Source: Novacetimonas maltaceti (lineage in GTDB: Bacteria; Pseudomonadota; Alphaproteobacteria; Acetobacterales; Acetobacteraceae). Taken from it: a DNA stretch of 64,000 nucleotides. Every line of letters begins with the position of its first letter. Positions within the stretch are counted from its first letter, which is position 1. The position numbers and the translations under genes are program-made. Location of the stretch: positions 1 through 64,000 of the forward strand of contig NZ_POTC01000005.1 of the NCBI RefSeq assembly GCF_002906255.1. Direction: 5' to 3'. Below are positions 1-64,000 of this stretch, in pieces. Below the pieces are notes generated by a model. It had not been told where the DNA came from and searched no databases. It saw only the letters and a program-made list of their open reading frames with translations.

Positions 1-393
1 CCCCCGCCGCCCGTCACCACGCCTGCGGCCCCCGCCCCGGTGGAAAACCGCACCTACCTCGTCTTCTTCGACTGGGACAAGAGCACGCTGACCGACCGGG
101 CGCGCGCCATCGTGGCCGTCGCGGCGCAGGCATCGACCAACACGCAGACCACCCGGATCGAGGTCAACGGATATACCGACAATTCCGCGAGCCATCCGGG
201 GCCGCAGGGCGAACATTACAATCAGGAACTGTCGCTGCGCCGCGCCCAGACCATCAAGGCGGAACTGGTGCGTGACGGCGTGCCCGGCCCGGCGATCGAC
301 ATCCATGGTTTTGGCGATGCCAACCCGCTGGTCCCCACAGGGCCTAACACGCGGGAGGCGCAGAACCGCCGCGTGGAAATCATCCTGCACTGA
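1..393 (+). CDS. OmpA-family peptidoglycan-binding domain protein, 3' part only
   Basis: The reading frame is open from the first base, so the gene begins outside the window. What remains is a Pro/Ala/Thr-rich linker followed by an OmpA C-terminal domain with the usual landmarks: FFDWDKS, NGYTDNS, an RRAQTIKAEL helix, GFGDANPLVPT and a closing NRRVEI. This fold binds diaminopimelate in peptidoglycan and tethers the outer membrane to the wall. The N-terminal part (lipoprotein or beta-barrel) cannot be seen, so the exact family is unknown. A strong hairpin follows the stop. Confidence 0.9.
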   Translation, partial: PPPPVTTPAAPAPVENRTYLVFFDWDKSTLTDRARAIVAVAAQASTNTQTTRIEVNGYTDNSASHPGPQGEHYNQELSLRRAQTIKAELVRDGVPGPAIDIHGFGDANPLVPTGPNTREAQNRRVEIILH

Positions 394-421
394 TCCCTGC
401 CCGCCCCCCTGCGGGGATTGC

Positions 422-470
422 GGACATGAAAAAGGCGGCCCCGTCCACGGGAGCCGCCTTTTTCATGTCC
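422..470. terminator. Bidirectional Rho-independent terminator
   Basis: A perfect 18-bp inverted repeat (422-439 with 453-470) has a GGCGGC core and A5/T5 flanks inside the stem, so it can work on either strand. It lies just after the OmpA-family gene. Confidence 0.8.
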
Positions 471-507
471 AGACCACAGGACCACCACGAAGCAGCCTGG
501 AATCATT

Positions 508-567
508 GAAAGCCTCAGGGAACACCGCCTTTCCCGATCGCAAGGCGGCCCCCGAAACCTTTGGTCC
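508..567 (+). repeat. Decayed copy of the AT-rich intergenic hairpin repeat
   Basis: The segment resembles the second half of the repeat at 5824-5907. It has CCGCCTT (525-531) and AAGGCGG (542-548) around a CCCGATCG loop, then CCCCCGAAACCTTTGGTCC in the place of CCCAAAAACTTTTATCC. Many A/T positions have become G/C. It lies between convergent genes, as most intact copies do. Confidence 0.55.
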
Positions 568-583
568 GCTTTCCGAAAAGCCC

Positions 584-1573
584 TCAGACAAGGCCATTGA
601 ACAGCGACGTGGACAGATAACGCTCCGCAAAGGACGGGGCGATGGTCACGATGGTCTTGCCCGCATTTTCAGGCATCTGGGCCAACTGCATGGCCGCATG
701 CAGCGCCGCGCCAGAGGAGATCCCCACCGGCACGCCATCAAGGCGCGCGCACCGCCGTGCCGCGGCGATCGATTCCCGCTCCGACACGGTCATGATGCCA
801 TCCAGGCTGTGCAGGTCCAGCGTATGGGGGCAGAAGCCGGGGCCGATCCCCTGGATGCCGTGCGGGCCGGGTTCGTCACCATTCAGGACAGCGCTTTCGA
901 CCGGTTCGACGCCAAAGACCTGCAATCCCTTCTTGCGCGGCTTCAGGCCATGGGCAATGCCACTTGCGGTGCCGCCGGTGCCGACACCGGCCACGACGAT
1001 ATCGACTTCCCCGCGCGTATCGACCCAGATCTCCTCCGCCGTGGTGGCGGCATGGATGGCGGGGTTGGCGGGATTGTCGAACTGGCGCGGCATCCACGCG
1101 CCGGGCGTGTGCTTCAGGATCGCCTCCGCCCGGGCGATCGCACCGGCCATGCCAAGGCGCGCAGGCGTCAGTTCCAGTTGCGCATCCAGAAGGCGCAGCA
1201 TCTTGCGCCGTTCGATGGAGGCCCCTTCGGGCATGGTGACAATCAGGCGGTATCCCCGCGCCGCCGCGACAAACGCCAGCGAAATGCCGGTATTGCCCGA
1301 TGTCGGTTCCACCAGTGTCGTCTTGCCCGGCGTGATTTCGCCGCGCCGTTCGGCATCCATCACCATCGCGGCGCCGATCCTGTCCTTGACCGAACCAAGG
1401 GGATTGAAAAACTCCAGCTTCATCAGCAGGCGGCTTTTCAGTTCGTCCTCGCGCATCAGGTGGGGCAGTTCCACCAGGGGCGTCCCGCCGACCGTCTCGG
1501 TAATCGACCCGTACACCCTGCCACGCGGTTGGGCGAAGCCGAATGTCATGTCCTGGTCGGTCGAATCATTCAT
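584..1573 (-). CDS. cysK: Cysteine synthase (O-acetylserine sulfhydrylase family)
   Basis: This PLP-dependent beta-family enzyme makes cysteine from O-acetylserine and sulfide. It shows NPLGSVKDR with the Schiff-base lysine, the PTSGNTG substrate loop, and the GVGTGGT phosphate-cradle loop. The start is the ATG at 1573, read as MNDSTDQD, because AGGAGA sits about 8 bases upstream; an upstream ATG at 1624 has no such site. The 329-residue product is normal length for CysK/CysM. It is divergent from an Rrf2-type regulator at 1721, which is the likely controller of sulfur supply. Cystathionine beta-synthase-like or CysM specificity cannot be excluded from sequence alone. Confidence 0.9.
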   Translation of the reverse strand: MNDSTDQDMTFGFAQPRGRVYGSITETVGGTPLVELPHLMREDELKSRLLMKLEFFNPLGSVKDRIGAAMVMDAERRGEITPGKTTLVEPTSGNTGISLAFVAAARGYRLIVTMPEGASIERRKMLRLLDAQLELTPARLGMAGAIARAEAILKHTPGAWMPRQFDNPANPAIHAATTAEEIWVDTRGEVDIVVAGVGTGGTASGIAHGLKPRKKGLQVFGVEPVESAVLNGDEPGPHGIQGIGPGFCPHTLDLHSLDGIMTVSERESIAAARRCARLDGVPVGISSGAALHAAMQLAQMPENAGKTIVTIAPSFAERYLSTSLFNGLV

Positions 1574-1625
1574 ACGTCGGTCTCCTGTTGGTGGGATCAT
1601 CATGCGGATCGTGTTCCCTGACATA

Positions 1626-1706
1626 ATCCACTGTCACGATGAACAGAAGCGTGGATCATCCGGGCGATTGCTGATAAATTCACCGCCAGCTACTTTGTTT
1701 CACAAA
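1626..1706. promoter_or_regulatory. Divergent control region with two inverted repeats
   Basis: The cysK/Rrf2 intergenic region holds ATCCAC...GTGGAT (1626-1631 with 1651-1656) and the compact dyad TTTGT-TTC-ACAAA (1694-1706) just before the Rrf2 start codon. Rrf2 regulators commonly bind dyads of this size and repress themselves and a neighbour. The assignment as operators is inference. Confidence 0.35.
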
Positions 1707-1720
1707 CGGGACCGTACGAT

Positions 1721-2167
1721 ATGCTTCTTCGGTGTGACAGGACCATGATCGCGATACTGATCATGCTTGACGTGGCATTTCATGCGGGACGCAACGGAAC
1801 CGTCAGCGCGGCGGACATTGCCGAGCGCGCGAACCTTGCCCGGCGCGGGATCGAACCGCTGCTGCAGACACTGTCACGTTCCGGGCTGCTCGAAAGCATC
1901 CGTGGCCCGCGCGGGGGCTACCGGCTTGGCCGTCCGCGCCGGGATATCCTGCTGTCGGATGTGCTGGATGTCGTGACGGCGGACGAATCCACCGATGGTG
2001 GCCCCACGGGCCAGCTTTTCGAGAAGGTGATCGAGCCGTGCTGGAAGGAACTGGACGGCATGGTTGAAGAACAATGCCGCAGCCTGACGCTCGACGACCT
2101 GGTGAAGCGGGCGGAACATAGCGGCATGCGCCGCCCCCTGCCGGAACCGATCACCTTTTCCATCTGA
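1721..2167 (+). CDS. Rrf2-family transcriptional regulator
   Basis: The 148-residue protein has an N-terminal winged helix ending in the family signature IRGPRGGYRLGR (about residues 59-70) and an alpha-helical dimerisation tail. IscR and RirA carry three clustered cysteines that hold an iron-sulfur cluster; here only two well-separated cysteines follow the winged helix (in EPCWKE and EEQCRS), so a CymR-like, cluster-free regulator is more likely. The divergent cysK gene suggests a role in cysteine or sulfur metabolism. No strong ribosome-binding site precedes the ATG, and the N-terminus (MLLRCDRT) is unlike the usual MRLT start, so the exact start is uncertain. Confidence 0.85.
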   Translation: MLLRCDRTMIAILIMLDVAFHAGRNGTVSAADIAERANLARRGIEPLLQTLSRSGLLESIRGPRGGYRLGRPRRDILLSDVLDVVTADESTDGGPTGQLFEKVIEPCWKELDGMVEEQCRSLTLDDLVKRAEHSGMRRPLPEPITFSI

Positions 2168-2251
2168 GCCATTCCCGCCCCCGGCAAGGGGGACGGGCGC
2201 ATCCGCGGCACGCCGCCACGGATGCCCGGTGTCACAAATGCGTGACCCCGA

Positions 2252-2707
2252 TCATTTTGCCGCCGTGCCGACGCCCGGCGCCTCGACATGCGCCGTGATG
2301 TTCAGCGTATCGCGCGGTTCCTTTTCCCCACGGATCAGCTCGACCCGGAACGTGTCGTTGCCGGCATACGCCGTATTGGGCGTGTAGGTCACATAAGTGT
2401 GATCGTTATAGTTGTAGATGAACGCCTTGCCGTGTTCCGGCGCGGGCGACACCCCGAACGAAGCATAGGCACGGCCATCGGGCTTGCGCACCTCTACCGC
2501 GCAGTAGCCGTCATCGCTGCGCACCTGCATCGTGGTGGCCTGCGTATCCTTGCCCGTGGTGGTCAGCGGGTCCACGTGGCACAGGCCCGACACCTTCATG
2601 TAGTTGTAGGGGTTGGGGGGGCCGCCGAGATTCACAGCCGGTTTGTTCATACATCCGGCGAGCAGAACGCCCGTCGTCATCATCATTGCAGACAGTCGCA
2701 GTCGCAC
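2252..2707 (-). CDS. Small lipoprotein with a cadherin/Big-like motif
   Basis: A GTG start at 2707 with GGAG 8 bases upstream gives VRLRLSAMMMTTGVLLAGC, a classical lipoprotein signal with lipobox LAGC. The mature part (about 130 residues) ends in a beta-rich stretch with YTPNTAYAGNDTFRVE, which resembles the repeat motif of cadherin-like and Big-type immunoglobulin folds. It is therefore probably a membrane-anchored surface or periplasmic protein. I do not recognise a named family, and the neighbours give no functional clue. Confidence 0.75.
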   Translation of the reverse strand: MRLRLSAMMMTTGVLLAGCMNKPAVNLGGPPNPYNYMKVSGLCHVDPLTTTGKDTQATTMQVRSDDGYCAVEVRKPDGRAYASFGVSPAPEHGKAFIYNYNDHTYVTYTPNTAYAGNDTFRVELIRGEKEPRDTLNITAHVEAPGVGTAAK

Positions 2708-3034
2708 TCGATCAGCTCCGCTCTCTAATACATCGTATCCATCCGGCATGCCCGCCCGGCCCGAACGCACACGGCGCGGGACACATGCGAGGCGGACTGC
2801 CACCGCCCCGCTCTAGAGCAACATGGCCGCAGGCGAAAGGCCTATCCTTGGTCCACACGAGTCGGTGACCATGGAGGTATGGCATGCACTTTTTTTGTCC
2901 GGGGGCATGCCCCCTCCCTTTTGGCCGATATCCGATTAGGGTATAGAGCCTTTCAGCATTTCAATTCTGCCGGTTCATGTGGGGCTCCACGGATCCGGCG
3001 ACACCCACGCCGCAAGATCTGGAGAACCGTCCCG
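2708..3034. other. Intergenic region with a 14-bp perfect palindrome
   Basis: This gap between divergent genes contains GGGGGCATGCCCCC (2901-2914), a perfect palindrome, and a TATAGA hexamer at 2942 that could serve as a -10 box for the downstream gene. No credible coding sequence is present. Confidence 0.5.
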
Positions 3035-3574
3035 ATGTCTTTGTCCTTTTGGCGCGCCGCGGCCGCTGGCCTGGCTCTTGCCGGTCTTGTCAATTCCGGC
3101 CATGCGCTGGCCGCAGGTCCCTGCTCCCCCTCCCCCGCGCATGAAGCGTTCGATGTCCAGGGCCTCAAGAGCGAACTGATGGTCACCGCGCTTTCGTGCG
3201 GCGCACAGGACAAGTACAACAACTTCGTCACCAAGTTCCGCCCCAAGCTGGCGAACGAGGAAAAGGTCCTGACGGCCTATTTCCACACCACCTATGGCCG
3301 CAGCGCGCAGCGCCAGCATGACGACTACATCACGCAGCTTGCGAACGTGCAGTCCGAGCGCGGGCTGAAATCCGGCACCGCCTTCTGCCAGCAGCGCCTG
3401 TCGATGTTCGACGAGGTGCAGGTCCTCGACAGTGCGGCCGACCTGTCGAACTATGCGCAGGCAAAGGACATCCTGCAGCCTGCCTCCTACCTGACCTGCA
3501 CGGCGCCGAACCATCCCGCGCCCGCGGCCGCGCGTTCGACCACGCGCTCCACCCGCCGCACGGTGCGCAGCTGA
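3035..3574 (+). CDS. Exported protein of unknown function
   Basis: The ATG at 3035 has GGAGA 9 bases upstream and begins a clean signal peptide (MSLSFWRAAAAGLALAGLV...) with probable cleavage after HALAA. An upstream in-frame start at 2879 would add about 50 residues of non-signal sequence and is rejected. The mature protein has four cysteines (in GPCSPS, LSCGAQ, AFCQQR and LTCTAP), suggesting disulfides, and a basic Arg/Thr/Ser-rich C-terminus. No catalytic motif is visible and I do not recognise the family. It is followed directly by a terminator, so it is monocistronic. Confidence 0.8.
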   Translation: MSLSFWRAAAAGLALAGLVNSGHALAAGPCSPSPAHEAFDVQGLKSELMVTALSCGAQDKYNNFVTKFRPKLANEEKVLTAYFHTTYGRSAQRQHDDYITQLANVQSERGLKSGTAFCQQRLSMFDEVQVLDSAADLSNYAQAKDILQPASYLTCTAPNHPAPAAARSTTRSTRRTVRS

Positions 3575-3648
3575 TACCGGGTCGCTGATACGGGCACACC
3601 CGCCAGCCACGGCGCAGGAAACAGCCATGGTGGCGCAAAGTGCAAAGG

Positions 3649-3677
3649 AAGGCCGGTCCCTGTGTCCGGCCTTTTTT
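3649..3677 (+). terminator. Rho-independent terminator
   Basis: AAGGCCGG (3649-3656) pairs with CCGGCCTT (3666-3673) over a 9-base loop, and a run of six T follows. It ends the exported-protein transcript before parE. Confidence 0.85.
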
Positions 3678-3767
3678 GCGTGCATCCCCCGGCGCATCGG
3701 GCATTATTGCCGTGCGCAGGCATCCCGGTCTTGACATCCCACGGTCCGAAGGCACAAAGAACAGTTC

Positions 3768-5798
3768 ATGAACGAAGATCTTTTCTCCAAGCCCGCAGCC
3801 CAACGCCGGACGCAGGCGCGCAAATCCCGCGCCCCTGCTGACACCCCACGGGCCGGGAGCGAAGATTACGACGCCAGCGCGATCGAGGTGCTCGAGGGGC
3901 TGGAACCCGTGCGCCGCCGTCCCGGCATGTATATCGGCGGCACGGATGAAACCGCCTACCACCACCTGGCGTCCGAAATCCTTGACAACGCGATGGACGA
4001 GGCCGTGGCCGGCCATGCCTCGGTCATCGACGTGTCGCTGGAGGCCGGGAACTGGCTGACGATCCGCGATAACGGACGCGGCATCCCGGTTGACCCGCAC
4101 CCCAAGTTCCCGCAGCGTTCCGCGCTGGAGGTCATCCTGACGACGCTGCATGCGGGGGGCAAGTTCTCCGGCAAGGCCTATGCCACGTCCGGCGGCCTGC
4201 ATGGCGTGGGTTCATCGGTGGTCAATGCCCTGTCCGCCCGCATGGAGGTGGAGATCGCGCGCGACCGCACGCTGTGGCAGCAGGTCTATGAACGCGGCGT
4301 CCCACTGGCCCCGGTGGAGGAGGTCGGCCCGACCCAGAACCGGCGCGGCACGCAGATCCGCTTTGTCCCCGACCCGCAGATTTTCGGCAAGCTCCACTTC
4401 TCGCCCCTGCGCCTGTACAGGCTGTGCCGGTCCAAGGCGTTCCTGTTCCGTGGCGTGACCATCCGCTGGTCATGCGATCCCTCGCTCATCAAGGGCACGG
4501 ATGTCCCGGCGGAGGCCGTGCTGCACTTCCCCGGCGGCCTGGCCGACAGCCTGCGTGACGAACTGGGCAATACCGCGCTGCTGACCGATATCTGGGCCGG
4601 GGATGCGGACCTGCCGACCACGGCGGACGGCGAAAGCACCGGGCGCATGGAATGGGCCATCGCGTTTGTCGAACGCGGCACGACGGGGCTGTCCTCCTAC
4701 TGCAACACCATTCCCACCCCCAATGGCGGCACGCATGAAACCGGCTTTCGCACCGCGCTGACCAAGGGGCTGCGCAACTGGGGGGAGCAGCGCTCCAACA
4801 AACGCGCGGCCACGATCAATGCCGATGACATCATGGGCCTGATTTCCGCCAAGCTGTCGGTCTTCATCCGTGACCCGCAGTTCCAGGGCCAGACCAAGGA
4901 GAAGCTGACCAGCAGCGAGGCCAGCCGCCTTGTGGAGACCGCGCTGCGGGACCGTTTCGACCACTGGCTGGCGGGCAACCCGCCACAGGCGGACAACCTG
5001 CTTGCGGTGGTGATCGAGCGCGCGGAAGAACGCCTGCGCCGCAAGGAAATGAAGGACACCCCGCGCAAGAGTGCAACGCGCCGCCTGCGCCTGCCGGGGA
5101 AGCTGACGGACTGCACCCGTGAAAACGCCGCCGAGACGGAGATCTTCCTGGTCGAAGGTGACTCGGCAGGTGGGTCGGCCAAGCAGGCACGCAACCGCGA
5201 GACACAGGCCGTCCTGCCCCTGCGTGGCAAGATCCTCAACGTCGCCAGCGCCTCGGCCGAGAAGCTGCGCGCCAATCAGGAACTGCGCGACCTTGTGGAG
5301 GCGCTGGGCTGTGGCATTGGCGAACGCTTTGACGCCAGCCGCCTGCGCTATGGCCGCATCATCATCATGACCGATGCCGACGTGGATGGCGCGCATATCG
5401 CGTCACTGCTGATGACATTCTTCTATCGTGAGTTGCCCGCGCTGATCCGGGGCGGGCATCTCTACCTCGCGCAGCCGCCGCTCTATCGCCTCACACAGGG
5501 GGGCAAGACGATCTATGCCATGGATGACGCCGACCGCGAACGCAGGCTGAAGCGCGAGTTCAAGCCCAATGCGAAGGTCGAGGTCTCCCGCTTCAAGGGG
5601 CTGGGCGAAATGCCGCCGTCCGACCTGAAGCAGACGACCATGGACCCGAAGCACCGCACGCTGCTGAAGGTCGTGACCCCGATGGAGGACAGCAACCTGA
5701 CGCGCGAACGGGTTGAACACCTGATGGGGCGCAAGCCCGAACTGCGTTTCCAGTTCATTCAGGAACATGCGCGACAGGTGGAAAACCTCGATATCTGA
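3768..5798 (+). CDS. parE: DNA topoisomerase IV subunit B
   Basis: ParE is the ATPase subunit of topoisomerase IV, which decatenates daughter chromosomes with ParC. The 676-residue protein has the GHKL ATPase (EILDNAMDEA, RDNGRGIPV, GGLHGVGSSVVNALS), the transducer region, and the TOPRIM domain with EGDSAGGSAKQARNR and DVDGAHI. The stretch from SAGG to RNRETQAV and the total length fit ParE rather than GyrB. A TTGACA at 3731 lies shortly before the ATG and may be the -35 box. parC is not nearby. The gene ends at a convergent junction carrying the hairpin repeat. Confidence 0.95.
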   Translation: MNEDLFSKPAAQRRTQARKSRAPADTPRAGSEDYDASAIEVLEGLEPVRRRPGMYIGGTDETAYHHLASEILDNAMDEAVAGHASVIDVSLEAGNWLTIRDNGRGIPVDPHPKFPQRSALEVILTTLHAGGKFSGKAYATSGGLHGVGSSVVNALSARMEVEIARDRTLWQQVYERGVPLAPVEEVGPTQNRRGTQIRFVPDPQIFGKLHFSPLRLYRLCRSKAFLFRGVTIRWSCDPSLIKGTDVPAEAVLHFPGGLADSLRDELGNTALLTDIWAGDADLPTTADGESTGRMEWAIAFVERGTTGLSSYCNTIPTPNGGTHETGFRTALTKGLRNWGEQRSNKRAATINADDIMGLISAKLSVFIRDPQFQGQTKEKLTSSEASRLVETALRDRFDHWLAGNPPQADNLLAVVIERAEERLRRKEMKDTPRKSATRRLRLPGKLTDCTRENAAETEIFLVEGDSAGGSAKQARNRETQAVLPLRGKILNVASASAEKLRANQELRDLVEALGCGIGERFDASRLRYGRIIIMTDADVDGAHIASLLMTFFYRELPALIRGGHLYLAQPPLYRLTQGGKTIYAMDDADRERRLKREFKPNAKVEVSRFKGLGEMPPSDLKQTTMDPKHRTLLKVVTPMEDSNLTRERVEHLMGRKPELRFQFIQEHARQVENLDI

Positions 5799-5823
5799 GG
5801 CAACGGACTGCCTTTAAGTTCAA

Positions 5824-5907
5824 AAAGTTTTTGGTGAAGCTTTTTTCAAAAAGCTTCGAAAGACACCGCCTTTTTCGATCAAAAGGCGGCACCCAAAAAC
5901 TTTTATC
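5824..5907 (+). repeat. Three-stem intergenic repeat, copy 1
   Basis: The element opens with AAAGTTTTTGG and closes with CCAAAAACTTTT, which pair as an outer stem. Inside are two hairpins: GAAGCTTTTT/AAAAAGCTTC and CCGCCTTTT/AAAAGGCGG. The result is a three-way junction. It lies between the convergent parE and nuoM genes and could terminate both. Related copies lie near 23214, 35704, 49539 and (inverted) 55348. Confidence 0.9.
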
Positions 5908-5969
5908 CGATAAAAAAGGACGCCCCACCCGACAATGCGGTGGCGGCGTCCTTTTTCCTTGGAGCAGCC

Positions 5970-7487
5970 CTACCCGGCGGCGGTCCGAACCACGGGCGCC
6001 ACACTGTCGGAAGCCACGACCGGCGCAGGCTGCACAAGGCTTGTGACCGTGGGGTTGAACACCCGCAGGAACGTGCCCGGATGGATGCCCATCCATAGCG
6101 TCACCACCGCAAGCGGCACCAGCACCGCAAGTTCCGGCCCCGTCAGGTCCCGCAGCAGGGCCACCATGCCGCCTGCCGCCTGCCCGAACATCACGCGGCG
6201 ATAAAGCACCAGCATGTAGACCGCGCCGAGGATCATGCTCGACCCGCCAAGGAACGCCAGCCAGAAGGAGACGTGGATCGCGCCGACCATCACCAGCAGT
6301 TCACCCACGAACGCCCCGGTGCCCGGCAGGCCGATATTGGCCATCACGAACAGCATCGTCAGCGTGGCGAGCACCGGCATCTTGTGCGCCACCCCGGCAA
6401 AGGCCGAGATTTCGCGCGTTTCCGCCCGCCACGACACGGCGGAGACACAGAAGAACAGCGCCGCGATCACGATGCCATGCGACAGCATCTGGAAGATCGC
6501 GCCATCAATCCCCTCCGGCGTCAGGGTGAACAGCCCGATCGCGATCACCCCCATGTGGGAGAAGGAGGAATAGGCGATCACCCGCTTCATATCCGTCTGC
6601 GCCAGCGCGATGATGGCGGCATAGATGACGGCCACGACACCCAGCGTCAGGATGTAGGGCGCGAACACCCGCGCCGCGTCGGGAAACATCAGCACGCCAA
6701 AGCGCAGCAGGCCATAGGCCCCGGCCTTGGACAGGACGCCCGACAGCATGACGGATGCAGGCGTCGGGGCCTCGGTATAGGCATCGGGCAGCCACGCATG
6801 CAGCGGGAACAGCGGCAGCTTGACCCCGAACGCCAGGATGAATCCCGCCAACAGCCAGCCCTGCATCGCGTGGGAGAAGGTGGCATGCTGCAATGTCGGG
6901 ATATCGGTGGTGCCCGCGACATTCCACATCACCAGCAGCGCGACCAGCATGAACAGCGACCCGCCAAAGGTGAACAGGAAGAACTGCAGCGAGGCCCAGA
7001 CCCGCTTGGGCCCGCCCCAGACCCCGATCATCAGGCTACCGGGAAGCAGCGTCGCCTCGTAAAAGACATAGAACAGCACGAGGTCCAGCGCGGAAAACAG
7101 GCCGATCAGCGTGGTTTCCAGCAGCAGCATCGCGACCATGTAGTCACGCACCCGCGTATTCACCAGCTTCCACCCGCCGATGATGGCAAGCGGGGTGAGG
7201 AACGTGGACAGCAGCACGAACATCAGGCTGATGCCATCGACGCCCGCATGGTACGACACGCCAAAGGCGGAAGCCCAAGCCGCGCGCTGCTCGAACTGCA
7301 CCCCGGCATGGGTGGGGTCGAACTGCGCCCACATCACCAGGGACAGGACGAACACGATCGCACTGGTCCACAGCGCCACCCACCGCGCGGAGGTTTCGAC
7401 CGCTTCGGTCGTACCTCGCGTCAGCATGATGGCCAGAACGCCCCCTAGGGGCAGGTATGTGACGAGGGAAAGCAGGATCGGGTGCAC
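5970..7487 (-). CDS. nuoM: NADH-quinone oxidoreductase subunit M (proton channel subunit), solitary
   Basis: The 505-residue polytopic membrane protein matches NuoM of respiratory complex I. The proton-path residues are present: Glu144 in FYEATLLP, Lys223 in GVKLPLFPLHAWLPDA, Lys254 in LSKAGAYGLLRF, and a glutamate in TGAFVGELL. It should therefore be a working antiporter-like subunit. In normal complex I operons nuoM sits between nuoL and nuoN; here it is alone, with mutL upstream and a terminator-like repeat downstream. It may be a second copy, a displaced operon member, or part of an Mrp/Dab-like module, although no DUF2309 partner is seen. Confidence 0.9.
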   Translation of the reverse strand: MHPILLSLVTYLPLGGVLAIMLTRGTTEAVETSARWVALWTSAIVFVLSLVMWAQFDPTHAGVQFEQRAAWASAFGVSYHAGVDGISLMFVLLSTFLTPLAIIGGWKLVNTRVRDYMVAMLLLETTLIGLFSALDLVLFYVFYEATLLPGSLMIGVWGGPKRVWASLQFFLFTFGGSLFMLVALLVMWNVAGTTDIPTLQHATFSHAMQGWLLAGFILAFGVKLPLFPLHAWLPDAYTEAPTPASVMLSGVLSKAGAYGLLRFGVLMFPDAARVFAPYILTLGVVAVIYAAIIALAQTDMKRVIAYSSFSHMGVIAIGLFTLTPEGIDGAIFQMLSHGIVIAALFFCVSAVSWRAETREISAFAGVAHKMPVLATLTMLFVMANIGLPGTGAFVGELLVMVGAIHVSFWLAFLGGSSMILGAVYMLVLYRRVMFGQAAGGMVALLRDLTGPELAVLVPLAVVTLWMGIHPGTFLRVFNPTVTSLVQPAPVVASDSVAPVVRTAAG

Positions 7488-7640
7488 GTCAGTCTCATCG
7501 CCATGAAAGGATGGACCGAACTTAGGGACATTACGGAAATGAAATCCAGCCGCCCGCCGCTCACGTTCTGCCGAGCAGGCCGCCCCGGCACCGCATGCAC
7601 ACCGCCCGAACGCGCCCGGACGACAGCCTGCGCCATGGGG

Positions 7641-9536
7641 TCAGCGACGGCCGAACATCCGCTCCAGATCGCCTTTTTCCAGCTTCAGCCAGGTCGGCCG
7701 ACCATGTGAACAGGTGCCGGCGCGGGGGGTTTTCTCCATGTCCCGCAGCAGGGCGTTCATTTCCTCGTGTGTGAGGCGTCGGCCCGCGCGCACGCTGCCA
7801 TGGCAGGCCATGCGCGCGATGATCGCATCCAGCCGCCCGTCGATCGCCTGCGCCTGCGCGGGGGCGAGCAGTTCATCTTCGGCCAGCTCCTCCGCTAGGT
7901 CGCGCAGCATCGCCGCCGCGTCCCCACCGCCCAGCAGCGCGGGCACGGTGCGCACCATCACGGCATCGCCGCCAAAGGCATCGACCTCGAGTCCCAGCGC
8001 CGACAGCGTATCGGCAAAGGACACCAGCAGGTCGGCCTGCCCGCGGGGCATGTTCACCACTTCGGGCAGGAGCAGCCGCTGCGCACGGACCTCGCCCCCC
8101 AGATACTGCGCGCGCAGCCGTTCATGGGTCAGGCGCTCATGCGCTGCATGCTGGTCCACCAGAACCAGTTCCCCGCGTGCCGTCTGGGCAAGGATATAGG
8201 TGCCCAGAACCTGCGCCACGGCCGCGCCAAGGGGAAAATCGGCTGCCGCTTCCTCATGGGACTCGGGCCGGGGCGTTGCGGGGATGTCCGCTTCGGACCA
8301 TGTGACGGCACGCCGCGCGCCCGGTGCGGCATCCACCAGCGGCAGCCGGCGTTCGGCAACCCCTTCGGGCATGGCTGCCGCCACGTCCGGCATGGCGGGG
8401 GATGGCACCTGATATGCCGCTGTCTCGCGCCCGGGGGACGGAGGCGCGGTTTCCGGTGGGTACCAGATGCGCGCGCCCCCGCTGCCGCGTGACTGCAACA
8501 GGCCGGGCCGCACGCCCGCCACGCCCGCGCCGATTCCCAGGGCCCGGCCCAGCGACCCGATGACCAGTGCCCGCACGGCCGCCGCATCGGCATAACGCAG
8601 TTCGGTCTTGGCGGGATGGACGTTCACGTCCACCTGCTCGGGCGGGATCTGCAATGACAGGGCGACAACGGCATGGCGGCCATGTTCCATGACATTGCGA
8701 TAGGCCACGCGCACCGCCGTGCGCAGCACCGGGTCCACCACCGGGCGCCCGTTGACCAGAAGCAACTGCCCGTTGGCCGTCGCGCGATGCACCGATGGCG
8801 CACAGATATAGCCCGACAGGCGCAGGTCGCCGCGCTCCCCCTCCACCGGGATCAGGCCGTCGGCCTGCCCCGCGTCAAGGATGGCCGCCGCCCGCGCCGC
8901 CATGTCCTGCGCCGGCAGATCAAGGACCACGCGCTGGTCGAACTGCAGGCGGAAGGCGACATGCGGGGCCGACAGGGCAAGGCGACGGACCGTATTTTCC
9001 GCATGACCCGATTCCACGCGCGCGCTCTTGAGGAACTTGCGCCGCGCGGGCGTGGCGAAGAACAGGTCCTCCACCACCACACGGGTGCCCGCGACCCCGG
9101 CACAGGGGCGTGGTTCCTCCACCCGGCCGCCTTCCACGCGGATCGACCATGCGGTGGGCGCGCCATGCGTGCGTGAGGTCACACTCAGCCGTGCGGCCGC
9201 GCCGATCGACGGCAGCGCTTCCCCGCGAAAGCCAAGGGTCGAGATCCGCACCAGCGTCTCGTCCGACAGCTTGGATGTGCAGTGGCGCTCCACCGCAAGG
9301 CGCAGGTCCTCCGGCGTCATGCCGCACCCGTCGTCGGTCACCTCAATCCGTTCAATCCCGCCCTGCTGCAGGTGGACCGAAATCCGCCGCGCCCCGGAAT
9401 CAAGCGCATTTTCCACAAGTTCCTTCAGCGCCGCCGCCGGACGTTCGATCACTTCGCCCGCCGCGATGCGGTTGACGACCTGTTCGGACAGGCGACGGAT
9501 CACGGGACGATCCGGGGATGGGGAATGTTCGGTCAT
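7641..9536 (-). CDS. mutL: DNA mismatch repair protein MutL
   Basis: MutL couples mismatch recognition by MutS to strand removal. The N-terminal GHKL ATPase is clear (IAAGEVIERPA, ELVENALDSGA, DDGCGM, GFRGEALPSI). The C-terminal domain contains DQHAAHERLTHE, which fits the DQHA(X)2E(X)4E endonuclease motif, so this MutL probably nicks DNA itself, as expected where MutH is absent. The start is uncertain: I give the ATG that reads MTEHSPSP, but an in-frame ATG at 9566 has an AAAGGTGG site upstream. nuoM follows about 150 bases downstream. Confidence 0.95.
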   Translation of the reverse strand: MTEHSPSPDRPVIRRLSEQVVNRIAAGEVIERPAAALKELVENALDSGARRISVHLQQGGIERIEVTDDGCGMTPEDLRLAVERHCTSKLSDETLVRISTLGFRGEALPSIGAAARLSVTSRTHGAPTAWSIRVEGGRVEEPRPCAGVAGTRVVVEDLFFATPARRKFLKSARVESGHAENTVRRLALSAPHVAFRLQFDQRVVLDLPAQDMAARAAAILDAGQADGLIPVEGERGDLRLSGYICAPSVHRATANGQLLLVNGRPVVDPVLRTAVRVAYRNVMEHGRHAVVALSLQIPPEQVDVNVHPAKTELRYADAAAVRALVIGSLGRALGIGAGVAGVRPGLLQSRGSGGARIWYPPETAPPSPGRETAAYQVPSPAMPDVAAAMPEGVAERRLPLVDAAPGARRAVTWSEADIPATPRPESHEEAAADFPLGAAVAQVLGTYILAQTARGELVLVDQHAAHERLTHERLRAQYLGGEVRAQRLLLPEVVNMPRGQADLLVSFADTLSALGLEVDAFGGDAVMVRTVPALLGGGDAAAMLRDLAEELAEDELLAPAQAQAIDGRLDAIIARMACHGSVRAGRRLTHEEMNALLRDMEKTPRAGTCSHGRPTWLKLEKGDLERMFGRR

Positions 9537-9618
9537 GGCGGCATCATGAACGCCCGCCTTACCCATCGCCACCTTTATGCGGCGGAAGGGCCGGCCGGCC
9601 TTTCAGGTCAGGAACGAC

Positions 9619-9641
9619 CGGGCCGGGAGGGACCCGGCCCG
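9619..9641. terminator. Terminator-like hairpin
   Basis: CGGGCCGGG (9619-9627) pairs with CCCGGCCCG (9633-9641) over a 5-base loop, just past the stop of the minus-strand lipoprotein gene. There is no long T run, so termination efficiency is uncertain. Confidence 0.5.
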
Positions 9642-9657
9642 TCCTTCATGACGGGGA

Positions 9658-10185
9658 TTATTTCTTGGACGGTGCGGCGACGGTCGGGGTCGCGCCCTGA
9701 GTCAGGTTGCGGCCCAGCGCCGAATCCTCGCGCAGGCGGGCATTCTCGGCCTTTGCATTGACCACGCTGCCCGCGCCACCGCCATGCCAGAACATCAGGC
9801 GATCGACAAAGCTGGACCCCGCCTTGCCCAGTTCGCCGTTATCCGGTGCATTGGAGGCTTCCCTGGCCTCCCCCACCAGCGCGGTCTGGCCGGGGCTGTC
9901 ATCGCCATACGTCCCCTGCAGCGCGACATTGGGCGACAGGGTTTCGAGCGCCTGCATGCGCGGGTTGGAATCCTGCGCGCGCTGGACCGCGACACTGCTG
10001 GGCGCGCCAAGTTCGTCGGACGGTGGCATCGACAGGGGCGTGCGGGTCGTGACGGTATATTCGTCAGGCATGCTGCGTTCGAGGCCGAACGCGCGTGAAA
10101 CATCCCCCCCCGAGCAGCCGGTCAGGGAAAGACCACCCGTGGTGACCAGCGCAAGAGTAAGGGTTCTGAAAGCCGTGGATGCCAT
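9658..10185 (-). CDS. DUF3035-type (BamF-like) outer-membrane lipoprotein
   Basis: The 175-residue protein starts at the ATG at 10185 (AAGAGG upstream), has a hydrophobic signal, and carries the lipobox LTGC. Directly after the acyl site comes PDEYTVTTRTPLSMPPS, the hallmark of the alphaproteobacterial DUF3035 family, which is associated with the beta-barrel assembly machine. The remainder is low complexity and probably flexible. It lies immediately downstream of lspA, the peptidase that would process its own signal, and may share that transcript. Confidence 0.75.
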   Translation of the reverse strand: MASTAFRTLTLALVTTGGLSLTGCSGGDVSRAFGLERSMPDEYTVTTRTPLSMPPSDELGAPSSVAVQRAQDSNPRMQALETLSPNVALQGTYGDDSPGQTALVGEAREASNAPDNGELGKAGSSFVDRLMFWHGGGAGSVVNAKAENARLREDSALGRNLTQGATPTVAAPSKK

Positions 10186-10242
10186 GATTCGCCTCTTACC
10201 GCCCCTGCAACAGTTAGACAAGCACCGCTTTGACATTCTGTC

Positions 10243-10749
10243 CTATCCCCTGTCGCGATCGAGAAGATTATCAATGATCAGGACGGCCACGCCGCAGTCG
10301 ATCGCCGCATCGGCCAGGTTGAATACCGGCCACGACCACCCGTAGGCATGCAGGTGCACGAAATCCACCACCGCCCCGAACTGCAGCCGGTCGATGACAT
10401 TGCCCACGGCGCCACCCATGATCGCGCCCAGCGCACCCGCCACCCACGGCCGCGGCGTGCGCGCCGCCCACAGGCCCAGCAGCACGACAATGAACAGCGC
10501 CACGACCGAGAAGATGATGCGCCCGGCACTGCCCGCGCCACCCAGCATCCCGAACGTGATGGCGTGGTTCCACACCATGGTGAAATTGAGCCCCGGCATC
10601 AGGGCGACGCTCTGTTTGTCCGGCAGGTCGTAGCCGTGGAGCATCCAGTGCTTGCTCCACTGGTCAAGGGCTAGGACGAGGCAGAAGAACAGGACCGTCC
10701 AGCCCACCCTGCTGGCCCTGCGCCGACGTCGCGGCGAAGGCTCCAGCAT
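10243..10749 (-). CDS. lspA: Lipoprotein signal peptidase (signal peptidase II)
   Basis: LspA cleaves diacylated prolipoproteins in the inner membrane. It has four predicted membrane segments and both catalytic aspartates, in GNVIDRLQFGAVVDF and FNLADAAID. The start at 10749 is favoured because AGGA lies 7 bases upstream; an ATG at 10764 is the alternative. Either start lies 12-27 bases past the ileS stop, so the two genes are co-transcribed, the classical ileS-lspA arrangement. Confidence 0.93.
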   Translation of the reverse strand: MLEPSPRRRRRASRVGWTVLFFCLVLALDQWSKHWMLHGYDLPDKQSVALMPGLNFTMVWNHAITFGMLGGAGSAGRIIFSVVALFIVVLLGLWAARTPRPWVAGALGAIMGGAVGNVIDRLQFGAVVDFVHLHAYGWSWPVFNLADAAIDCGVAVLIIDNLLDRDRG

Positions 10750-10775
10750 GCCAGATCCTGACATGACGGACGAAC

Positions 10776-13649
10776 TCACGCCCCGCCCTGCACCACGTCC
10801 GCGCACCGCAGGCACAGTTGCGGATGGGCCGCCACGGTGCCGACTTCCTCCAGCACCTTCCAGCAGCGCGCGCATTTGTGCCCCGCCGCCGCGCGGATGA
10901 CCGGCCCGCCATGCGCAGCGCCCTGCGCATCGGTGGGAGTGTCGAGATAGATCGAAGCACTCCCCGCCTCGATCTCCACGTCAACCTTCGAGACGATCGC
11001 CAGTTCGCACCAGTCCACCTCGCCAAAGGCCGCGGCCTCGTCTTCCGACAGGGGCAGCGTCACCGCCGCCTGCAGCGACGACCCCACCACGCCGTCGCGG
11101 CGCGCGGCCTCGATCTCGGTCGTGATGATGCGCCGCACCCCGCGCAGCGTGGCCCAGCGATCCTCCAGCGCGGGCTGGTGCCACTGCGCCGGAAGGTCGG
11201 GGAAGGGCTGCAGGTGGATGCTCTGCGTATTGCCCGGCCGCGCCAGCCACGCTTCCTCCGCCGTGAAGACCAGCACCGGGGCCAGCCACGCGCACAGGCA
11301 GCGGTGCAGGTGGTCCAGCACCGTGCGCGCCGCGCGCCGCTTCAGGCTGCTGGCGGCGTCGCAGTAGATCGTGTCCTTGCGCACGTCGAAATAGAACGCC
11401 GAAAGGTCGGCCGCGCAGAACCCATGCAGGGCGGGATAGACGCCCACCCATTCATGCGTCTCCACCGCGCGGGCCACCAGGCCGCCCAGTTCGCACATGC
11501 GATGCAGGACCCAGCGTTCCAGTTCCGGCAGGTCGTCATAGGCGACGCGCTCTTCCTCGGTAAATCCGTCAAGCGCGCCGAGCAGCCAGCGCAGCGTGTT
11601 GCGCAGGCGGCGGTAAAGCTCGCCCTGCTGCTTGAGGATGTCCTTGCCGATGCGCAGGTCCTCGTTGGTGTCGGAATTCATGACCCACAGGCGCAGGATG
11701 TCGGCACCCAGCGAGTCATTGACATCCTGCGGCGCGATGACATTGCCCAGCGACTTGGACATCTTGCGGCCCTGCTCATCAAGGACAAAGCCGTTGGTCA
11801 CCAGCGCGCGGAACGGGGCGACGCCCTTCGTCCCCACGCTTTCGAGCAGCGAGGACTGGAACCAGCCACGATGCTGGTCCGACCCTTCGAGGTAGACATC
11901 GGCGGGGAACGGCATGTCGCCATGGCCCAGCACGAAGGCATGGGTGGAGCCACTTTCGAACCACACGTCGACGATGTCGAACACCTGCTCGTAATCGTCG
12001 GGGTTGCGCCCTTCGCCAAGGAAGCGCGACGCGGGCGAGGAATACCACGCATCCGCGCCCTCGGCCGCAAACGCATCGACCACGCGCTTCATCACGGCGG
12101 CGTCGCGCAGGACCTCGCCCGTGCGCTTTTCCACGAACACGGCAATGGGCACGCCCCATGCGCGCTGGCGGCTGATGCACCAGTCGGGACGTCCCTCCAC
12201 CATGGAGGTCAAGCGGTTGCGCGACTGCGCGGGGACGAACGTCACGTCGTCAAGCGCCCCGAGCGCGCGTTGCCGCAGCGCGCCTTCGCCATCCATGCGG
12301 ATGAACCATTGCGGCGTCGCGCGATAGATGATCGGCGCGCGCGAACGCCACGAATGCGGGTAGGAATGGACCAACGTGGTGCGCGCCACCAGCCCGGCCG
12401 GGGCCTGCCCGGCGCTGGCCGCGCGGCGCATGACCTCCTCCAGCGCGCTGCATACGGGTTCGGCCGCCTTGAAGACATGGCCACCCGCGAACAGCGGCAC
12501 CCAGTCGGCATAGCGCCCGTCATCCATGACCAGTTCGGTGATCTCCAGCCCGTGCTGGCGGCCAAGGTTGAAGTCGTCCTCGCCATGCGCGGGGGCGGTA
12601 TGGACAAGGCCCGTGCCCGCCTCGGTCGTGACATGCGCGCCCGGCAGCATCGGCACGTCGAAATCATAGCCCTGCCCGCGCAGCGGATGGGCGCACACGG
12701 CCCCCTCCAGCGCGCTGCCCGGCAGGGTATAGAGGACATGATGCGCGCTGACGCCTGCGGCCGTGCAGAACTGCTCGATCAGGTCCTCGGCCACCAGCAC
12801 CTTCGATTCCGGCTCCAGCAGGGCGCCGTCGGCCACGTCATCGACCCGCACCACGGCATAGGTGATGTCCGGGCCATAGGCGATGGCGCGGTTGGCCGGG
12901 ATGGTCCACGGCGTCGTGGTCCAGATGACCGCCGACACATCGTCGAGCGCATGGGCCGGGGTGGGATCATGGATGACGGGGAAGGCCACATGGATCGCGG
13001 TGGATTCATGGTCGCGATATTCGATCTCCGCCTCGGCCAGGGCGGTCTTTTCCACCGGGCTCCACATCACCGGGCGCAGGCCGCGATACAGCAGGCCGTT
13101 GAGCAGGAACTTGCCGATCTCCCCCGCGATCGCCGCCTCGGAGGAGAAATCCATCGTGGCGTAGCGGCGCGCCCATTCCGCCTGCACGCCAAGGCGGCGG
13201 AATTCGGCGGCCTGGATATCCAGCCATTTCTGCGCATAGGCGCGGCATTCGGCGCGGAACTGCAGGACGGGCACGCTGTCCTTGTCCTGCCCGCGCTTGC
13301 GGTATTCCTCCTCGATCTTCCATTCGATCGGCAGGCCGTGGCAGTCCCAGCCCGGCACGTAATGGATGCCATAGCCCGACATGCGGTGCGCGCGGTTGAT
13401 GACGTCCTTGAGGATCTTGTTCAGGGCATGGCCGATATGGAGGTGGCCGTTCGCATACGGAGGGCCATCATGCAGCATGAAGACCTGACGCCCCTGCGCC
13501 TGCGCGAACAGGCTGTCGTCAAGCTTTTCCGCGGCCCAGCGCTCCAGCATCTCGGGCTCCCGCTTCGGCAGGCTGCCGCGCATGGGAAAGGAGGTGGTGG
13601 GAAGAAACACCGTCTCCCGATAGAGATCCTGTGGTTTTGACTCGGTCAT
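10776..13649 (-). CDS. ileS: Isoleucyl-tRNA synthetase
   Basis: This class I aminoacyl-tRNA synthetase charges tRNA-Ile. The 957-residue protein has the HIGH motif in ANGHLHIGHA, the KMSKS motif in GRKMSKSLGN, the connective editing domain between them, and a C-terminal zinc-binding CARCW...CLRC element. The start (MTESKPQD, ATG at 13649) fits homologues; the upstream extension to 13700 looks non-coding. It heads the ileS-lspA unit. Confidence 0.97.
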   Translation of the reverse strand: MTESKPQDLYRETVFLPTTSFPMRGSLPKREPEMLERWAAEKLDDSLFAQAQGRQVFMLHDGPPYANGHLHIGHALNKILKDVINRAHRMSGYGIHYVPGWDCHGLPIEWKIEEEYRKRGQDKDSVPVLQFRAECRAYAQKWLDIQAAEFRRLGVQAEWARRYATMDFSSEAAIAGEIGKFLLNGLLYRGLRPVMWSPVEKTALAEAEIEYRDHESTAIHVAFPVIHDPTPAHALDDVSAVIWTTTPWTIPANRAIAYGPDITYAVVRVDDVADGALLEPESKVLVAEDLIEQFCTAAGVSAHHVLYTLPGSALEGAVCAHPLRGQGYDFDVPMLPGAHVTTEAGTGLVHTAPAHGEDDFNLGRQHGLEITELVMDDGRYADWVPLFAGGHVFKAAEPVCSALEEVMRRAASAGQAPAGLVARTTLVHSYPHSWRSRAPIIYRATPQWFIRMDGEGALRQRALGALDDVTFVPAQSRNRLTSMVEGRPDWCISRQRAWGVPIAVFVEKRTGEVLRDAAVMKRVVDAFAAEGADAWYSSPASRFLGEGRNPDDYEQVFDIVDVWFESGSTHAFVLGHGDMPFPADVYLEGSDQHRGWFQSSLLESVGTKGVAPFRALVTNGFVLDEQGRKMSKSLGNVIAPQDVNDSLGADILRLWVMNSDTNEDLRIGKDILKQQGELYRRLRNTLRWLLGALDGFTEEERVAYDDLPELERWVLHRMCELGGLVARAVETHEWVGVYPALHGFCAADLSAFYFDVRKDTIYCDAASSLKRRAARTVLDHLHRCLCAWLAPVLVFTAEEAWLARPGNTQSIHLQPFPDLPAQWHQPALEDRWATLRGVRRIITTEIEAARRDGVVGSSLQAAVTLPLSEDEAAAFGEVDWCELAIVSKVDVEIEAGSASIYLDTPTDAQGAAHGGPVIRAAAGHKCARCWKVLEEVGTVAAHPQLCLRCADVVQGGA

Positions 13650-13782
13650 GACCCTGTTTTCTGACTGCTTGATCCAAAGAAACATGGAGGGACGGGACAC
13701 GCCCCGTACAACCGCAACGCAACCTTATGGGGAGGGTGCGGGCCTGCGGTCAAGCTTTCGCGACACGACCACGCCCCACCCG

Positions 13783-14724
13783 TCATGCCCCGCCCGTCGC
13801 CAGCAGGTAGTCGCGCGCGGCCTGCGTATCACGCGCGATCTGCGCGCGCAGGGCGTCAAGCCCGTCAAACCGCCGTTCCTCGCGCAGCAGGGTATGCAGC
13901 GCGACCGACAGGGTCTGGCCATACAGGTCGCCGTCGAAATCCAGCAGGTGGACCTCCAGCCGGCTGACCTGCCCGTCATTGATGGTGGGGCGGCGGCCGA
14001 TATTGGCGACACCGGGGCAGACGCGGCCATCGCCCATGCGCACGCTGACGGCATAGACCCCGCGCGCGGGTTCCAGATGCCGGCCTAGCGCGATGTTGGC
14101 AGTGGGAAAGCCCAGCAGGCGCCCGCGCTTGTCCCCATGCTCCACCACGCCGCGGATCGACCATGCGCGGCCCAGTTCCTCCGCCGCGCGTTCGGGATAC
14201 CCCTCCTGCAGCAGGCGGCGGATGCGGGTGGAGGAATACGGCCCCGCCGTATCGCACAGGGCCGGCACCACCGTCAGCCCGATGCCAAGGTCATGCGCCT
14301 CCTGCGCAAGGAAGGCGACGTCGCCACGCCTGCGGTGGCCGAACGCGAAATCCGCCCCGCAGGCGACATGCTGCACCCCAAGGCCCGCATGCAGGACGCC
14401 GGTGACGAATTCCTCAGCACTCATGGCGCTGAATTCGGGGGTGAAGGGAATCTGGAACACACGCCGCACGCCTAGCGCGACAAGGGCGGAAAACCGCTCG
14501 TCCGGCAGGGTCAGGCGAAAGGGCGGGTCCTGCGGGCGGAACAGTTCGCGCGGGTGCGGCTCGAATGTCACGACCGCCAGTTCCCCTTCGGGCCGGGCGG
14601 CCTGCAACGTGCGCAGCAGGTGGGCATGGCCCAGGTGCACGCCATCGAAATTGCCCAGCGCCGCGACCGTGCCGCGCGCGGCGTCGGGAATGTCGCGCCA
14701 GTCGGTATAGAGATGCGCCTTCAT
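13783..14724 (-). CDS. ribF: Bifunctional riboflavin kinase/FMN adenylyltransferase
   Basis: RibF converts riboflavin to FMN and then FAD. The N-terminal adenylyltransferase domain shows GNFDGVHLGHAH and a later STRIRRLL; the C-terminal flavokinase shows KRGRLLGFPTANI, which contains the PTAN motif. The 313-residue length is normal. Its start overlaps the stop of mtnC by 4 bases (ATGA-type coupling), so it is probably expressed with the methionine-salvage genes. ileS follows on the same strand. Confidence 0.95.
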   Translation of the reverse strand: MKAHLYTDWRDIPDAARGTVAALGNFDGVHLGHAHLLRTLQAARPEGELAVVTFEPHPRELFRPQDPPFRLTLPDERFSALVALGVRRVFQIPFTPEFSAMSAEEFVTGVLHAGLGVQHVACGADFAFGHRRRGDVAFLAQEAHDLGIGLTVVPALCDTAGPYSSTRIRRLLQEGYPERAAEELGRAWSIRGVVEHGDKRGRLLGFPTANIALGRHLEPARGVYAVSVRMGDGRVCPGVANIGRRPTINDGQVSRLEVHLLDFDGDLYGQTLSVALHTLLREERRFDGLDALRAQIARDTQAARDYLLATGGA

Positions 14725-15458
14725 GCCGCCACCGGCAGGCCGAACATGCGCGCGGCCCCGTCCAGCGTCGCGGCCACAGGGTGCGTGGTCCCGGCCACCG
14801 TCCCGTCTTCCGGCCGCACGATCTGGCAGGTACGCAGCCCCGCCTGCGCCGCCGCGTCGAGTTCGGCCACCACATCGGACAGGAACAGCACGTCACCGGC
14901 CGCCCACCCGGCCTTCGCCATGATGTTGGCATAGCTCGACGCCACGCGCTTGCCCCCCATGGCGAGGTCGTAGAAGCCCGAAAACAGCCCCGTGACATCC
15001 CCTTCGTCCGTGTGGCCGTAAATCAGTTCCTGCGCCGCCGCCGAGCCGGAGGAATAGACCGCGAGCACCACGCCCGCCGCCGCCCACCGGCGCAGCGCGG
15101 GCAGCACGTCGGGATAGAGCCGCGCGCTGAGTTGCCCCGTGCGGTAGCCCTGCGCCCATGCGATGCCCTGCAGGGCCTTGAGCGGGGCGACCTTCTCGTC
15201 ACGATCCATCCACGCCTCAAGCTGCGCCAGCGGCGGCACGCCGGGGGCGAGGCGGGCGATTTCCGCCACCTGCACGCGCACCTGCGGGTCGTCGGCCCGC
15301 TCGCGCAGCAGGTCCGGCAGCACGCTCCGCGCATAGGGAAACAGCACGTCATGGACGAAGGAGACCGGGATGGTCGTCCCCTCGATATCCAGCAGGACGA
15401 CGCGCGGCGGCGTGGGGGGCGAGACGGGATCAGACGGCAATTTTACACCCTTCATCAT
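14721..15458 (-). CDS. mtnC: Enolase-phosphatase E1 (2,3-diketo-5-methylthiopentyl-1-phosphate)
   Basis: This HAD-superfamily enzyme performs the enolisation and dephosphorylation that yield acireductone in methionine salvage. HAD motifs are visible: DIEGTTIPVSFV near the N-terminus, YSSGS, GGKRVASSYA and FLSDVVAELDAA. The start overlaps mtnD by about 29 bases. I give an ATG at 15458, but a TTG at 15440 preceded by AAGGG is a serious alternative. The order mtnB-mtnD-mtnC follows the pathway closely. Confidence 0.92.
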   Translation of the reverse strand: MMKGVKLPSDPVSPPTPPRVVLLDIEGTTIPVSFVHDVLFPYARSVLPDLLRERADDPQVRVQVAEIARLAPGVPPLAQLEAWMDRDEKVAPLKALQGIAWAQGYRTGQLSARLYPDVLPALRRWAAAGVVLAVYSSGSAAAQELIYGHTDEGDVTGLFSGFYDLAMGGKRVASSYANIMAKAGWAAGDVLFLSDVVAELDAAAQAGLRTCQIVRPEDGTVAGTTHPVAATLDGAARMFGLPVAA

Positions 15459-15996
15459 CGGGGGCGGCAAAGCGGGTGGCGATGTCATCGCCGGTATAAT
15501 GCGCGATCCAGCCATCGCGGTTGGTAAAGACCCGCAGCGCCACGAAATCCGGCACCGCACCGCCATCGAACCAGTGCGGCACGCCGGCCGGCACCGAAAT
15601 CAGGTCCCCCGCCGTGCAGCGCACGTTGAACACCCGCCCGTCGGCATGCAGGACGAAATCGCCCTGCCCATGCACGAAAAAGCGGATCTCGTCCTCGTCA
15701 TGGACATGTTCGCACAGGAATTTGCGCCGGGTGGCGGGCCATTCCTCCCCCGCGCCGTGCAGGCTGATGACATCGGCGGACCCGGCCCCCGTCTCCCCCA
15801 TCAACTGGTCGAGGTAGGGGCGGTAGGCCGCCAGCACATCATCGGCCGGCGCATCGCGCGCAGGGGTCACGGGACTGTCCCAGCGTTCGAACCGCACGCC
15901 GATCGTGCGCAGCACCTGCGCGATCCGCGCGGGGTCCGTGGTCCGTTCGAGCGGGAGTCCGGGCGCATCGTCGCGATAGAGCGCAAGGCTGCTCAT
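15430..15996 (-). CDS. mtnD: Acireductone dioxygenase
   Basis: MtnD is a metal-dependent cupin that oxidises acireductone to the keto-acid precursor of methionine (Fe form) or to other products (Ni form). The metal ligands are seen in CEHVHDEDEIRFFVHG and the later cupin strands. The start reads MSSLALYRD with GGAAG upstream, and it overlaps the mtnB stop by 4 bases (ATGA), a sign of translational coupling. Confidence 0.94.
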   Translation of the reverse strand: MSSLALYRDDAPGLPLERTTDPARIAQVLRTIGVRFERWDSPVTPARDAPADDVLAAYRPYLDQLMGETGAGSADVISLHGAGEEWPATRRKFLCEHVHDEDEIRFFVHGQGDFVLHADGRVFNVRCTAGDLISVPAGVPHWFDGGAVPDFVALRVFTNRDGWIAHYTGDDIATRFAAPDDEGCKIAV

Positions 15997-16616
15997 GTGC
16001 GGATCTTCCGTTTTTCCAGTTCGCACGCCAGCAGGAACTCCAGCCCCTCGAGCCGGGCGAGCGCCATGCCCATGTCATCGCCCCAGACATAGACGCCATG
16101 GCCACGGATCACGTAGCCAAGCGGCATGTCGGGCATGTGTGGCGCGATGACGCGGGCAAGGCGGGCGATATCCTGGTCATTGTCGAACACCGGCAGGCGC
16201 AGGCTGGTGTCGTGGGTGTCCTGCCCCTCGAACACCTTGAGCACTTCATACCCCGCAAGGGTGATCGCATCGCCCGCCAGCATCGACAGCACGGTCGACG
16301 CGACGGAATGACCGTGCAGCACCGCCCCCGTGCGCGGGGACGCGGCATAGACCTGGCAGTGCAGCAGGGTTTCGGCGCTGGGCCGGTCGCCTTCATGCAC
16401 GGGCGCACCTTCCGCCGTGACCTCGATCACGCCATGCGGGGTCAGCATGCCCTTGTGCCCGCCCGAACGCGTGATCGCGATCAGCCCGTCGGGCAGGCGG
16501 CAGCTGATGTTGCCCGCCGTCGCCGGAACCCAGCCAAAGCGGTCCATGCGCCGGCCGGCGGCAATGATGTCATTGACCGCGACCGCGCGCGGGTCGGAAG
16601 AAATAACCTTGTCCAT
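15993..16616 (-). CDS. mtnB: Methylthioribulose-1-phosphate dehydratase
   Basis: This class II aldolase-family dehydratase is the first enzyme of this cluster. Landmarks are ATAGNISCRLPDG, TRSGGHKGML, an HGHS metal site, and the late histidine pair in YVIRGHGVYVWG. The start (MDKVISSDP, 16616) has AAAGG just upstream. It heads the operon mtnB-mtnD-mtnC-ribF. The kinase/isomerase genes (mtnK/mtnA) that would supply its substrate are not in the window. Confidence 0.92.
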   Translation of the reverse strand: MDKVISSDPRAVAVNDIIAAGRRMDRFGWVPATAGNISCRLPDGLIAITRSGGHKGMLTPHGVIEVTAEGAPVHEGDRPSAETLLHCQVYAASPRTGAVLHGHSVASTVLSMLAGDAITLAGYEVLKVFEGQDTHDTSLRLPVFDNDQDIARLARVIAPHMPDMPLGYVIRGHGVYVWGDDMGMALARLEGLEFLLACELEKRKIRT

Positions 16617-16690
16617 CGAACCTTTACGCAACACCATGGCGCCCCGCCTGCCGCGGCATCCCCCCGTGGCGGGCGGCCGCCATGCCCTGA

Positions 16691-16948
16691 TTATTTGACG
16701 TTCTGGCCCGACGGCTGCCCGCTTTCGCTGAAGCTTGCGTCGTGCTGCTGCGTGGCCGGTCCCGAAATGTGGCCGCCCGCCCCCTGCTGCGGCGGGGTGG
16801 ACGGTTCGTCATCGGCCATGTTCTTCTTGAACGTCTTGATGCCGCGCGCCATGTCGCCCATCAGCGAGCTGATCTTGCCCCCGCCCCCGAACAGCACGAG
16901 CACGACCGCAAGAACGATCAGCCAATGTCCCCAGCTCAAGCTACCCAT
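16691..16948 (-). CDS. tatA: Sec-independent translocase subunit TatA
   Basis: The 85-residue protein has a single N-terminal membrane helix ([17 protein letters not shown]), the FG hinge, and an amphipathic helix ([18 protein letters not shown]) followed by a disordered tail, the TatA pattern. The start MGSLSWGHW at 16948 has GAGG 5 bases upstream. tatB and tatC are not adjacent. It could act as TatE, but length and sequence fit TatA. Confidence 0.92.
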
Positions 16949-17122
16949 AACATCCTCGATTCCCGCGTCGCCGACGCAAAAGCTGTTTTCCCTGTGACCC
17001 ATGCCGCCATGACATGCGCCAGACGCGTCTTCCCATCACATGAGGGCACAGGCCCGTCCATGCAAGCATTGCCTCGCCGCTTTCGCGCAGCACCCAGCCA
17101 TGACCGGCCCCACCCCACGCAA

Positions 17123-17626
17123 TCACCTGAGCGGCAGGATGAAACCATACGCAGGATAGACACTTTTCCCCATGCCGTGAATGGGGGCCCACCAGACCTG
17201 CACCCTTGACCAGTCATTGCGGGCCGAGACATCGATGACCGGGTCCGCCCGCCCGATGCGCCCGGGCACCCAGTTCGCCTGCTCGACCACCACCTCACGC
17301 GGGCTGCGCACGGAGCGCACGACCGCAACATGCCCGTCCGGCAGGCGGCCCGTCGCGCGCAGCACCAGCACCGCGCCCGCCTTTGGCGCATGGGTGCGTG
17401 GATACTGCCCCGACGCCTGCGCCCACCAGCTTGCCGCCGAACCGCTCAGCTTCACCCCCGTCACCTGCCGGGCATAGGGCGCGCACTGCAGCGCGCCATG
17501 CCAGTTCCCGCTCCCGCTGCCACCGCCCGCGCAGGCCGCCATGAGCGGCAGCAGCGCCATGGCCAGCACACGGGCCATGCGCCGCGCGCCCCCGCCACCC
17601 CGCGTCACGCAGATTTCATGCGCCAT
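17123..17626 (-). CDS. CHAP-domain lipoprotein, putative peptidoglycan amidase/endopeptidase
   Basis: The protein has an N-terminal RRMARVLAMALLPLMAAC segment that looks like a lipoprotein signal, followed by a CHAP (NlpC/P60-like) domain. The catalytic cysteine is probably in QCAPYAR, the histidine in DGHVAVV, and a third polar residue in EQANW. Such enzymes cut peptide bonds in peptidoglycan. GGAGGA six bases before the ATG at 17626 decides the start, which lies inside the 3' end of recX, so the two genes overlap by 22 bases and are probably coupled. Confidence 0.85.
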   Translation of the reverse strand: MAHEICVTRGGGGARRMARVLAMALLPLMAACAGGGSGSGNWHGALQCAPYARQVTGVKLSGSAASWWAQASGQYPRTHAPKAGAVLVLRATGRLPDGHVAVVRSVRSPREVVVEQANWVPGRIGRADPVIDVSARNDWSRVQVWWAPIHGMGKSVYPAYGFILPLR

Positions 17627-18309
17627 ATGCGTTCCTCCGCCTCCTGCGTGTCCATTTCCAGCGCACGACAGGCAATATCGCGCGAAAATCCCGACCGCGC
17701 CATCGCTTCCATCGCACGCCGGTCGCGCGTGGCCGCCTCCTCCGCCGTGGCGTCGGGACGGGCGAAGGGACCGGCCCGGCGCTTGCGCACGAATACAAGG
17801 GCGGCGGCCAGTTCGGTCTCGTGCGCGTCCTCGCCGCGCGCGCCCAGCGTCTCTTCCATGACCCGTGCCACCACCGCGCCATCGACGCCCCGCGCCTGCA
17901 GATGTGCGCCCACCGCCCGGCGCGACCGCCCCGCCCGCGTCAGGGAACGGGCGCGCGATTCGCTGAAGCGTGCGTCATCCACGGCGCCAAGGGCACGCAT
18001 GTCGGCAATGACGGCGGCGATGTCCGGGGCGGCGGCGGCAATATGCGATGCGACCGCCGAGGGCTCCATCCCCTCCGCCTCCGCACGGCGCCCCCAGCGC
18101 TGCATCACGCGGCCGAGCATCCGCTCCATCCCCGCGATGGTGGTGGCAAAGCGCGCGACATGGGCCAGCGCCGCCGCACGCAGCGCCGCGTGGTCCGGCG
18201 CGGGACCGGCCGGGGGCACGCGGCGCGCCTCCCGCCCGTCGCGCCGGCCACGGCGGGAGGACCTGCGCCGGGGGGGCGTGCCATCTGGTTGCGTATCAGG
18301 GTCCGTCAT
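17605..18309 (-). CDS. recX: Regulatory protein RecX
   Basis: RecX binds RecA filaments and tempers recombination. The 234-residue protein has the family's tandem three-helix pattern, with LGAVDDARFSESRARSLTRAG and AVGAHLQARGVDGAVV typical of the repeats, after a basic Arg-rich N-terminus. The start MTDPDTQPDG (18309) is chosen over a longer frame that runs into non-coding sequence. recA is not nearby. Confidence 0.88.
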   Translation of the reverse strand: MTDPDTQPDGTPPRRRSSRRGRRDGREARRVPPAGPAPDHAALRAAALAHVARFATTIAGMERMLGRVMQRWGRRAEAEGMEPSAVASHIAAAAPDIAAVIADMRALGAVDDARFSESRARSLTRAGRSRRAVGAHLQARGVDGAVVARVMEETLGARGEDAHETELAAALVFVRKRRAGPFARPDATAEEAATRDRRAMEAMARSGFSRDIACRALEMDTQEAEERIWRMKSA

Positions 18310-18611
18310 GCCCCGCACTGTGCCATATCCATGCCCCCCATGGCGACATGCAGCAGTCCGCCGTGCAGGCCATGCAATGCCGCCCCCACGCACCGGGCCG
18401 CCGGGGGATGGGCGTGCATGGTTGCATTCGCGCCATTTGGGCAATATTCTTTCCTATTCCGCACGGCATGGCATACCTGCACCGGCAGGCCCGTGACCTG
18501 CGGAAGACACCATGGAACGCGGCAAAGGCCCACCCCCTGGCGGCGTGGGCTTTTCGTGTTCCCTTCTGCAAACGCTGTTTGATCAAGCAACCGAAACCAC
18601 AAGGCAATCCC
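18310..18611. other. Intergenic region between recX and argD
   Basis: The region separates divergent genes and must hold the argD promoter. I see no coding sequence and no convincing ARG-box dyad; the AT-richer CAATATTCTTTCCTATTCC near 18440 is the best promoter candidate. Confidence 0.4.
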
Positions 18612-19814
18612 ATGATTCCCGCCCTGATGCCGACATACAATCGCGCCGACCTCGCCTTCGAGCGGGGCGAAGGCGCCTGGCTGTACACGGTGGACGGGCG
18701 ACGATTCCTCGATTTCGGGGCAGGAATCGCCACCTCCTCGCTCGGGCACAACAACCCGCACCTTGTCTCCGCCATCGCGCAGCAGGCGGCGCGGGTGATA
18801 CACGTCTCCAACCTGTACCGCATCCCGCAGGCCGAGAAGCTGGCACAGCGACTCGTTGCCGCCAGCTTTGCCGACAGCGCCTTCTTCTGCAATTCCGGCG
18901 CGGAAGCGAACGAGGGCATGATCAAGATGATCCGCCGCGCGCAGGCAAAGGGCGGCCATCCCGAACGCGTGCGCATCATCTGCTTCAACGGCGCGTTCCA
19001 TGGCCGCACGCTCGCCACGCTGGCGGCGACGGGCAATGCGAAATACCTCGACGGGTTCGGCCCGGTGGTCGAAGGGTTCGACCATGTGCCGATGAACAAC
19101 ATGAACGCCGTGCGCGCCGCCATCACGGCGGAAACCGCAGGCATCATGATCGAACCCGTGCAGGGCGAAAGCGGCATCAACCTTGCCGACCCGCGCTTCC
19201 TGCGCGAACTGCGCACCGCGTGCGATGAATACGGCCTGTTCCTTGGCATGGACGAGGTGCAGTGCGGCATGGGCCGGACGGGCAAGCTGTTCGCGCATGA
19301 ATGGTCGGGCATCGCGCCGGACGTCATGTCCACGGCCAAGGGAATCGCCGGGGGCTTCCCCATGGGCGCGATCCTTGCGGTGGAAAATGTCGCCCGCCAC
19401 CTGACACCCGGCAGCCATGGCACCACGTTCGGCGGCAACCCGCTGGCGTGCACGGCGGCGAACGCGGTGCTCGACGTCATCCTCGCCCCCGGCTTCCTTG
19501 AACAGGTGCAGGCGCGCGGCGCGCTGCTGTCGAAAGAGTTCGACAGGCTTGTCGCCGAATATCCCGACATCTTCGCCAGCCATCGCGGCATCGGCCTGAT
19601 GATCGGCCTGCAATGCACGGCCCCCGTGGGCGTGGTGCAGGATGCCGCGATGCACGAAGGCCTGCTCAGCGTCACGGCGGGCGGCAATGTCCTGCGCCTT
19701 GTGCCGCCGCTTACGATTACCGAGGCCGACTGCCGCACGGCGGGCGAGATGCTGTCGCGCGCGGCGCAGCGTGCACGCGCCCACATGGCCGCAGCAGCGG
19801 AGACCGTGGCATGA
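18612..19814 (+). CDS. argD: Acetylornithine aminotransferase
   Basis: This class III PLP aminotransferase converts N-acetylglutamate semialdehyde to acetylornithine in arginine synthesis (it may also act on succinyl-DAP). The PLP lysine is in STAKGIAGGFPMGA; NSGAEANEG and GESGIN are the cofactor and substrate loops. The start MIPALMPTYN has AAGG upstream; the open frame extends further upstream but without homology. It overlaps argF by 4 bases. Confidence 0.95.
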   Translation: MIPALMPTYNRADLAFERGEGAWLYTVDGRRFLDFGAGIATSSLGHNNPHLVSAIAQQAARVIHVSNLYRIPQAEKLAQRLVAASFADSAFFCNSGAEANEGMIKMIRRAQAKGGHPERVRIICFNGAFHGRTLATLAATGNAKYLDGFGPVVEGFDHVPMNNMNAVRAAITAETAGIMIEPVQGESGINLADPRFLRELRTACDEYGLFLGMDEVQCGMGRTGKLFAHEWSGIAPDVMSTAKGIAGGFPMGAILAVENVARHLTPGSHGTTFGGNPLACTAANAVLDVILAPGFLEQVQARGALLSKEFDRLVAEYPDIFASHRGIGLMIGLQCTAPVGVVQDAAMHEGLLSVTAGGNVLRLVPPLTITEADCRTAGEMLSRAAQRARAHMAAAAETVA

Positions 19815-20800
19815 ACGCGCTGTCGACCAACGCCCCGAACCGCGCGCAGCCGCGCCATTTCCTTGACCTGAAGGACCTCGACGCCGCGACCCTGCGCGCG
19901 ATCCTCGACGTGGCGGCGGGCATCAAGCGCATGCAGCATGGCCGCGCGCGGCCGCTGCACCCGCGCCTGCCGCTGCGTGGGCGGATGCTTGGGCTGATGC
20001 TGTCCAAGCCGTCCACGCGCACCCGCGTCTCGTTCGAGGTCGGGATGCGCCAGTTGGGCGGCGACGTGATCCTGCTCTCCCCCAGCGACATGCAGCTGGG
20101 CCGGGGCGAGACCATTGCCGATACCGCGCGCGTGCTGTCACGCTTTGTCGATGCGATGGTGCTGCGCACGGGCAAGACGCAGAACCTGCGCGAACTGGCG
20201 AAATGGAGCAGCGTGCCCGTCATCAACGGCCTGACGCCGGATTCGCACCCGGTGCAGATCCTGGCCGACATCATGACGTTCGAGGAACATCGCGGCCCGA
20301 TCCGTGGCCGGACGCTGGCATGGGTGGGGGATGGCAACAATGTCGCCACCTCCTTCATCGAGGCCGCGGCCCTGTTCGGCTTTCGCCTGCGCCTTGCGAC
20401 ACCGCCGACGCACATGCCCGACGCGCGCGCGGTGGAATGGGCGCGCGCGCATGGCGGCGACATCACGGTGGGCACCGACGCGGCGCAGGCCGTCGCCGGG
20501 GCGGACGCGGTCATTACCGACACATGGGTCAGCATGTCCGACAATGCGTCGGAAAAGCGCGCGCATGCGTTCGAGCCGTATCGCGTGGATGCGGCCCTGA
20601 TGGCGCACGCGGCCCCCGATGCCCTTTTCCTGCACTGCCTGCCTGCCCATATAGGCGAGGAAGTGACCGCCGACGTGTTCGAAGGCCCGCATTCCGTGGT
20701 CTTTGACGAAGCGGAGAACCGCCTGCACGCACAGAAGGGCCTGCTGGTCTGGGCCCTGTGTGGCGATGACTGGCAGAGCTTTGGAAAGGAAACCGCCTGA
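19811..20800 (+). CDS. argF: Ornithine carbamoyltransferase
   Basis: ArgF joins carbamoyl phosphate to ornithine to give citrulline. The carbamoyl-phosphate motif SKPSTRTRVSFEVG and the ornithine motif FLHCLPAHIGEEV are intact, and the 329-residue length is normal. The start codon overlaps the argD stop as ATGA, so the pair is translationally coupled. Confidence 0.96.
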   Translation: MNALSTNAPNRAQPRHFLDLKDLDAATLRAILDVAAGIKRMQHGRARPLHPRLPLRGRMLGLMLSKPSTRTRVSFEVGMRQLGGDVILLSPSDMQLGRGETIADTARVLSRFVDAMVLRTGKTQNLRELAKWSSVPVINGLTPDSHPVQILADIMTFEEHRGPIRGRTLAWVGDGNNVATSFIEAAALFGFRLRLATPPTHMPDARAVEWARAHGGDITVGTDAAQAVAGADAVITDTWVSMSDNASEKRAHAFEPYRVDAALMAHAAPDALFLHCLPAHIGEEVTADVFEGPHSVVFDEAENRLHAQKGLLVWALCGDDWQSFGKETA

Positions 20801-20801
20801 C

Positions 20802-21122
20802 ATGACCGGCCCCGCAGAACAGCCCACCCTGCCCAGCACGACCGAAGAGGCCGCAAGCGTCCCGGGATGGGTGGAAAAAAGCGTCAACGACATCTTTGCC
20901 GCCCTGCCGGGGCAGGGCGCGCGGCTCGACACGCTGCGCGACGCCTATCTCGACTGCCTTGCGGGCGCGGGACGTGGGGAAGATATCGACACGGAGCACG
21001 ACAACTGCCGCCAGGCGCTGCTTGACCAGGTGGTGGAAGGCAAGCTGCTCGACACGGCGACGACACAGGCGCTGACCCAGCAGCTCGAGGCGCTGGAAGC
21101 GGACATTACCGCCAACCTGTAA
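20802..21122 (+). CDS. Small protein of unknown function downstream of argF
   Basis: The 106-residue acidic protein (MTGPAEQPTLPST...) starts 1 base after the argF stop, with GGAAAGGA upstream, so it belongs to the arg transcript. It looks mostly helical (LLDQVVEGKLLDTATTQALTQQLEALEADI) and soluble, with two cysteines and no recognised motif. Its place between argF and hslO suggests a coupled accessory role, but no function can be named. Confidence 0.7.
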   Translation: MTGPAEQPTLPSTTEEAASVPGWVEKSVNDIFAALPGQGARLDTLRDAYLDCLAGAGRGEDIDTEHDNCRQALLDQVVEGKLLDTATTQALTQQLEALEADITANL

Positions 21123-21209
21123 GACGGCGCGGCAGGGCGGCCTCCCCACGCTGCCCTGCCTGCGCTGCCCTCCTCCCGCCCCATCCCGCCTGCCGAGACC
21201 CGATTCCAT

Positions 21210-22163
21210 ATGATTGATACCCCCGCCTTCCTCGACACCAACCGTCCCGACACTCCCAACCTCGTGGTGGACCAGGGCGTCGTGCCCTTCTACCTCGCCA
21301 GCCGCCCGGTGCGCGGTCGCCTCGTGCGGCCCGGCGTGCTGACCGACACGCTGCTGACGCGCCATGACAATCCCGACGTGGTGCTGCGCCTCGCGGGGGA
21401 GGCACTGGCGCTGGTCGCGGGGCTTGCCTCCGCGCTGAAGTTCAAGGGATCGTTCTCGCTACAGGCAAAGGGTGACGGGCCGGTGACGCTGCTGGTGGCG
21501 GACTGCACCGATGCGGGCGCGCTGCGTTTCCATGTCCGCTCCGATGACGAGAAGGTCGCCGCCCTCCTGCGTGAGCATCCCGAACCCACGGCGGCGCAGC
21601 TGCTGGGCGCGGGCTACCTTGCCTTCAGCGTGGACCAGGGTCCGGATACCGAAATTCACCAGGGCATCGTGGAGATCAGGGGCGAGAGCCTGTCGGACAT
21701 GGCCGCGCATTATTTCACCACCAGCGAGCAGCATGCCTGCTGGGTGCGGCTGTACTGCCACAAGGGCGAGGAAGGCTGGCGCGCCGGGGCGCTGATCCTT
21801 GAGCGCATCGCGACCGAGGGGGGCCATGTCTCCGACAGCGCGCCGGAGGATGGCGACGATGCGTGGGAGACGGCGACGACGCTGGCCGCCACCCTGACGC
21901 AAGCGGAGATCCTTGACGACAGCCTGTCGTCGGAGACCCTGCTCTATCGCCTGTTCCACAGCGAGGACCCGTGCATTGGCCAGCCCCGCGCGCTGGCGTT
22001 CGGCTGCCGGTGCAGCCGCGCGCGCCTTGCCGGCATCCTGGAGACGTTCCCGACCGACGACCTTGACCACATGGCCGAGGACGGGACGATCACCATGAAC
22101 TGCTCCTTTTGCAACCATGCCTTCCACTTCCAGCGCGACGAGGTCGGCCGCGCCGCCGGATAG
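21210..22163 (+). CDS. hslO: Redox-regulated chaperone Hsp33
   Basis: Hsp33 holds unfolding proteins under oxidative stress. Its C-terminal redox switch is visible as FGCRCS and NCSFC, four zinc-binding cysteines that form disulfides on oxidation. The N-terminal substrate-binding domain has the usual GRLVRPG and ALKFKGSFSLQ segments. The length (317 residues) is normal. It follows the arginine genes on the same strand with an 87-base gap. Confidence 0.93.
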   Translation: MIDTPAFLDTNRPDTPNLVVDQGVVPFYLASRPVRGRLVRPGVLTDTLLTRHDNPDVVLRLAGEALALVAGLASALKFKGSFSLQAKGDGPVTLLVADCTDAGALRFHVRSDDEKVAALLREHPEPTAAQLLGAGYLAFSVDQGPDTEIHQGIVEIRGESLSDMAAHYFTTSEQHACWVRLYCHKGEEGWRAGALILERIATEGGHVSDSAPEDGDDAWETATTLAATLTQAEILDDSLSSETLLYRLFHSEDPCIGQPRALAFGCRCSRARLAGILETFPTDDLDHMAEDGTITMNCSFCNHAFHFQRDEVGRAAG

Positions 22164-22293
22164 GGAACGGCCCTGCGCCATCATCGCGCTGTCGCGCGGG
22201 CGGCGTGATGTGGCATGGTAGATGACGTTTCAACATGACAGTCGCGCGTCCGTGCCAGAACCGGACGCCAGAGCTTTTCCGGGAAATCCGTTC

Positions 22294-23178
22294 ATGCATC
22301 CGCACCTGCCCCTTCCCCGCATGTCCCGCGCCACCCGGCCCGCACGCATGCTGCGCCTCTGCGCGCTTGGCCTGCCGCTCGTCATGCTGGGCGCATGCCA
22401 CAGCGACCAGCAGCAGCCCACCATGACCTTTGCACAGCCCAACTACAGCAGCCTTGCGCCGCTGCCGCTGAATGTCGCCAGCATTTCCATCGTGGACCGG
22501 GGACAGCCCGGGATCGTGCCCGGCGACCTGTCGAGCCGCGCGCCCACGCCGCCGGACCAGGCGCTCAAGCAGATGGCGCATGACCGGCTGATCGCATCGG
22601 GCACCGGCGGGCATGGCGTCTTCACCATCGACCGTGCCTCCATCCTGCATGAACCGGGCGGCATCCTTGACGGGCAGATGAACGTCCACCTCGACGTCGT
22701 GTCCGCCGATGGCCTGCGCAAGGGATATGCCGTGGCGCAGGTCACGCGCTCCTACGACCCGAAGGCGCGGCAGGATGGCAATACCGATACGGCGGCGAAC
22801 CTGTATGACCTGGTCAACCAGATGATGCAGGACATGAACCGGGAACTGGAAACGCAGATCCGCACCAACCTTGGCAACTGGCTGACGACCGCGCCGGTCG
22901 CGGGGGCCGTGGCGGAACAGTCGCTTGATGGCACGTCCACGGCCGCCCCGGCACAGACCGTCACCATGCCGATGCCCAACACGACGTCGGAGTCGAACGC
23001 TCCGGCCACAACCACGACACCGGCCACCCCGGCCGCCACCCACGCGAATGAAGGGCCTGACCCGATTTTCCCCGAAGGCTATTCCTCCGACACGGCCACC
23101 ACCACCACGAAACCGGCGCGCCAGCTGTCCCCCAAGCCGGGATACCTGACGCTGCCAGCAGGCAGTAGCGCCAACTGA
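22294..23178 (+). CDS. Lipoprotein of unknown function
   Basis: The signal LRLCALGLPLVMLGAC ends in a lipobox, so the protein is membrane-anchored. The mature domain has a conserved-looking core (MAHDRLIASGTGGHGVFTID and LDVVSADGLRKGYAVAQVTRS) and then a long Thr/Pro/Ala-rich low-complexity tail. I give the start MHPHLPLP at 22294; a later ATG closer to the signal core is possible. The family is not recognised. Confidence 0.75.
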   Translation: MHPHLPLPRMSRATRPARMLRLCALGLPLVMLGACHSDQQQPTMTFAQPNYSSLAPLPLNVASISIVDRGQPGIVPGDLSSRAPTPPDQALKQMAHDRLIASGTGGHGVFTIDRASILHEPGGILDGQMNVHLDVVSADGLRKGYAVAQVTRSYDPKARQDGNTDTAANLYDLVNQMMQDMNRELETQIRTNLGNWLTTAPVAGAVAEQSLDGTSTAAPAQTVTMPMPNTTSESNAPATTTTPATPAATHANEGPDPIFPEGYSSDTATTTTKPARQLSPKPGYLTLPAGSSAN

Positions 23179-23213
23179 CGATCAGAATCCATCTCATAAA
23201 ATACTGAAAAATA

Positions 23214-23289
23214 ATAAAAATTTTTGGTGAAGCTTTTTTAAAAGCTTCAAAAGCGGCGCCTTTTTGAAAAAAGGCGCCCCCCAAAAACG
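23214..23289 (+). repeat. Three-stem intergenic repeat, copy 2
   Basis: TTTTTGGTGAAGCTTTTTTAAAAGCTTC is followed by GGCGCCTTTTTGAAAAAAGGCGCC and CCCAAAAACG. The second hairpin has GGCGCC where other copies have CCGCC, with the matching change on the other arm, so the stem is kept. It lies between convergent genes. Confidence 0.88.
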
Positions 23290-23305
23290 TCCATCCGTTC
23301 TTCTC

Positions 23306-23339
23306 AAAGGCGGGCAGGGATATTTCCCCGCCCGCCTTT
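23306..23339. terminator. Rho-independent terminator
   Basis: AAAGGCGGGC (23306-23315) pairs with GCCCGCCTTT (23330-23339). It abuts the stop of the minus-strand DsbD gene and, being symmetric, can also stop transcription from the lipoprotein gene. Confidence 0.75.
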
Positions 23340-23341
23340 CC

Positions 23342-25468
23342 TTATTGCGCGCCGATCGTATGCAGGACCAGGCCGGGGGTCAGCACCTGCGGCAGGACGA
23401 CGCCGTCGCCATGGGCGGGGTAATAGACATAAAGCGGCACCCCATCGCGGCCATGATCGCGCAGGAAGGCGGTAATCGCCGCGTCCCGACCGGTCCAGTC
23501 CCCCTTCATGTAGACCACGCCCTGCCGGGCGAAGGCGTCGCGCACCCGCTGCGGTGACAGGGCGACGCGTTCGTTCACAAGGCAGGAGATGCACCACGCC
23601 GCCGTCATGTCGATGAAGACGGGCTTTCCCTGCGCACGCAGCGTATCCAGTCGCGCCTGCGAAAAGGCCTCGCTCCCATCACCCGGTGGCGGGGTGGCGC
23701 CCGCGCCCTGCGGGGCCAGCGCGGGGGGCACCATCGTGACGGCCCCCACCGCGAAGGCCACGGCCAGCAGCGCCCCGCCCCGGCAGGACAGGACCAGGCC
23801 GTCGCGCCAGCCGCGACCGGCCATCACCATGTCCTGCGCCTTGCGCACCAGCCACGCGGCAAGGGCGACCAGCACCAGCCCCCCCGCCAGCAGCGGCACC
23901 GCAACCTGACCGCCCTGCAATGTCGCGACCCATGCCAGCCAGACACATGTCGCCAGCATGGGAAAGGCCAGCGCCTGGCGCATGATTTCCATCCACGCCC
24001 CCGGCCGGGGCAGCACCCGCACCAGTCCCGGCACCGACGCCAGCAGCAGGTAGGGCGCGGCCAGCCCCAGTCCCATGGCGACGAAGATCGCGATCCCCGC
24101 CACGGGGGAAGCCGACAGCGCACCCGCAATGGCCGCCCCCATGAACGGCGCGGTGCATGGCGTCGCCACCACGACCGCCAGCACCCCGGTCAGGACATCG
24201 CCCAGATGCCCCGACAGCCGTCCCGCACCGCCAAGCGCCGCGATTCCCGTCCCGAAGGAAAAGACCCCCAGCAGGTTGAGCGCAATGGCGAACAGCAGCC
24301 AGCACATCAGCATGACGAAGGTGACCGACTGGAACTGGAATCCCCATCCCACCGTATCCCCCGCCATGCGCAGCCCCACGATCAGCGCGCCCAGCGCGAC
24401 GAAGGCCGCGACGATCCCCGCCGCATACAGCGCCGCCCCCAGCAGGGCCGCGCGCCGTTCCCCGCGCGCCATGCGTTCAAGCGACAGGACCTTCATCGCC
24501 AGCACCGGAAAGACGCAGGGCATCAGGTTCAGGATCATCCCCCCCGCGAACGCCAGCGCCAGCAGCCGCGCCAGCCATGCCACGCCGCCGCCGCGCGCCG
24601 CCATCATCGCGGGCGGGCCACCGGGCCGCGCGGTGACCGCCAGCGCCTGTTCACGTCCCGAAACGTCACGGATCACCACGATACCGGACAGCGGCGCGTC
24701 CCTGTGGAACCCGTCCGCCGTCTTCAGGCCCAACTGCAGCAGGCCGTCACGCACATGCAGCACCTGCGGCGCGTCATGGTCGACCTGTCCCGGCTGTTCG
24801 GGCATGAACCACGCATCGCGGACCATCGCGGGCGACAGCCCCTCCCCCGACAGCGAAAGCGTGCCGTCCGGCGCGATCGCCGCCGCAAAGGGCGAGGCCA
24901 CGGGACGCTGCGCCGCCGCACGCGCGAACAGCGGGGCCTGCGGCGAGGGATAAAGCGGCGCGCGCGGCAGGGCCATGGTGAACTGCGCATGTTCGGGCAC
25001 GCACACCGTGGCGCAGACCAGCCAGTCGGCCGTGGCCTCCACCACCATGTCGGCCCCTTCCTTCGCCTCCTGCGGCTGCAGGCGCACCGGCAGCACGACA
25101 TCCCCGGTATAGGCATATGACATCAGCGGCCCATCACGCAGCCGCTGCGGGACGGGCCATTCGATGGGTCCGCCCTCCCCCACCGCGCCGCCGGACGCAT
25201 GCACCGCCAGCGTCACCGCCTCCCCCGCGTCACCGGGGTTGAGCCAGTAGGTATGCCAGCCGGGGGCAAGCTGCAGGCGCAGGCCGAAATGCATGTCCTG
25301 CCCCGGCATGAAGCTGTCACTGTCGCTCAGCAGCGTCGCGGTGCCATGCGCGGTCGTGACCGGCGTGCTCTGCGCCGCATGTCCCGCACGGGGCAGCACG
25401 GGACCAAGGCAGGCCAGGGCGCACAGGACGGACAGGAACAGGACGGACGGTAAGCGCAGGATTGCCAA
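23342..25468 (-). CDS. dsbD: Thiol:disulfide interchange protein (DsbD/ScsB family)
   Basis: DsbD-type proteins carry electrons from cytoplasmic thioredoxin across the inner membrane to periplasmic reductases. Order: signal peptide, N-terminal domain with a CATVC pair, eight-helix membrane domain with the redox cysteines in NLMPCVFP and VATPCTAPF, and a C-terminal thioredoxin domain with AAWCISC. A TTG start at 25468, with GGAG 9 bases upstream, gives a perfect signal peptide (LAILRLPSVLFLSVLCALA...); ATG starts further upstream add non-signal sequence. The large N-terminal domain resembles ScsB. Confidence 0.9.
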   Translation of the reverse strand: MAILRLPSVLFLSVLCALACLGPVLPRAGHAAQSTPVTTAHGTATLLSDSDSFMPGQDMHFGLRLQLAPGWHTYWLNPGDAGEAVTLAVHASGGAVGEGGPIEWPVPQRLRDGPLMSYAYTGDVVLPVRLQPQEAKEGADMVVEATADWLVCATVCVPEHAQFTMALPRAPLYPSPQAPLFARAAAQRPVASPFAAAIAPDGTLSLSGEGLSPAMVRDAWFMPEQPGQVDHDAPQVLHVRDGLLQLGLKTADGFHRDAPLSGIVVIRDVSGREQALAVTARPGGPPAMMAARGGGVAWLARLLALAFAGGMILNLMPCVFPVLAMKVLSLERMARGERRAALLGAALYAAGIVAAFVALGALIVGLRMAGDTVGWGFQFQSVTFVMLMCWLLFAIALNLLGVFSFGTGIAALGGAGRLSGHLGDVLTGVLAVVVATPCTAPFMGAAIAGALSASPVAGIAIFVAMGLGLAAPYLLLASVPGLVRVLPRPGAWMEIMRQALAFPMLATCVWLAWVATLQGGQVAVPLLAGGLVLVALAAWLVRKAQDMVMAGRGWRDGLVLSCRGGALLAVAFAVGAVTMVPPALAPQGAGATPPPGDGSEAFSQARLDTLRAQGKPVFIDMTAAWCISCLVNERVALSPQRVRDAFARQGVVYMKGDWTGRDAAITAFLRDHGRDGVPLYVYYPAHGDGVVLPQVLTPGLVLHTIGAQ

Positions 25469-25625
25469 GCAGGGATACTCCGTCAGCAGGGGGTCGGGAC
25501 CATCATAGAACGCGCGAATTATAATCAGGATGATAATCCTGTCTTCATGGGCTTTTCGCGCCATGCCCCCGCCGGTGGCGGTCAGCCATTGCCGGGCGGG
25601 GGGCACGCACGCCATAAAGCATGCC

Positions 25626-28199
25626 ATGGCGTCCGATCCATCCCCCCAGCACCCGCTTTTCCCCGCCGGCCTGTTCGCGCCCGGCCTTTCCTCCCCCGAG
25701 GAGGGACTGCCCGTGGCCGAGGCCCTGCCCCGCCTGCGCACGGCCCTCCATGACGGCAGCAACGCGGTGCTGGTCGCCCCGCCCGGCGCGGGCAAGACGA
25801 CGCTGGTGCCGCTGGCGCTGCTGGCCGCCCCGTGGCGCGGCGACGGGCGCATCGTGATGCTGGAGCCACGCCGCCTTGCCGCGCGCGCCGCCGCACGACG
25901 GATGGCCGACCTGATCGGGGAAGAACCCGGCGGGCTGATCGGCTATCGCACGCGACTGGATGGCGCATCCTCCACCGCCACGCGAATCGAGGTCGTGACC
26001 GAAGGGCTGCTGGTGCGCCGCCTGCTGTCGGACCCGACGCTCGACGGCGTGGCGTGCGTCATCTTCGATGAAATCCACGAACGCTCCGTCGATGCGGACA
26101 TGGCGCTGGCCTTCTGCCTTGACCTGCAACGCGAACTGCGCCCCGACCTGCGGCTGGTGGCGATGTCGGCCACGACCGACGCCGCCACCCTGTCGCAGCG
26201 CATGGACGCCCCCGTCATCGAAAGCGCCGGGCGGATGTTCCCGGTCGATGTCCGCCACGCGCGCCACGACATCGCGCACCTGCGCGACCTGCCCGACGCC
26301 ATGGCGCGCGCCATCCGCACGGCGCTGGCGGAGGAAGAGGGCGATATCCTCGCCTTCCTGCCCGGCGTGGGCGAAATCCGCCGCACGCAGGCCGCGCTGG
26401 CGGATGTCGGGGCCGAAGTGCTGCCGCTTTATGGCGAACTGCCGCCGGGAGAGCAGGATTATGTCCTGCGCCCGGACACGAAGGGCGGACGGCGGGTGAT
26501 CCTGTCCACCTCCATCGCGGAGACGTCGCTGACGGTGCCGGGCGTGCGCATCGTCATTGATGGCGGGTTCCGCCGCACGCCGCGCCTTGATGTCGGCACC
26601 GGCCTGACGAAGCTGGAGACGGCGCGCATCTCCCGCGCGGCGGCGACCCAGCGCGCGGGCCGCGCGGGGCGCGAGGCACCGGGGATTGCAATCCGCCTGT
26701 GGAGCGAGACGACCACCCGCGCCATGCCCCCCCACGACCGGCCCGAGATCATGGAGGCCGAACTGACGGGCCTGCGGCTGGACACGGCGGCATGGCAGGC
26801 GGCGATGGGGACCCTGCCTGCCGACCTGCCCTTTGCCGACACGCCCCCCAATGGCGCGTTCGAGGCGGCGCGCAGCCTGCTCATCGCCCTTGGCGCCCTG
26901 TCGGATGACGGGCGGATCACGCAGGCGGGCGTGCAGATGGCGCAACTGGGGTCGCATCCACGCCTTGCGGCGATGATGCTGGCCGCCCGCACCCCGGACG
27001 AGGCCGCGCTGGCCGCCGACCTTGCCGCCCTGCTGGAGGAACGCGACCCGCTGCGCCCGCGCCCGTCGGGCCGGGGGCCGGGCGGCAACATCGTCCCGCC
27101 CGCCGATATCCGCCTGCGCCTCGACCTGATCGCGGGGGGGGACCATCCCGCCGCCGACCGGGGCGCCCTGTCGCGCATCCGCCAGGCGGCGCGGCAGTAC
27201 CGGCGCCGCATGGGGATCGGGCGCGACGTGGTGGCGCGGGGCGACTGCGCTGCCTTGGTGGCGGCGGCCTTCCCCGACCGCATCGCACAGCGGCGCGGCG
27301 ATGTCGGCACGTTCCGCCTGTCGGGCGGGGGCAGCGCCCGGATGGGCAAGACCGACACACTGGCCTCCGCATCGCTGCTGGCGGTGGCGGGGATGCATGT
27401 GCGCACGGCCTGTGAAATCCGCCTTGCCGCGCCGCTGGACCCCGACAACCTGCCCGACAGCGTGCTGGCGCGCGCGCATGAACAGGTGGAGACCACCATC
27501 GACCCGGCCACCGGCGCGGTCATGGCCCGGCGCAGGCTGCGACTGGGCGCGCTGGTGCTGCGCGATCGCACGGTCACGGCGGACGCAACCGAGGTGGCGG
27601 ACCTGCTGCTGCGGCAGGTGGGGCAGAACCTGGCCGCCGCGTTCGAATGGACGGATGCGTGCCGGCAGTTGCAGGCCCGCGTCGCATGGGCCCGCGACGT
27701 GCTGGCGCGCACCGACCTGCCGGATATTTCCGACGCGGCGCTGGCCGCCGATGTGGAAGGGTGGCTGGGCGCATGGGTCGGCGGGATATCGCGCATGAGC
27801 GAGATCCGCGCCCTCGACCTGCTGGCGGTGCTGCGCGCGACGATCCCGCATGATGCCCTGCGCTGGCTGGACCGGACATTGCCCCCCGCGCTTGAACTGC
27901 CGGGGGGACGGGTGGCGATCGACTACCTCCAGCCGGTACCGCTGGCCTCCGCGCGGGCGCAGACCTTCTACGGACAGTGCGAGACGCCGAAACTGGCGGA
28001 CGGGCGCATCGGGTTGCGCATCGCGCTGCTGTCGCCCGCCGGGCGGCCACAGGCGATCACCGCCGACCTGGCCGGGTTCTGGGCCGGGTCATGGGCGGAC
28101 ATGCGCCGTGACATGCGCGGGCGCTATCCCCGCCATGACTGGCCCGAAGACCCGGCGCATGCGCAGCCTTCGCAACGCCCGGCGCGGCGGGGGACATGA
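25626..28199 (+). CDS. hrpB: ATP-dependent helicase HrpB
   Basis: HrpB is a DEAH-type helicase. Motifs in order are GAGKTT (Walker A), IFDEIHERS (Walker B, DEIH), MSATTDA (motif III), TSIAETSLTVPG (motif V) and QRAGRAGREAPG (motif VI), followed by the HrpB-specific C-terminal domain. The start MASDPSPQ is provisional because no strong ribosome-binding site is seen. It is divergent from the DsbD gene. Confidence 0.93.
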   Translation: MASDPSPQHPLFPAGLFAPGLSSPEEGLPVAEALPRLRTALHDGSNAVLVAPPGAGKTTLVPLALLAAPWRGDGRIVMLEPRRLAARAAARRMADLIGEEPGGLIGYRTRLDGASSTATRIEVVTEGLLVRRLLSDPTLDGVACVIFDEIHERSVDADMALAFCLDLQRELRPDLRLVAMSATTDAATLSQRMDAPVIESAGRMFPVDVRHARHDIAHLRDLPDAMARAIRTALAEEEGDILAFLPGVGEIRRTQAALADVGAEVLPLYGELPPGEQDYVLRPDTKGGRRVILSTSIAETSLTVPGVRIVIDGGFRRTPRLDVGTGLTKLETARISRAAATQRAGRAGREAPGIAIRLWSETTTRAMPPHDRPEIMEAELTGLRLDTAAWQAAMGTLPADLPFADTPPNGAFEAARSLLIALGALSDDGRITQAGVQMAQLGSHPRLAAMMLAARTPDEAALAADLAALLEERDPLRPRPSGRGPGGNIVPPADIRLRLDLIAGGDHPAADRGALSRIRQAARQYRRRMGIGRDVVARGDCAALVAAAFPDRIAQRRGDVGTFRLSGGGSARMGKTDTLASASLLAVAGMHVRTACEIRLAAPLDPDNLPDSVLARAHEQVETTIDPATGAVMARRRLRLGALVLRDRTVTADATEVADLLLRQVGQNLAAAFEWTDACRQLQARVAWARDVLARTDLPDISDAALAADVEGWLGAWVGGISRMSEIRALDLLAVLRATIPHDALRWLDRTLPPALELPGGRVAIDYLQPVPLASARAQTFYGQCETPKLADGRIGLRIALLSPAGRPQAITADLAGFWAGSWADMRRDMRGRYPRHDWPEDPAHAQPSQRPARRGT

Positions 28200-28346
28200 T
28201 ACGGGAAAGGCAGGACCGGGAACGTGACATGAACGCCGCAGTGGACAATCATTTGCCACAGCGTCGCCACACATCATGGCATTGCCTTTTTTTTCGCCTA
28301 TCATCACGGCCATACGAGTAATCCTGCTCTTTTCGACCCGTTACGG

Positions 28347-29504
28347 ATGCACATGGCCCGCCGTCTTTCCCGCCTGTCTGTCATCGCGCCGCTGGCGCTG
28401 GCCTGTGTGCTGCCGTCCCGCCATGGCGCACGGGCGCAGGATGCCGCGCCCGTGGCCGCAGCCCCCCCGCCCGCAGCGCCATCGCTGTTCGCGCCGCCCG
28501 TGCCACCCGTGGTGTCCTCCGGCCCGCTGACCTTCGCGCCGCTGGTGCGGATGGTGGGAGCCGCGGTCGTGAACATCGCCGTCACCCAGGACGTGCACGG
28601 ACAACGCAACGGGCAGCGCGTGCTGCCGAGTGTCCGGGGCACCCCGTTCGAGCACAAATTCCGCGAACGCATGCGTTCACATGGGGAGGAGATGCTGGGC
28701 GCGGGATCGGGATTCGTGATCGACCCGGACGGGATCATCGTCACCAACACGCATGTCGTGGGGGATGCGGACCATATTACCGTCTCGCTCGTCGATGGGA
28801 CGGAACTGCCCGCGCACCTGATCGGCAGCGACGACCTGACGGATATCGCCGTCATCAAGGTGCAGCCACCGCATCCCCTGCCCTTCGTGCGGTGGGGTGA
28901 CAGCAGGCTGGTGAATATCGGCGACTGGATCATGGCGGCGGGCAACCCGTTCGGGCTGGGGTCATCGGTGACGGCGGGCATCGTCTCCGCCCGGGGACGC
29001 GATATCGGCACCAGCCCGTTCGATGACTTCCTCCAACTCGACGCGCCGATCAATCCGGGCAATTCGGGCGGGCCGTCCTTCAACCTCAGCGGGCAGGTGG
29101 TCGCGCTCAATACGGCCATCGTCTCGCCCACCGGCGGGTCGGTGGGGATCGGTTTCGGCATCCCGTCGGAAATCGTCGCCCCCATTGTCGAGGAACTGCG
29201 CCGCAACGGGCATATCGACCGCGGCTGGCTGGGCGTGACCCTGACGGATGGCGGCGACACCCATGTGCCGGGGGTGGAGATCGTGGGCATCGACCGTGGC
29301 GGCCCGGCCATGAAGGCGGGGCTGCATATCGGCGATTACATCACCGCCGTGAATGGCGAACCCATCGACAGTTCGCGCATGCTGATCCGCTCCATCGCGG
29401 CGAAACGCCCGGCCTCCACCGTCATGCTGCACATCCGCCGCCATCGCGAGGCGCTGAGCATCCCGGCCACCGTCGGCTTCCGGCCGGATGATACGGATGA
29501 CTGA
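28347..29504 (+). CDS. Trypsin-like periplasmic serine protease, HtrA/Deg family
   Basis: The 385-residue protein has a signal peptide, a trypsin-like domain and one C-terminal PDZ domain, so it is DegS-like in size but secreted. The catalytic triad is visible: His in VTNTHVVGD, Asp in DDLTDIAVIK, Ser in NPGNSGGPSF. The PDZ domain includes GGPAMKAGLHIGDYITAVNG. It probably degrades or senses misfolded envelope proteins. Two ATGs (28347, 28353) are possible starts. Normal GC content ends at its stop codon. Confidence 0.92.
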   Translation: MHMARRLSRLSVIAPLALACVLPSRHGARAQDAAPVAAAPPPAAPSLFAPPVPPVVSSGPLTFAPLVRMVGAAVVNIAVTQDVHGQRNGQRVLPSVRGTPFEHKFRERMRSHGEEMLGAGSGFVIDPDGIIVTNTHVVGDADHITVSLVDGTELPAHLIGSDDLTDIAVIKVQPPHPLPFVRWGDSRLVNIGDWIMAAGNPFGLGSSVTAGIVSARGRDIGTSPFDDFLQLDAPINPGNSGGPSFNLSGQVVALNTAIVSPTGGSVGIGFGIPSEIVAPIVEELRRNGHIDRGWLGVTLTDGGDTHVPGVEIVGIDRGGPAMKAGLHIGDYITAVNGEPIDSSRMLIRSIAAKRPASTVMLHIRRHREALSIPATVGFRPDDTDD

Positions 29505-29556
29505 GTGGGGTGTTTTTGATGGCGAACAGCCTGAGGAAGCGCACTGCCTGTTACAA

Positions 29557-29646
29557 GGTAAAATGAACCGGAAGCAGATATTCATTCTGGTAAAATTCCA
29601 AATGGCCTGACTCTCTTTTGACGCCATTCCCATTTGGCTGGTAAAA
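29557..29646. repeat. Short direct and inverted repeats upstream of the orphan gene
   Basis: CTGGTAAAA occurs at 29587-29595 and 29638-29646, and the core GGTAAAA also at 29557-29563. Between the two full copies, CCAAATGG (29598-29605) pairs with CCATTTGG (29630-29637). The arrangement looks like an operator, or the remnant of an insertion edge; nothing in the window shows which. Confidence 0.5.
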
Positions 29647-29727
29647 CTTCAGAAGCTGACGCTCTTCGGCGCACGCAGAATTACAGCAAGTATTGACACG
29701 GATTGAAAGATCGTGCGGATTACATAG

Positions 29728-31200
29728 ATGCAACCATTTGCAACCGAATTTCCTGTTAAACACTCAGAAAATAAAGCGGCCTTCCCTGCTGAAGTAGTCG
29801 CCTGGATCAAGGGGATACGGAACAGCGAGGTCCTGACGGCGGCATCTGAACGCGAGTTTGATGGCGAAAACGTTTATCTTGTCGCTGGGTCTGGTGAAGA
29901 ACTGCGGATGCGGGCCCTTAAGCACGAAAGTGACTGGGTGGCGATTGGGTTCCAGCATGACATGCCAGACGATCAAGGCCGCATCTGGCGTACGGAAGCG
30001 GTACTTCGGCGCAGTAAAGACGATACAGACCAAGACCTCATCCGGTTTAGGACCCAGTGCCTAGCAAAGCGCCCCGGCGCATTTTTGGAAACGCCTAAAA
30101 AACCATATCTCGTAAAAGCGCTTCTGAAAGACAACTGGGGAGGTTTCGACAAAGACATCGAAGTCTGCGATGAACCACTATGGCTTGAGGACAACGGCGA
30201 CGATCTAGCGTTGGCCAAACTTATCTTAGATGGCCATGCTACCAAATGGTTACCTGTAGTATATGTATCAGCCACCGGAAGGAACCGATGGCGTCTTACT
30301 GAAGATCAGATTAATAAACTCGCTTACGATCTCGGTGGTGTCGCTCATGTCGTAGTAGAACCGAGCAGAAATTTCTCAATCCGTCTGAAAGACGCCAGTG
30401 ACGGTCGGAACGTTTATAATGGTGCGCTAGGCATCGCGATGCCGCATCACGGTTTCATCCGTAAATTCTTTCTTGGACGTCAGTTCGGAGAAGTCACCGA
30501 CATTACCGAAATCGTCCGGAGCACCGCCACTCGGTTGCGAGGGTTCATGCCTTCGGTAGGATGGGATTGGACCGAGTTGCAAGAGCATGCGCTAAGAGAT
30601 CAGCGCACTGCCCTTCGCGATGCAATTTCTCAAGGCGAAGCAGATCAGCTTTTCGATGATTTCACCAAGCAATTAAGTGACTTACAGGAAGAAAACCGGA
30701 GACTGACAGAGCAGCTGAATTCGCAGGCTGTCATAGACATCACTAAGGAAGAACAGGATTCAGGCATATTCCGAAGCATTGGTAAGGAAATCTACCCTGG
30801 CGAAATTACGGATCGACTTCGCTTGGCGGCACAGACTGCCCTGTCAGTTGCCGAGGCTAATGGCATCGACGACCGTACGACTGCTGTGTGGAAAAAAATA
30901 CTCAACCACGTCCGGCGCTCACCTGCGCTAGACGAACTGCTTGCCGACATTAGACGCGCAACGAAAGATCCCAAGCGAATGGCAGATGCGCTTACGTCAC
31001 TTTTGCAACGTCACGGATACCATGCCAAGTCGGAAAACAAACACATTCGACTAGAACCCGATGAGGGCTATGAGGGGCTACAGAATCTTACCCTCCCGAA
31101 AACGCCTAGCGATCTCCGCGCTACCATGAACCAGCGTAAGCAGATCGAGCGAACACTGGGAATTAACAAAATTCCACAAAATGTGGATACAGAAAGTTAA
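29728..31200 (+). CDS. Unrecognised 490-residue protein, probably horizontally acquired
   Basis: I do not recognise this gene. It is much richer in A/T than its neighbours, with AT-rich flanks, which points to transfer. The protein is soluble with no signal or membrane segment. Visible parts: a mixed alpha/beta N-terminal half with LPVVYVSATGRNRW (175-188), LAYDLGGVAHVVVEPSRNFS (198-217) and NVYNGALGIAMP (228-239); a probable coiled coil at about 298-335; a helical region; and a C-terminal module at about 415-480 (LLQRHGYHAKSENKHIRLEP, LTLPKTPSDLRATMN) that resembles HicA/dsRBD-like folds. It stands alone, between htrA and a two-component system. Confidence 0.85.
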   Translation: MQPFATEFPVKHSENKAAFPAEVVAWIKGIRNSEVLTAASEREFDGENVYLVAGSGEELRMRALKHESDWVAIGFQHDMPDDQGRIWRTEAVLRRSKDDTDQDLIRFRTQCLAKRPGAFLETPKKPYLVKALLKDNWGGFDKDIEVCDEPLWLEDNGDDLALAKLILDGHATKWLPVVYVSATGRNRWRLTEDQINKLAYDLGGVAHVVVEPSRNFSIRLKDASDGRNVYNGALGIAMPHHGFIRKFFLGRQFGEVTDITEIVRSTATRLRGFMPSVGWDWTELQEHALRDQRTALRDAISQGEADQLFDDFTKQLSDLQEENRRLTEQLNSQAVIDITKEEQDSGIFRSIGKEIYPGEITDRLRLAAQTALSVAEANGIDDRTTAVWKKILNHVRRSPALDELLADIRRATKDPKRMADALTSLLQRHGYHAKSENKHIRLEPDEGYEGLQNLTLPKTPSDLRATMNQRKQIERTLGINKIPQNVDTES

Positions 31201-31437
31201 AATAAGGCATGAAAATTTCCACTGCAATTAACCCAAATTAAGTTTCGAATACTACAATACCATTCTAGAAATATTATTTATATATCCCTATCTCTGGCAA
31301 GAAAGTAAAAACTCCCCCTTAACGCCACGGCCACCACTTCACATGTAACATCGGTAATGTCGTCGTGGCGCATCTGCTCTGGCCTTGTTGCGCGACGGGC
31401 GTAGAATGATGTCTGGACTGCCGATCAGTGAGGTAAC

Positions 31438-32118
31438 GTGCATATTCTTGTGGTGGAAGACGATCCGACGGTTCGCAATTTCGTGGCCAAGGGCCTGCGT
31501 GAGGCAGGACACCTGACCGAACTGACCGACAATGGCAAGGACGGCCTGTTCCTTGCGGTGAGCGAGAAATTCGACCTCATCATCCTTGACCGGATGCTGC
31601 CGGGGGGGATCGACGGGTTGCGCCTGCTGGAGACGATCCGCGCACAGAACAACACGACACCCGTGCTCCTGCTTTCGGCACTGGCAGATGTGGATGACCG
31701 CGTGCAGGGCCTCAAGGCGGGGGGCGACGACTATGTGACCAAGCCGTTCGCGTTCAGCGAACTGCTCGCCCGGGTGGAGGCGCTCGGCCGGCGCGGGCGC
31801 ACCGAACAGGCGCCGCAGACCAAACTGGTCGTCGCGGACCTGGAGATCGACCTGCTGTCGCGCACCGTCCGCCGCGCGGGGCAGCGCATCGACCTGCAAC
31901 CGCGCGAATTCCGGCTGCTGGAATACCTCACCCGCCATGCGGGACAGGTGGTGACGCGGACCATGCTGCTCGAAGGGGTGTGGGATTACCATTTCGACCC
32001 GCAGACCAACGTGATCGACGTCCACGTCTCGCGCCTGCGCCAGAAGGTGGACAAGCCGTTCGGCGTGCCGCTGATCCACACCATCCGCAATGCGGGATAC
32101 ATGCTGCGTGCGGAATGA
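31438..32118 (+). CDS. OmpR/PhoB-family response regulator
   Basis: The receiver domain has the acidic pair VVEDD, the phospho-acceptor Asp51 in IILDRMLPG, and the lysine in DDYVTKPFA. The C-terminal winged helix (LQPREFRLLEYLTRHAGQVVTR, VDVHVSRLRQKVD-like segment) binds DNA. The GTG start at 31438 is preceded by GAGGT. The kinase gene follows 30 bases later, so the two form one operon. The sequence resembles heavy-metal or envelope-stress regulators, but the signal is unknown. Confidence 0.93.
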   Translation: MHILVVEDDPTVRNFVAKGLREAGHLTELTDNGKDGLFLAVSEKFDLIILDRMLPGGIDGLRLLETIRAQNNTTPVLLLSALADVDDRVQGLKAGGDDYVTKPFAFSELLARVEALGRRGRTEQAPQTKLVVADLEIDLLSRTVRRAGQRIDLQPREFRLLEYLTRHAGQVVTRTMLLEGVWDYHFDPQTNVIDVHVSRLRQKVDKPFGVPLIHTIRNAGYMLRAE

Positions 32119-32148
32119 TGCCCCCCATCACGCAGGACAGCACGACGC

Positions 32149-33726
32149 GTGACGGACCTGCCCCTGCACGAAGGCACGTCACGCAGGCCGCGGCTGCGGG
32201 CGTTCCGCTCCGCCAGCCTGCGGTTTTCGCTGGCGTACGGGGTGCTGTTCGCACTGTCGTCCATCCTGTTCATGTCGTTCATCTGGTGGGGGACGATCGG
32301 TTTCCTTGAACGCCAGGTCGAAACCGCGATCAATGCCGATGCCCGCGCCCTTGTCGACCGCTGGGTGCTGGGGGGCGTGCCCACGCTGGCGCTGACGATC
32401 GAGGACCGGCTGGAACAGAACCTCGACGACGACGCGGTGTACATGGTGATCGACCCGGAGGGGAACTACCTCGCGGGGAACGTCTCCTCCTGGCCGGCAA
32501 AGGTGCAGTATACCGACCGCTGGTATTCCCTGCCCGATACGCGCGCGGGCCTGCGGGGACTGGCGGAAATCCACGCCTATCGCCTGCCGGGCACGGAACT
32601 GACCCATACGGCGGGGCAGCTTGACAGCGGATACCGCCTGCTGGTCGGGCGCGACATGCGCGCGCGCACCATCCTGCGGCGACTGCTGACCGATTCCCTT
32701 GTCTGGGCATGGATCATGGTCACGCTTCTTGCCGTCAGCGGGGCGATGCTGGTGCACCGCATCTTCCGTCGCATGGTCAAGACGGTGGCGCGCACCACGT
32801 CCGCCATCGCCCATGGGGACCTCAACCGCCGCATGCCGCTGGTCGGCAATGGCGACGAGATGGACCAGGTGGCCGAGGCCATCAATGAAATGCTCGACCG
32901 GATCGTGCGCCTGATGGATGGCGTGCGCGAAGTCTCCAACTCCATCGCCCATGACCTGCGCACCCCCATCACGCGCGCACGCACGCAGTTGGAGGATGCA
33001 GCCCTGCATGCCCGCGATGCCGACGAACTGCGGGCCGCGATCGAACGCGCGGTCGGCAACCTCGACAACATCACCGCCGTGTTCGAGGCCCTGCTGCGCA
33101 TCGCGCAGATCGAGACCGGGGCGCGTCGTTCCGCCTTTGCCACGTTCGACCTGCGGCCCGTCCTGTTCGATGTCGCGGAACTGTACGAGGCCGTGGCGGA
33201 GGACCATGGGATCCGCCTCGAACTCGACATGGACGAGATCCTGCCCTTTTACGGGGACCGCTCCCTGATCCAGCAGGCGGTGGCGAACCTGCTCGACAAC
33301 GCCATAAAGTTCTCGCCCGAACATTCGACCGTCCACCTTGGCGCCCATATCGCGGCCCCTGTCGCCGGGCGCATGGTCACGCATGCCGGGGGCGCGATGC
33401 TGACGCTGGAAATCCGTGACGAGGGCATCGGCATGACGGACGCGGACATGGAACGCGCCACCGAACGATTCTTCCGCGCGGAAAAGGCACGCAACACGCC
33501 CGGATCGGGGCTGGGGCTGGCGATGGTACGCGCGATCGTGCAGCTACACGGGGGGGAAATCCACCTTGCACGGCATGATCCCGGCCTGTCGGTCCGCCTG
33601 CTCCTGCCGGTCACGTCCTCCGCACTGGCGGAATACGGGTATGATCCGTTCGATGAGGACATGCCAGACATGACGCGAACTTCACAATTCTCCCATCAGC
33701 ACGACACCAACAGTGGCGTAGTATAG
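32149..33726 (+). CDS. Sensor histidine kinase, partner of the preceding regulator
   Basis: The kinase has two membrane helices (about 28-50 and 182-204) bracketing a periplasmic sensor region of about 130 residues, a HAMP linker, and a HisKA domain with His268 in SIAHDLRTPITR. Its ATPase domain has the N box NLLDNAIKFS, G1 box DEGIGM and G2 box GSGLGLAMV. The start is a GTG at 32149. The 525-residue protein is complete. The small exported protein and SIMPL gene that follow may be part of its operon or regulon. Confidence 0.93.
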   Translation: MTDLPLHEGTSRRPRLRAFRSASLRFSLAYGVLFALSSILFMSFIWWGTIGFLERQVETAINADARALVDRWVLGGVPTLALTIEDRLEQNLDDDAVYMVIDPEGNYLAGNVSSWPAKVQYTDRWYSLPDTRAGLRGLAEIHAYRLPGTELTHTAGQLDSGYRLLVGRDMRARTILRRLLTDSLVWAWIMVTLLAVSGAMLVHRIFRRMVKTVARTTSAIAHGDLNRRMPLVGNGDEMDQVAEAINEMLDRIVRLMDGVREVSNSIAHDLRTPITRARTQLEDAALHARDADELRAAIERAVGNLDNITAVFEALLRIAQIETGARRSAFATFDLRPVLFDVAELYEAVAEDHGIRLELDMDEILPFYGDRSLIQQAVANLLDNAIKFSPEHSTVHLGAHIAAPVAGRMVTHAGGAMLTLEIRDEGIGMTDADMERATERFFRAEKARNTPGSGLGLAMVRAIVQLHGGEIHLARHDPGLSVRLLLPVTSSALAEYGYDPFDEDMPDMTRTSQFSHQHDTNSGVV

Positions 33727-33730
33727 GCCC

Positions 33731-34066
33731 ATGAACATCCAACCGGTCACGGTCCCCGCCTTCCTTGTGATGAGCCTGTGCCTGTGTGGTCATTCGTGGC
33801 CCGTGGCAGCCGCGGCCCCCGTCACGCAGGCGCCGCCTTCGCAGGCTGGCGGGGACAGCAACAGGCCGGTCATCATTACCAGCGACACGCCCGCATTCTG
33901 CAATCGCCTGATCGGCATCATTGATGCCTATGGCCCCGGCCTGCCGCATGACATCGACGACCTGCGCGCCCATGGCGCGGACCTGTGCCGGGAGGGGCGG
34001 GTCCGTTCCGGCATCATCCGGCTGCGCCGTGCGCTGGTGGAACTGAAGGAAACCACGCATTCATGA
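33731..34066 (+). CDS. Small exported protein of unknown function
   Basis: The 111-residue protein has a signal peptide (MNIQPVTVPAFLVMSLCLCG...) and a short mature domain with two cysteines (in FCNRLIG and LCREGRV), probably disulfide-bonded in the periplasm, and a helical C-terminus. It starts 4 bases after the kinase stop and its own stop overlaps the next start as ATGA, so it is translated as part of the two-component operon. No family is recognised. Confidence 0.75.
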   Translation: MNIQPVTVPAFLVMSLCLCGHSWPVAAAAPVTQAPPSQAGGDSNRPVIITSDTPAFCNRLIGIIDAYGPGLPHDIDDLRAHGADLCREGRVRSGIIRLRRALVELKETTHS

Positions 34067-34821
34067 CCCATGCCCCGCGACGCGCGCATGTCCGCCCTTT
34101 CCTTCTCTCGCTCCTGATCGGAACCGCAGCCATGGCCGGGATGACAGCCGGGGTCACGCAGGCCCATGCCGCCGATGGCGCCGCCACGACAGCCGAAGCC
34201 CCCCAGACGACGAAGCTGAGGCTGTCGGCCACCGGCACCGTCCATGCGCCGCCTGATGAACTGACGGCCGTCTTCTTCGCCGAATCCTCCGCCCCGACTG
34301 CCGCTGCGGCACAGGGACAGGTGAACGCACAGGTGGACAAGGCGATGGCCGTCGCGCGCGGCGTGACGGGCCTGACGGTCAATGCCGAATCCTATATCGT
34401 GCATCATCAGGAGGCCGACCCCCGCAACAGTCGCCCCGCACAATGGATCGCACGTCAGAGCATCCGCATCAGCGCAACCGACGGCACGATCCTGCTGCCG
34501 CTGCTGGGCCGGATCCAGTCGGACAGCCTGGCGCTGTCACGGCTGGACTGGTCCCTGTCGCGCACGCACCGCACGGCCCTTGTACAGCAGGCGGAAGGAC
34601 TTGCGCTGCGTGAACTGCAGCAGCGCGCGCAGGCGGCGGCAACCGCGCTGGGCCTGAAAATCGCGCGGATCGAGTCGGTCAGCCTGACCGATCAGGACAT
34701 GCCCCCCCCGATGCCGATGATGATGGCCGCGCGCGCCGCCAGCATGCCCGCCCCGCAGGCCCCCGCCGCCGACCAGGATGTCAGCGCGCAGGCGGATGCG
34801 ACCTACATCCTGCGCCCCTGA
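34063..34821 (+). CDS. SIMPL-domain (DUF541) periplasmic protein
   Basis: After a signal peptide ending in TQAHAA, the protein shows the SIMPL/DUF541 opening LRLSATGTVHAPPDEL and the later QRAQAAATALGLKIARIESVSL typical of the family (BP26, YggE). Such proteins are periplasmic, form ring-like multimers, and have been tied to envelope and oxidative stress. The C-terminus is rich in Met, Pro and Ala. Translational coupling to the upstream small gene suggests a shared role with the two-component system. Confidence 0.85.
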   Translation: MTHAPRRAHVRPFLLSLLIGTAAMAGMTAGVTQAHAADGAATTAEAPQTTKLRLSATGTVHAPPDELTAVFFAESSAPTAAAAQGQVNAQVDKAMAVARGVTGLTVNAESYIVHHQEADPRNSRPAQWIARQSIRISATDGTILLPLLGRIQSDSLALSRLDWSLSRTHRTALVQQAEGLALRELQQRAQAAATALGLKIARIESVSLTDQDMPPPMPMMMAARAASMPAPQAPAADQDVSAQADATYILRP

Positions 34822-34836
34822 CGCCCGGACATGAAA

Positions 34837-34869
34837 AAAGCCCGGACCACGTCATGTGATCCGGGCTTT
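34837..34869. terminator. Bidirectional Rho-independent terminator
   Basis: AAAGCCCGGA (34837-34846) pairs with TCCGGGCTTT (34860-34869), with an A run on one side and T on the other. It lies between the convergent SIMPL and infC genes. Confidence 0.8.
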
Positions 34870-34902
34870 CGGATATCCGATCAGGCGTCTGTCACACGCG
34901 CA

Positions 34903-35439
34903 TCAGCGCGGGGCCAGCACCATGATCATCTGGCGATTTTCGAGCTTGGGCATATGCTCGACCTTCGCGATTTCATCCATCTCGTTGCGCACGCGCTCCA
35001 GCACCTTGATGCCCAGATCCTGATGCGCCATTTCGCGGCCACGAAAACGCAGGGTTACCTTGACCTTGTCGCCTTCGCCGATGAAGCTCTTCATCGCCCG
35101 CATCTTCACCTGGTAGTCATTTTCGTCGATGTTCGGACGAACCTTGACTTCCTTGATCTCGATGACTTTCTGCTTCTTGCGGGCTTCGTTGCGCTTCTTC
35201 TGCTGCTCGTACTTGAACTTCCCGTAATCGAGAATCTTCGCAACGGGCGGCTCGGCGTTCGGGCTGATTTCCAGCAGGTCGAGACCGGACGCATAGGCGC
35301 GGGCAAGGGCGTCACGCATCGGCATGATTCCCAGCATTTCGCCGTCGGCATCGATCAGGCGGACCTGCGGAACGCGTATCTCCTCATTGACACGGGGCCC
35401 CTCTCGGTTCGGCGGAGTGGGCATCGGGGGTCTGGCTAT
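34903..35439 (-). CDS. infC: Translation initiation factor IF-3, probable ATA start
   Basis: IF-3 keeps ribosomal subunits apart and checks start-codon choice. The N-terminal domain ([15 protein letters not shown]), the lysine-rich linker ([16 protein letters not shown]) and the C-terminal domain ([16 protein letters not shown]) are all present. The only good ribosome-binding site, AGGAG at 35446-35450, directly touches an ATG (35445) but is 6 bases from an in-frame ATA at 35439. infC genes often use rare start codons so that IF-3 can repress itself, so I take ATA as the start; ATG at 35445 or 35424 are alternatives. rpmI-rplT do not follow. Confidence 0.9.
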
Positions 35440-35703
35440 GGTCATCTCCTGTGACTGTGTATTCAGATCGTCGCGGCGGCCACCGGCCCCACGCCCAAAC
35501 GCGCCCGGAGACTCCGGACGGCATGACGGCGCGAAATCACGCGGACGCTGCTGATGTGGCAATATGTGGCGCAAACACAAGGGCCAGATCAAGTCTTGTG
35601 TGCAGTCCCCCTGACGGGGCCAGCCATGCATGCACCGCACGCAGGCCCCTGCCGGACGCAGGTTGCGGAATGTTTCAGGCCACCATTACGTGAAACATCA
35701 TGT

Positions 35704-35786
35704 AAAAGTTTTTGGTGAAGCTTTTTTCAAAAAGCTTCAAAGAACGCCGCCTTTTTGAAAAAAGGCGGCACCCAAAAACTTTTATC
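35704..35786 (+). repeat. Three-stem intergenic repeat, copy 3
   Basis: This is nearly identical to copy 1, with AAAGTTTTTGGTGAAGC, GAAGCTTTTTTCAAAAAGCTTC, CCGCCTTTTTGAAAAAAGGCGG and CCCAAAAACTTTTATC. Unlike the other copies it lies between two genes on the same strand (thrS and infC). A separate dyad, TGTTTCA/TGAAACA (35671-35677 with 35691-35697), flanks it. Confidence 0.9.
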
Positions 35787-35817
35787 TGTTTGTTATCAGC
35801 GCCTTATTAAAACAGGA

Positions 35818-37740
35818 CTAGCGCAGGTCCGGCGGGGTCGCCTCATGCGCAAGGGCCTTCACCGCCTCGTCCAGCGGCAGGATATCCTGCGCCTTGCCAC
35901 CAAGGCGGCGCAGGGCGACGGTGCGTTCCTCCGCCTCCTTGCGGCCCACCACCAGGATGACGGGAACACGCGCAAGGCTGTGTTCACGAATCTTGGCGTT
36001 GATCTTCTCGTTCCGCACATCGGCCTCCACCACCAGGCCCGCGGCGCGGAGCTTCTCCTCCACCTCACGGGCATAGGGTTCGGCGTCCGTCACGATGGAG
36101 GCGACGACGACCTGCACCGGGGCCAGCCACATCGGGAAGCGCCCCGCATGCTGCTCGATCAGGATGCCGAGGAACCGCTCGAACGAACCAAGGATCGCGC
36201 GATGCAGCATCACCGGGCGATGGCGCGCGCTGTCTTCACCGACATAGGACGCATCAAGCCGTTCGGGCAGCACGTAATCGACCTGCAGCGTCCCGCACTG
36301 CCAGTCGCGGCCGATGGCGTCACGCAGCACGAATTCCAGCTTCGGGCCATAGAACGCGCCCTCCCCCGGATTGTACTCGTATTCGACACCCGCCATGTCG
36401 CATGCGACCTTCAGCGCGTTTTCCGCCCGGTCCCATGTTGCATCGTCACCGGCGCGCTGTTCGGGACGGTCGGCGAATTTCACGCGGAAATGCTCGAACC
36501 CGAGGTCCTTGTACACGGCGGAGAGCATGCGCACGAAGCGCGCGGTCTCGTCCGCGATCTGGTCGTCGGTGCAGAAGATGTGCGCGTCATCCTGCGTGAA
36601 ACCGCGCACGCGCATGATGCCATGCAGCGCGCCGGAAGGTTCGTAGCGGTGGCACGCGCCGAATTCCGCCATGCGCAGCGGCAGTTCGCGATAGGAACGC
36701 AGCCCGTGGCGGAAGATCTGCACATGGCACGGGCAGTTCATCGGCTTGAGCGCGAGGGTCTTGTCCTCGTCCTCCACCGTGGCGATGAACATGTGCTCGC
36801 GATACTTGTCCCAGTGGCCCGACGCCTCCCACAGGCCGCGATCGACCAACTGCGGGGTGCGGACCTCCTGGTACCCGTTGCGGGTCTGCGCGCGGCGCAT
36901 GTAGTCCTGCAGCACCGAATACAGCCGCCAGCCCTTGGGGTGCCAGAAGATCTGGCCCACGGCCTCCTCCTGGATGTGGAACAGGTCCATCTCGCGCCCG
37001 ATGCGGCGATGGTCGCGCCGCTCGGCTTCCTCCAGCTGGTGGAGGTGCGCGTCAAGCTCCTTCTGGTCACGCCATGCGGTCCCATAGATGCGCGTCAGCA
37101 TGGGGTTGCGGTGATCGCCACGCCAGTAGGCGCCGGCGACCTTCATCAGGCGGAACGCCTTGCCGATGTCGCCCGTGCTGCGCAGGTGCGGGCCACGGCA
37201 CAGGTCGAGCCATTCGCCCTGCCGGTAGATGGAGATTTCCTCGTCAGCCGGCAGGTCGCGGATCAGTTCGGCCTTGAAGCGCTCGCCCCGGTCCTCGAAG
37301 AAGCGGATCGCCTCCTCACGCGGCCAGGTTTCGCGCGTGAACGGGGTGTTGGCATCGATGATCTCGCGCATGCGGGCCTCGATGCGGGGGAAGTCCTCCG
37401 GCGTGAACGGCTCATTGCGGTAGAAATCGTAATAGAAGCCATTTTCGATCGACGGGCCGATGGTGACCTGCGTGCCCGGCCACAGCGACTGCACCGCCTC
37501 CGCCAGCACGTGGGCGGCGTCATGGCGGATCATCTCCAGCGACTCGGTGTCCTTGCGGGTGATGAAACGGACATGCGCGTCGTGGTCGATATCGCGGCCG
37601 ATATCCATCAGGCGGCCGTCCACTTCCATGGCGATGGCCGCGCGCGCAAGGCCCGCGCCAATGGACTGCGCCACCGTAGTGCCCGTCACCGCCCCGTCAA
37701 AGCGGCGTACGGATCCGTCAGGCAGGGTGATGGCAGGCAT
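35818..37740 (-). CDS. thrS: Threonyl-tRNA synthetase
   Basis: This class II synthetase of 640 residues has an N-terminal TGS domain ([11 protein letters not shown]), the editing domain ([12 protein letters not shown]), the catalytic core with the zinc-binding cysteine in [10 protein letters not shown], and a C-terminal anticodon-binding domain. The start MPAITLPDG at 37740 has GGAGC 8 bases upstream; the longer open frame overlaps the upstream gene. infC follows downstream after a gap containing the repeat, a loosened form of the classical thrS-infC pair. Confidence 0.96.
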
Positions 37741-37781
37741 GTTCTGGTGCTCCGATAAGAATATGTCCCGCTGTAATGGCG

Positions 37782-38684
37782 TCAGCCGAGCGCGGCTGCA
37801 ACCCTGTCGATGTGCAATGTGGCCAGATCGTGCGCCCACAGCGCCCTGACCTGCCCCGGCGTACGGCCCAGCGGCGCGCTGAGCGCGGGGTCGCCCGCGC
37901 GCGAAAACAGCACGACACACGGCGTTCCCATCACGGCGGCAAGGTGTATGGGACCGGTGTCATTGCCCACCGCAGCGGCGGCCCGCGCGGCCAGTCCGCC
38001 AAGGTCGAGCAGGGAGGTCCGCCCTGTCAGGTCCAGCGTCGCGTCGCATGCGGCGGCAATGGTGGCCGCCAGCGGCGCGTCGGCCTGCGTGCCGATGACG
38101 ACCGGGCGCAACCCGCGCGCCCACAGCCGCACCGCAAGCCCGGCGAAGCGTTCCACCGGCCAGCGCTTTACCGGATGCGCCGCCGACGTGCCCGGCACCA
38201 GCAGCGCATATGGCCCCGGCAGGCGCGGCCCGTATTCCGCCAGCCACGAGATGTCGGCATCCGGCACCTCCGCAATGCCGGCGCGGCGCAACTGGTCGCG
38301 CTGGCGGGCGCGGTTGTGCATCGCCTTGCGCTGCGGGTTGTCATGACAGGCCTGCGCGCCCCGGGCGATGCCCGACCATGCGCGGTGCCCCGACAGGTGG
38401 AAATAGCGCGTCGTCCGCCCCGAGGTCTGGAGGTCGTAGATGAAATCATACTCCCGCAGCAGCGCGCGCATCGCCATGACCGCGCGCAGGTTGCGCCATG
38501 GCGCGCGGGTATCGACGCGCACATCGTCAAACCATGGCGACGCGCGTGCCAGTTCGACAAAGGGCGGGGTCGTCAGCAGCGTCACGCTGTCATTGCGATG
38601 GTGTTCGCGAATGGCCGCAAAGGGGGCAAAGGACTGGACGAAGTCACCCAGCGCGCCCAGACGGATGACAAGGATACGCCGCAT
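37782..38684 (-). CDS. Glycosyltransferase family 9 (heptosyltransferase-like)
   Basis: The opening [18 protein letters not shown] and the C-terminal [22 protein letters not shown] are diagnostic of GT9 enzymes, which add heptose to the lipopolysaccharide core from ADP-heptose. The 300-residue protein is cytoplasmic and complete. GAAAGG upstream supports the ATG at 38684. The neighbouring TPR protein and GT4 glycosyltransferase suggest a small surface-polysaccharide locus. Confidence 0.88.
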
Positions 38685-38738
38685 ACACGACCTTTCGTGC
38701 TTCTGTTGGAACAACATGCTGATAAACGGCCGGCGCGC

Positions 38739-39827
38739 TCAGGGGGCGGCGGGGTCGGCCTCCAGCAGGGAGAGATCCTGCCGGGCGAGGTCCGCCTCAT
38801 GCGAATCCGGGGCCAGCGCGATCACCTGCTGCCAGTCGGCGCGGGCGTCCTCCATCTTTCCCTGGCGTTCATGCAGGATGCCGGATTCCAGTTCGGCGGC
38901 CACATTGTGCGGCGCCTGCTGCAATGCTGCGGCAATGTCGGTCGCGGCAAGGTCGATCTGGCCCAGCTCACGGTTGGCGGCCGCACGTGTCACCAGCGCA
39001 TCCACCCGCAGCGTCGCATCGTCAGGCAGCGGCGTCAGGTCGGAAACCGCCTGCTGCGCCATGCCCATGTCCACGGAAATGCGCGCATGAATCACGCGCA
39101 GCGTCATGTCATGCGGGTCAAGCGACAGCCCGTATGTCGCACTGTCGAGCGCCTGGCGCGGGCTGTCATCGGCCTGCCATGCCCGCGCGGCCTCCTCGGC
39201 CACGTGGGCGCGGCGGTGCAGGGACTCGGGCGTGTCATGGCGTTCCTCCTCCCTCCCCCCTCCCGGCGTGCCGGCAGCCTGTGAGGGGGCCGAGGACGGG
39301 GCCTTCGCGGGGGGGGCAGCCTCACCGTGTGGCCAGTGCGTGATGTGCGACAGGCGGTCGAGGGTGTCTGCCGCATCCCCCACGTCACCCAGCGCCATTT
39401 CCGCAAGCGCGCCGCAATATTCCGCCTCCGCCCCGCCGCCATGCTCCTGCCAGTCCTCGGCATAGTCACGGGTGCCGTCGGGATCATCGGACAGGTGCGA
39501 CTGGCAGGTGGCGAAGGAAAAGTCCTGCCGTGCCGCAGGACCGCCCCCGACCGCCTGCGGCCGGCCCGTGACACGCGCGGGCGCCGCGCCGGCACGCGGG
39601 GCATGGGGCGTGCCCGTCGCACTGGCGGTATCCGCGCCCACGACCGTGGCGCGCGCGCTGCCGCCCGCCGACTCCAGCGCCATGACCATCATTCCAACCT
39701 GCATGGCACGCATGCAGACCACCCGCCACCGGGCCGTGCGGCCCCCGCACGGGACACCGTACAGGGCGCGGTACGGCGCGGGACTCCGCGAACAGGCGGA
39801 CGGAAACATGCATGTGAAAGCTATCAT
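38739..39827 (-). CDS. TPR-repeat protein
   Basis: The C-terminal half contains tetratricopeptide-like units (ARISVDMGMAQQAVSDLTPL, TRAAANRELGQIDLAATDIAAALQQAP, ILHERQGKMEDARADWQQVIALAP), a scaffold for protein contacts. The N-terminal half is Gly/Ala/Pro-rich with a possible poor signal anchor. GGAA five bases before the ATG at 39827 supports the start. It lies between two glycosyltransferase genes, so it may help organise polysaccharide assembly, but this is inference. Confidence 0.75.
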   Translation of the reverse strand: MIAFTCMFPSACSRSPAPYRALYGVPCGGRTARWRVVCMRAMQVGMMVMALESAGGSARATVVGADTASATGTPHAPRAGAAPARVTGRPQAVGGGPAARQDFSFATCQSHLSDDPDGTRDYAEDWQEHGGGAEAEYCGALAEMALGDVGDAADTLDRLSHITHWPHGEAAPPAKAPSSAPSQAAGTPGGGREEERHDTPESLHRRAHVAEEAARAWQADDSPRQALDSATYGLSLDPHDMTLRVIHARISVDMGMAQQAVSDLTPLPDDATLRVDALVTRAAANRELGQIDLAATDIAAALQQAPHNVAAELESGILHERQGKMEDARADWQQVIALAPDSHEADLARQDLSLLEADPAAP

Positions 39828-39891
39828 AATGGTTCCTTCGTCACCCCGCGCCCCGCCGGGGTCAAGTGCCTCCGCCCCCTGATACGCCCGA

Positions 39892-41175
39892 ATGTTGCAA
39901 CAGACGGTGCAGAACTATCTCTTACGTGATACACATTCCGAAATGGAATTTGCGACCACACGCCCCGTCATCCTCCAGGTTCTGCCCGCGCTTGAATCGG
40001 GCGGGATCGAACAGGGCACCATCGAAATGGCCGCCGCCATCACACAGGCGGGCGGCACGGCCCTGGTCGCAAGTGCGGGCGGACGACTGATCCCGCGCCT
40101 GCGCTATGTCGGGGCGACACCGGTCCACCTGGACCTGCGGCCGAAAAACCCGATTTCCATCCTGCGCAATTCCCTGCGGCTGGGGCAGATCATCCGCGAA
40201 CATTCCGTTAGCCTCGTGCACGCACGCTCACGCGCGCCGGCATGGGCGGCGGCGTCCGCGTGCAGGCGCACGGGCGTGCCGCTGGTGACGACATGGCATG
40301 GCGTCTATGGCAACAACATCCCCGGCAAGCGCCGCTACAACGCCGTCATGGCGTCGGGGCAGCGCGTCATCGCCGTCAGCGAATACATCGCGCAGCGCCT
40401 GCGCACGGAATACAGGGTGGGCGACGACCGCCTGCGCCTGATCCCGCGCGGGGCGGATGTCGTGCGCTTCGACCCGCAGGGCGTGCGCGGCAACCGGGTA
40501 CAGAACCTGCTGGACCAGTGGGACCTGCCCGAACATGCCGCCATCATCGTGCTGCCGGGCCGGGTCACGCCGTGGAAGGGGCAGATGCTTCTGCTCGACG
40601 CGCTTGCGCGGATGGAAAACACGGGCGGGTGCGGGCGCGAATGGATCTGTGTCTTCGTCGGGGACGCAAAGGATCGCGACAGGCATGCGCAGGCGCTCGT
40701 GGACAGGGCGCGCGGGGCGGGACTGGGTGAACGGGTGCGCTTTACCGGGCACTGTTCCGACATGCCGGCGGTGATGATGCTGGCCGATGTCGTGGTCGTG
40801 CCCTCCCTGCGGCCCGAACCCTTTGGCCGCGTGGTGGTGGAGGCTCAGGCCATGGGCCGTCCCGTCGTGGTCGCCGCCCATGGCGCGGCGCTGGAGACGG
40901 TGGAGGACGGGGTCACCGGCTTCGCCTTCCCCCCCGGCGACGTCACCGCCCTGACGGAAGCGGTGCGCACCGCGCTGTGCATGACGCCGGAGCAGCGCGC
41001 GCTGATGGCGTCCCATGCGCGTGAGAACGTCATGGCGCATTACACCAGCCACGGCATGCAGTACGCGACCCTTTCGGTCTATGACGAACTGCTGCATACC
41101 CACATGGCGGAGACGTTCCTGTACAATACCGGCCTGATGGCGGCCGGCAATGACCTCGAACAGCAGGCATCCTGA
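39892..41175 (+). CDS. Glycosyltransferase family 4
   Basis: The protein has the GT-B fold of GT4: an N-terminal LQVLPALESGGIEQGTIEMA and a C-terminal nucleotide-sugar site with LPGRVTPWKGQ and PSLRPEPFGRVVVEAQAMGRP, which includes the E(X)7E motif. It probably transfers a hexose during lipopolysaccharide or capsule synthesis. Neither the ATG at 39892 nor the one at 39943 has a clear ribosome-binding site. It is divergent from the TPR gene with a very short shared promoter region. Confidence 0.88.
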   Translation: MLQQTVQNYLLRDTHSEMEFATTRPVILQVLPALESGGIEQGTIEMAAAITQAGGTALVASAGGRLIPRLRYVGATPVHLDLRPKNPISILRNSLRLGQIIREHSVSLVHARSRAPAWAAASACRRTGVPLVTTWHGVYGNNIPGKRRYNAVMASGQRVIAVSEYIAQRLRTEYRVGDDRLRLIPRGADVVRFDPQGVRGNRVQNLLDQWDLPEHAAIIVLPGRVTPWKGQMLLLDALARMENTGGCGREWICVFVGDAKDRDRHAQALVDRARGAGLGERVRFTGHCSDMPAVMMLADVVVVPSLRPEPFGRVVVEAQAMGRPVVVAAHGAALETVEDGVTGFAFPPGDVTALTEAVRTALCMTPEQRALMASHARENVMAHYTSHGMQYATLSVYDELLHTHMAETFLYNTGLMAAGNDLEQQAS

Positions 41176-41279
41176 ACGCTCACGCCGCCCCGGCGCGCAG
41201 TGTGGCATGCCCGAGCGGACGCGGCATTGATCTGCCGCACCCCCACGGCCATCTGGCCGCAGCCTCCCCCGCACGACAT

Positions 41280-41359
41280 ATGGCGTATGCGCTGAGGGGA
41301 TTTACAATGCGCAAGGCGATTGAAATCCTTGCGCAAGGACTTCTATGGATACGCCATAG
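41280..41359 (+). promoter_or_regulatory. Structured leader upstream of the Rieske oxygenase gene
   Basis: ATGGCGTAT (41280-41288) pairs with ATACGCCAT (41349-41357) and encloses a second perfect stem, TGCGCAAGG (41308-41316) with CCTTGCGCA (41327-41335). An alternative small hairpin CTATGG/CCATAG (41343-41359) competes with the outer stem. Mutually exclusive stems before a gene suggest a cis-regulatory RNA, or a binding region for a regulator. No known riboswitch class is recognised. Confidence 0.4.
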
Positions 41360-41416
41360 CAACCGGATGACGTAAGATCCGCAGATCATGACAAACAGGA
41401 ATTTCGGGGCCTCAAC

Positions 41417-42607
41417 ATGAGCGATACACTTTCTGTCCAGACGGAGGCCCCGGCGCGGGACCGGACCACCACCACGACCACCGCGGAACCCACCGTGCAC
41501 GCCGCGCCCGGCACCGACCTGCGCACCGTCGATGCGGATCCCGATTTCTGGTATCCCGTCGCGTGGTCGTCGCAGGTGCGCAAGGGCAAGACGTTTGGCG
41601 TGCGTTACGCGGGCGTGCCCATCGCGCTGGTCCGGCCGGAAGAAGGCAGCGTCTTCGCGCTGTATGACCGCTGCCCCCACCGGCAGGTGCCGCTGAGCAA
41701 GGGGACCGTCAACGGGCAGACCGTGCGCTGCTGCTACCATGGCTGGGCCTTCGGGCGTTCGGGCCGCTGCATCGACGTGCCGTATCTGGGCAAGGGCAAG
41801 CTGCCCAACGGCGTACGCACCTATCCCTGCCGGGAGGCCGGCGGCCTTGTCTTCATCTTCCCCGGTGACCCGGCCAAGGCCGACACCGTGCCCTTCCCCA
41901 AGCTGGGCAGCGTGGACAACCCCGCCTACAAGACCAAGAATTTCAGCCCGCGCGTCGGCTGCCACTACACGTTCATGCATGAAAACCTGATGGACATGAA
42001 CCATCAGTTCCTGCACCGCCGCCAGATGGGCCAGATCAAGGCACGCTTCCTCGGGCAGGACAAGGGCGAGAACTTCATCGAGGCGCGCTACAGCTTCATG
42101 CGCAGCGCGGGGCAGCAGCCGCTGGCCGAACGGCTGATCTTTGGCAAGCACAAGGACCTCAACGGCGCGGAACATCCGGTCGAGGAAGTCGTGACCATCC
42201 GCACGACCTATCCGTACCAGACGCTTCAGATCCGCGACAAGGACGGCGACCTTATCATGGACCTGTGGACCTCCTACGTCCCGGTGGACAAGGAGCAGCG
42301 CGTCACGCAGTCCTTTGGCCTGCTGTCGGTGCTGCGCCCGCAGACGCCGCTGCTGATCGACCTGATCTGGCCCGCGCTGGGCTGGTTCACCAACCGCATC
42401 TTCCTTGAGGACAAGGATATCGTGGAACTGGAACAGCAGGCGTGGAACGAACAGGGCGGCGACCGCAACGTGGAAATCTTCCCCGTGGTCAAGGCGCTGC
42501 GTGAACTGCTGACGCGCTGCGGCGTGCCGGCCGGCAAGGGCATGCCCGACACCACCAATCCCGATACCGCGGCCACCCCGGCGCCGGTCGCCACCGGCGC
42601 GGCCTGA
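41417..42607 (+). CDS. Rieske non-heme iron oxygenase
   Basis: The 396-residue protein has a Rieske [2Fe-2S] centre (CPHR near residue 85 and CCYHGW) and a mononuclear iron domain with an NLMDMNHQFLHRR helix carrying the aspartate and two histidine ligands. Such enzymes hydroxylate, demethylate or desaturate ring compounds or lipids using electrons from a reductase. No reductase or ferredoxin gene adjoins it, so the electron donor and substrate are unknown. A Thr-rich N-terminal stretch precedes the domain. It has its own leader and a strong terminator, so it is monocistronic. Confidence 0.88.
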   Translation: MSDTLSVQTEAPARDRTTTTTTAEPTVHAAPGTDLRTVDADPDFWYPVAWSSQVRKGKTFGVRYAGVPIALVRPEEGSVFALYDRCPHRQVPLSKGTVNGQTVRCCYHGWAFGRSGRCIDVPYLGKGKLPNGVRTYPCREAGGLVFIFPGDPAKADTVPFPKLGSVDNPAYKTKNFSPRVGCHYTFMHENLMDMNHQFLHRRQMGQIKARFLGQDKGENFIEARYSFMRSAGQQPLAERLIFGKHKDLNGAEHPVEEVVTIRTTYPYQTLQIRDKDGDLIMDLWTSYVPVDKEQRVTQSFGLLSVLRPQTPLLIDLIWPALGWFTNRIFLEDKDIVELEQQAWNEQGGDRNVEIFPVVKALRELLTRCGVPAGKGMPDTTNPDTAATPAPVATGAA

Positions 42608-42630
42608 CCCGCCACGCGATACCGCGCATT

Positions 42631-42673
42631 CCCGCCCCGCCGCACCGCCCCATGGCCGGTGCGGCGGGGCGGG
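42631..42673. terminator. Strong GC hairpin after the Rieske gene
   Basis: A perfect 17-bp stem (42631-42647 with 42657-42673) has a CCCGCCCCGCCGCACCG arm and a 9-base loop. It lacks a T run but is stable enough to end or stabilise the transcript. Confidence 0.6.
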
Positions 42674-42695
42674 GCCTGACACGGGCCATCCCCAC

Positions 42696-42892
42696 ATGAC
42701 AGACGAAACCCAGCCCCCGGACGGGCGAAAGCCGAAAGCGCCCGCGCCGAGGCCGCCCGCATCGCCCGCCAGCAGCGCGAGGCGCAGGCCCTGCGTGACA
42801 ACCTGCGCCGCCGCAAGCAGCAAAGCCGCGCCCGCACCGCGCCGGGCACGCCCGCCACGCCCCCGTCCGGGGACGATGCGCCATCCACATAA
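42696..42892 (+). pseudogene. Small conserved Arg-rich protein, apparently frameshifted
   Basis: The frame ending at the TAA at 42890 encodes ARAEAARIARQQREAQALRD then NLRRRKQQSRARTAPG, which matches a short basic protein that I know sits near murA in many alphaproteobacteria. That frame has no ATG, GTG or TTG before an in-frame stop at 42677. A fitting N-terminus (MTDETQPPDGRKP, ATG at 42696) lies in another frame, and one missing base near the C or G runs at about 42712-42730 would join them. It is therefore a broken gene, a sequencing error, or a case of frameshifting. Confidence 0.55.
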
Positions 42893-43006
42893 TAAAGCCG
42901 TCATGCCCGCGCATAACACGATTGCGCGACTCGACCACCTTCGGTAGTGGTCGCTGCTCGCCAGCGGCGGGACGTCCCCGCCATGACGCACGAAGAAAGG
43001 GACCGC

Positions 43007-43561
43007 ATGCCAATAATGCCTGATACGTGGATTCGCCGCATGGCCGTCGAATCCGGCATGATCGAACCCTTCGTCGAAAAACAGAACCGCGAGGGCGTGA
43101 TCTCCTTCGGGCTGTCCTCCTACGGCTATGACGCGCGCGTGGCGTCGGAATTCAAGATCTTCACCGACGTGGACAACGCGGTGGTCGATCCCAAGAATTT
43201 CGCGGAAAACAGCTTCGTCACCCGCCATGGCGATTCCTGCACCATCCCGCCGCACAGCTTCGTGCTGGCGCATACGGTGGAATATTTCCGCATCCCGCGC
43301 GACACGCTCGTCGTCTGCCTTGGCAAGTCCACCTATGCCCGGTGCGGCATCATCGTGAACGTGACCCCGCTGGAACCGGAATGGGAAGGGCAGGTCACGA
43401 TCGAAATCAGCAACACCACCCCCCTGCCCGCGCGCATCTACGCCAATGAAGGCATCTGCCAGTTCCTGTTCTTCCAGGGGGCGTCGCCGTGCGAGGTCAG
43501 CTATGCCGACCGGGCGGGCAAATACATGGGACAGCGCGGCGTCGCCCCGCCACGGATGTAG
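43007..43561 (+). CDS. dcd: dCTP deaminase
   Basis: Dcd converts dCTP to dUTP, the main route to dTTP. The trimeric dUTPase-like fold is seen in [11 protein letters not shown], the nucleotide-binding [12 protein letters not shown] and the catalytic glutamate region [18 protein letters not shown]. The start [11 protein letters not shown] has AAAGGGA upstream and matches homologues; 184 residues is normal. murA follows 12 bases later. Confidence 0.95.
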
Positions 43562-43573
43562 GAGAGCAGGGCC

Positions 43574-44836
43574 ATGGACCGTTTCATCATTCGCGGCGGG
43601 CACCGCCTGCACGGCGACATCGTCATCGGTGGCGCCAAGAACTCCGCGCTCAAGCTGCTGGTCGCCGGACTGCTGACGTCGGAGACGCTGGTACTGTCGA
43701 ACGTGCCGCGCATCGCGGACATCCGCACCATGCGCACGCTGCTGCAGCAGCACGGCCTGAAGGTGGAGGACGTGGACGGCACGGGGTCCGTCCTGTCGGT
43801 CGGCGGACCGATCACCAATACGGAAGCGCCTTACAACATCGTCTCCAAGATGCGGGCCTCGATCCTCGTGCTCGGGCCGCTGCTGGCACGCTGCGGGGAG
43901 GCGCGGGTGTCGCTTCCGGGGGGGTGTGCGATCGGCACGCGCCCGGTGGACATGCACCTCAAGGGGCTGGAGGCGCTGGGCGCGCGCATCACGCTGGAAA
44001 ACGGCTACATCAACGCCCACGCGCCCGAGGGACTGACGGGCGCGCGCATCATCCTGCCGTTCGCATCGGTGGGGGCGACGGAAAACCTGCTGATGGCGTC
44101 GTGCCTGGCGAAGGGACGCACCGAAATCGTCAACGCCGCGCGTGAACCCGAAATCGGTGACCTCGTCTCCTGCCTCAACGCCATGGGCGCGCGCATCACC
44201 GGCGCGGGCAGCGGGACGCTGGTGATCGACGGCGTGGACGCCCTGCACGGGGCGGAATACCGGGTCATGCCCGACCGCATCGAATGCGGCACCTATGCCT
44301 GCGCCGCCGCGATCACGGGGGGGGACCTGCGCCTGATCGACGGGCGGGCCGAACACCTTGGCGCGGTCGTGCGCGCGCTGGAGGAAGCGGGCGCGGAAGT
44401 GTTCCAGGAAGATGGCGCGCTGCGGGTGCGGCGCACCGGCGCGCTGCGGGGCGTGGACATCATGACCGAACCCTATCCCGGCTTTCCCACCGACATGCAG
44501 GCACAGTTCATGGCGCTGCTGTCGGTGGCCGAAGGGGCGTCGATGGTGACGGAGACGATCTTCGAAAACCGGTTCATGCACGTCCCCGAACTCAACCGCA
44601 TGGGCGCGCGCATCAACGTGCACGGATCGTCCGCCATCATCCGGGGCGTGCATTCCCTGTCGGGCGCGCCGGTCATGGCGACAGACCTGCGGGCGTCGTT
44701 CTCCCTCATCCTCGCGGGGCTTGCGGCACATGGGGAGACGATCCTGAGCCGCGTCTACCACCTTGACCGCGGGTATGAGGCGGTGGAGCGCAAGCTGGCG
44801 CGCTGCGGGGCGCAGATCGAACGCGTTTCGGGCTGA
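43574..44836 (+). CDS. murA: UDP-N-acetylglucosamine 1-carboxyvinyltransferase
   Basis: MurA starts peptidoglycan synthesis by adding enolpyruvate to UDP-GlcNAc. The active-site loop [11 protein letters not shown] with Cys118 is intact, so the enzyme should be sensitive to fosfomycin. The N-terminal [11 protein letters not shown] and [15 protein letters not shown] segments are typical. GGAGAG lies before the ATG. It is probably transcribed with dcd. Confidence 0.96.
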
Positions 44837-44870
44837 AACCCCGCAAAAGACCGGCGCGAGCGGCCGTGCA

Positions 44871-44899
44871 AAAGGGCTGTCGTGCGAAAAGCGCCCTTT
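44871..44899 (+). terminator. Possible terminator after murA
   Basis: AAAGGGC (44871-44877) pairs with GCCCTTT (44893-44899) over a 15-base loop, between murA and hisG. No T run follows the stem. Confidence 0.35.
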
Positions 44900-45000
44900 C
44901 TGCATGGGGGCACAGTGTGGTATGCGCGCAGGCGACATGTTGCGCCTGTCACGCCTGATGTGATGCGGTCCGGGCGCGTTTCCTTTGTTCGGAGAATGCA

Positions 45001-45714
45001 GTGACCGTCCTGACCCCGGCCTCCAGTCTTGTCCCGGAAACGGACAGCCCGATGATCATCGCCCTGCCCAAGGGCCGCATCCTCAAGGCCGCGACACCGC
45101 TGCTGAAGGCGGCGGGCATCGTCCCCGGCCCCGATTTCACCGATGACCGCAGCCGCCTGCTGCGCTTTACCACCAATGACCCGCAGATCGACGTGGTGCG
45201 CGTGCGCTCCTTCGACGTGGCGACGTTCGTGGCATTCGGCGGCGCGCAGGTGGGGCTGTGCGGGGCCGATGTGCTGATGGAATTCGACTATCCCGAAATC
45301 TATGCGCCGCTCGACCTTGGCATCGGCGGGTGCCGCATCTCCATCGCGCAACCGCGTGGCAGCACCCTGTCGGACGATCCCGCGCGCTGGTCGCAGGTGC
45401 GCGTCGCGACCAAATACCCCTCCATCACACGGCGGCATTTCGCGGCACAGGGGATCAACGCCGATATCGTGCACCTGCACGGGGCGATGGAACTTGCGCC
45501 GGTGCTGGGGCTGTCGCACCTGATCGTGGACCTTGTGGACACGGGTTCCACCCTGCGGGCGAACGGACTGGAAGAAGTGCGCACCATCACACATGTCACC
45601 AGCCGCCTGATCGTCAACCGCACGGCGTTCAAGACGCAACCCGAACGCATCGGGGGCATCATCAACCGTTTCCGCCAGGCCCTTGCGTCCGGCACGACAC
45701 AGACCGAGGGATAA
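45001..45714 (+). CDS. hisG: ATP phosphoribosyltransferase, short form
   Basis: HisG catalyses the first step of histidine synthesis. At 237 residues, without the C-terminal regulatory domain, it is the short form that normally needs HisZ, which is not in the window. Motifs include IALPKGRILKAATPLL, LCGADVLMEFD, TKYPSITRRHF and the PRPP loop DLVDTGSTLRANG. The GTG start at 45001 has GGAG six bases upstream; an in-frame ATG at 45052 is an alternative. Confidence 0.94.
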   Translation: MTVLTPASSLVPETDSPMIIALPKGRILKAATPLLKAAGIVPGPDFTDDRSRLLRFTTNDPQIDVVRVRSFDVATFVAFGGAQVGLCGADVLMEFDYPEIYAPLDLGIGGCRISIAQPRGSTLSDDPARWSQVRVATKYPSITRRHFAAQGINADIVHLHGAMELAPVLGLSHLIVDLVDTGSTLRANGLEEVRTITHVTSRLIVNRTAFKTQPERIGGIINRFRQALASGTTQTEG

Positions 45715-45721
45715 GCCGGCC

Positions 45722-47035
45722 ATGAAGCGCCTGAGTACCAGCAGCCCCGATTTCGACACCGCATTCGCACAACTGCTGGCGGACCGCGACAGCGACACGG
45801 CGCGCGTCGATGGCCCGGTGACCGAGATCCTCGCCGCCGTGCGCCGTGATGGCGATACGGCGCTGTGTGACTTCACCCGCCGCTTCGACCGCATGGACGT
45901 CACCCCCGATCGCCTGCGGATCACGGATGCGGAAATCGACGCCGCCTGCGCCGAGGTCTCGCTGTCGCTGCATGCCGCACTCGACGTCGCGGCGACGCGC
46001 ATCGAATCCTTCCACCGCGCGCAGATGCCCGGCGACCTGCGCTATGTCGATGCGCAGGGGGTGACGCTGGGCATGCGCTGGACGCCGCTTGATGCGGTGG
46101 GGCTGTACGTGCCGGGCGGGACGGCGGCGTATCCGTCCTCCGTCCTGATGAACGCCCTGCCCGCGCGGGTGGCGGGCGTGCAGCGCCTGGCGATGTGCGT
46201 GCCGACGCCCGATGGCGTGCTCAACCCGCTGGTGCTGGCCGCCGCCCGCCGCGCCGGCGTGACCGAGATCTATCGCGTGGGTGGCGCGCAGGCGGTCGGC
46301 GCGCTGGCCTATGGCACGGCAACCATCGCGCCGGTCGATCGCGTGGTCGGGCCGGGCAATGCCTATGTCGCCGAAGCCAAGCGGCAGGTGTTCGGCCGCG
46401 TGGGAATCGACAGCATCGCAGGGCCATCCGAAATCGTGATCGTCGCGGCCGACGCCAACGACCCGCGCGCCCTGGCCCTGGACCTGCTGGCGCAGGCGGA
46501 ACATGACCCGATGGCGCAGGCGGTGCTGATCACGCCCGATGCCACGCTGGCGCAGGCGGTGCAGGACGCGGTGGAAGCCGAACTGAAGACGCTGCCGCGC
46601 GCGCAGATCGCCCGCGCAAGCTGGGACGCGCACGGGGCGATCATCACCGTGCGCACCCTTGACGAGGCGGTGGAACTGGTCAACCGCATCGCGCCGGAGC
46701 ATCTGGAACTGGTGATGGACGACCCGCAACCGGTGTTCGACAAGGTGCGGCATGCGGGCGCGATCTTCCTTGGGCGTTATTGCCCCGAGGCGATCGGCGA
46801 TTATGTCGGCGGCCCGAACCATGTCCTGCCGACAAGCTCCACCGCGCGTTTCGCGTCGGGCCTGTCGGTGTTCGACTTCCTCAAGCGCACGACCTTCATC
46901 GACGCCAAGGCGGAATCCCTGCGTGAAATCGGGCCGGCCGCCGTGGCGCTGGCGCGGGCCGAAGGGCTGGACGCGCACGCCATGAGCGTGTCCGTCCGGC
47001 TGGATGATCTGGCGCGCGGGTCGGGTAAAGCTTGA
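45722..47035 (+). CDS. hisD: Histidinol dehydrogenase
   Basis: HisD performs the last two oxidations of histidine synthesis using NAD and zinc. Diagnostic segments are YVPGGTAAYPSSVLMN, VGPGNAYVAEAKRQVFG, GPSEIVIVAD-like, AQAEHDPMAQAVL, and the histidines in APEHLELV and YVGGPNHVLPT. The start is 8 bases after the hisG stop, so the two are one operon. Confidence 0.96.
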   Translation: MKRLSTSSPDFDTAFAQLLADRDSDTARVDGPVTEILAAVRRDGDTALCDFTRRFDRMDVTPDRLRITDAEIDAACAEVSLSLHAALDVAATRIESFHRAQMPGDLRYVDAQGVTLGMRWTPLDAVGLYVPGGTAAYPSSVLMNALPARVAGVQRLAMCVPTPDGVLNPLVLAAARRAGVTEIYRVGGAQAVGALAYGTATIAPVDRVVGPGNAYVAEAKRQVFGRVGIDSIAGPSEIVIVAADANDPRALALDLLAQAEHDPMAQAVLITPDATLAQAVQDAVEAELKTLPRAQIARASWDAHGAIITVRTLDEAVELVNRIAPEHLELVMDDPQPVFDKVRHAGAIFLGRYCPEAIGDYVGGPNHVLPTSSTARFASGLSVFDFLKRTTFIDAKAESLREIGPAAVALARAEGLDAHAMSVSVRLDDLARGSGKA

Positions 47036-47157
47036 CCATGGGGGAACAATCCCCACATATCCACCCTTGTATTCCTGTCGGCGCGATGCGGAAATTTCTT
47101 CCGCGTCGCGCTTGGCCTTTTTTTCACCCCACCCAACCAACATGATTGAAGGATAAG

Positions 47158-47376
47158 ATGTCCAAGGAAGACATGATCGAATTCAGCGGCACGGTGACCG
47201 AGCTGCTTCCCAACGCCATGTTCCGCGTCAAGCTGGATAACGAACACATGATCCTGGCGCATACCAGCGGCAAGATGCGCAAGAACCGCATCCGCGTGCT
47301 GGCGGGCGACCGCGTGAACGTGGAAATGACCCCCTATGACCTGAGCAAGGGTCGCATCACGTTCCGCTTCAAATAA
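47158..47376 (+). CDS. infA: Translation initiation factor IF-1
   Basis: This 72-residue OB-fold protein blocks the ribosomal A site during initiation. The sequence [20 protein letters not shown]...RITFRFK is canonical. AAGGA four bases before the ATG at 47158 sets the start, rather than the in-frame ATG at 47146. Confidence 0.97.
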
Positions 47377-47392
47377 GACGGATCGCCCGATC

Positions 47393-48022
47393 ATGACCCG
47401 GACACCCGGTTCCTCCGTCACGGGAACGGGCGCGCAGCTTGTTCTTGCCTCTGCCTCTCCCCGGCGTCTTGATCTCTTGCGACAGGTCGGGGTGCATCCC
47501 GACCAGGTCATCGCCGCCGATATCGATGAAAGCCCCGCGCCGGGGGAACTGCCCCGTGCCTATGCGCTGCGCATGGCCGATACGAAGGCGCGCGCCGTTG
47601 CCGCCACCCTCGATATCCCCGCGCTGGTGATCGGGGCCGACACGGTGGTTGCCGCCGGTCGGCGCATCCTGCCCAAGGCGGAAGACGAGGCCTGCGCACG
47701 CGCCTGCCTGTCGCTGCTGTCGGGGCGGCGGCATACGGTGCTGACCGCCGTGACGCTGCAGCCGAGTGCCGCATGGGCAAAAGGCCGCGCGGCCACGCGC
47801 ATCGTCTCCAGCACGGTTGCATTTTCACGCATGACCCCTGCGCAGATTGACGCGCTGATCGCGGCGGGGGACTGGCGAGGCAAGGCGGGTGGCTATGCCA
47901 TCCAGGGGATGGCTGCGGCCTTCGTGCGTTTCCTGTCCGGCAGCTATTCCGGCGTGGTCGGCCTGCCCCTGTTCGAGGTCGCGCAGATGCTGCGCGGGCA
48001 GGACGGGGACTGGATTGCGTGA
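47393..48022 (+). CDS. maf: Maf-family nucleoside triphosphate pyrophosphatase
   Basis: Maf proteins hydrolyse non-canonical or modified nucleotides (dTTP/UTP type). The family opening LVLASASPRRLDLLRQVG, the base-loop ADTVV, and the closing GKAGGYAIQGMAAAFV are intact. The 209-residue gene lies directly after infA, and its stop overlaps the next start as GTGA. Confidence 0.93.
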   Translation: MTRTPGSSVTGTGAQLVLASASPRRLDLLRQVGVHPDQVIAADIDESPAPGELPRAYALRMADTKARAVAATLDIPALVIGADTVVAAGRRILPKAEDEACARACLSLLSGRRHTVLTAVTLQPSAAWAKGRAATRIVSSTVAFSRMTPAQIDALIAAGDWRGKAGGYAIQGMAAAFVRFLSGSYSGVVGLPLFEVAQMLRGQDGDWIA

Positions 48023-49128
48023 GCATGCTGATTCGCGTGGCCAGCGGGCCGGGGGAATTGCGGGTCGCGCTGACGGATGGCGAACGGCTGCTGGATTACG
48101 CGCTGTGGCGGCCTGACCTGCCCGATGGGGTGGGCGACCTGTATCGCGGCCGCGTAAATGCCCATGTGCCCGCGCTTGGGGGCACCTTCATTGACCTTAC
48201 CGACGGGCAGACGGGATTCCTGCCCGATTCCGAAGGCTGCGGCCCCATGACGCAGGGGACCGCCCTGCTGGTGCGCGTCAGCCGCAGCGCGCAGGGCGGC
48301 AAGGGCGTGCGGCTGAGCCTGCGCGGCATTGCCGAACCCCGCACGGACGGGCCGCCCGCGCTGCTGTCGCGCGGTCCCGGCCCGGTGGAGCGCATGGCCG
48401 CGCAATGGCCTGACGCCACGATCCTCATTGACGACCCGGCCGTGGGCGCGCGCCTGCCACAGGCGCTGCATGCCCGGATCGAACGCCAGCCGATGGCCTT
48501 CGACGCGGAGACGGAGATGATGGCCGAATCCCTGTCCGATCCGTCTGTCGCGCTGCCCGGTGGCATGTCCGCCACCATCACCCCCACCCCGGCCCTGATC
48601 GCCATCGACATGGATGGCGGGCATACCAGCATGGACCGCAGGCCCAAGCAGACGGCGCAGTTCGCGGCCAACCGCGCGGCGCTGCCGGACCTGCTGCACC
48701 AGTTGCGGCTGCGCAACCTGTCGGGGGCCATCGTCGTGGATGCGGCGGGCCTTGCGGTGCGCAAGCGCCGGGCGCTGGCCGAACCAATCACGCTGGCGCT
48801 GGCGGCGGATCCGCTGCGCCCGCGTTTCCTGGGCATCAGTGCGCTGGGACTGGCGGAAATCGTGCGCCCGCGCATCCATCCGCCCCTGCATGAGCTGCTC
48901 GACAGCGTGACGGGCCGCCTGCTGCGTTCCCTGCGCCAGCGGATGCGGGCCTGCCGGGGGCAACAGGCGCCAACGCCGGTCACATTGCATGCGGGGTGCG
49001 ATATCGTGCGCCTGATGCGGACCTTCCCCGCATGGGCGGAAGATTTCACGCGCCTGACGGGATGCCCCTTACGCATCGTCATCGCCCCCGACCTGCCACC
49101 TGCCGGATGGAGGTACGACCATGACTGA
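48019..49128 (+). CDS. rng: Ribonuclease E/G-family protein, short form
   Basis: The S1 domain (LYRGRVNAHVPALGGTFIDL) and RNase H-like catalytic core are recognisable: IAIDMDGG corresponds to the first metal-binding aspartate site and AIVVDAAGL to the second. The usual asparagine after the first aspartate (as in IDVNSG) is replaced, so activity may be altered. At 369 residues it is shorter than E. coli RNase G, as is common for the copy between maf and yacG in alphaproteobacteria. The start is a GTG overlapping maf; ATG at 48025 is an alternative. Confidence 0.85.
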   Translation: MSMLIRVASGPGELRVALTDGERLLDYALWRPDLPDGVGDLYRGRVNAHVPALGGTFIDLTDGQTGFLPDSEGCGPMTQGTALLVRVSRSAQGGKGVRLSLRGIAEPRTDGPPALLSRGPGPVERMAAQWPDATILIDDPAVGARLPQALHARIERQPMAFDAETEMMAESLSDPSVALPGGMSATITPTPALIAIDMDGGHTSMDRRPKQTAQFAANRAALPDLLHQLRLRNLSGAIVVDAAGLAVRKRRALAEPITLALAADPLRPRFLGISALGLAEIVRPRIHPPLHELLDSVTGRLLRSLRQRMRACRGQQAPTPVTLHAGCDIVRLMRTFPAWAEDFTRLTGCPLRIVIAPDLPPAGWRYDHD

Positions 49129-49327
49129 AGCCACCACACCGCCCCCCTGCCCTGTCTGCGGCAAGCCGATGGTGCAGGCCTATCGCCCGTTCTGTTCGCG
49201 CCGTTGCGCGGATATCGACCTTGGCCGCTGGTTCACGGGGCAATATCGCGTTCCCGCCGACAATGATTTCAACGATATGGATGAAAATCACACAAGACGG
49301 GTTGATCCCGACGAAGAGGTAGGGTAA
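49121..49327 (+). CDS. yacG: DNA gyrase inhibitor YacG
   Basis: This 68-residue protein has the four-cysteine zinc motif CPVCGKP...FCSRRCADIDLGRW typical of YacG, which binds and inhibits GyrB. It overlaps the RNase E/G gene by 8 bases, the usual maf-rng-yacG arrangement. Its C-terminus is acidic. Confidence 0.93.
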   Translation: MTEATTPPPCPVCGKPMVQAYRPFCSRRCADIDLGRWFTGQYRVPADNDFNDMDENHTRRVDPDEEVG

Positions 49328-49386
49328 AGCCTGCACATCGTCAGGGCGGTTCACCCCGCCCCGGCCTGCCGGACAACGGCTCCGGT

Positions 49387-49462
49387 GCCCAAGTAGCTCA
49401 GTTGGTAGAGCATGCGACTGAAAATCGCAGTGTCGGTGGTTCGATCCCGCCCTTGGGCACCA
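49387..49462 (+). tRNA. tRNA-Phe (GAA)
   Basis: A full cloverleaf of 76 bases: acceptor GCCCAAG pairs with CTTGGGC, the D arm is GCTCAGTTGGTAGAGC, the anticodon arm GCGACTGAAAATCGC carries GAA, and the T arm holds GGTTCGATCC. The 3' CCA is encoded. Confidence 0.97.
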
Positions 49463-49500
49463 TTTCATTTCCTGAAAACATGAAATATTGCGCAGCCATA

Positions 49501-49515
49501 CGGAACAATGTTCCG
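49501..49515. terminator. Hairpin downstream of tRNA-Phe
   Basis: CGGAACA-A-TGTTCCG is a perfect dyad about 40 bases past the tRNA. It may mark the end of the tRNA transcript; no T run follows. Confidence 0.4.
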
Positions 49516-49538
49516 TCATGTCCTGATTGAATCGCCAG

Positions 49539-49616
49539 AAAGTTTTTGGTGAAGCTTTTTCCAAAAAGCTTCAGAAGACGCCGCCTTTTAAAAAAGCGCC
49601 CCCGAAAACTTTTATC
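49539..49616 (+). repeat. Three-stem intergenic repeat, copy 4
   Basis: It opens with AAAGTTTTTGGTGAAGC and closes with CCGAAAACTTTTATC. The first hairpin (GAAGCTTTTTCCAAAAAGCTTC) is intact, while the second (CCGCCTTTTAAAAAAGCG) is shortened, so this copy is partly eroded. It lies between tRNA-Phe and a convergent gene. Confidence 0.88.
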
Positions 49617-49624
49617 TTTTTATC

Positions 49625-50209
49625 CTAGCGGAAATCCGCCCTGTATTTCTGCACTGCCGCCTGAGCGCAGGCCTCATCCTTCTCCCCGCCCGGCGCACCG
49701 GACACCCCGATACCGCCAAGCACGCTATTATCCGACGCCCTGCGCAGGGTAACGCCGCCCGGCACGAACAGCACTTCGGGAATGGTATTGAGCGCCCCGT
49801 TCGCAGGCCCTGTCACCTTCGCCGCGATCAGTTCGCTGGTGGTGTTCATGTTGAACGCCAGTCCATAGGAATAGGCGGTATAGGCCTTGCGGTAGGAGAC
49901 CGACAGCGATTGCAGCGGCACGCTGTCCCCCTTGATGACGGCCTGCTGGTGGCCGGTCGTATCGACCACGGTGGCGGTGACGGAATATCCCTGCGCCGCG
50001 CAGGCCCGCACGGCCTCAGTCGCGAGTTGCCCTGCCATGGCCCAGTCGAGCTTCTGCATGGTGACGATATGCCCTGCGGCATGGCCACCCCCAGCACGCC
50101 CGTCCGGGGATTGCGCAACGGCCGCATGCGCCACCGTGACGGCCATGAAGGCCCCAAGGACCACACCCCGCGCAATCCGCCCGCATGACTGTCCCATCCG
50201 GCCATCCAT
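49625..50209 (-). CDS. GlcG/HbpS-family (DUF336) exported protein
   Basis: After a signal peptide (RIARGVVLGAFMAVTVAHAAVAQ) the protein carries a GlcG/HbpS domain with GYSVTATVVDTTGHQQAVIKGD, SYRKAYTAYSYG and a C-terminal GGVTLRRASDNSVLGGIGVSGAPGGEKDEACAQAA, all family hallmarks. Members bind heme or small cofactors and some act as redox-linked sensors. Several in-frame ATGs (50233, 50209, 50197) are possible starts. A heme-sensing phosphodiesterase lies immediately upstream, but a terminator separates them. Confidence 0.82.
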   Translation of the reverse strand: MDGRMGQSCGRIARGVVLGAFMAVTVAHAAVAQSPDGRAGGGHAAGHIVTMQKLDWAMAGQLATEAVRACAAQGYSVTATVVDTTGHQQAVIKGDSVPLQSLSVSYRKAYTAYSYGLAFNMNTTSELIAAKVTGPANGALNTIPEVLFVPGGVTLRRASDNSVLGGIGVSGAPGGEKDEACAQAAVQKYRADFR

Positions 50210-50319
50210 CCCCTGCTGAACACCTGCCGCCATCATGTCGGAGCGCACGTGCGTCCCACAACAGGAAAGACGGCCGCGCACATAATAGTGCACCGCCGTC
50301 CCCAAGCGCCCCCAGACGC

Positions 50320-50380
50320 AAAAAACGCCATGCCATACCATCCTTCCCCATGATCGGGGTGCGGATGGCACGGCATGGCG
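50320..50380 (-). terminator. Rho-independent terminator for the phosphodiesterase gene
   Basis: Read on the minus strand, an imperfect long stem (outer arms CGCCATGCC and GGCATGGCG at 50372-50380 and 50326-50334, with an inner CCATCC/GGATGG) is followed by six T. It is placed to stop transcription from the gene ending at 50450. Confidence 0.75.
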
Positions 50381-50449
50381 CATCGCAAAGGCGCCGTTCA
50401 ACACCCGCCCCGCCCTCCTGCCGGATGGGCGGGGCAAGCCTGCACCCCC

Positions 50450-52639
50450 TCAGGTCGCGCGGGCGCGCACCCACTCTGCCACGCCTTCGGGCGGCATCGG
50501 GCGGGCGAACAGGTAGCCCTGCATGACGTCACAGTTCAGGTTCTTGAGCATGTCGCGCTGCTTCTCGGTTTCCACGCCTTCGGTCACGACCGTCATGCCA
50601 AGGCGCGAACCGATGCCGATGACCGCCGTCGTCACCGCCTGGGCATTCGCATCATGGTCGAGGTTCATGATGAAGCTGCGGTCGATCTTGATCTCGCTCA
50701 GCGGCAGGCGCGTCAGGCGCGACAGCGAGGAATAGCCCGTGCCGAAATCATCCATCGACAGGCCGATGCCAAGGTTGCGGATCGCCTGCAGGACGCTCAT
50801 CGTCTCTTCATTTTCCTCCATCATGACGCTTTCGGTGATTTCCACCGTCAGGCGCTCCGCCGGGAGGCCATGGTCACGCAGCAGGCTGGACAGGTATTCC
50901 GGCAGCAGGCGGTCGCGGAAATGCCCGGCGGACAGGTTGACCGCCATGGTCGGCACATGGATGCCTTCGCGGTCCCACATCGTCATCTGGCGCACGGCCT
51001 TTTCCAGCGACCATTTGCCGATCGCCTCGATCTGTCCGGTTTCCTCCGCCACCGCGATGAAGCGGGAGGGATAGATGTTGCCCAGCGTGGGATGGTTCCA
51101 GCGCGACAGCGCCTCCACCCCGTAGATCATGCCCGTGCTGGATTCCACCTGCGGCTGGTAATGCAGCGTCAGCAGGCCATCGGCGATGGATTCACGCAGC
51201 GCAAGGCCCAGCACAAGGCGGTCCTGCGCGGCCTTGTTGTCCTCGCTGGAGGCGACGCGGAACGTGCCCGGCCCCTGCTTCTTTGCGTTGCGCATCGCCT
51301 GTTCGGCGTAACTGAGCAGCGATTCCCCGTCCGGCCCGTGTTCCGGATACTGGCTGATGCCGATCCCCACGGTCCCGACGATCTGGTTGCCCGCGATCTC
51401 GATGGGTTCGCGCATGCAGTCCATGATCTTGCGCGCGAAATCGGCCACCGTCTCTTCGGTGACATTGGGGACGATGATGATGAATTCGTTCGCGCCCGAC
51501 CGGCTGAGGATATAGTTGCTGCGCGACAGCCGCTTGAGGCGTTCGGCCACGGCCTTGAGGAACCCGTCGCCATGCACATGGCCCAGCGCGTCGTTGATGT
51601 CGCGGAAACGGTCCACGTCGATCATGTACACCGCAAAGCGGCTTTCATTGGGGGACGTGATCATCGTCCTGAGCATCCGGTGGGCCACCGAACGGTTCAG
51701 GAAGCCGGTCACCGGGTCATAGTTCGACAGTTGCGAGATATGCTGCCGGGCCTCGTGCTGTTCGATCACAAGGCCGCAGAACGGCACGCAGCCTTCGACG
51801 ATCTTCTGCGGCCAGTTGCTCAGCTTGTGCTGGTTGCGCGAATACAGCGCAAAGATGCCAAGCGAGCGCCCCTTGCGGTTCTTGATCGCCAGCGCCCAGC
51901 ATGAATGCAGCCCCAGCGACGCCCCAAGGGCAAGGTAGCTGTCCCACACGATGGTCGTGGCTTCCGCCGGGTCGGAATCCAGCGCATGCAGGTCGGCCTG
52001 CGTAAGGGTCAGCCGTTCCAGCGCCAGCGCGAAGCGCCGCGGCAGGCCGGGACCGGAGAGGATCTGCAGGCGGTTTTCCTCATCAAGGAGGATCAGCACC
52101 GCGATCGTGTTGGGAACGAATCCCTCGACCTCCTGGCAGATCATGTCCGCCACGTCCTGGATCATGGTATCGCCCGACAGGGCATGGAAGACGCTGTTCT
52201 GCAGGTCGAGCAGCCGCTTGCGATGCCCTTCCTCCGTCACGCCCTTCATGAACGCCATGTAGTAGCGCTTCTTTTCCGGCCCGATCAGCGCGGTCGAAAT
52301 CGACAGTTCGCCGGAGATGTAATCCCCGGCCTTGCTTTCGAACGTGACCTCACGCGATGTGCCGACGATCTTGTTGATGCCCGTCTTGCGGTTGGCATCA
52401 ATATAGCTGTCATGTTCCTGGCGGTAGATACTGGGCACGAGGCAGCTGACGTTCCTGCCCAGCACCTCTTCCTTGGAATAGCCCCAGAGATGTTCCGCTG
52501 CTGTATTGAAGAAGACGATGATGTTCTTGTCATCAATGATAACGACACCATCCGAGGCCTGTTCCAGCAGGTCGAGGCCAATACCGGAATCCATCGGCAG
52601 CAGGGAAGAAGACACGGGTTTTGTATCGATCTCATTCAT
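50450..52639 (-). CDS. Heme-PAS oxygen-sensing c-di-GMP phosphodiesterase (PAS-GAF-GGDEF-EAL)
   Basis: Order: PAS domain (about 20-140), GAF-like domain (about 150-300), GGDEF (about 305-460), EAL (about 475-725). The PAS domain has EHDSYI with His76 where FixL binds heme, and Arg96 exactly 20 residues later, the position of the FixL oxygen-sensing arginine. The GGDEF motif is degenerate (SGANEF, 381-386), so cyclase activity is unlikely; the EAL domain is intact (E509-A-L, DDFGTG 630-635). The protein is thus like AxPDEA1/DosP, which hydrolyses c-di-GMP under oxygen control and so sets cellulose synthesis. Family knowledge supplies that role; the substrate and ligand here are inferred. Confidence 0.93.
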   Translation of the reverse strand: MNEIDTKPVSSSLLPMDSGIGLDLLEQASDGVVIIDDKNIIVFFNTAAEHLWGYSKEEVLGRNVSCLVPSIYRQEHDSYIDANRKTGINKIVGTSREVTFESKAGDYISGELSISTALIGPEKKRYYMAFMKGVTEEGHRKRLLDLQNSVFHALSGDTMIQDVADMICQEVEGFVPNTIAVLILLDEENRLQILSGPGLPRRFALALERLTLTQADLHALDSDPAEATTIVWDSYLALGASLGLHSCWALAIKNRKGRSLGIFALYSRNQHKLSNWPQKIVEGCVPFCGLVIEQHEARQHISQLSNYDPVTGFLNRSVAHRMLRTMITSPNESRFAVYMIDVDRFRDINDALGHVHGDGFLKAVAERLKRLSRSNYILSRSGANEFIIIVPNVTEETVADFARKIMDCMREPIEIAGNQIVGTVGIGISQYPEHGPDGESLLSYAEQAMRNAKKQGPGTFRVASSEDNKAAQDRLVLGLALRESIADGLLTLHYQPQVESSTGMIYGVEALSRWNHPTLGNIYPSRFIAVAEETGQIEAIGKWSLEKAVRQMTMWDREGIHVPTMAVNLSAGHFRDRLLPEYLSSLLRDHGLPAERLTVEITESVMMEENEETMSVLQAIRNLGIGLSMDDFGTGYSSLSRLTRLPLSEIKIDRSFIMNLDHDANAQAVTTAVIGIGSRLGMTVVTEGVETEKQRDMLKNLNCDVMQGYLFARPMPPEGVAEWVRARAT

Positions 52640-53387
52640 GGGGTCATGGGTCCACAGTCATCAACAGATCAGGAAATAACGGCGTATCGGACATCAGGAC
52701 CTGACAGGACACCCCCATACGGGAGGGGCCATGCAACGGGGGCAGGCCTGCTGGTTACCGAAACATTATTTCAGGGCGGTTCAGGGAATACCGCATCACC
52801 CCTGCCTTGGGACGGCGATATTCAGGATATTCATGCTATCTTGTTGTATACTACTTTCATACGTTTCTAAAAATGAAGTATACATGCAAATACAAGGCCA
52901 TAGGATACCTGTCTTGTGTTTCACGATTTATTAATGAAATTACGAGAGTGTTGCAAGGGTAAAGATACATATCTGATGCAATTAAATTGGCCCGCGGCCA
53001 TTCCAGACCCGGCATGCCAACTGGGCCAGGCTTTCATTTTCCCCTATGATTTCAATGACATGCCAATATATTTAATCAAACATACCAGCCAGTGTCCTTC
53101 CTGTCCGGCTTCCCTGAAGATCACTTCAGTTTTTGTTTAAATTGCGACTTCCTCGCCCTGTTTTGCACATATTTTGTACACTGCGGAACAGTTTGCGTCA
53201 TGATTTCATGGATTGGTACCCGATACATAAGAATAATATCCTATATATTCATCAATATTTCCACTTTACCTGCTTCCGCTTGCAGGAATTAAATCCTACG
53301 CATGACAGGGATGCGCCATGCTCGAAACCTCATGCCCCGCCATGAAGCCCGTCATGGCGGAACAGCTGATTAAAAGTACGTAACCTT
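52640..53387. other. Gene-free AT-rich stretch
   Basis: About 750 bases lie between the phosphodiesterase start and the cytochrome b561 stop, clearly richer in A/T from about 52830 onward. Short open frames (for example 52916-53140) have no ribosome-binding site and no recognisable product. A TATACT hexamer at 52847 could be a -10 box. An unannotated small RNA or the remnant of a lost insert are both possible. Confidence 0.5.
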
Positions 53388-53966
53388 TTACCCGGCCTGC
53401 CTGCGCGATGGCAGCATCCGCTGCAGTACCCCGTCATGGCAGATGACGGCATGGTATATGGCGGCCACCGCATGGAACGCCGCGACCACGATCAGGCCCC
53501 AGGCCAGCCAGTGATGGCACTGCCCGAAAATCCGCTGCACGCCGACGCCCATGTCCGCAAAGGGCGAATTGATCGGCACGCCGAATGCCACGACCGGCCG
53601 CCCCCGTGACCAGCGGAGCATGTAGCCCAACGCGATTTCCGCGCCCAGCATGACATACAGGAGCCAGTGCACCAGTCGCGCCAGGTGGTCGAGGGGGGTG
53701 CGCACGGGAAAGCGGATGGCCCGTCCCCCCGTCACCGCCCAGACGATGCGCGTCAGGAAGGTCGCGGCCAGCAGCACCCCGACCGAGGTGTGCGTCATGA
53801 TCATCGCCACCCGCACCTCGGTGCCACGCGGCATGAAGCCCCATGTTTCACCGAACGCGAACTGCACCAGCACCATCACCGCCGTCAGCCAGTGCAGCCA
53901 CCGTGTCTCCACACTGTAGCGGACGGGAAGCGGCCCCCCGGCGGGGGACACAGGGGATACGGGCAT
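53388..53966 (-). CDS. Cytochrome b561 family protein
   Basis: Four membrane helices carry heme-ligand histidines: RWLHWLTAVM, MTHTSVGVLL, LVHWLLYVML and CHHWLAWGLIV. This is the bacterial cytochrome b561 pattern (CybB-like), which moves electrons between ubiquinol and periplasmic acceptors such as superoxide. The 192-residue protein is complete. A small exported protein gene lies immediately upstream on the same strand. Confidence 0.9.
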   Translation of the reverse strand: MPVSPVSPAGGPLPVRYSVETRWLHWLTAVMVLVQFAFGETWGFMPRGTEVRVAMIMTHTSVGVLLAATFLTRIVWAVTGGRAIRFPVRTPLDHLARLVHWLLYVMLGAEIALGYMLRWSRGRPVVAFGVPINSPFADMGVGVQRIFGQCHHWLAWGLIVVAAFHAVAAIYHAVICHDGVLQRMLPSRRQAG

Positions 53967-53973
53967 CCGGACC

Positions 53974-54381
53974 TCAGTTCATGCCGGGTGCCGCGGAGCT
54001 ATCCACGCCGCCGACATTCATGTTGCTGAATGTGCCGCCATCGGGCGATCCCATGCCGGGCACGGCCTCGCTGGAGCCACCGGGGATCGTGCTCTGCGAC
54101 TGGATGCCGCCGCCATCACCATACCGGTCGGCTGGCATGATGCCGTCCCCCGTGCCCATCCCGGCCTCGGACGAATTGTACTGCGATGCGCCGCCGGCCG
54201 TCGGGCCGTAATTGTCAAGGCGGCTGTCACCGCTGTACCCGCCCCCGTACTGGCTGCCGCCATAGGTCGCGCCACCTGCGGGCGGGCGCGCCTGCGCCAT
54301 GTCCACGGCACCCGCCATTCCCGCAACCAGCAGGCCCGCCGCCAGCACGCGCCACCGTGGGGTCTTCTCATATCCGGCCAT
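53974..54381 (-). CDS. Exported Gly/Ser-rich protein of unknown function
   Basis: The 135-residue protein has a signal peptide (RWRVLAAGLLVAGMAGAVDMAQA) and a low-complexity mature part rich in Gly, Ser, Tyr and Asn (GGSQYGGGYSGDS, PGMGSPDGG). GGAGG six bases before the ATG at 54381 sets the start. It ends 7 bases before the cytochrome b561 gene and is probably co-transcribed with it. No family is recognised. Confidence 0.72.
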   Translation of the reverse strand: MAGYEKTPRWRVLAAGLLVAGMAGAVDMAQARPPAGGATYGGSQYGGGYSGDSRLDNYGPTAGGASQYNSSEAGMGTGDGIMPADRYGDGGGIQSQSTIPGGSSEAVPGMGSPDGGTFSNMNVGGVDSSAAPGMN

Positions 54382-54819
54382 CGTCATCCTCCGCTCGTCA
54401 TTCCTGCATGCCATCGCGTCACCTGCCCGGTTTGCGGGCCATGCGCGACAGGTTCGTCCGTGTGGTACACACGATAGCGCCGTCAGGGGTTAATATCCAA
54501 CAACTCCCCCATGCGGGGATGGCACATATGCGTGCCCCGCCGGGACATGCGGAAGAAAGGAAACGCCCCGCCCGACACCCCGTCCCTGCCGCCCCCAAAG
54601 CGTGGCGGCCCTGTAATTCCACGATTTGCATCCTCCGCCCGCCGCGATGCGAACGGCATGCGCTCCCCTCCCCGCCACCCACGCCCCGCAGCAGACGCGA
54701 CCGAGCCATACCGTGGCCGGACGGCTGCCGCCGGGGCCGGTTGCACCGCCGGGACAGGAAGCGCACAGTCGGTCCCGCCGTCTTCATGGCTGGATATCGC
54801 ACGCAAGCGGAGATTACCG
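54382..54819. promoter_or_regulatory. Divergent intergenic region with a perfect dyad
   Basis: The dyad CGTGTG-GTA-CACACG occupies 54459-54473, close to the start of the minus-strand gene. It has the size of an operator for a dimeric regulator. The rest of the 438-base gap shows no credible gene; open frames here are GC-rich shadows. Confidence 0.4.
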
Positions 54820-55335
54820 ATGACCACCCTGTCCACCCTCCCCCTGACACAGATGAAGGTCGTGTCCGACCTGCTCGCCGCACCGGTGGGGACGGTCCTC
54901 CTCGCCTCGGAAATATCGCGTGACGAACCCAAGATCGTCATCCGCAGCCGCCTCGTCTCCGCCGAAGGCACGAAGCCGGGACTGATCCTGATGACACCGG
55001 AAATGAAGGGATATTTCGCCCCGGACGAATTCTGCACCGAATTCGTGCGCAGCGCGCTCGACGTGACCGAGGTGATGCCCGCCATCCTGACCAAGATCCT
55101 GCCCGGCTTCCGCTACAAGTTCGATGCGGTGGTGCGCGGTGACGTATGGCACCTGCAGGATGAAAAGGGTCAGGATTTCGCGGGCCTTGCCATCGGTTCG
55201 GATGAAGAGGAGAGCAAGGTGTTCGGCTATGCCCGGATTACCGATGGCCGCATTGGCGACATCGTCCCGGCAAAGCGCCTTGCCTATCTGGGGCAACTCG
55301 ACTTCGCTGCCGCGCCGGCGAAGGTCGCTGTGTAA
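54820..55335 (+). CDS. Protein of unknown function
   Basis: The 171-residue soluble protein starts MTTLSTLPLTQMKVV with GGAGA upstream. It appears alpha/beta, with a recurring pattern of charged strands (KIVIRSRLVSAEGTKPGLILMTPEMKGYF, FGYARITDGRIGDIVP), and no signal peptide or membrane segment. I do not recognise the family. It is monocistronic and ends at the inverted repeat copy. Confidence 0.72.
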   Translation: MTTLSTLPLTQMKVVSDLLAAPVGTVLLASEISRDEPKIVIRSRLVSAEGTKPGLILMTPEMKGYFAPDEFCTEFVRSALDVTEVMPAILTKILPGFRYKFDAVVRGDVWHLQDEKGQDFAGLAIGSDEEESKVFGYARITDGRIGDIVPAKRLAYLGQLDFAAAPAKVAV

Positions 55336-55347
55336 TTACTGTTTAAA

Positions 55348-55427
55348 ACAAAAGTTTCCGGTGCCGCCTTTTTTAAAAAAGGCGGCGTCTTTTGAAGCTT
55401 TTTGGAAAAAGCTTCACCAAAAAATTC
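55348..55427 (-). repeat. Three-stem intergenic repeat, copy 5 (inverted)
   Basis: The element is read on the minus strand: TTTTTTGGTGAAGC, GAAGCTTTTTCCAAAAAGCTTC, CCGCCTTTTTTAAAAAAGGCGG, then GGAAACTTTT. It is the only clear copy in this orientation and again lies between convergent genes. Confidence 0.9.
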
Positions 55428-55480
55428 TTCAAGTTTTTCAAACAGTTATTCAGAAAGGCTTATGGTACCCCAACGAAAAC

Positions 55481-55518
55481 GGCCCCGTCCCCGGCCTTTG
55501 ATGGCAGGGGACGGGGCC
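55481..55518. terminator. GC-rich hairpin before the di-iron protein stop
   Basis: GGCCCCGTCCCC (55481-55492) pairs perfectly with GGGGACGGGGCC (55507-55518). It lies just downstream of the minus-strand gene ending at 55544; no T run is seen. Confidence 0.55.
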
Positions 55519-55543
55519 GCGTCAGGCGCACATCGTCCGGGGG

Positions 55544-56545
55544 TCAGGAAATGGCCTGCTGCCCCTCCAGCCTGCGTGATTCAGGCGTGCGCGGCAGGAA
55601 AAAGCGCAGGAACCGCGCAAGGTTCGGCGCCAGTTTCGGGCGCAGCAGGCGTGGGTCATAGCCCGAGAAGCGGCGCTCGTTCTCATTGAGGCACAGGTCC
55701 AGGAAATCACGCAGCGGCATGTCGATGCTTGCCACTTCCTTGGTGCCGTTGACGGTGAAGTTGTTGTCCTGTTCGTGGACATTGCCGTCCGCATCCATCG
55801 TCTTCGCCATGCCGAGGCGTTCGTAGACCAGGAACACCCACACCGCGAGGACACGGATCTCGAACCACGGGCGCTTCCACAGCGGCATCGTCGCGCGGTG
55901 CCACGCCAGCCAGTTGGCGAACAGCAGGATATGGCGGCATTCCTCCTGCATCACCGGCTCGAACGTCTCCACCAGTTCCGCCGGGAAGAAGCCAGAACGC
56001 TTCGCCACCTCGAACAGGCCAAAGGCGAAGAAGCTGTCGACGCATTCGGAAAAGCCGGTGACAAGGTAGGCCCACTCCACATCGCGCGGTTCGTGGTAGG
56101 TCGGCTCCGACGCCAGCGGGATGCCATAGGCCTCCACCATCTTGGAGAGGACCTCCTTGTGGCGGTTTTCCTCCCACGCATTGCGCGACAGGGCGTCCTT
56201 CATGTCCGGGTCGTCAATCAGGCGGGCATAGGCGGCCATGCGCAGGCGGGCCTTGCCCTCGGTCTGGACCGCGATGTCCCAGATCGGCAGCGACGTCACC
56301 CGGCGCAGCGTGTCCGCATCCAGCTTGGGCCATTCGATGACGGACGGCTTGTAGGGATTGAAGGTCTCGCGGAACATCTCCGCCACGGCGCGCTTGTGCT
56401 CTACCGAGCCGGGCTTCAGCGGCCCCGGCACCGGACTCGACCAGTGACGCGCCGTGTAATCCGCCTTTGCCACGGCATCAGGTGTGGCCTTGCCGGGGTC
56501 CTGCGCCTCCGGCAGGTTGGTATAGATGTCTGAAAGTGCGTTCAT
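55544..56545 (-). CDS. Ferritin-like di-iron protein
   Basis: The 333-residue protein has two ExxH motifs, E126-N-R-H129 and E202-C-R-H205, with further glutamates at about 97 and 167, the ligand set of a four-helix di-iron carboxylate protein. It may be an oxidase, hydroxylase or iron-handling protein; the substrate is unknown. A long C-terminal part (from about 215) is predicted to lie near the membrane (WFEIRVLAVWVFLVY). It stands alone between a repeat and a gap before clpP. Confidence 0.8.
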   Translation of the reverse strand: MNALSDIYTNLPEAQDPGKATPDAVAKADYTARHWSSPVPGPLKPGSVEHKRAVAEMFRETFNPYKPSVIEWPKLDADTLRRVTSLPIWDIAVQTEGKARLRMAAYARLIDDPDMKDALSRNAWEENRHKEVLSKMVEAYGIPLASEPTYHEPRDVEWAYLVTGFSECVDSFFAFGLFEVAKRSGFFPAELVETFEPVMQEECRHILLFANWLAWHRATMPLWKRPWFEIRVLAVWVFLVYERLGMAKTMDADGNVHEQDNNFTVNGTKEVASIDMPLRDFLDLCLNENERRFSGYDPRLLRPKLAPNLARFLRFFLPRTPESRRLEGQQAIS

Positions 56546-56722
56546 GTGTCAGCTCGCTGATCGAAACGGTATCGCGGGAATTCACCGATCGGCTGGCACC
56601 AAAAAAAACAGTCCGCCGCCATCGCGGCACACGGAAATGGTCGTGCCGACCGGGCAATGAACTGTTCTTCGTTGCACAAGGACGCTGAATTCCTGGCGGA
56701 CCCTGTTATGCGCCCCACTGGG

Positions 56723-56756
56723 GCGACGGCGGCAGTATGGGGGCTGCCGCCGTCGC
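56723..56756. terminator. Terminator-like hairpin after clpP
   Basis: GCGACGGCGGCAG (56723-56735) pairs with CTGCCGCCGTCGC (56744-56756). It follows the clpP stop on the minus strand. Confidence 0.6.
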
Positions 56757-56771
56757 CGCCCTTGTCATGGA

Positions 56772-57446
56772 TCAATGAATGTCGGAGATATTCTCGATCA
56801 CGCGTGTGACGAGGCCATACTCGATCGCCTCCGGCGCGGACATCCAGTAGTTACGGTCCGTATCCTTGCAGATCTTCTCGTACGGCTGCCCGGTCTCGCG
56901 CGCGAACAGGCGGTTGAGGCGTTCGCGCATCTTGACGATCTCGCGCGCCTCGATGTCGATGTCGGTGGCGGGGCCACGCACGCCACCCATCGGCTGGTGC
57001 AGCAGGAAACGCGTGTTGGGCAGGCAGTAACGCCGTTCCTTATTGCCCGCGGCATAGATCAGCGCACCCGCCGACGCCACCCATCCGGTGCCGATCATGT
57101 TGACCGGGGCGACCGAATCGACAAAGCGGATCATGTCATGGATGGTGTCGCCACTTTCGACATGGCCGCCGGGCGAATTGACATACACGTCAATCGGCTT
57201 GTCCGACGCGCCGGCCAGCGCCAGCAGGCGGCCGGTGACATCGCGGGCGATCTTGTCATTGATCGGCCCGAACACCAGCACCTTGCGCTGGTCGAACAGG
57301 CGGCTTTCCAGTTCGCTGATGGGCGAGGAGAGCGTGCGGTTGCGATCGGGTTCCTCGGTCTCCGGGCCTTGGGGTTCGGGGATGTCGGGATCGCGCGGAT
57401 CCTCGTCATCCATGCGGACGCGATCTTTCGGCTGCATGCCGTTCAT
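56772..57446 (-). CDS. clpP: ATP-dependent Clp protease proteolytic subunit
   Basis: ClpP forms the proteolytic barrel fed by ClpX or ClpA. The fold and active site are seen as VYVNSPGGHVESG, the serine in GTGWVASAGALIY, the histidine in FLLHQPMGG and the aspartate in CKDTDRNYW. The start MNGMQPKD has GGGAGA upstream and leads an acidic, Pro-rich extension of about 30 residues before the domain. It is not linked to tig or clpX, so it may be a second paralogue. Confidence 0.92.
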   Translation of the reverse strand: MNGMQPKDRVRMDDEDPRDPDIPEPQGPETEEPDRNRTLSSPISELESRLFDQRKVLVFGPINDKIARDVTGRLLALAGASDKPIDVYVNSPGGHVESGDTIHDMIRFVDSVAPVNMIGTGWVASAGALIYAAGNKERRYCLPNTRFLLHQPMGGVRGPATDIDIEAREIVKMRERLNRLFARETGQPYEKICKDTDRNYWMSAPEAIEYGLVTRVIENISDIH

Positions 57447-57625
57447 TGGGCTCTCCCTCTTTTCCGGGGCTGGCATAGTCATGCCCCTATCCTGCGCTGC
57501 CTTGGCCGTGGTGCCAAGCCCTGTCGAACGATCCGGGTCCCGCGACCTGGCGCGCCGCCCCTCGCTATGACGGGCGGGACAGGGTAGTAGGAAACATCGT
57601 GTGACATCTGTTTGACGGAGTGGAT

Positions 57626-58591
57626 ATGGGCAATCCTGCGCCCGCGCCAAGTTCCGATGCGTTCTTTTTCGTGCGTCGCGGCCATTCATGCCGCATCGCG
57701 GCGGGCAGTGGCGCGCGCCTGGCATGGGCCGTTGCCGCCATGGCCCTGCTTGGCGGGTGCGGGTCGGGCCATCGCGATACGGTCGATACGCTGACGGACT
57801 GGTACCATAACCACCAGGGCGGCGTCATCGGGCAGCAGCGCCCGCCCCCGCCCGGCGCGCACGACCCGTATCCGCGTGTCGGGCTTGGCCCGCGGGAGGC
57901 CCCGGCCATGCCGTCACAGGACCTGCGCGACGACATCACCACCGACCTGACCGAACAGCGCAGCCTGATCCACCGCGAGGACGCGACGATGGGGCCGATT
58001 CCCTCCGTCGCCGACGTGCCGCCGCCGCCCGTCGCCCCTGCCGGCGGCACGCAGTCGGCCTCCTTCGCCGCGGCAGCCTCCCCCGCGCCGGCCGGCACGT
58101 CGCGCCCCGCGCGGGAGGAGGACACCACGATCGCGATGCCGGAAGTCAGCACCACCCTGCCGGGCGACGCACAGATCCTGCCCACCACCCTGCCCGCGCT
58201 GGCAAAGGCCCCGCCAGAACCCGTGACCATCGCCGGGATCGGGACGATCGGGACGAACGAGGGCGTCAGCCGGCCCCTGCCGGACTACCAACTTGGCAAC
58301 GACCAGGGGCGCGCCATCGGCTTTGAACCCGGTTCGGACCAGATGCGGCCCGGGCAGGCGCGCGCGCTGTCGGACATCGTGAACGGGCGTGGCGACGGGA
58401 CCATCGTCATCAACGGCTATGGCGACGCCACCACGGCGAGCGCGCAGGGACAGGCGCAGGCCATGTCGCTGGCGATCCTGCGCACCCGCACGCTGGCGCA
58501 CGCGCTTGTGGCGCAGGGCGTGCCGGAATCGGCGATCCGCCTGCATGCCGGGGCGTTCGGGACTGGTGCAAGAGTTGGCATCGTGCACTAA
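57626..58591 (+). CDS. OmpA-like lipoprotein
   Basis: The 321-residue protein has a lipoprotein signal (ARLAWAVAAMALLGGC), a long Pro/Ala/Thr-rich linker and a C-terminal OmpA-like domain (IGFEPGSDQMRPGQ, IVINGYGD, LAILRTRTLAHALVAQGVP). The domain lacks the usual second aspartate-containing NRRV end, so peptidoglycan binding may be weak. The ATG at 57626 has GGAG 5 bases upstream. Confidence 0.82.
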   Translation: MGNPAPAPSSDAFFFVRRGHSCRIAAGSGARLAWAVAAMALLGGCGSGHRDTVDTLTDWYHNHQGGVIGQQRPPPPGAHDPYPRVGLGPREAPAMPSQDLRDDITTDLTEQRSLIHREDATMGPIPSVADVPPPPVAPAGGTQSASFAAAASPAPAGTSRPAREEDTTIAMPEVSTTLPGDAQILPTTLPALAKAPPEPVTIAGIGTIGTNEGVSRPLPDYQLGNDQGRAIGFEPGSDQMRPGQARALSDIVNGRGDGTIVINGYGDATTASAQGQAQAMSLAILRTRTLAHALVAQGVPESAIRLHAGAFGTGARVGIVH

Positions 58592-58681
58592 TGTATCCGC
58601 CGGCCCGCCATCCTGGCGGCCGTGGCTTCAGATTCCCAACCCGGCGCGATCCCAGATCCCGCCTGCCTGCAGAGCAGTCCC

Positions 58682-59914
58682 ATGACCGAAGAATTCCATC
58701 GCATCCGCCGTCTGCCGCCCTATGTTTTCGCCGAAGTGAACAAGGCCAAGGCCAGCGCGCGAGCCCGCGGGGAAGACATCATCGATCTGGGAATGGGCAA
58801 CCCCGACACGCCCACGCCCTCGCACATCGTGCAGAAACTGGTGGAAACCGTGGCGGATCCGCGCGCGCACCGCTATTCCGTCAGTCGTGGCATCCCCGGC
58901 CTGCGGCGCGCGCTGGCGGGCTATTACGAACGCCGCTTCAATGTCGGCCTCGACCCGGAAACCGAAGTGATCGCGACCCTCGGCTCCAAGGAGGGGCTGG
59001 CGAACCTTGCCTCCGCCATCACCAGTCCGGGCGATACGATCCTCGTGCCCAACCCGTCCTATCCGATCCACCAGTTCGGGTTCATCATCGCGGGGGCGTC
59101 CGTGCGGTCCATTCCCGCCACCCCGGACGAGGAAATGCTGCGCGCGCTGGAACGCGCCGTGCATCATTCGGTGCCGAAACCGACCGCGCTGATTGTCAAT
59201 TTTCCGTCAAATCCGACCGCCTATGTCGCGGACCTCGATTTCTACCGCGAGCTTGTCGCCTTCGCCCGCAGGCATGAGATCTGGATCATGTCCGACCTTG
59301 CCTATGCCGAAATCTATTTCGGGGACCGCGTGCCGCCCTCCATCCTCGAGGTGCCGGGCGCGAAGGACATCGCGGTGGAGTTCACATCCCTGTCCAAGAC
59401 CTATTCCATGGCGGGCTGGCGCATGGGCTTTGCCGCGGGCAACCCGCGCCTGATCGCCGCGCTGACGCGCATCAAGTCCTATCTGGACTATGGCGCGTTC
59501 ACCCCGATCCAGGTTGCCGCCGTCGCGGCACTCAGCGGGCCGCAGGACTGTGTCGCGGAAATCCGCAACATCTATCGCGAACGCCGCGACGTGCTGATCC
59601 GCGGCCTGCATGCGGCCGGGTGGGACGTGCCCTCGCCCGAAGGCTCCATGTTCGCATGGGCCCCCATCCCCGAGAAGTTCCGTGAGATGGGCAGCGTCGC
59701 CTTCTCCAAGCTGCTTCTGAAGGAGGCGGGGGTCGCGGTCGCACCGGGCCTTGGCTTTGGCGAACATGGGGAGGGCTTCGTGCGCATCGGCCTTGTGGAA
59801 AACACCCAGCGCCTGCGTCAGGCGACGCGCGCGATCCGCCATTTCATGTCGGCCCACAACGCGGCCGCGCCCGCGCCGCAGCGTGACCCCGCGGTCACGG
59901 ATTCCGTTTCCTGA
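58682..59914 (+). CDS. Class I/II aminotransferase (AlaC-like)
   Basis: This fold-type I PLP enzyme has LGMGNPDTPTP, NPSYPIHQFG, NFPSNPTAYV and the PLP lysine in SLSKTYSMAGWRMG. Its sequence fits the group that makes alanine or glutamate from pyruvate or 2-oxoglutarate, such as AlaC. It lies 29 bases before hom, so the two are probably one operon. Confidence 0.9.
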   Translation: MTEEFHRIRRLPPYVFAEVNKAKASARARGEDIIDLGMGNPDTPTPSHIVQKLVETVADPRAHRYSVSRGIPGLRRALAGYYERRFNVGLDPETEVIATLGSKEGLANLASAITSPGDTILVPNPSYPIHQFGFIIAGASVRSIPATPDEEMLRALERAVHHSVPKPTALIVNFPSNPTAYVADLDFYRELVAFARRHEIWIMSDLAYAEIYFGDRVPPSILEVPGAKDIAVEFTSLSKTYSMAGWRMGFAAGNPRLIAALTRIKSYLDYGAFTPIQVAAVAALSGPQDCVAEIRNIYRERRDVLIRGLHAAGWDVPSPEGSMFAWAPIPEKFREMGSVAFSKLLLKEAGVAVAPGLGFGEHGEGFVRIGLVENTQRLRQATRAIRHFMSAHNAAAPAPQRDPAVTDSVS

Positions 59915-59943
59915 ACGCTTCTCACTTCCCTTACGGAAAAAAC

Positions 59944-61278
59944 ATGACTGCTGCTTCTTCACCTGTTGAGCCCCCTCCCCTGCGCATCGGTATCGCAGGG
60001 CTGGGCACGGTTGGCGCCGGTGTCGTCAGGATGCTGCGTGAAAACGCCGCGCTGATCACGGCGCGCGCCGGGCGCCGCCTGGTCGTCACGGCGGTCAGCG
60101 CGCGCGACCGCACGCGCGATCGCGGCGTGGACCTGTCGGATGTCGCATGGTGCGACGATGCCGCCGAACTCGCCGCGCATCCCGATGTCGACGTCGTGGT
60201 CGAACTGGTTGGCGGCGCGGAAGGCATCGCGCGCAAGATCGTCACCGGCGCGCTGGAAAACGGCCGGCCGGTCGTCACCGCGAACAAGGCGCTGATGGCG
60301 ATCCATGGCGCGGAGCTTGCGACCCTGGCGCAGAAGGCCTGCGTGCCGCTGATGTTCGAGGCGGCGGTCGCCGGCGGCATCCCCGCCATCAAGACCGTGC
60401 GCGAGGCGCTGGCCGGGGACCGGATCCTCAAGGTCGGCGGCATCCTCAACGGCACCTGCAACTACATCCTGACCGCGATGCGCGAGACGGGGCGTGATTT
60501 TGCCGACATCCTCGCCGATGCGCAGAAACTCGGCTATGCCGAGGCCGATCCCTCCACCGACGTGGACGGGGTGGACGCGGCGCATAAACTTGCGATCCTT
60601 GCCGGCCTGGCGTTCGGGCGGCCGGTGGTCTTTGCCTCGGTCTATATCGAGGGGATCCGCCGCATCGGCGCGCTGGACCTGCATTTCGCGCGCGAACTGG
60701 GCTACCGCATCAAGCTGCTGGGCATCGCGCGCCAGCATGAAAATGGCATCGAGGCACGGGTGCATCCGTGCCTCGTGCCCAACACGACGCCCATCGCGCA
60801 GGTCGATGGCGTGTTCAACGCCGTCGTGGCCGAAGGCGCGTTCGTCGGGCGCCTGATGCTGGAGGGGCGTGGCGCGGGCGAAGGCCCGACCGCGACCGCC
60901 GTCACCGCCGACCTGATCGACATCGCGCGCGGCAACGCCATCCCCGTATGGGGACGCAGCACGGATGGCCTGACGCAGGCCGTCGCCCTGCCGCGCGCGC
61001 AGTTTGCGGGCCGGTATTACCTGCGCCTGAACGTGGTGGACCGTCCGGGCGTCCTGGCGGACATCACGGCGGTGCTGCGTGACAATGGCGTGTCGCTGCA
61101 TACGATGCTGCAACACGCCCATGCGCGTGAGACGCTGCCCGATGACAGCCACAGCGTCCCGCTGGTGCTGATCACCCACCATACCAGCGAGGCCGCGATG
61201 CTGCATGCGCTCAGGCACATCGCGCACCTCAAGTCGGTGCTTGACGAACCGGCCATGATCCGGATCGAAGGGGACTGA
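59944..61278 (+). CDS. hom: Homoserine dehydrogenase
   Basis: Hom reduces aspartate semialdehyde to homoserine, the branch to threonine and methionine. The NAD(P) site IAGLGTVGAGV, the catalytic GGILNGTCNYILT and DVDGVDAAHKLAILA, and a C-terminal ACT domain (LNVVDRPGVLADITAVL) for feedback control by threonine are present. The 444-residue length is normal. Confidence 0.96.
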   Translation: MTAASSPVEPPPLRIGIAGLGTVGAGVVRMLRENAALITARAGRRLVVTAVSARDRTRDRGVDLSDVAWCDDAAELAAHPDVDVVVELVGGAEGIARKIVTGALENGRPVVTANKALMAIHGAELATLAQKACVPLMFEAAVAGGIPAIKTVREALAGDRILKVGGILNGTCNYILTAMRETGRDFADILADAQKLGYAEADPSTDVDGVDAAHKLAILAGLAFGRPVVFASVYIEGIRRIGALDLHFARELGYRIKLLGIARQHENGIEARVHPCLVPNTTPIAQVDGVFNAVVAEGAFVGRLMLEGRGAGEGPTATAVTADLIDIARGNAIPVWGRSTDGLTQAVALPRAQFAGRYYLRLNVVDRPGVLADITAVLRDNGVSLHTMLQHAHARETLPDDSHSVPLVLITHHTSEAAMLHALRHIAHLKSVLDEPAMIRIEGD

Positions 61279-61324
61279 TCCCCTTCCGCCATCCCCCGTT
61301 CCCCCTTCTGCCAAGGATTGCCAG

Positions 61325-61390
61325 ATGACCGATGCCCCCGCCGCCCGCAGCCCCCTGCCCCTGCATACCGCGACGGGGGCGCGGGCATGA
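61325..61390 (+). CDS. Possible 21-codon leader ORF coupled to recJ
   Basis: AAGGA lies 8 bases before this ATG, a better site than the one before recJ. The peptide MTDAPAARSPLPLHTATGARA ends in a TGA that overlaps the recJ ATG as ATGA, so recJ could be translated by coupling. In many alphaproteobacteria glpX lies between hom and recJ; this could be its remnant, but the peptide is too short to tell. Confidence 0.35.
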   Translation: MTDAPAARSPLPLHTATGARA

Positions 61391-63243
61391 ACGGCATGAC
61401 GACGGACGGGATGCTGGCGGCGGACACGGTGGACGATACGGATGATGCCCTTGTGCTGGGCGTGCGCTCCAGCCTGACGGGGCGGCGGTGGCTGTGGCGC
61501 GATGCGTCGGCCACGCGCGATGCCGGGCTTACGGCGCGCATGGGCATGGCGATCATGCAGCAGGCCGGCGTGCCCGAAGTGGTCGGACGCATGCTGGCGA
61601 TGCGCGGGATCGCGCCCGACGCCGTGCAGGATTTCCTCAGCCCCACCCTGCGCGCGCTGATGCCCGACCCGGCCGGCATGATCGACATGGACAAAGCGGC
61701 GCAGCGACTGGCGCAGGCCATCAGGACATCGGAAACCGTCGGCATCTTTGGCGACTATGACGTGGATGGCGCCTGTTCGGCGGCGCTGCTGACGCATTTC
61801 CTGCGGCAGATGGGCTGTCGCGTCATCACCCATGTCCCTGACCGCATGAGCGAGGGCTATGGACCCAATACCCCCGCGCTGGAGGCGATGATCGACAAGG
61901 GCGCGGGCCTGATCGTCTGCGTGGACTGCGGCACGGCGGCGGCGGACATCCTCTCCCCCCTCTCGGCACGGGCGGACATCATCGTGCTGGACCATCACAA
62001 GGTGCAGGGCGCGCTGCCGCGCATCACGGCGACGGTCAACCCGAACCGGCTGGACTGCACCTCGCGCCTGCATGGGGCGTGCGCCGCCGCCGTGACCTTC
62101 ATGGCGGTCGTCGCCACCACGAGCCTGCTGCGCCGCGAGGGATGGTTCGAGGCGCGGCCCGTCCCGCAACTGATGGACTATCTCGACCTCGTGGCGCTGG
62201 CGAGCGTGTGTGACGTCATGCCGCTGACGGGGCTGAACCGCGCCTTTGTCACGCAGGGCATGAAGGTCATGGGCCGTCGCCAGCGGATCGGCCTGAACGC
62301 GCTGCTCGACGTTGCGGGCGTCAGCGATGACCGGCTGACCTCCACCACCTGTGGCTTCGCCCTTGGCCCGCGCATCAATGCGGGCGGGCGGATCGCGGAA
62401 TCGGGACTGGGGCTGGAACTGCTGCTGTGCGAGGACGAGGCCGAAGCCCGGCGCCTGGCGGAGCGCCTGGATGCGGTCAACCGCCGTCGCCAAACGGTGG
62501 AGGGCGATATCCTCGACATCGCGATGGAGATGGCCACCCGCCAGCGTGAGGAAGGCCATCCCGTCCTGCTGCTGTGCGGTCGTGACTGGCACCCCGGCGT
62601 GGTGGGCATCGTGGCGGGACGGGTGAAGGAAAGGTTCAACCGCCCTGTCCTGGTCGGTGCGATGCTGGAGGACGGGACGGTCAAGGGATCGGCACGGTCC
62701 GTGCCGGGAATCGACCTTGGCACGGCCATCATCGCGGCGCGGCAGGCGGGCCTCCTGACATCGGGCGGGGGACACGCGATGGCGGCGGGGTTCGGCCTGA
62801 AGGCGGAAAACATTTCCGCGCTGCATGCGTTCCTTGATGAACGGCTGGAGAAGGCGGCGGCATTGCCCGATGCGGTGGACCTGAGCATCGAAGGCGTCGT
62901 GGGCGTCCCTGCCGCGACGGTGGAACTGGCGAACGATATCGGGCGCCTGGCCCCGTTCGGGTCGGGCAATGACGAACCGCTGCTGGCGCTGCCGCGCGTG
63001 CGCATCGTGCGCGCCGACCGTATCGGGCGCGAAGGCAATACGCTGAGGTTGCTGATCGAGGGGGAAGGCGGCGGCCCGCGCCTGAAGGCGCTGCTGTTCC
63101 GCGCCGGTGACAATCCCATGACGCCAGTGCTGGAGGATCGCAACGCCCCGCCGCTGCATCTGGCCGGATGGTTGCAGGCCCAGACATGGAACGGCCGCAC
63201 GACCGCCAGTTTCTTCATCCGTGACGCGGCTTTTGCGAATTAA
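61387..63243 (+). CDS. recJ: Single-stranded-DNA-specific exonuclease RecJ
   Basis: RecJ degrades 5' single-strand ends in recombination and repair. The DHH-family motifs are present: FGDYDVDGACSAA, VCVDCGTA, VLDHHKVQG, SVCDVMPL, and the DHHA1 segment SGGGHAMAAGFGLK. The 618-residue protein ends at 63243, followed by a gap and tRNA-Glu. The start is taken as the ATG that overlaps the leader ORF; its own ribosome-binding site is weak. Confidence 0.95.
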   Translation: MNGMTTDGMLAADTVDDTDDALVLGVRSSLTGRRWLWRDASATRDAGLTARMGMAIMQQAGVPEVVGRMLAMRGIAPDAVQDFLSPTLRALMPDPAGMIDMDKAAQRLAQAIRTSETVGIFGDYDVDGACSAALLTHFLRQMGCRVITHVPDRMSEGYGPNTPALEAMIDKGAGLIVCVDCGTAAADILSPLSARADIIVLDHHKVQGALPRITATVNPNRLDCTSRLHGACAAAVTFMAVVATTSLLRREGWFEARPVPQLMDYLDLVALASVCDVMPLTGLNRAFVTQGMKVMGRRQRIGLNALLDVAGVSDDRLTSTTCGFALGPRINAGGRIAESGLGLELLLCEDEAEARRLAERLDAVNRRRQTVEGDILDIAMEMATRQREEGHPVLLLCGRDWHPGVVGIVAGRVKERFNRPVLVGAMLEDGTVKGSARSVPGIDLGTAIIAARQAGLLTSGGGHAMAAGFGLKAENISALHAFLDERLEKAAALPDAVDLSIEGVVGVPAATVELANDIGRLAPFGSGNDEPLLALPRVRIVRADRIGREGNTLRLLIEGEGGGPRLKALLFRAGDNPMTPVLEDRNAPPLHLAGWLQAQTWNGRTTASFFIRDAAFAN

Positions 63244-63312
63244 TTTTCATATTCTGATTTCAGGGGGTTGACCGCCCCCCCATGTCAGGATATCTACCCG
63301 CTCACGCCTTTA

Positions 63313-63388
63313 GTCCCGTTCGTCTAGAGGCCTAGGACACCGCCCTTTCACGGCGGCAACACGGGTTCGAATCCCGTACGGGACGCCA
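63313..63388 (+). tRNA. tRNA-Glu (TTC)
   Basis: The 76-base cloverleaf has acceptor GTCCCGT paired with ACGGGAC, anticodon arm CCGCCCTTTCACGGCGG carrying TTC, T arm GGTTCGAATCC, and an encoded CCA. It is followed by CCGCAG-TTTA-CTGCGG (63398-63413). Its 3' end is a probable attachment site for the integrase that begins downstream. Confidence 0.97.
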
Positions 63389-63509
63389 GCTACTTTACCG
63401 CAGTTTACTGCGGGTCTTGGCTGATTACAGGCACTTTCCTGATTTCCAATTAGTTGGACTTTGAGCCAATCCTGAGCCAAACGGGTTTCCGTCACTCAGG
63501 GATGGCTCA

Positions 63510-64000
63510 GTGATATCAGGGCTTTTCCAAAGCGAATCACAAAAGACGAATATCGACCCCACTACGGGCAGAGCGCTGCCAAAAGGCGTCTGGTATCGTG
63601 GCCCCAGCCAGTACCAAGCCCGGAAGATGGTGGACGGCAAACGTATCCGCAAAACATTCGCCTCAGCCGCTTTGGCTCGACGTTGGCTCAATGAAAAACG
63701 GGCCGAGATCGATCTGGGCCAGTTTCGTGATACCTCCGCCATCGACCGCATCCCGATCCGTCAGTTGATCGAACGCTATCGGGATGAGTGCATGCTCCAC
63801 AGGGAGAATGACCGCATCGGTCATATCCCTGCCCTCCTTGATGATCCTGTAGCATCCTGCATGGCAGGCAAATGGAAACCTGCTGACGTACGTGGATTTC
63901 GTGACCGGATGATTGAGACGGGCTTTGCGAAAGGCACGGTCGTCAAGCGCCTCAACCTACTCGCGAGCATCATTCGCCACGCAGTGTCCGAGTGGGATAT
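63510..64000 (+). CDS. Tyrosine-type site-specific integrase, 5' part only
   Basis: The frame opens with a GTG at 63510 (AGGGA 7 bases upstream) and runs off the right edge without a stop. It encodes an arm-binding-like N-terminus (LPKGVWYRGPSQYQARKMV, GKRIRKTFASAALARRWLN) and a SAM-like core-binding domain (DRIPIRQLIERYRDE, ADVRGFRDRMIETGFAKGTVVKRLNLLASIIRHA), the pattern of phage and island tyrosine recombinases. The catalytic domain lies outside the window. It follows tRNA-Glu directly, the usual place for an integrase next to its attachment site. GC content is lower than upstream. Confidence 0.85.
   Translation, partial: MISGLFQSESQKTNIDPTTGRALPKGVWYRGPSQYQARKMVDGKRIRKTFASAALARRWLNEKRAEIDLGQFRDTSAIDRIPIRQLIERYRDECMLHRENDRIGHIPALLDDPVASCMAGKWKPADVRGFRDRMIETGFAKGTVVKRLNLLASIIRHAVSEWD

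Follow-up and report, generated by a model that had tools for sequence, protein, structure and literature searches.

What is a solitary gene of low GC content doing between two conserved chromosomal genes, and how did it come to be there? The window we analyzed is a 64,000-nucleotide stretch of DNA (positions 1–64000 of contig C5, from a genome of 3.63 Mb), and it contains a 1,810-bp low-GC block with one intact gene. The first-pass annotation had described a stand-alone, low-GC gene with AT-rich flanks that was transferred into GC-rich DNA between htrA and a two-component system, and this description holds. GC content is 0.49 in the block and 0.51 in the gene, compared to 0.66 for the window, and the block has the lowest GC of all 1,810-bp windows sampled. 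Its edges were mapped by comparison with congeners that lack the gene, using the interval from htrA to the response regulator gene as the query against G073, G142 and G189. In G142, where the flanks are 94–95% identical, homology ends at window position 29504, which is the final base of the htrA stop codon, and restarts at position 31315. These same two points are only 23 bp apart in G073. The gap between htrA and the response regulator gene is filled in both G142 and G189 by a pair of genes (loci L092 and L093), named by eye as encoding a LysR-type regulator and a lipocalin-like secreted protein. No copy of this pair turned up when the rest of the window genome was searched. The foreign block takes the place of the native pair; its edges are sharp, and a search there gave no repeat of more than 8 bp.

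The gene was therefore acquired by transfer: the site is empty or replaced in three congeners, and relatives of the gene lie on prophages, satellites, plasmids and islands. We considered whether it could instead be a chromosomal stress or housekeeping gene of the host's bacterial family, as its position between htrA and a two-component system might suggest. This is very improbable, and we rejected it because it is contradicted by the congeners that lack the gene at this site. The gene is also rare: among the genomes sampled, 3 of 200 in the family and 3 of 385 in the class carry it, with the window genome counted in both totals. Most of its relatives are on mobile DNA. The stress system that the first-pass annotation offered as an alternative gained no support; the protein matched no housekeeping family, and its homologues occupy many different loci.

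The open reading frame is intact, with 490 codons and an ATG start. Homologues align along its entire length with 20 invariant columns, and the frame is therefore coding. It is the only gene in the insert, which has no HicB partner, and there is likewise no conserved partner beside the copies on a plasmid, in E. coli prophages or in solitary chromosomal positions, in agreement with a single stand-alone gene. TTGAC occurs exactly 35 nt upstream of the ATG in 20 of 41 homologous loci from distant hosts, including the window, and 34 nt before the start in one further locus; many of the remaining loci have a purine-rich, Shine-Dalgarno-like stretch there. From this spacing, the mRNA of the main clade is predicted to be leaderless.

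Table 1. Coordinates of the insertion, its flanking genes and the features of the inserted gene (window numbering).
Feature	Position	Strand	Basis
Foreign block replacing the congeners' LysR/lipocalin-like pair	29505..31314		Homology boundaries in G142, G189 and G073; GC 0.49 versus 0.66
Left flank: native htrA-type protease gene	28347..29504	+	ORF; conserved in congeners
Right flank: native response regulator gene	31438..32118	+	ORF; conserved in congeners
TTGACA, -35-like box, exactly 35 nt before ATG	29693..29698	+	TTGAC at -35 in 20/41 loci
Gene for 490-aa HEC-07-like, HicA-tailed protein	29728..31200	+	ORF with ATG start; full-length homologues
N-terminal beta-rich domain, residues 1-135, tentatively START/SRPBCC-like	29728..30132	+	Model pLDDT about 90; Foldseek; common to HEC-07
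Thioredoxin-like fold without catalytic cysteines, residues 148-272	30169..30543	+	VIA-align to 6i19
Long helices/coiled coil, residues 281-335	30568..30732	+	DSSP of model: H281-299, H302-335
Helical linker domain, residues 346-415	30763..30972	+	E359, R383 invariant
HicA-like (dsRBD) C-terminal domain, residues 418-478	30979..31161	+	PADLOC HicA-like profile; fold matches
H439 codon, proposed counterpart of catalytic HicA histidine	31042..31044	+	H kept in 27/28 relatives

An AlphaFold2 model of the whole protein (m27cfd54b64ff, built with a 30-member alignment) has a mean pLDDT of 87.6 and a pTM of 0.61. The N-terminal domain is only tentatively START/SRPBCC-like, based on a Foldseek match to 3f08 with an E-value of 2.4e-4 and low TM. 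The second domain aligns with 6i19 (VIA-align Z 10.7 over 106 residues at 2.7 Å) and contains the invariant residues Y179, S181, H207 and E211. C111 and C147 are the sole cysteines in the protein and neither is located at the active-site loop of this fold. We rejected a true redox thioredoxin, as there is no CxxC motif. Pfam and NCBIfam gave nothing meaningful for the protein; matches to KELK and similar coiled-coil families reflect low complexity. PDB sequence searches returned only coiled-coil and helical noise, and BFVD had no convincing match to the whole protein. The first-pass annotation had called the protein unrecognised, which is true for Pfam and NCBIfam and false for PADLOC, whose profiles match it. 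Its coiled coil is borne out by the model and its C-terminal HicA/dsRBD-type fold by the PADLOC HicA-like profile and by fold matches; the block that it saw as conserved (VVYVS...AHVVVEP...N.Y.G) turns out to be the core of the thioredoxin-like fold.

The C-terminal tail resembles HicA. The PADLOC HicA-like profile matches the window protein with an E-value of 5.7e-7 and also matches 24 of 28 relatives. When the C-terminal 139 residues were modeled alone, the pLDDT was 91.8 and the pTM 0.83, and six of the eight best VIA matches to this tail were HicA-type structures (5yrz, 1whz, 6g26, 4p78, 6hpb and 4c26). These matches are modest, with Z values of 3.5–6.1 over about 57 residues; the best was to 5yrz_B (Z 6.1, 56 residues, 2.1 Å). 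Because the matches agree on one small family and are joined by the PADLOC profile, the predicted HicA-like assignment is credible. HicA toxins need a histidine (His24/His28), which in one case has a glycine two residues ahead (PMC11594946). H439 could be the counterpart of this residue, and distant relatives read GKH at its position. In an hhalign comparison with the single HicA encoded in the genome, H439 pairs with the HicA histidine, in an alignment that is not significant (prob 2.8).

The protein thus shares with the HicA toxins of HicAB (PF07927) the HicA/dsRBD fold and a catalytic-type histidine, with the GKH of distant relatives corresponding to the G-x-H of HicA. In contrast to those toxins, it is not a small single-domain protein with a HicB partner: its tail is fused to approximately 410 other residues, and none of the 28 members matches Pfam HicA_toxin at E 0.05. 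The relation to HicA rests on the fold and on the PADLOC HicA-like profile. Two groups of phage proteins of unknown function, PHROG 2053 and PHROG 2089, match only the HicA-like tail (E 1.8e-8 and 9e-4); these are small profiles of 72 and 107 positions that lack the front half.

The front half is related to a different protein. HEC-07 (PADLOC-DB PDLC04158-04161; Hma-embedded candidate 7) is, like the window protein, a single-gene candidate defense protein, and its hmmscan profile matches the window protein at 4e-5 and relatives at up to 3.9e-15. A comparison profile built from five proteins found with HEC-07 aligns with residues 21–324 (hhalign prob 98.6, E 9.4e-16), the match ending at the coiled coil. 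The front halves are homologous, but the C-terminal ~190 residues of HEC-07 (about positions 360–553) are unmatched and belong to no Pfam family, whereas the HicA-like tail occupies this place in the window protein. There is also no Hma system beside the window gene, which has htrA and a two-component system as neighbors, and no Hma genes were recognized by eye beside the relatives inspected. We rejected plain HEC-07 membership because the C-terminus differs. The family is a HEC-type single-gene candidate variant, neither a plain HEC-07 nor a HicA member. Separately, locus L107 (1498–2610) encodes a 370-residue protein that has a HEC-07-type tail, lacks the front half of HEC-07 and belongs to no Pfam family. 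The HECs reportedly originate from Payne et al. 2024 (bioRxiv 10.1101/2024.01.29.577857). We found no published experiment on the present family in the literature, nor any paper giving the accessions of the E. coli or Klebsiella proteins or mentioning HEC-07 together with PADLOC. Several HECs, HEC-06 among them, have experimental antiviral activity (PMC12988326).

Relatives were drawn from genome contigs (40 loci), viral contigs, plasmids and E. coli genomes. They are sparse across Alphaproteobacteria, Enterobacteria and a few other groups, and lie mostly on mobile DNA such as prophages, satellites that encode capsids, islands and small plasmids; context counts are descriptive. In Rhodobacterales, the gene adjoins a DUF2190 head-decoration gene in 14 loci, a count that includes some elements seen twice in two collections. 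The Paracoccus and Ruegeria elements have the order integrase, regulators, primase, small and large terminase subunits, variable cargo, portal, protease-capsid, decoration protein and then the relative of the window gene, which is convergent and lies at the end of the element. PHROGs confirmed the gene families of the Paracoccus element, and no tail genes were seen in these two elements, both of which were traced to the other end. In the Ruegeria element, an intact tRNA-Met (CAU) stands immediately upstream of the gene, and the tRNA 3' end is repeated about 17.4 kb away, beyond the integrase; the Paracoccus element has a pair of tRNA 3'-end repeats separated by 16.8 kb. We found such tailless, capsid-encoding integrative elements of ~17 kb at tRNA-Met at G580:C11 24968–41827, at G582:C19 64408–81848 and in L056 with L101; their variable cargo lies between terminase and portal. 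They look like an alphaproteobacterial counterpart of capsid-forming PICIs (cf-PICIs), with which they share integrase, primase, terminase, portal and capsid genes and a lack of visible tail genes, at a size of ~17 kb, though this likeness is one of carriers and does not extend to the gene. The cf-PICIs listed so far come chiefly from Enterobacteriaceae and several groups of Firmicutes, with an average length of 14 kb (PMC10803314). A metagenome contig (L019, 1446–5118) has the order integrase, att repeat, gene, as would fit either a circular form of the element after excision or two copies in tandem.

Other hosts carry the gene in other vehicles. In all six E. coli lambdoid prophages examined, it lies on the opposite strand between ren and the ybcN/nin genes (ninB), and other E. 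coli strains carry it in an island that also encodes integrases and a DUF927 protein, at the end next to tRNA-Phe. The Klebsiella copy is on a 5.9-kb mobilizable ColRNAI plasmid, and recombinase-family genes are found no more than about 6 kb away at six further loci. The first-pass annotation had suggested checking homologue neighborhoods for defense genes or prophages, and we found prophages, satellites, islands and a plasmid, together with one clear defense island as judged by Pfam. In this Rhodopseudomonas locus (L026), the gene is immediately preceded by SIR2 and HerA genes, and downstream of it come a WYL regulator and then genes for patatin, a DncV-like cyclase, E2-ThiF and JAB (type II CBASS). 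Most alphaproteobacterial copies outside satellites, including the window copy, are among ordinary genes and not in defense islands.

These contexts bear on whether the gene serves its element instead of providing general immunity. It could act on the helper or resident phage, by satellite-helper interference or by controlling lysogeny or packaging, and the HicA-like domain would then bind one particular RNA. The gene keeps a constant place, beside the tRNA at the outer end of the satellite and within the early region of lambdoid prophages, which would agree with such a role. However, the gene is also present on a ColRNAI plasmid and in solitary chromosomal insertions that have no helper or packaging genes, and no second gene is common to the different contexts. 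We consider this explanation unlikely.

The first-pass annotation had also called the gene an orphan, which does not hold, as the family is dispersed. The window protein is closest to relatives from Aliihoeflea (69%) and Sphingomonas (67%, frame broken), with the Neoroseomonas copy more distant at 50%. A DNA-level relative of the Klebsiella copy is present in 34 of 5,426 E. coli genomes, always on the chromosome, and the gene is lower in GC than its flanks in all 18 loci measured. Two relatives searched against 50,697 phage records gave no match, which fits cargo of integrated elements without proving defense. Three Rhodobacter-type genomes (L039, L040 and L042, about 9000–11450) carry a diverged copy (31–36% identical) that immediately follows a gene identified by eye as thyX-like; this site is perhaps stably inherited. 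Copies are broken in L028, L033, L035, L041, L044 and L045, with assembly error possible for each. On a Citrobacter KPC plasmid (L007, 5644–6492), the gene is truncated to 849 bp next to an ISKpn6 transposase, indicating that it is dispensable there.

This decay is relevant to the possibility that the gene is a solitary toxin-like or addiction gene that maintains its mobile element, with the N-terminal half as a built-in antitoxin. The HicA-like fold with its retained histidine is compatible with that idea, and toxin-antitoxin genes are near some of the loci (TraY-like/RelE on L006, ParD in L044 and Phd/VapC in L005). Nevertheless, the insert has no separate antitoxin, and many decayed copies persist. 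We regard an addiction function as improbable, somewhat more so than service to the element.

We favor, with moderate confidence, the explanation that this is a mobile, self-contained, single-protein immunity gene with a HicA-like effector, acting in anti-phage defense or superinfection exclusion and present here as a solitary chromosomal insertion. What the computations establish is the mobility of the gene, its contexts, the domain architecture, the retained HicA-type histidine and the lack of a HicB partner. Homology to HEC-07, the Rhodopseudomonas defense island and the cargo positions in prophages and satellites make a defense role plausible. In such a protein, the front half that is common to HEC-07 (beta-rich START-like and cysteine-free thioredoxin-like domains) would most likely sense an infection cue as the trigger or keep the protein inactive, and the coiled coil would most likely oligomerize it. 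The C-terminal HicA-like domain would then bind RNA, or cleave it as an RNase through H439, thereby stopping phage or host translation. Since E. coli prophages contain intact relatives, such as L117:8788–10206, the immunity reading can be put to a direct test.

Should this reading hold, the known single-gene immunity proteins would gain a rare but widely distributed member that has a HicA-type effector and no partner antitoxin, and HEC-07-type candidates would be tied to satellites and prophages. It would also offer a way to find out what is sensed by the N-terminal module common to both. More tentatively, the family and HEC-07 may represent a class of single-protein immunity in which one conserved sensor module (START-like, cysteine-free thioredoxin-like and coiled coil) is combined with interchangeable toxin-type tails, HicA-like here and another in HEC-07. 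Such a class would be spread by satellites and prophages, and control of its toxin domain would be exerted in cis, with no separate antitoxin involved.
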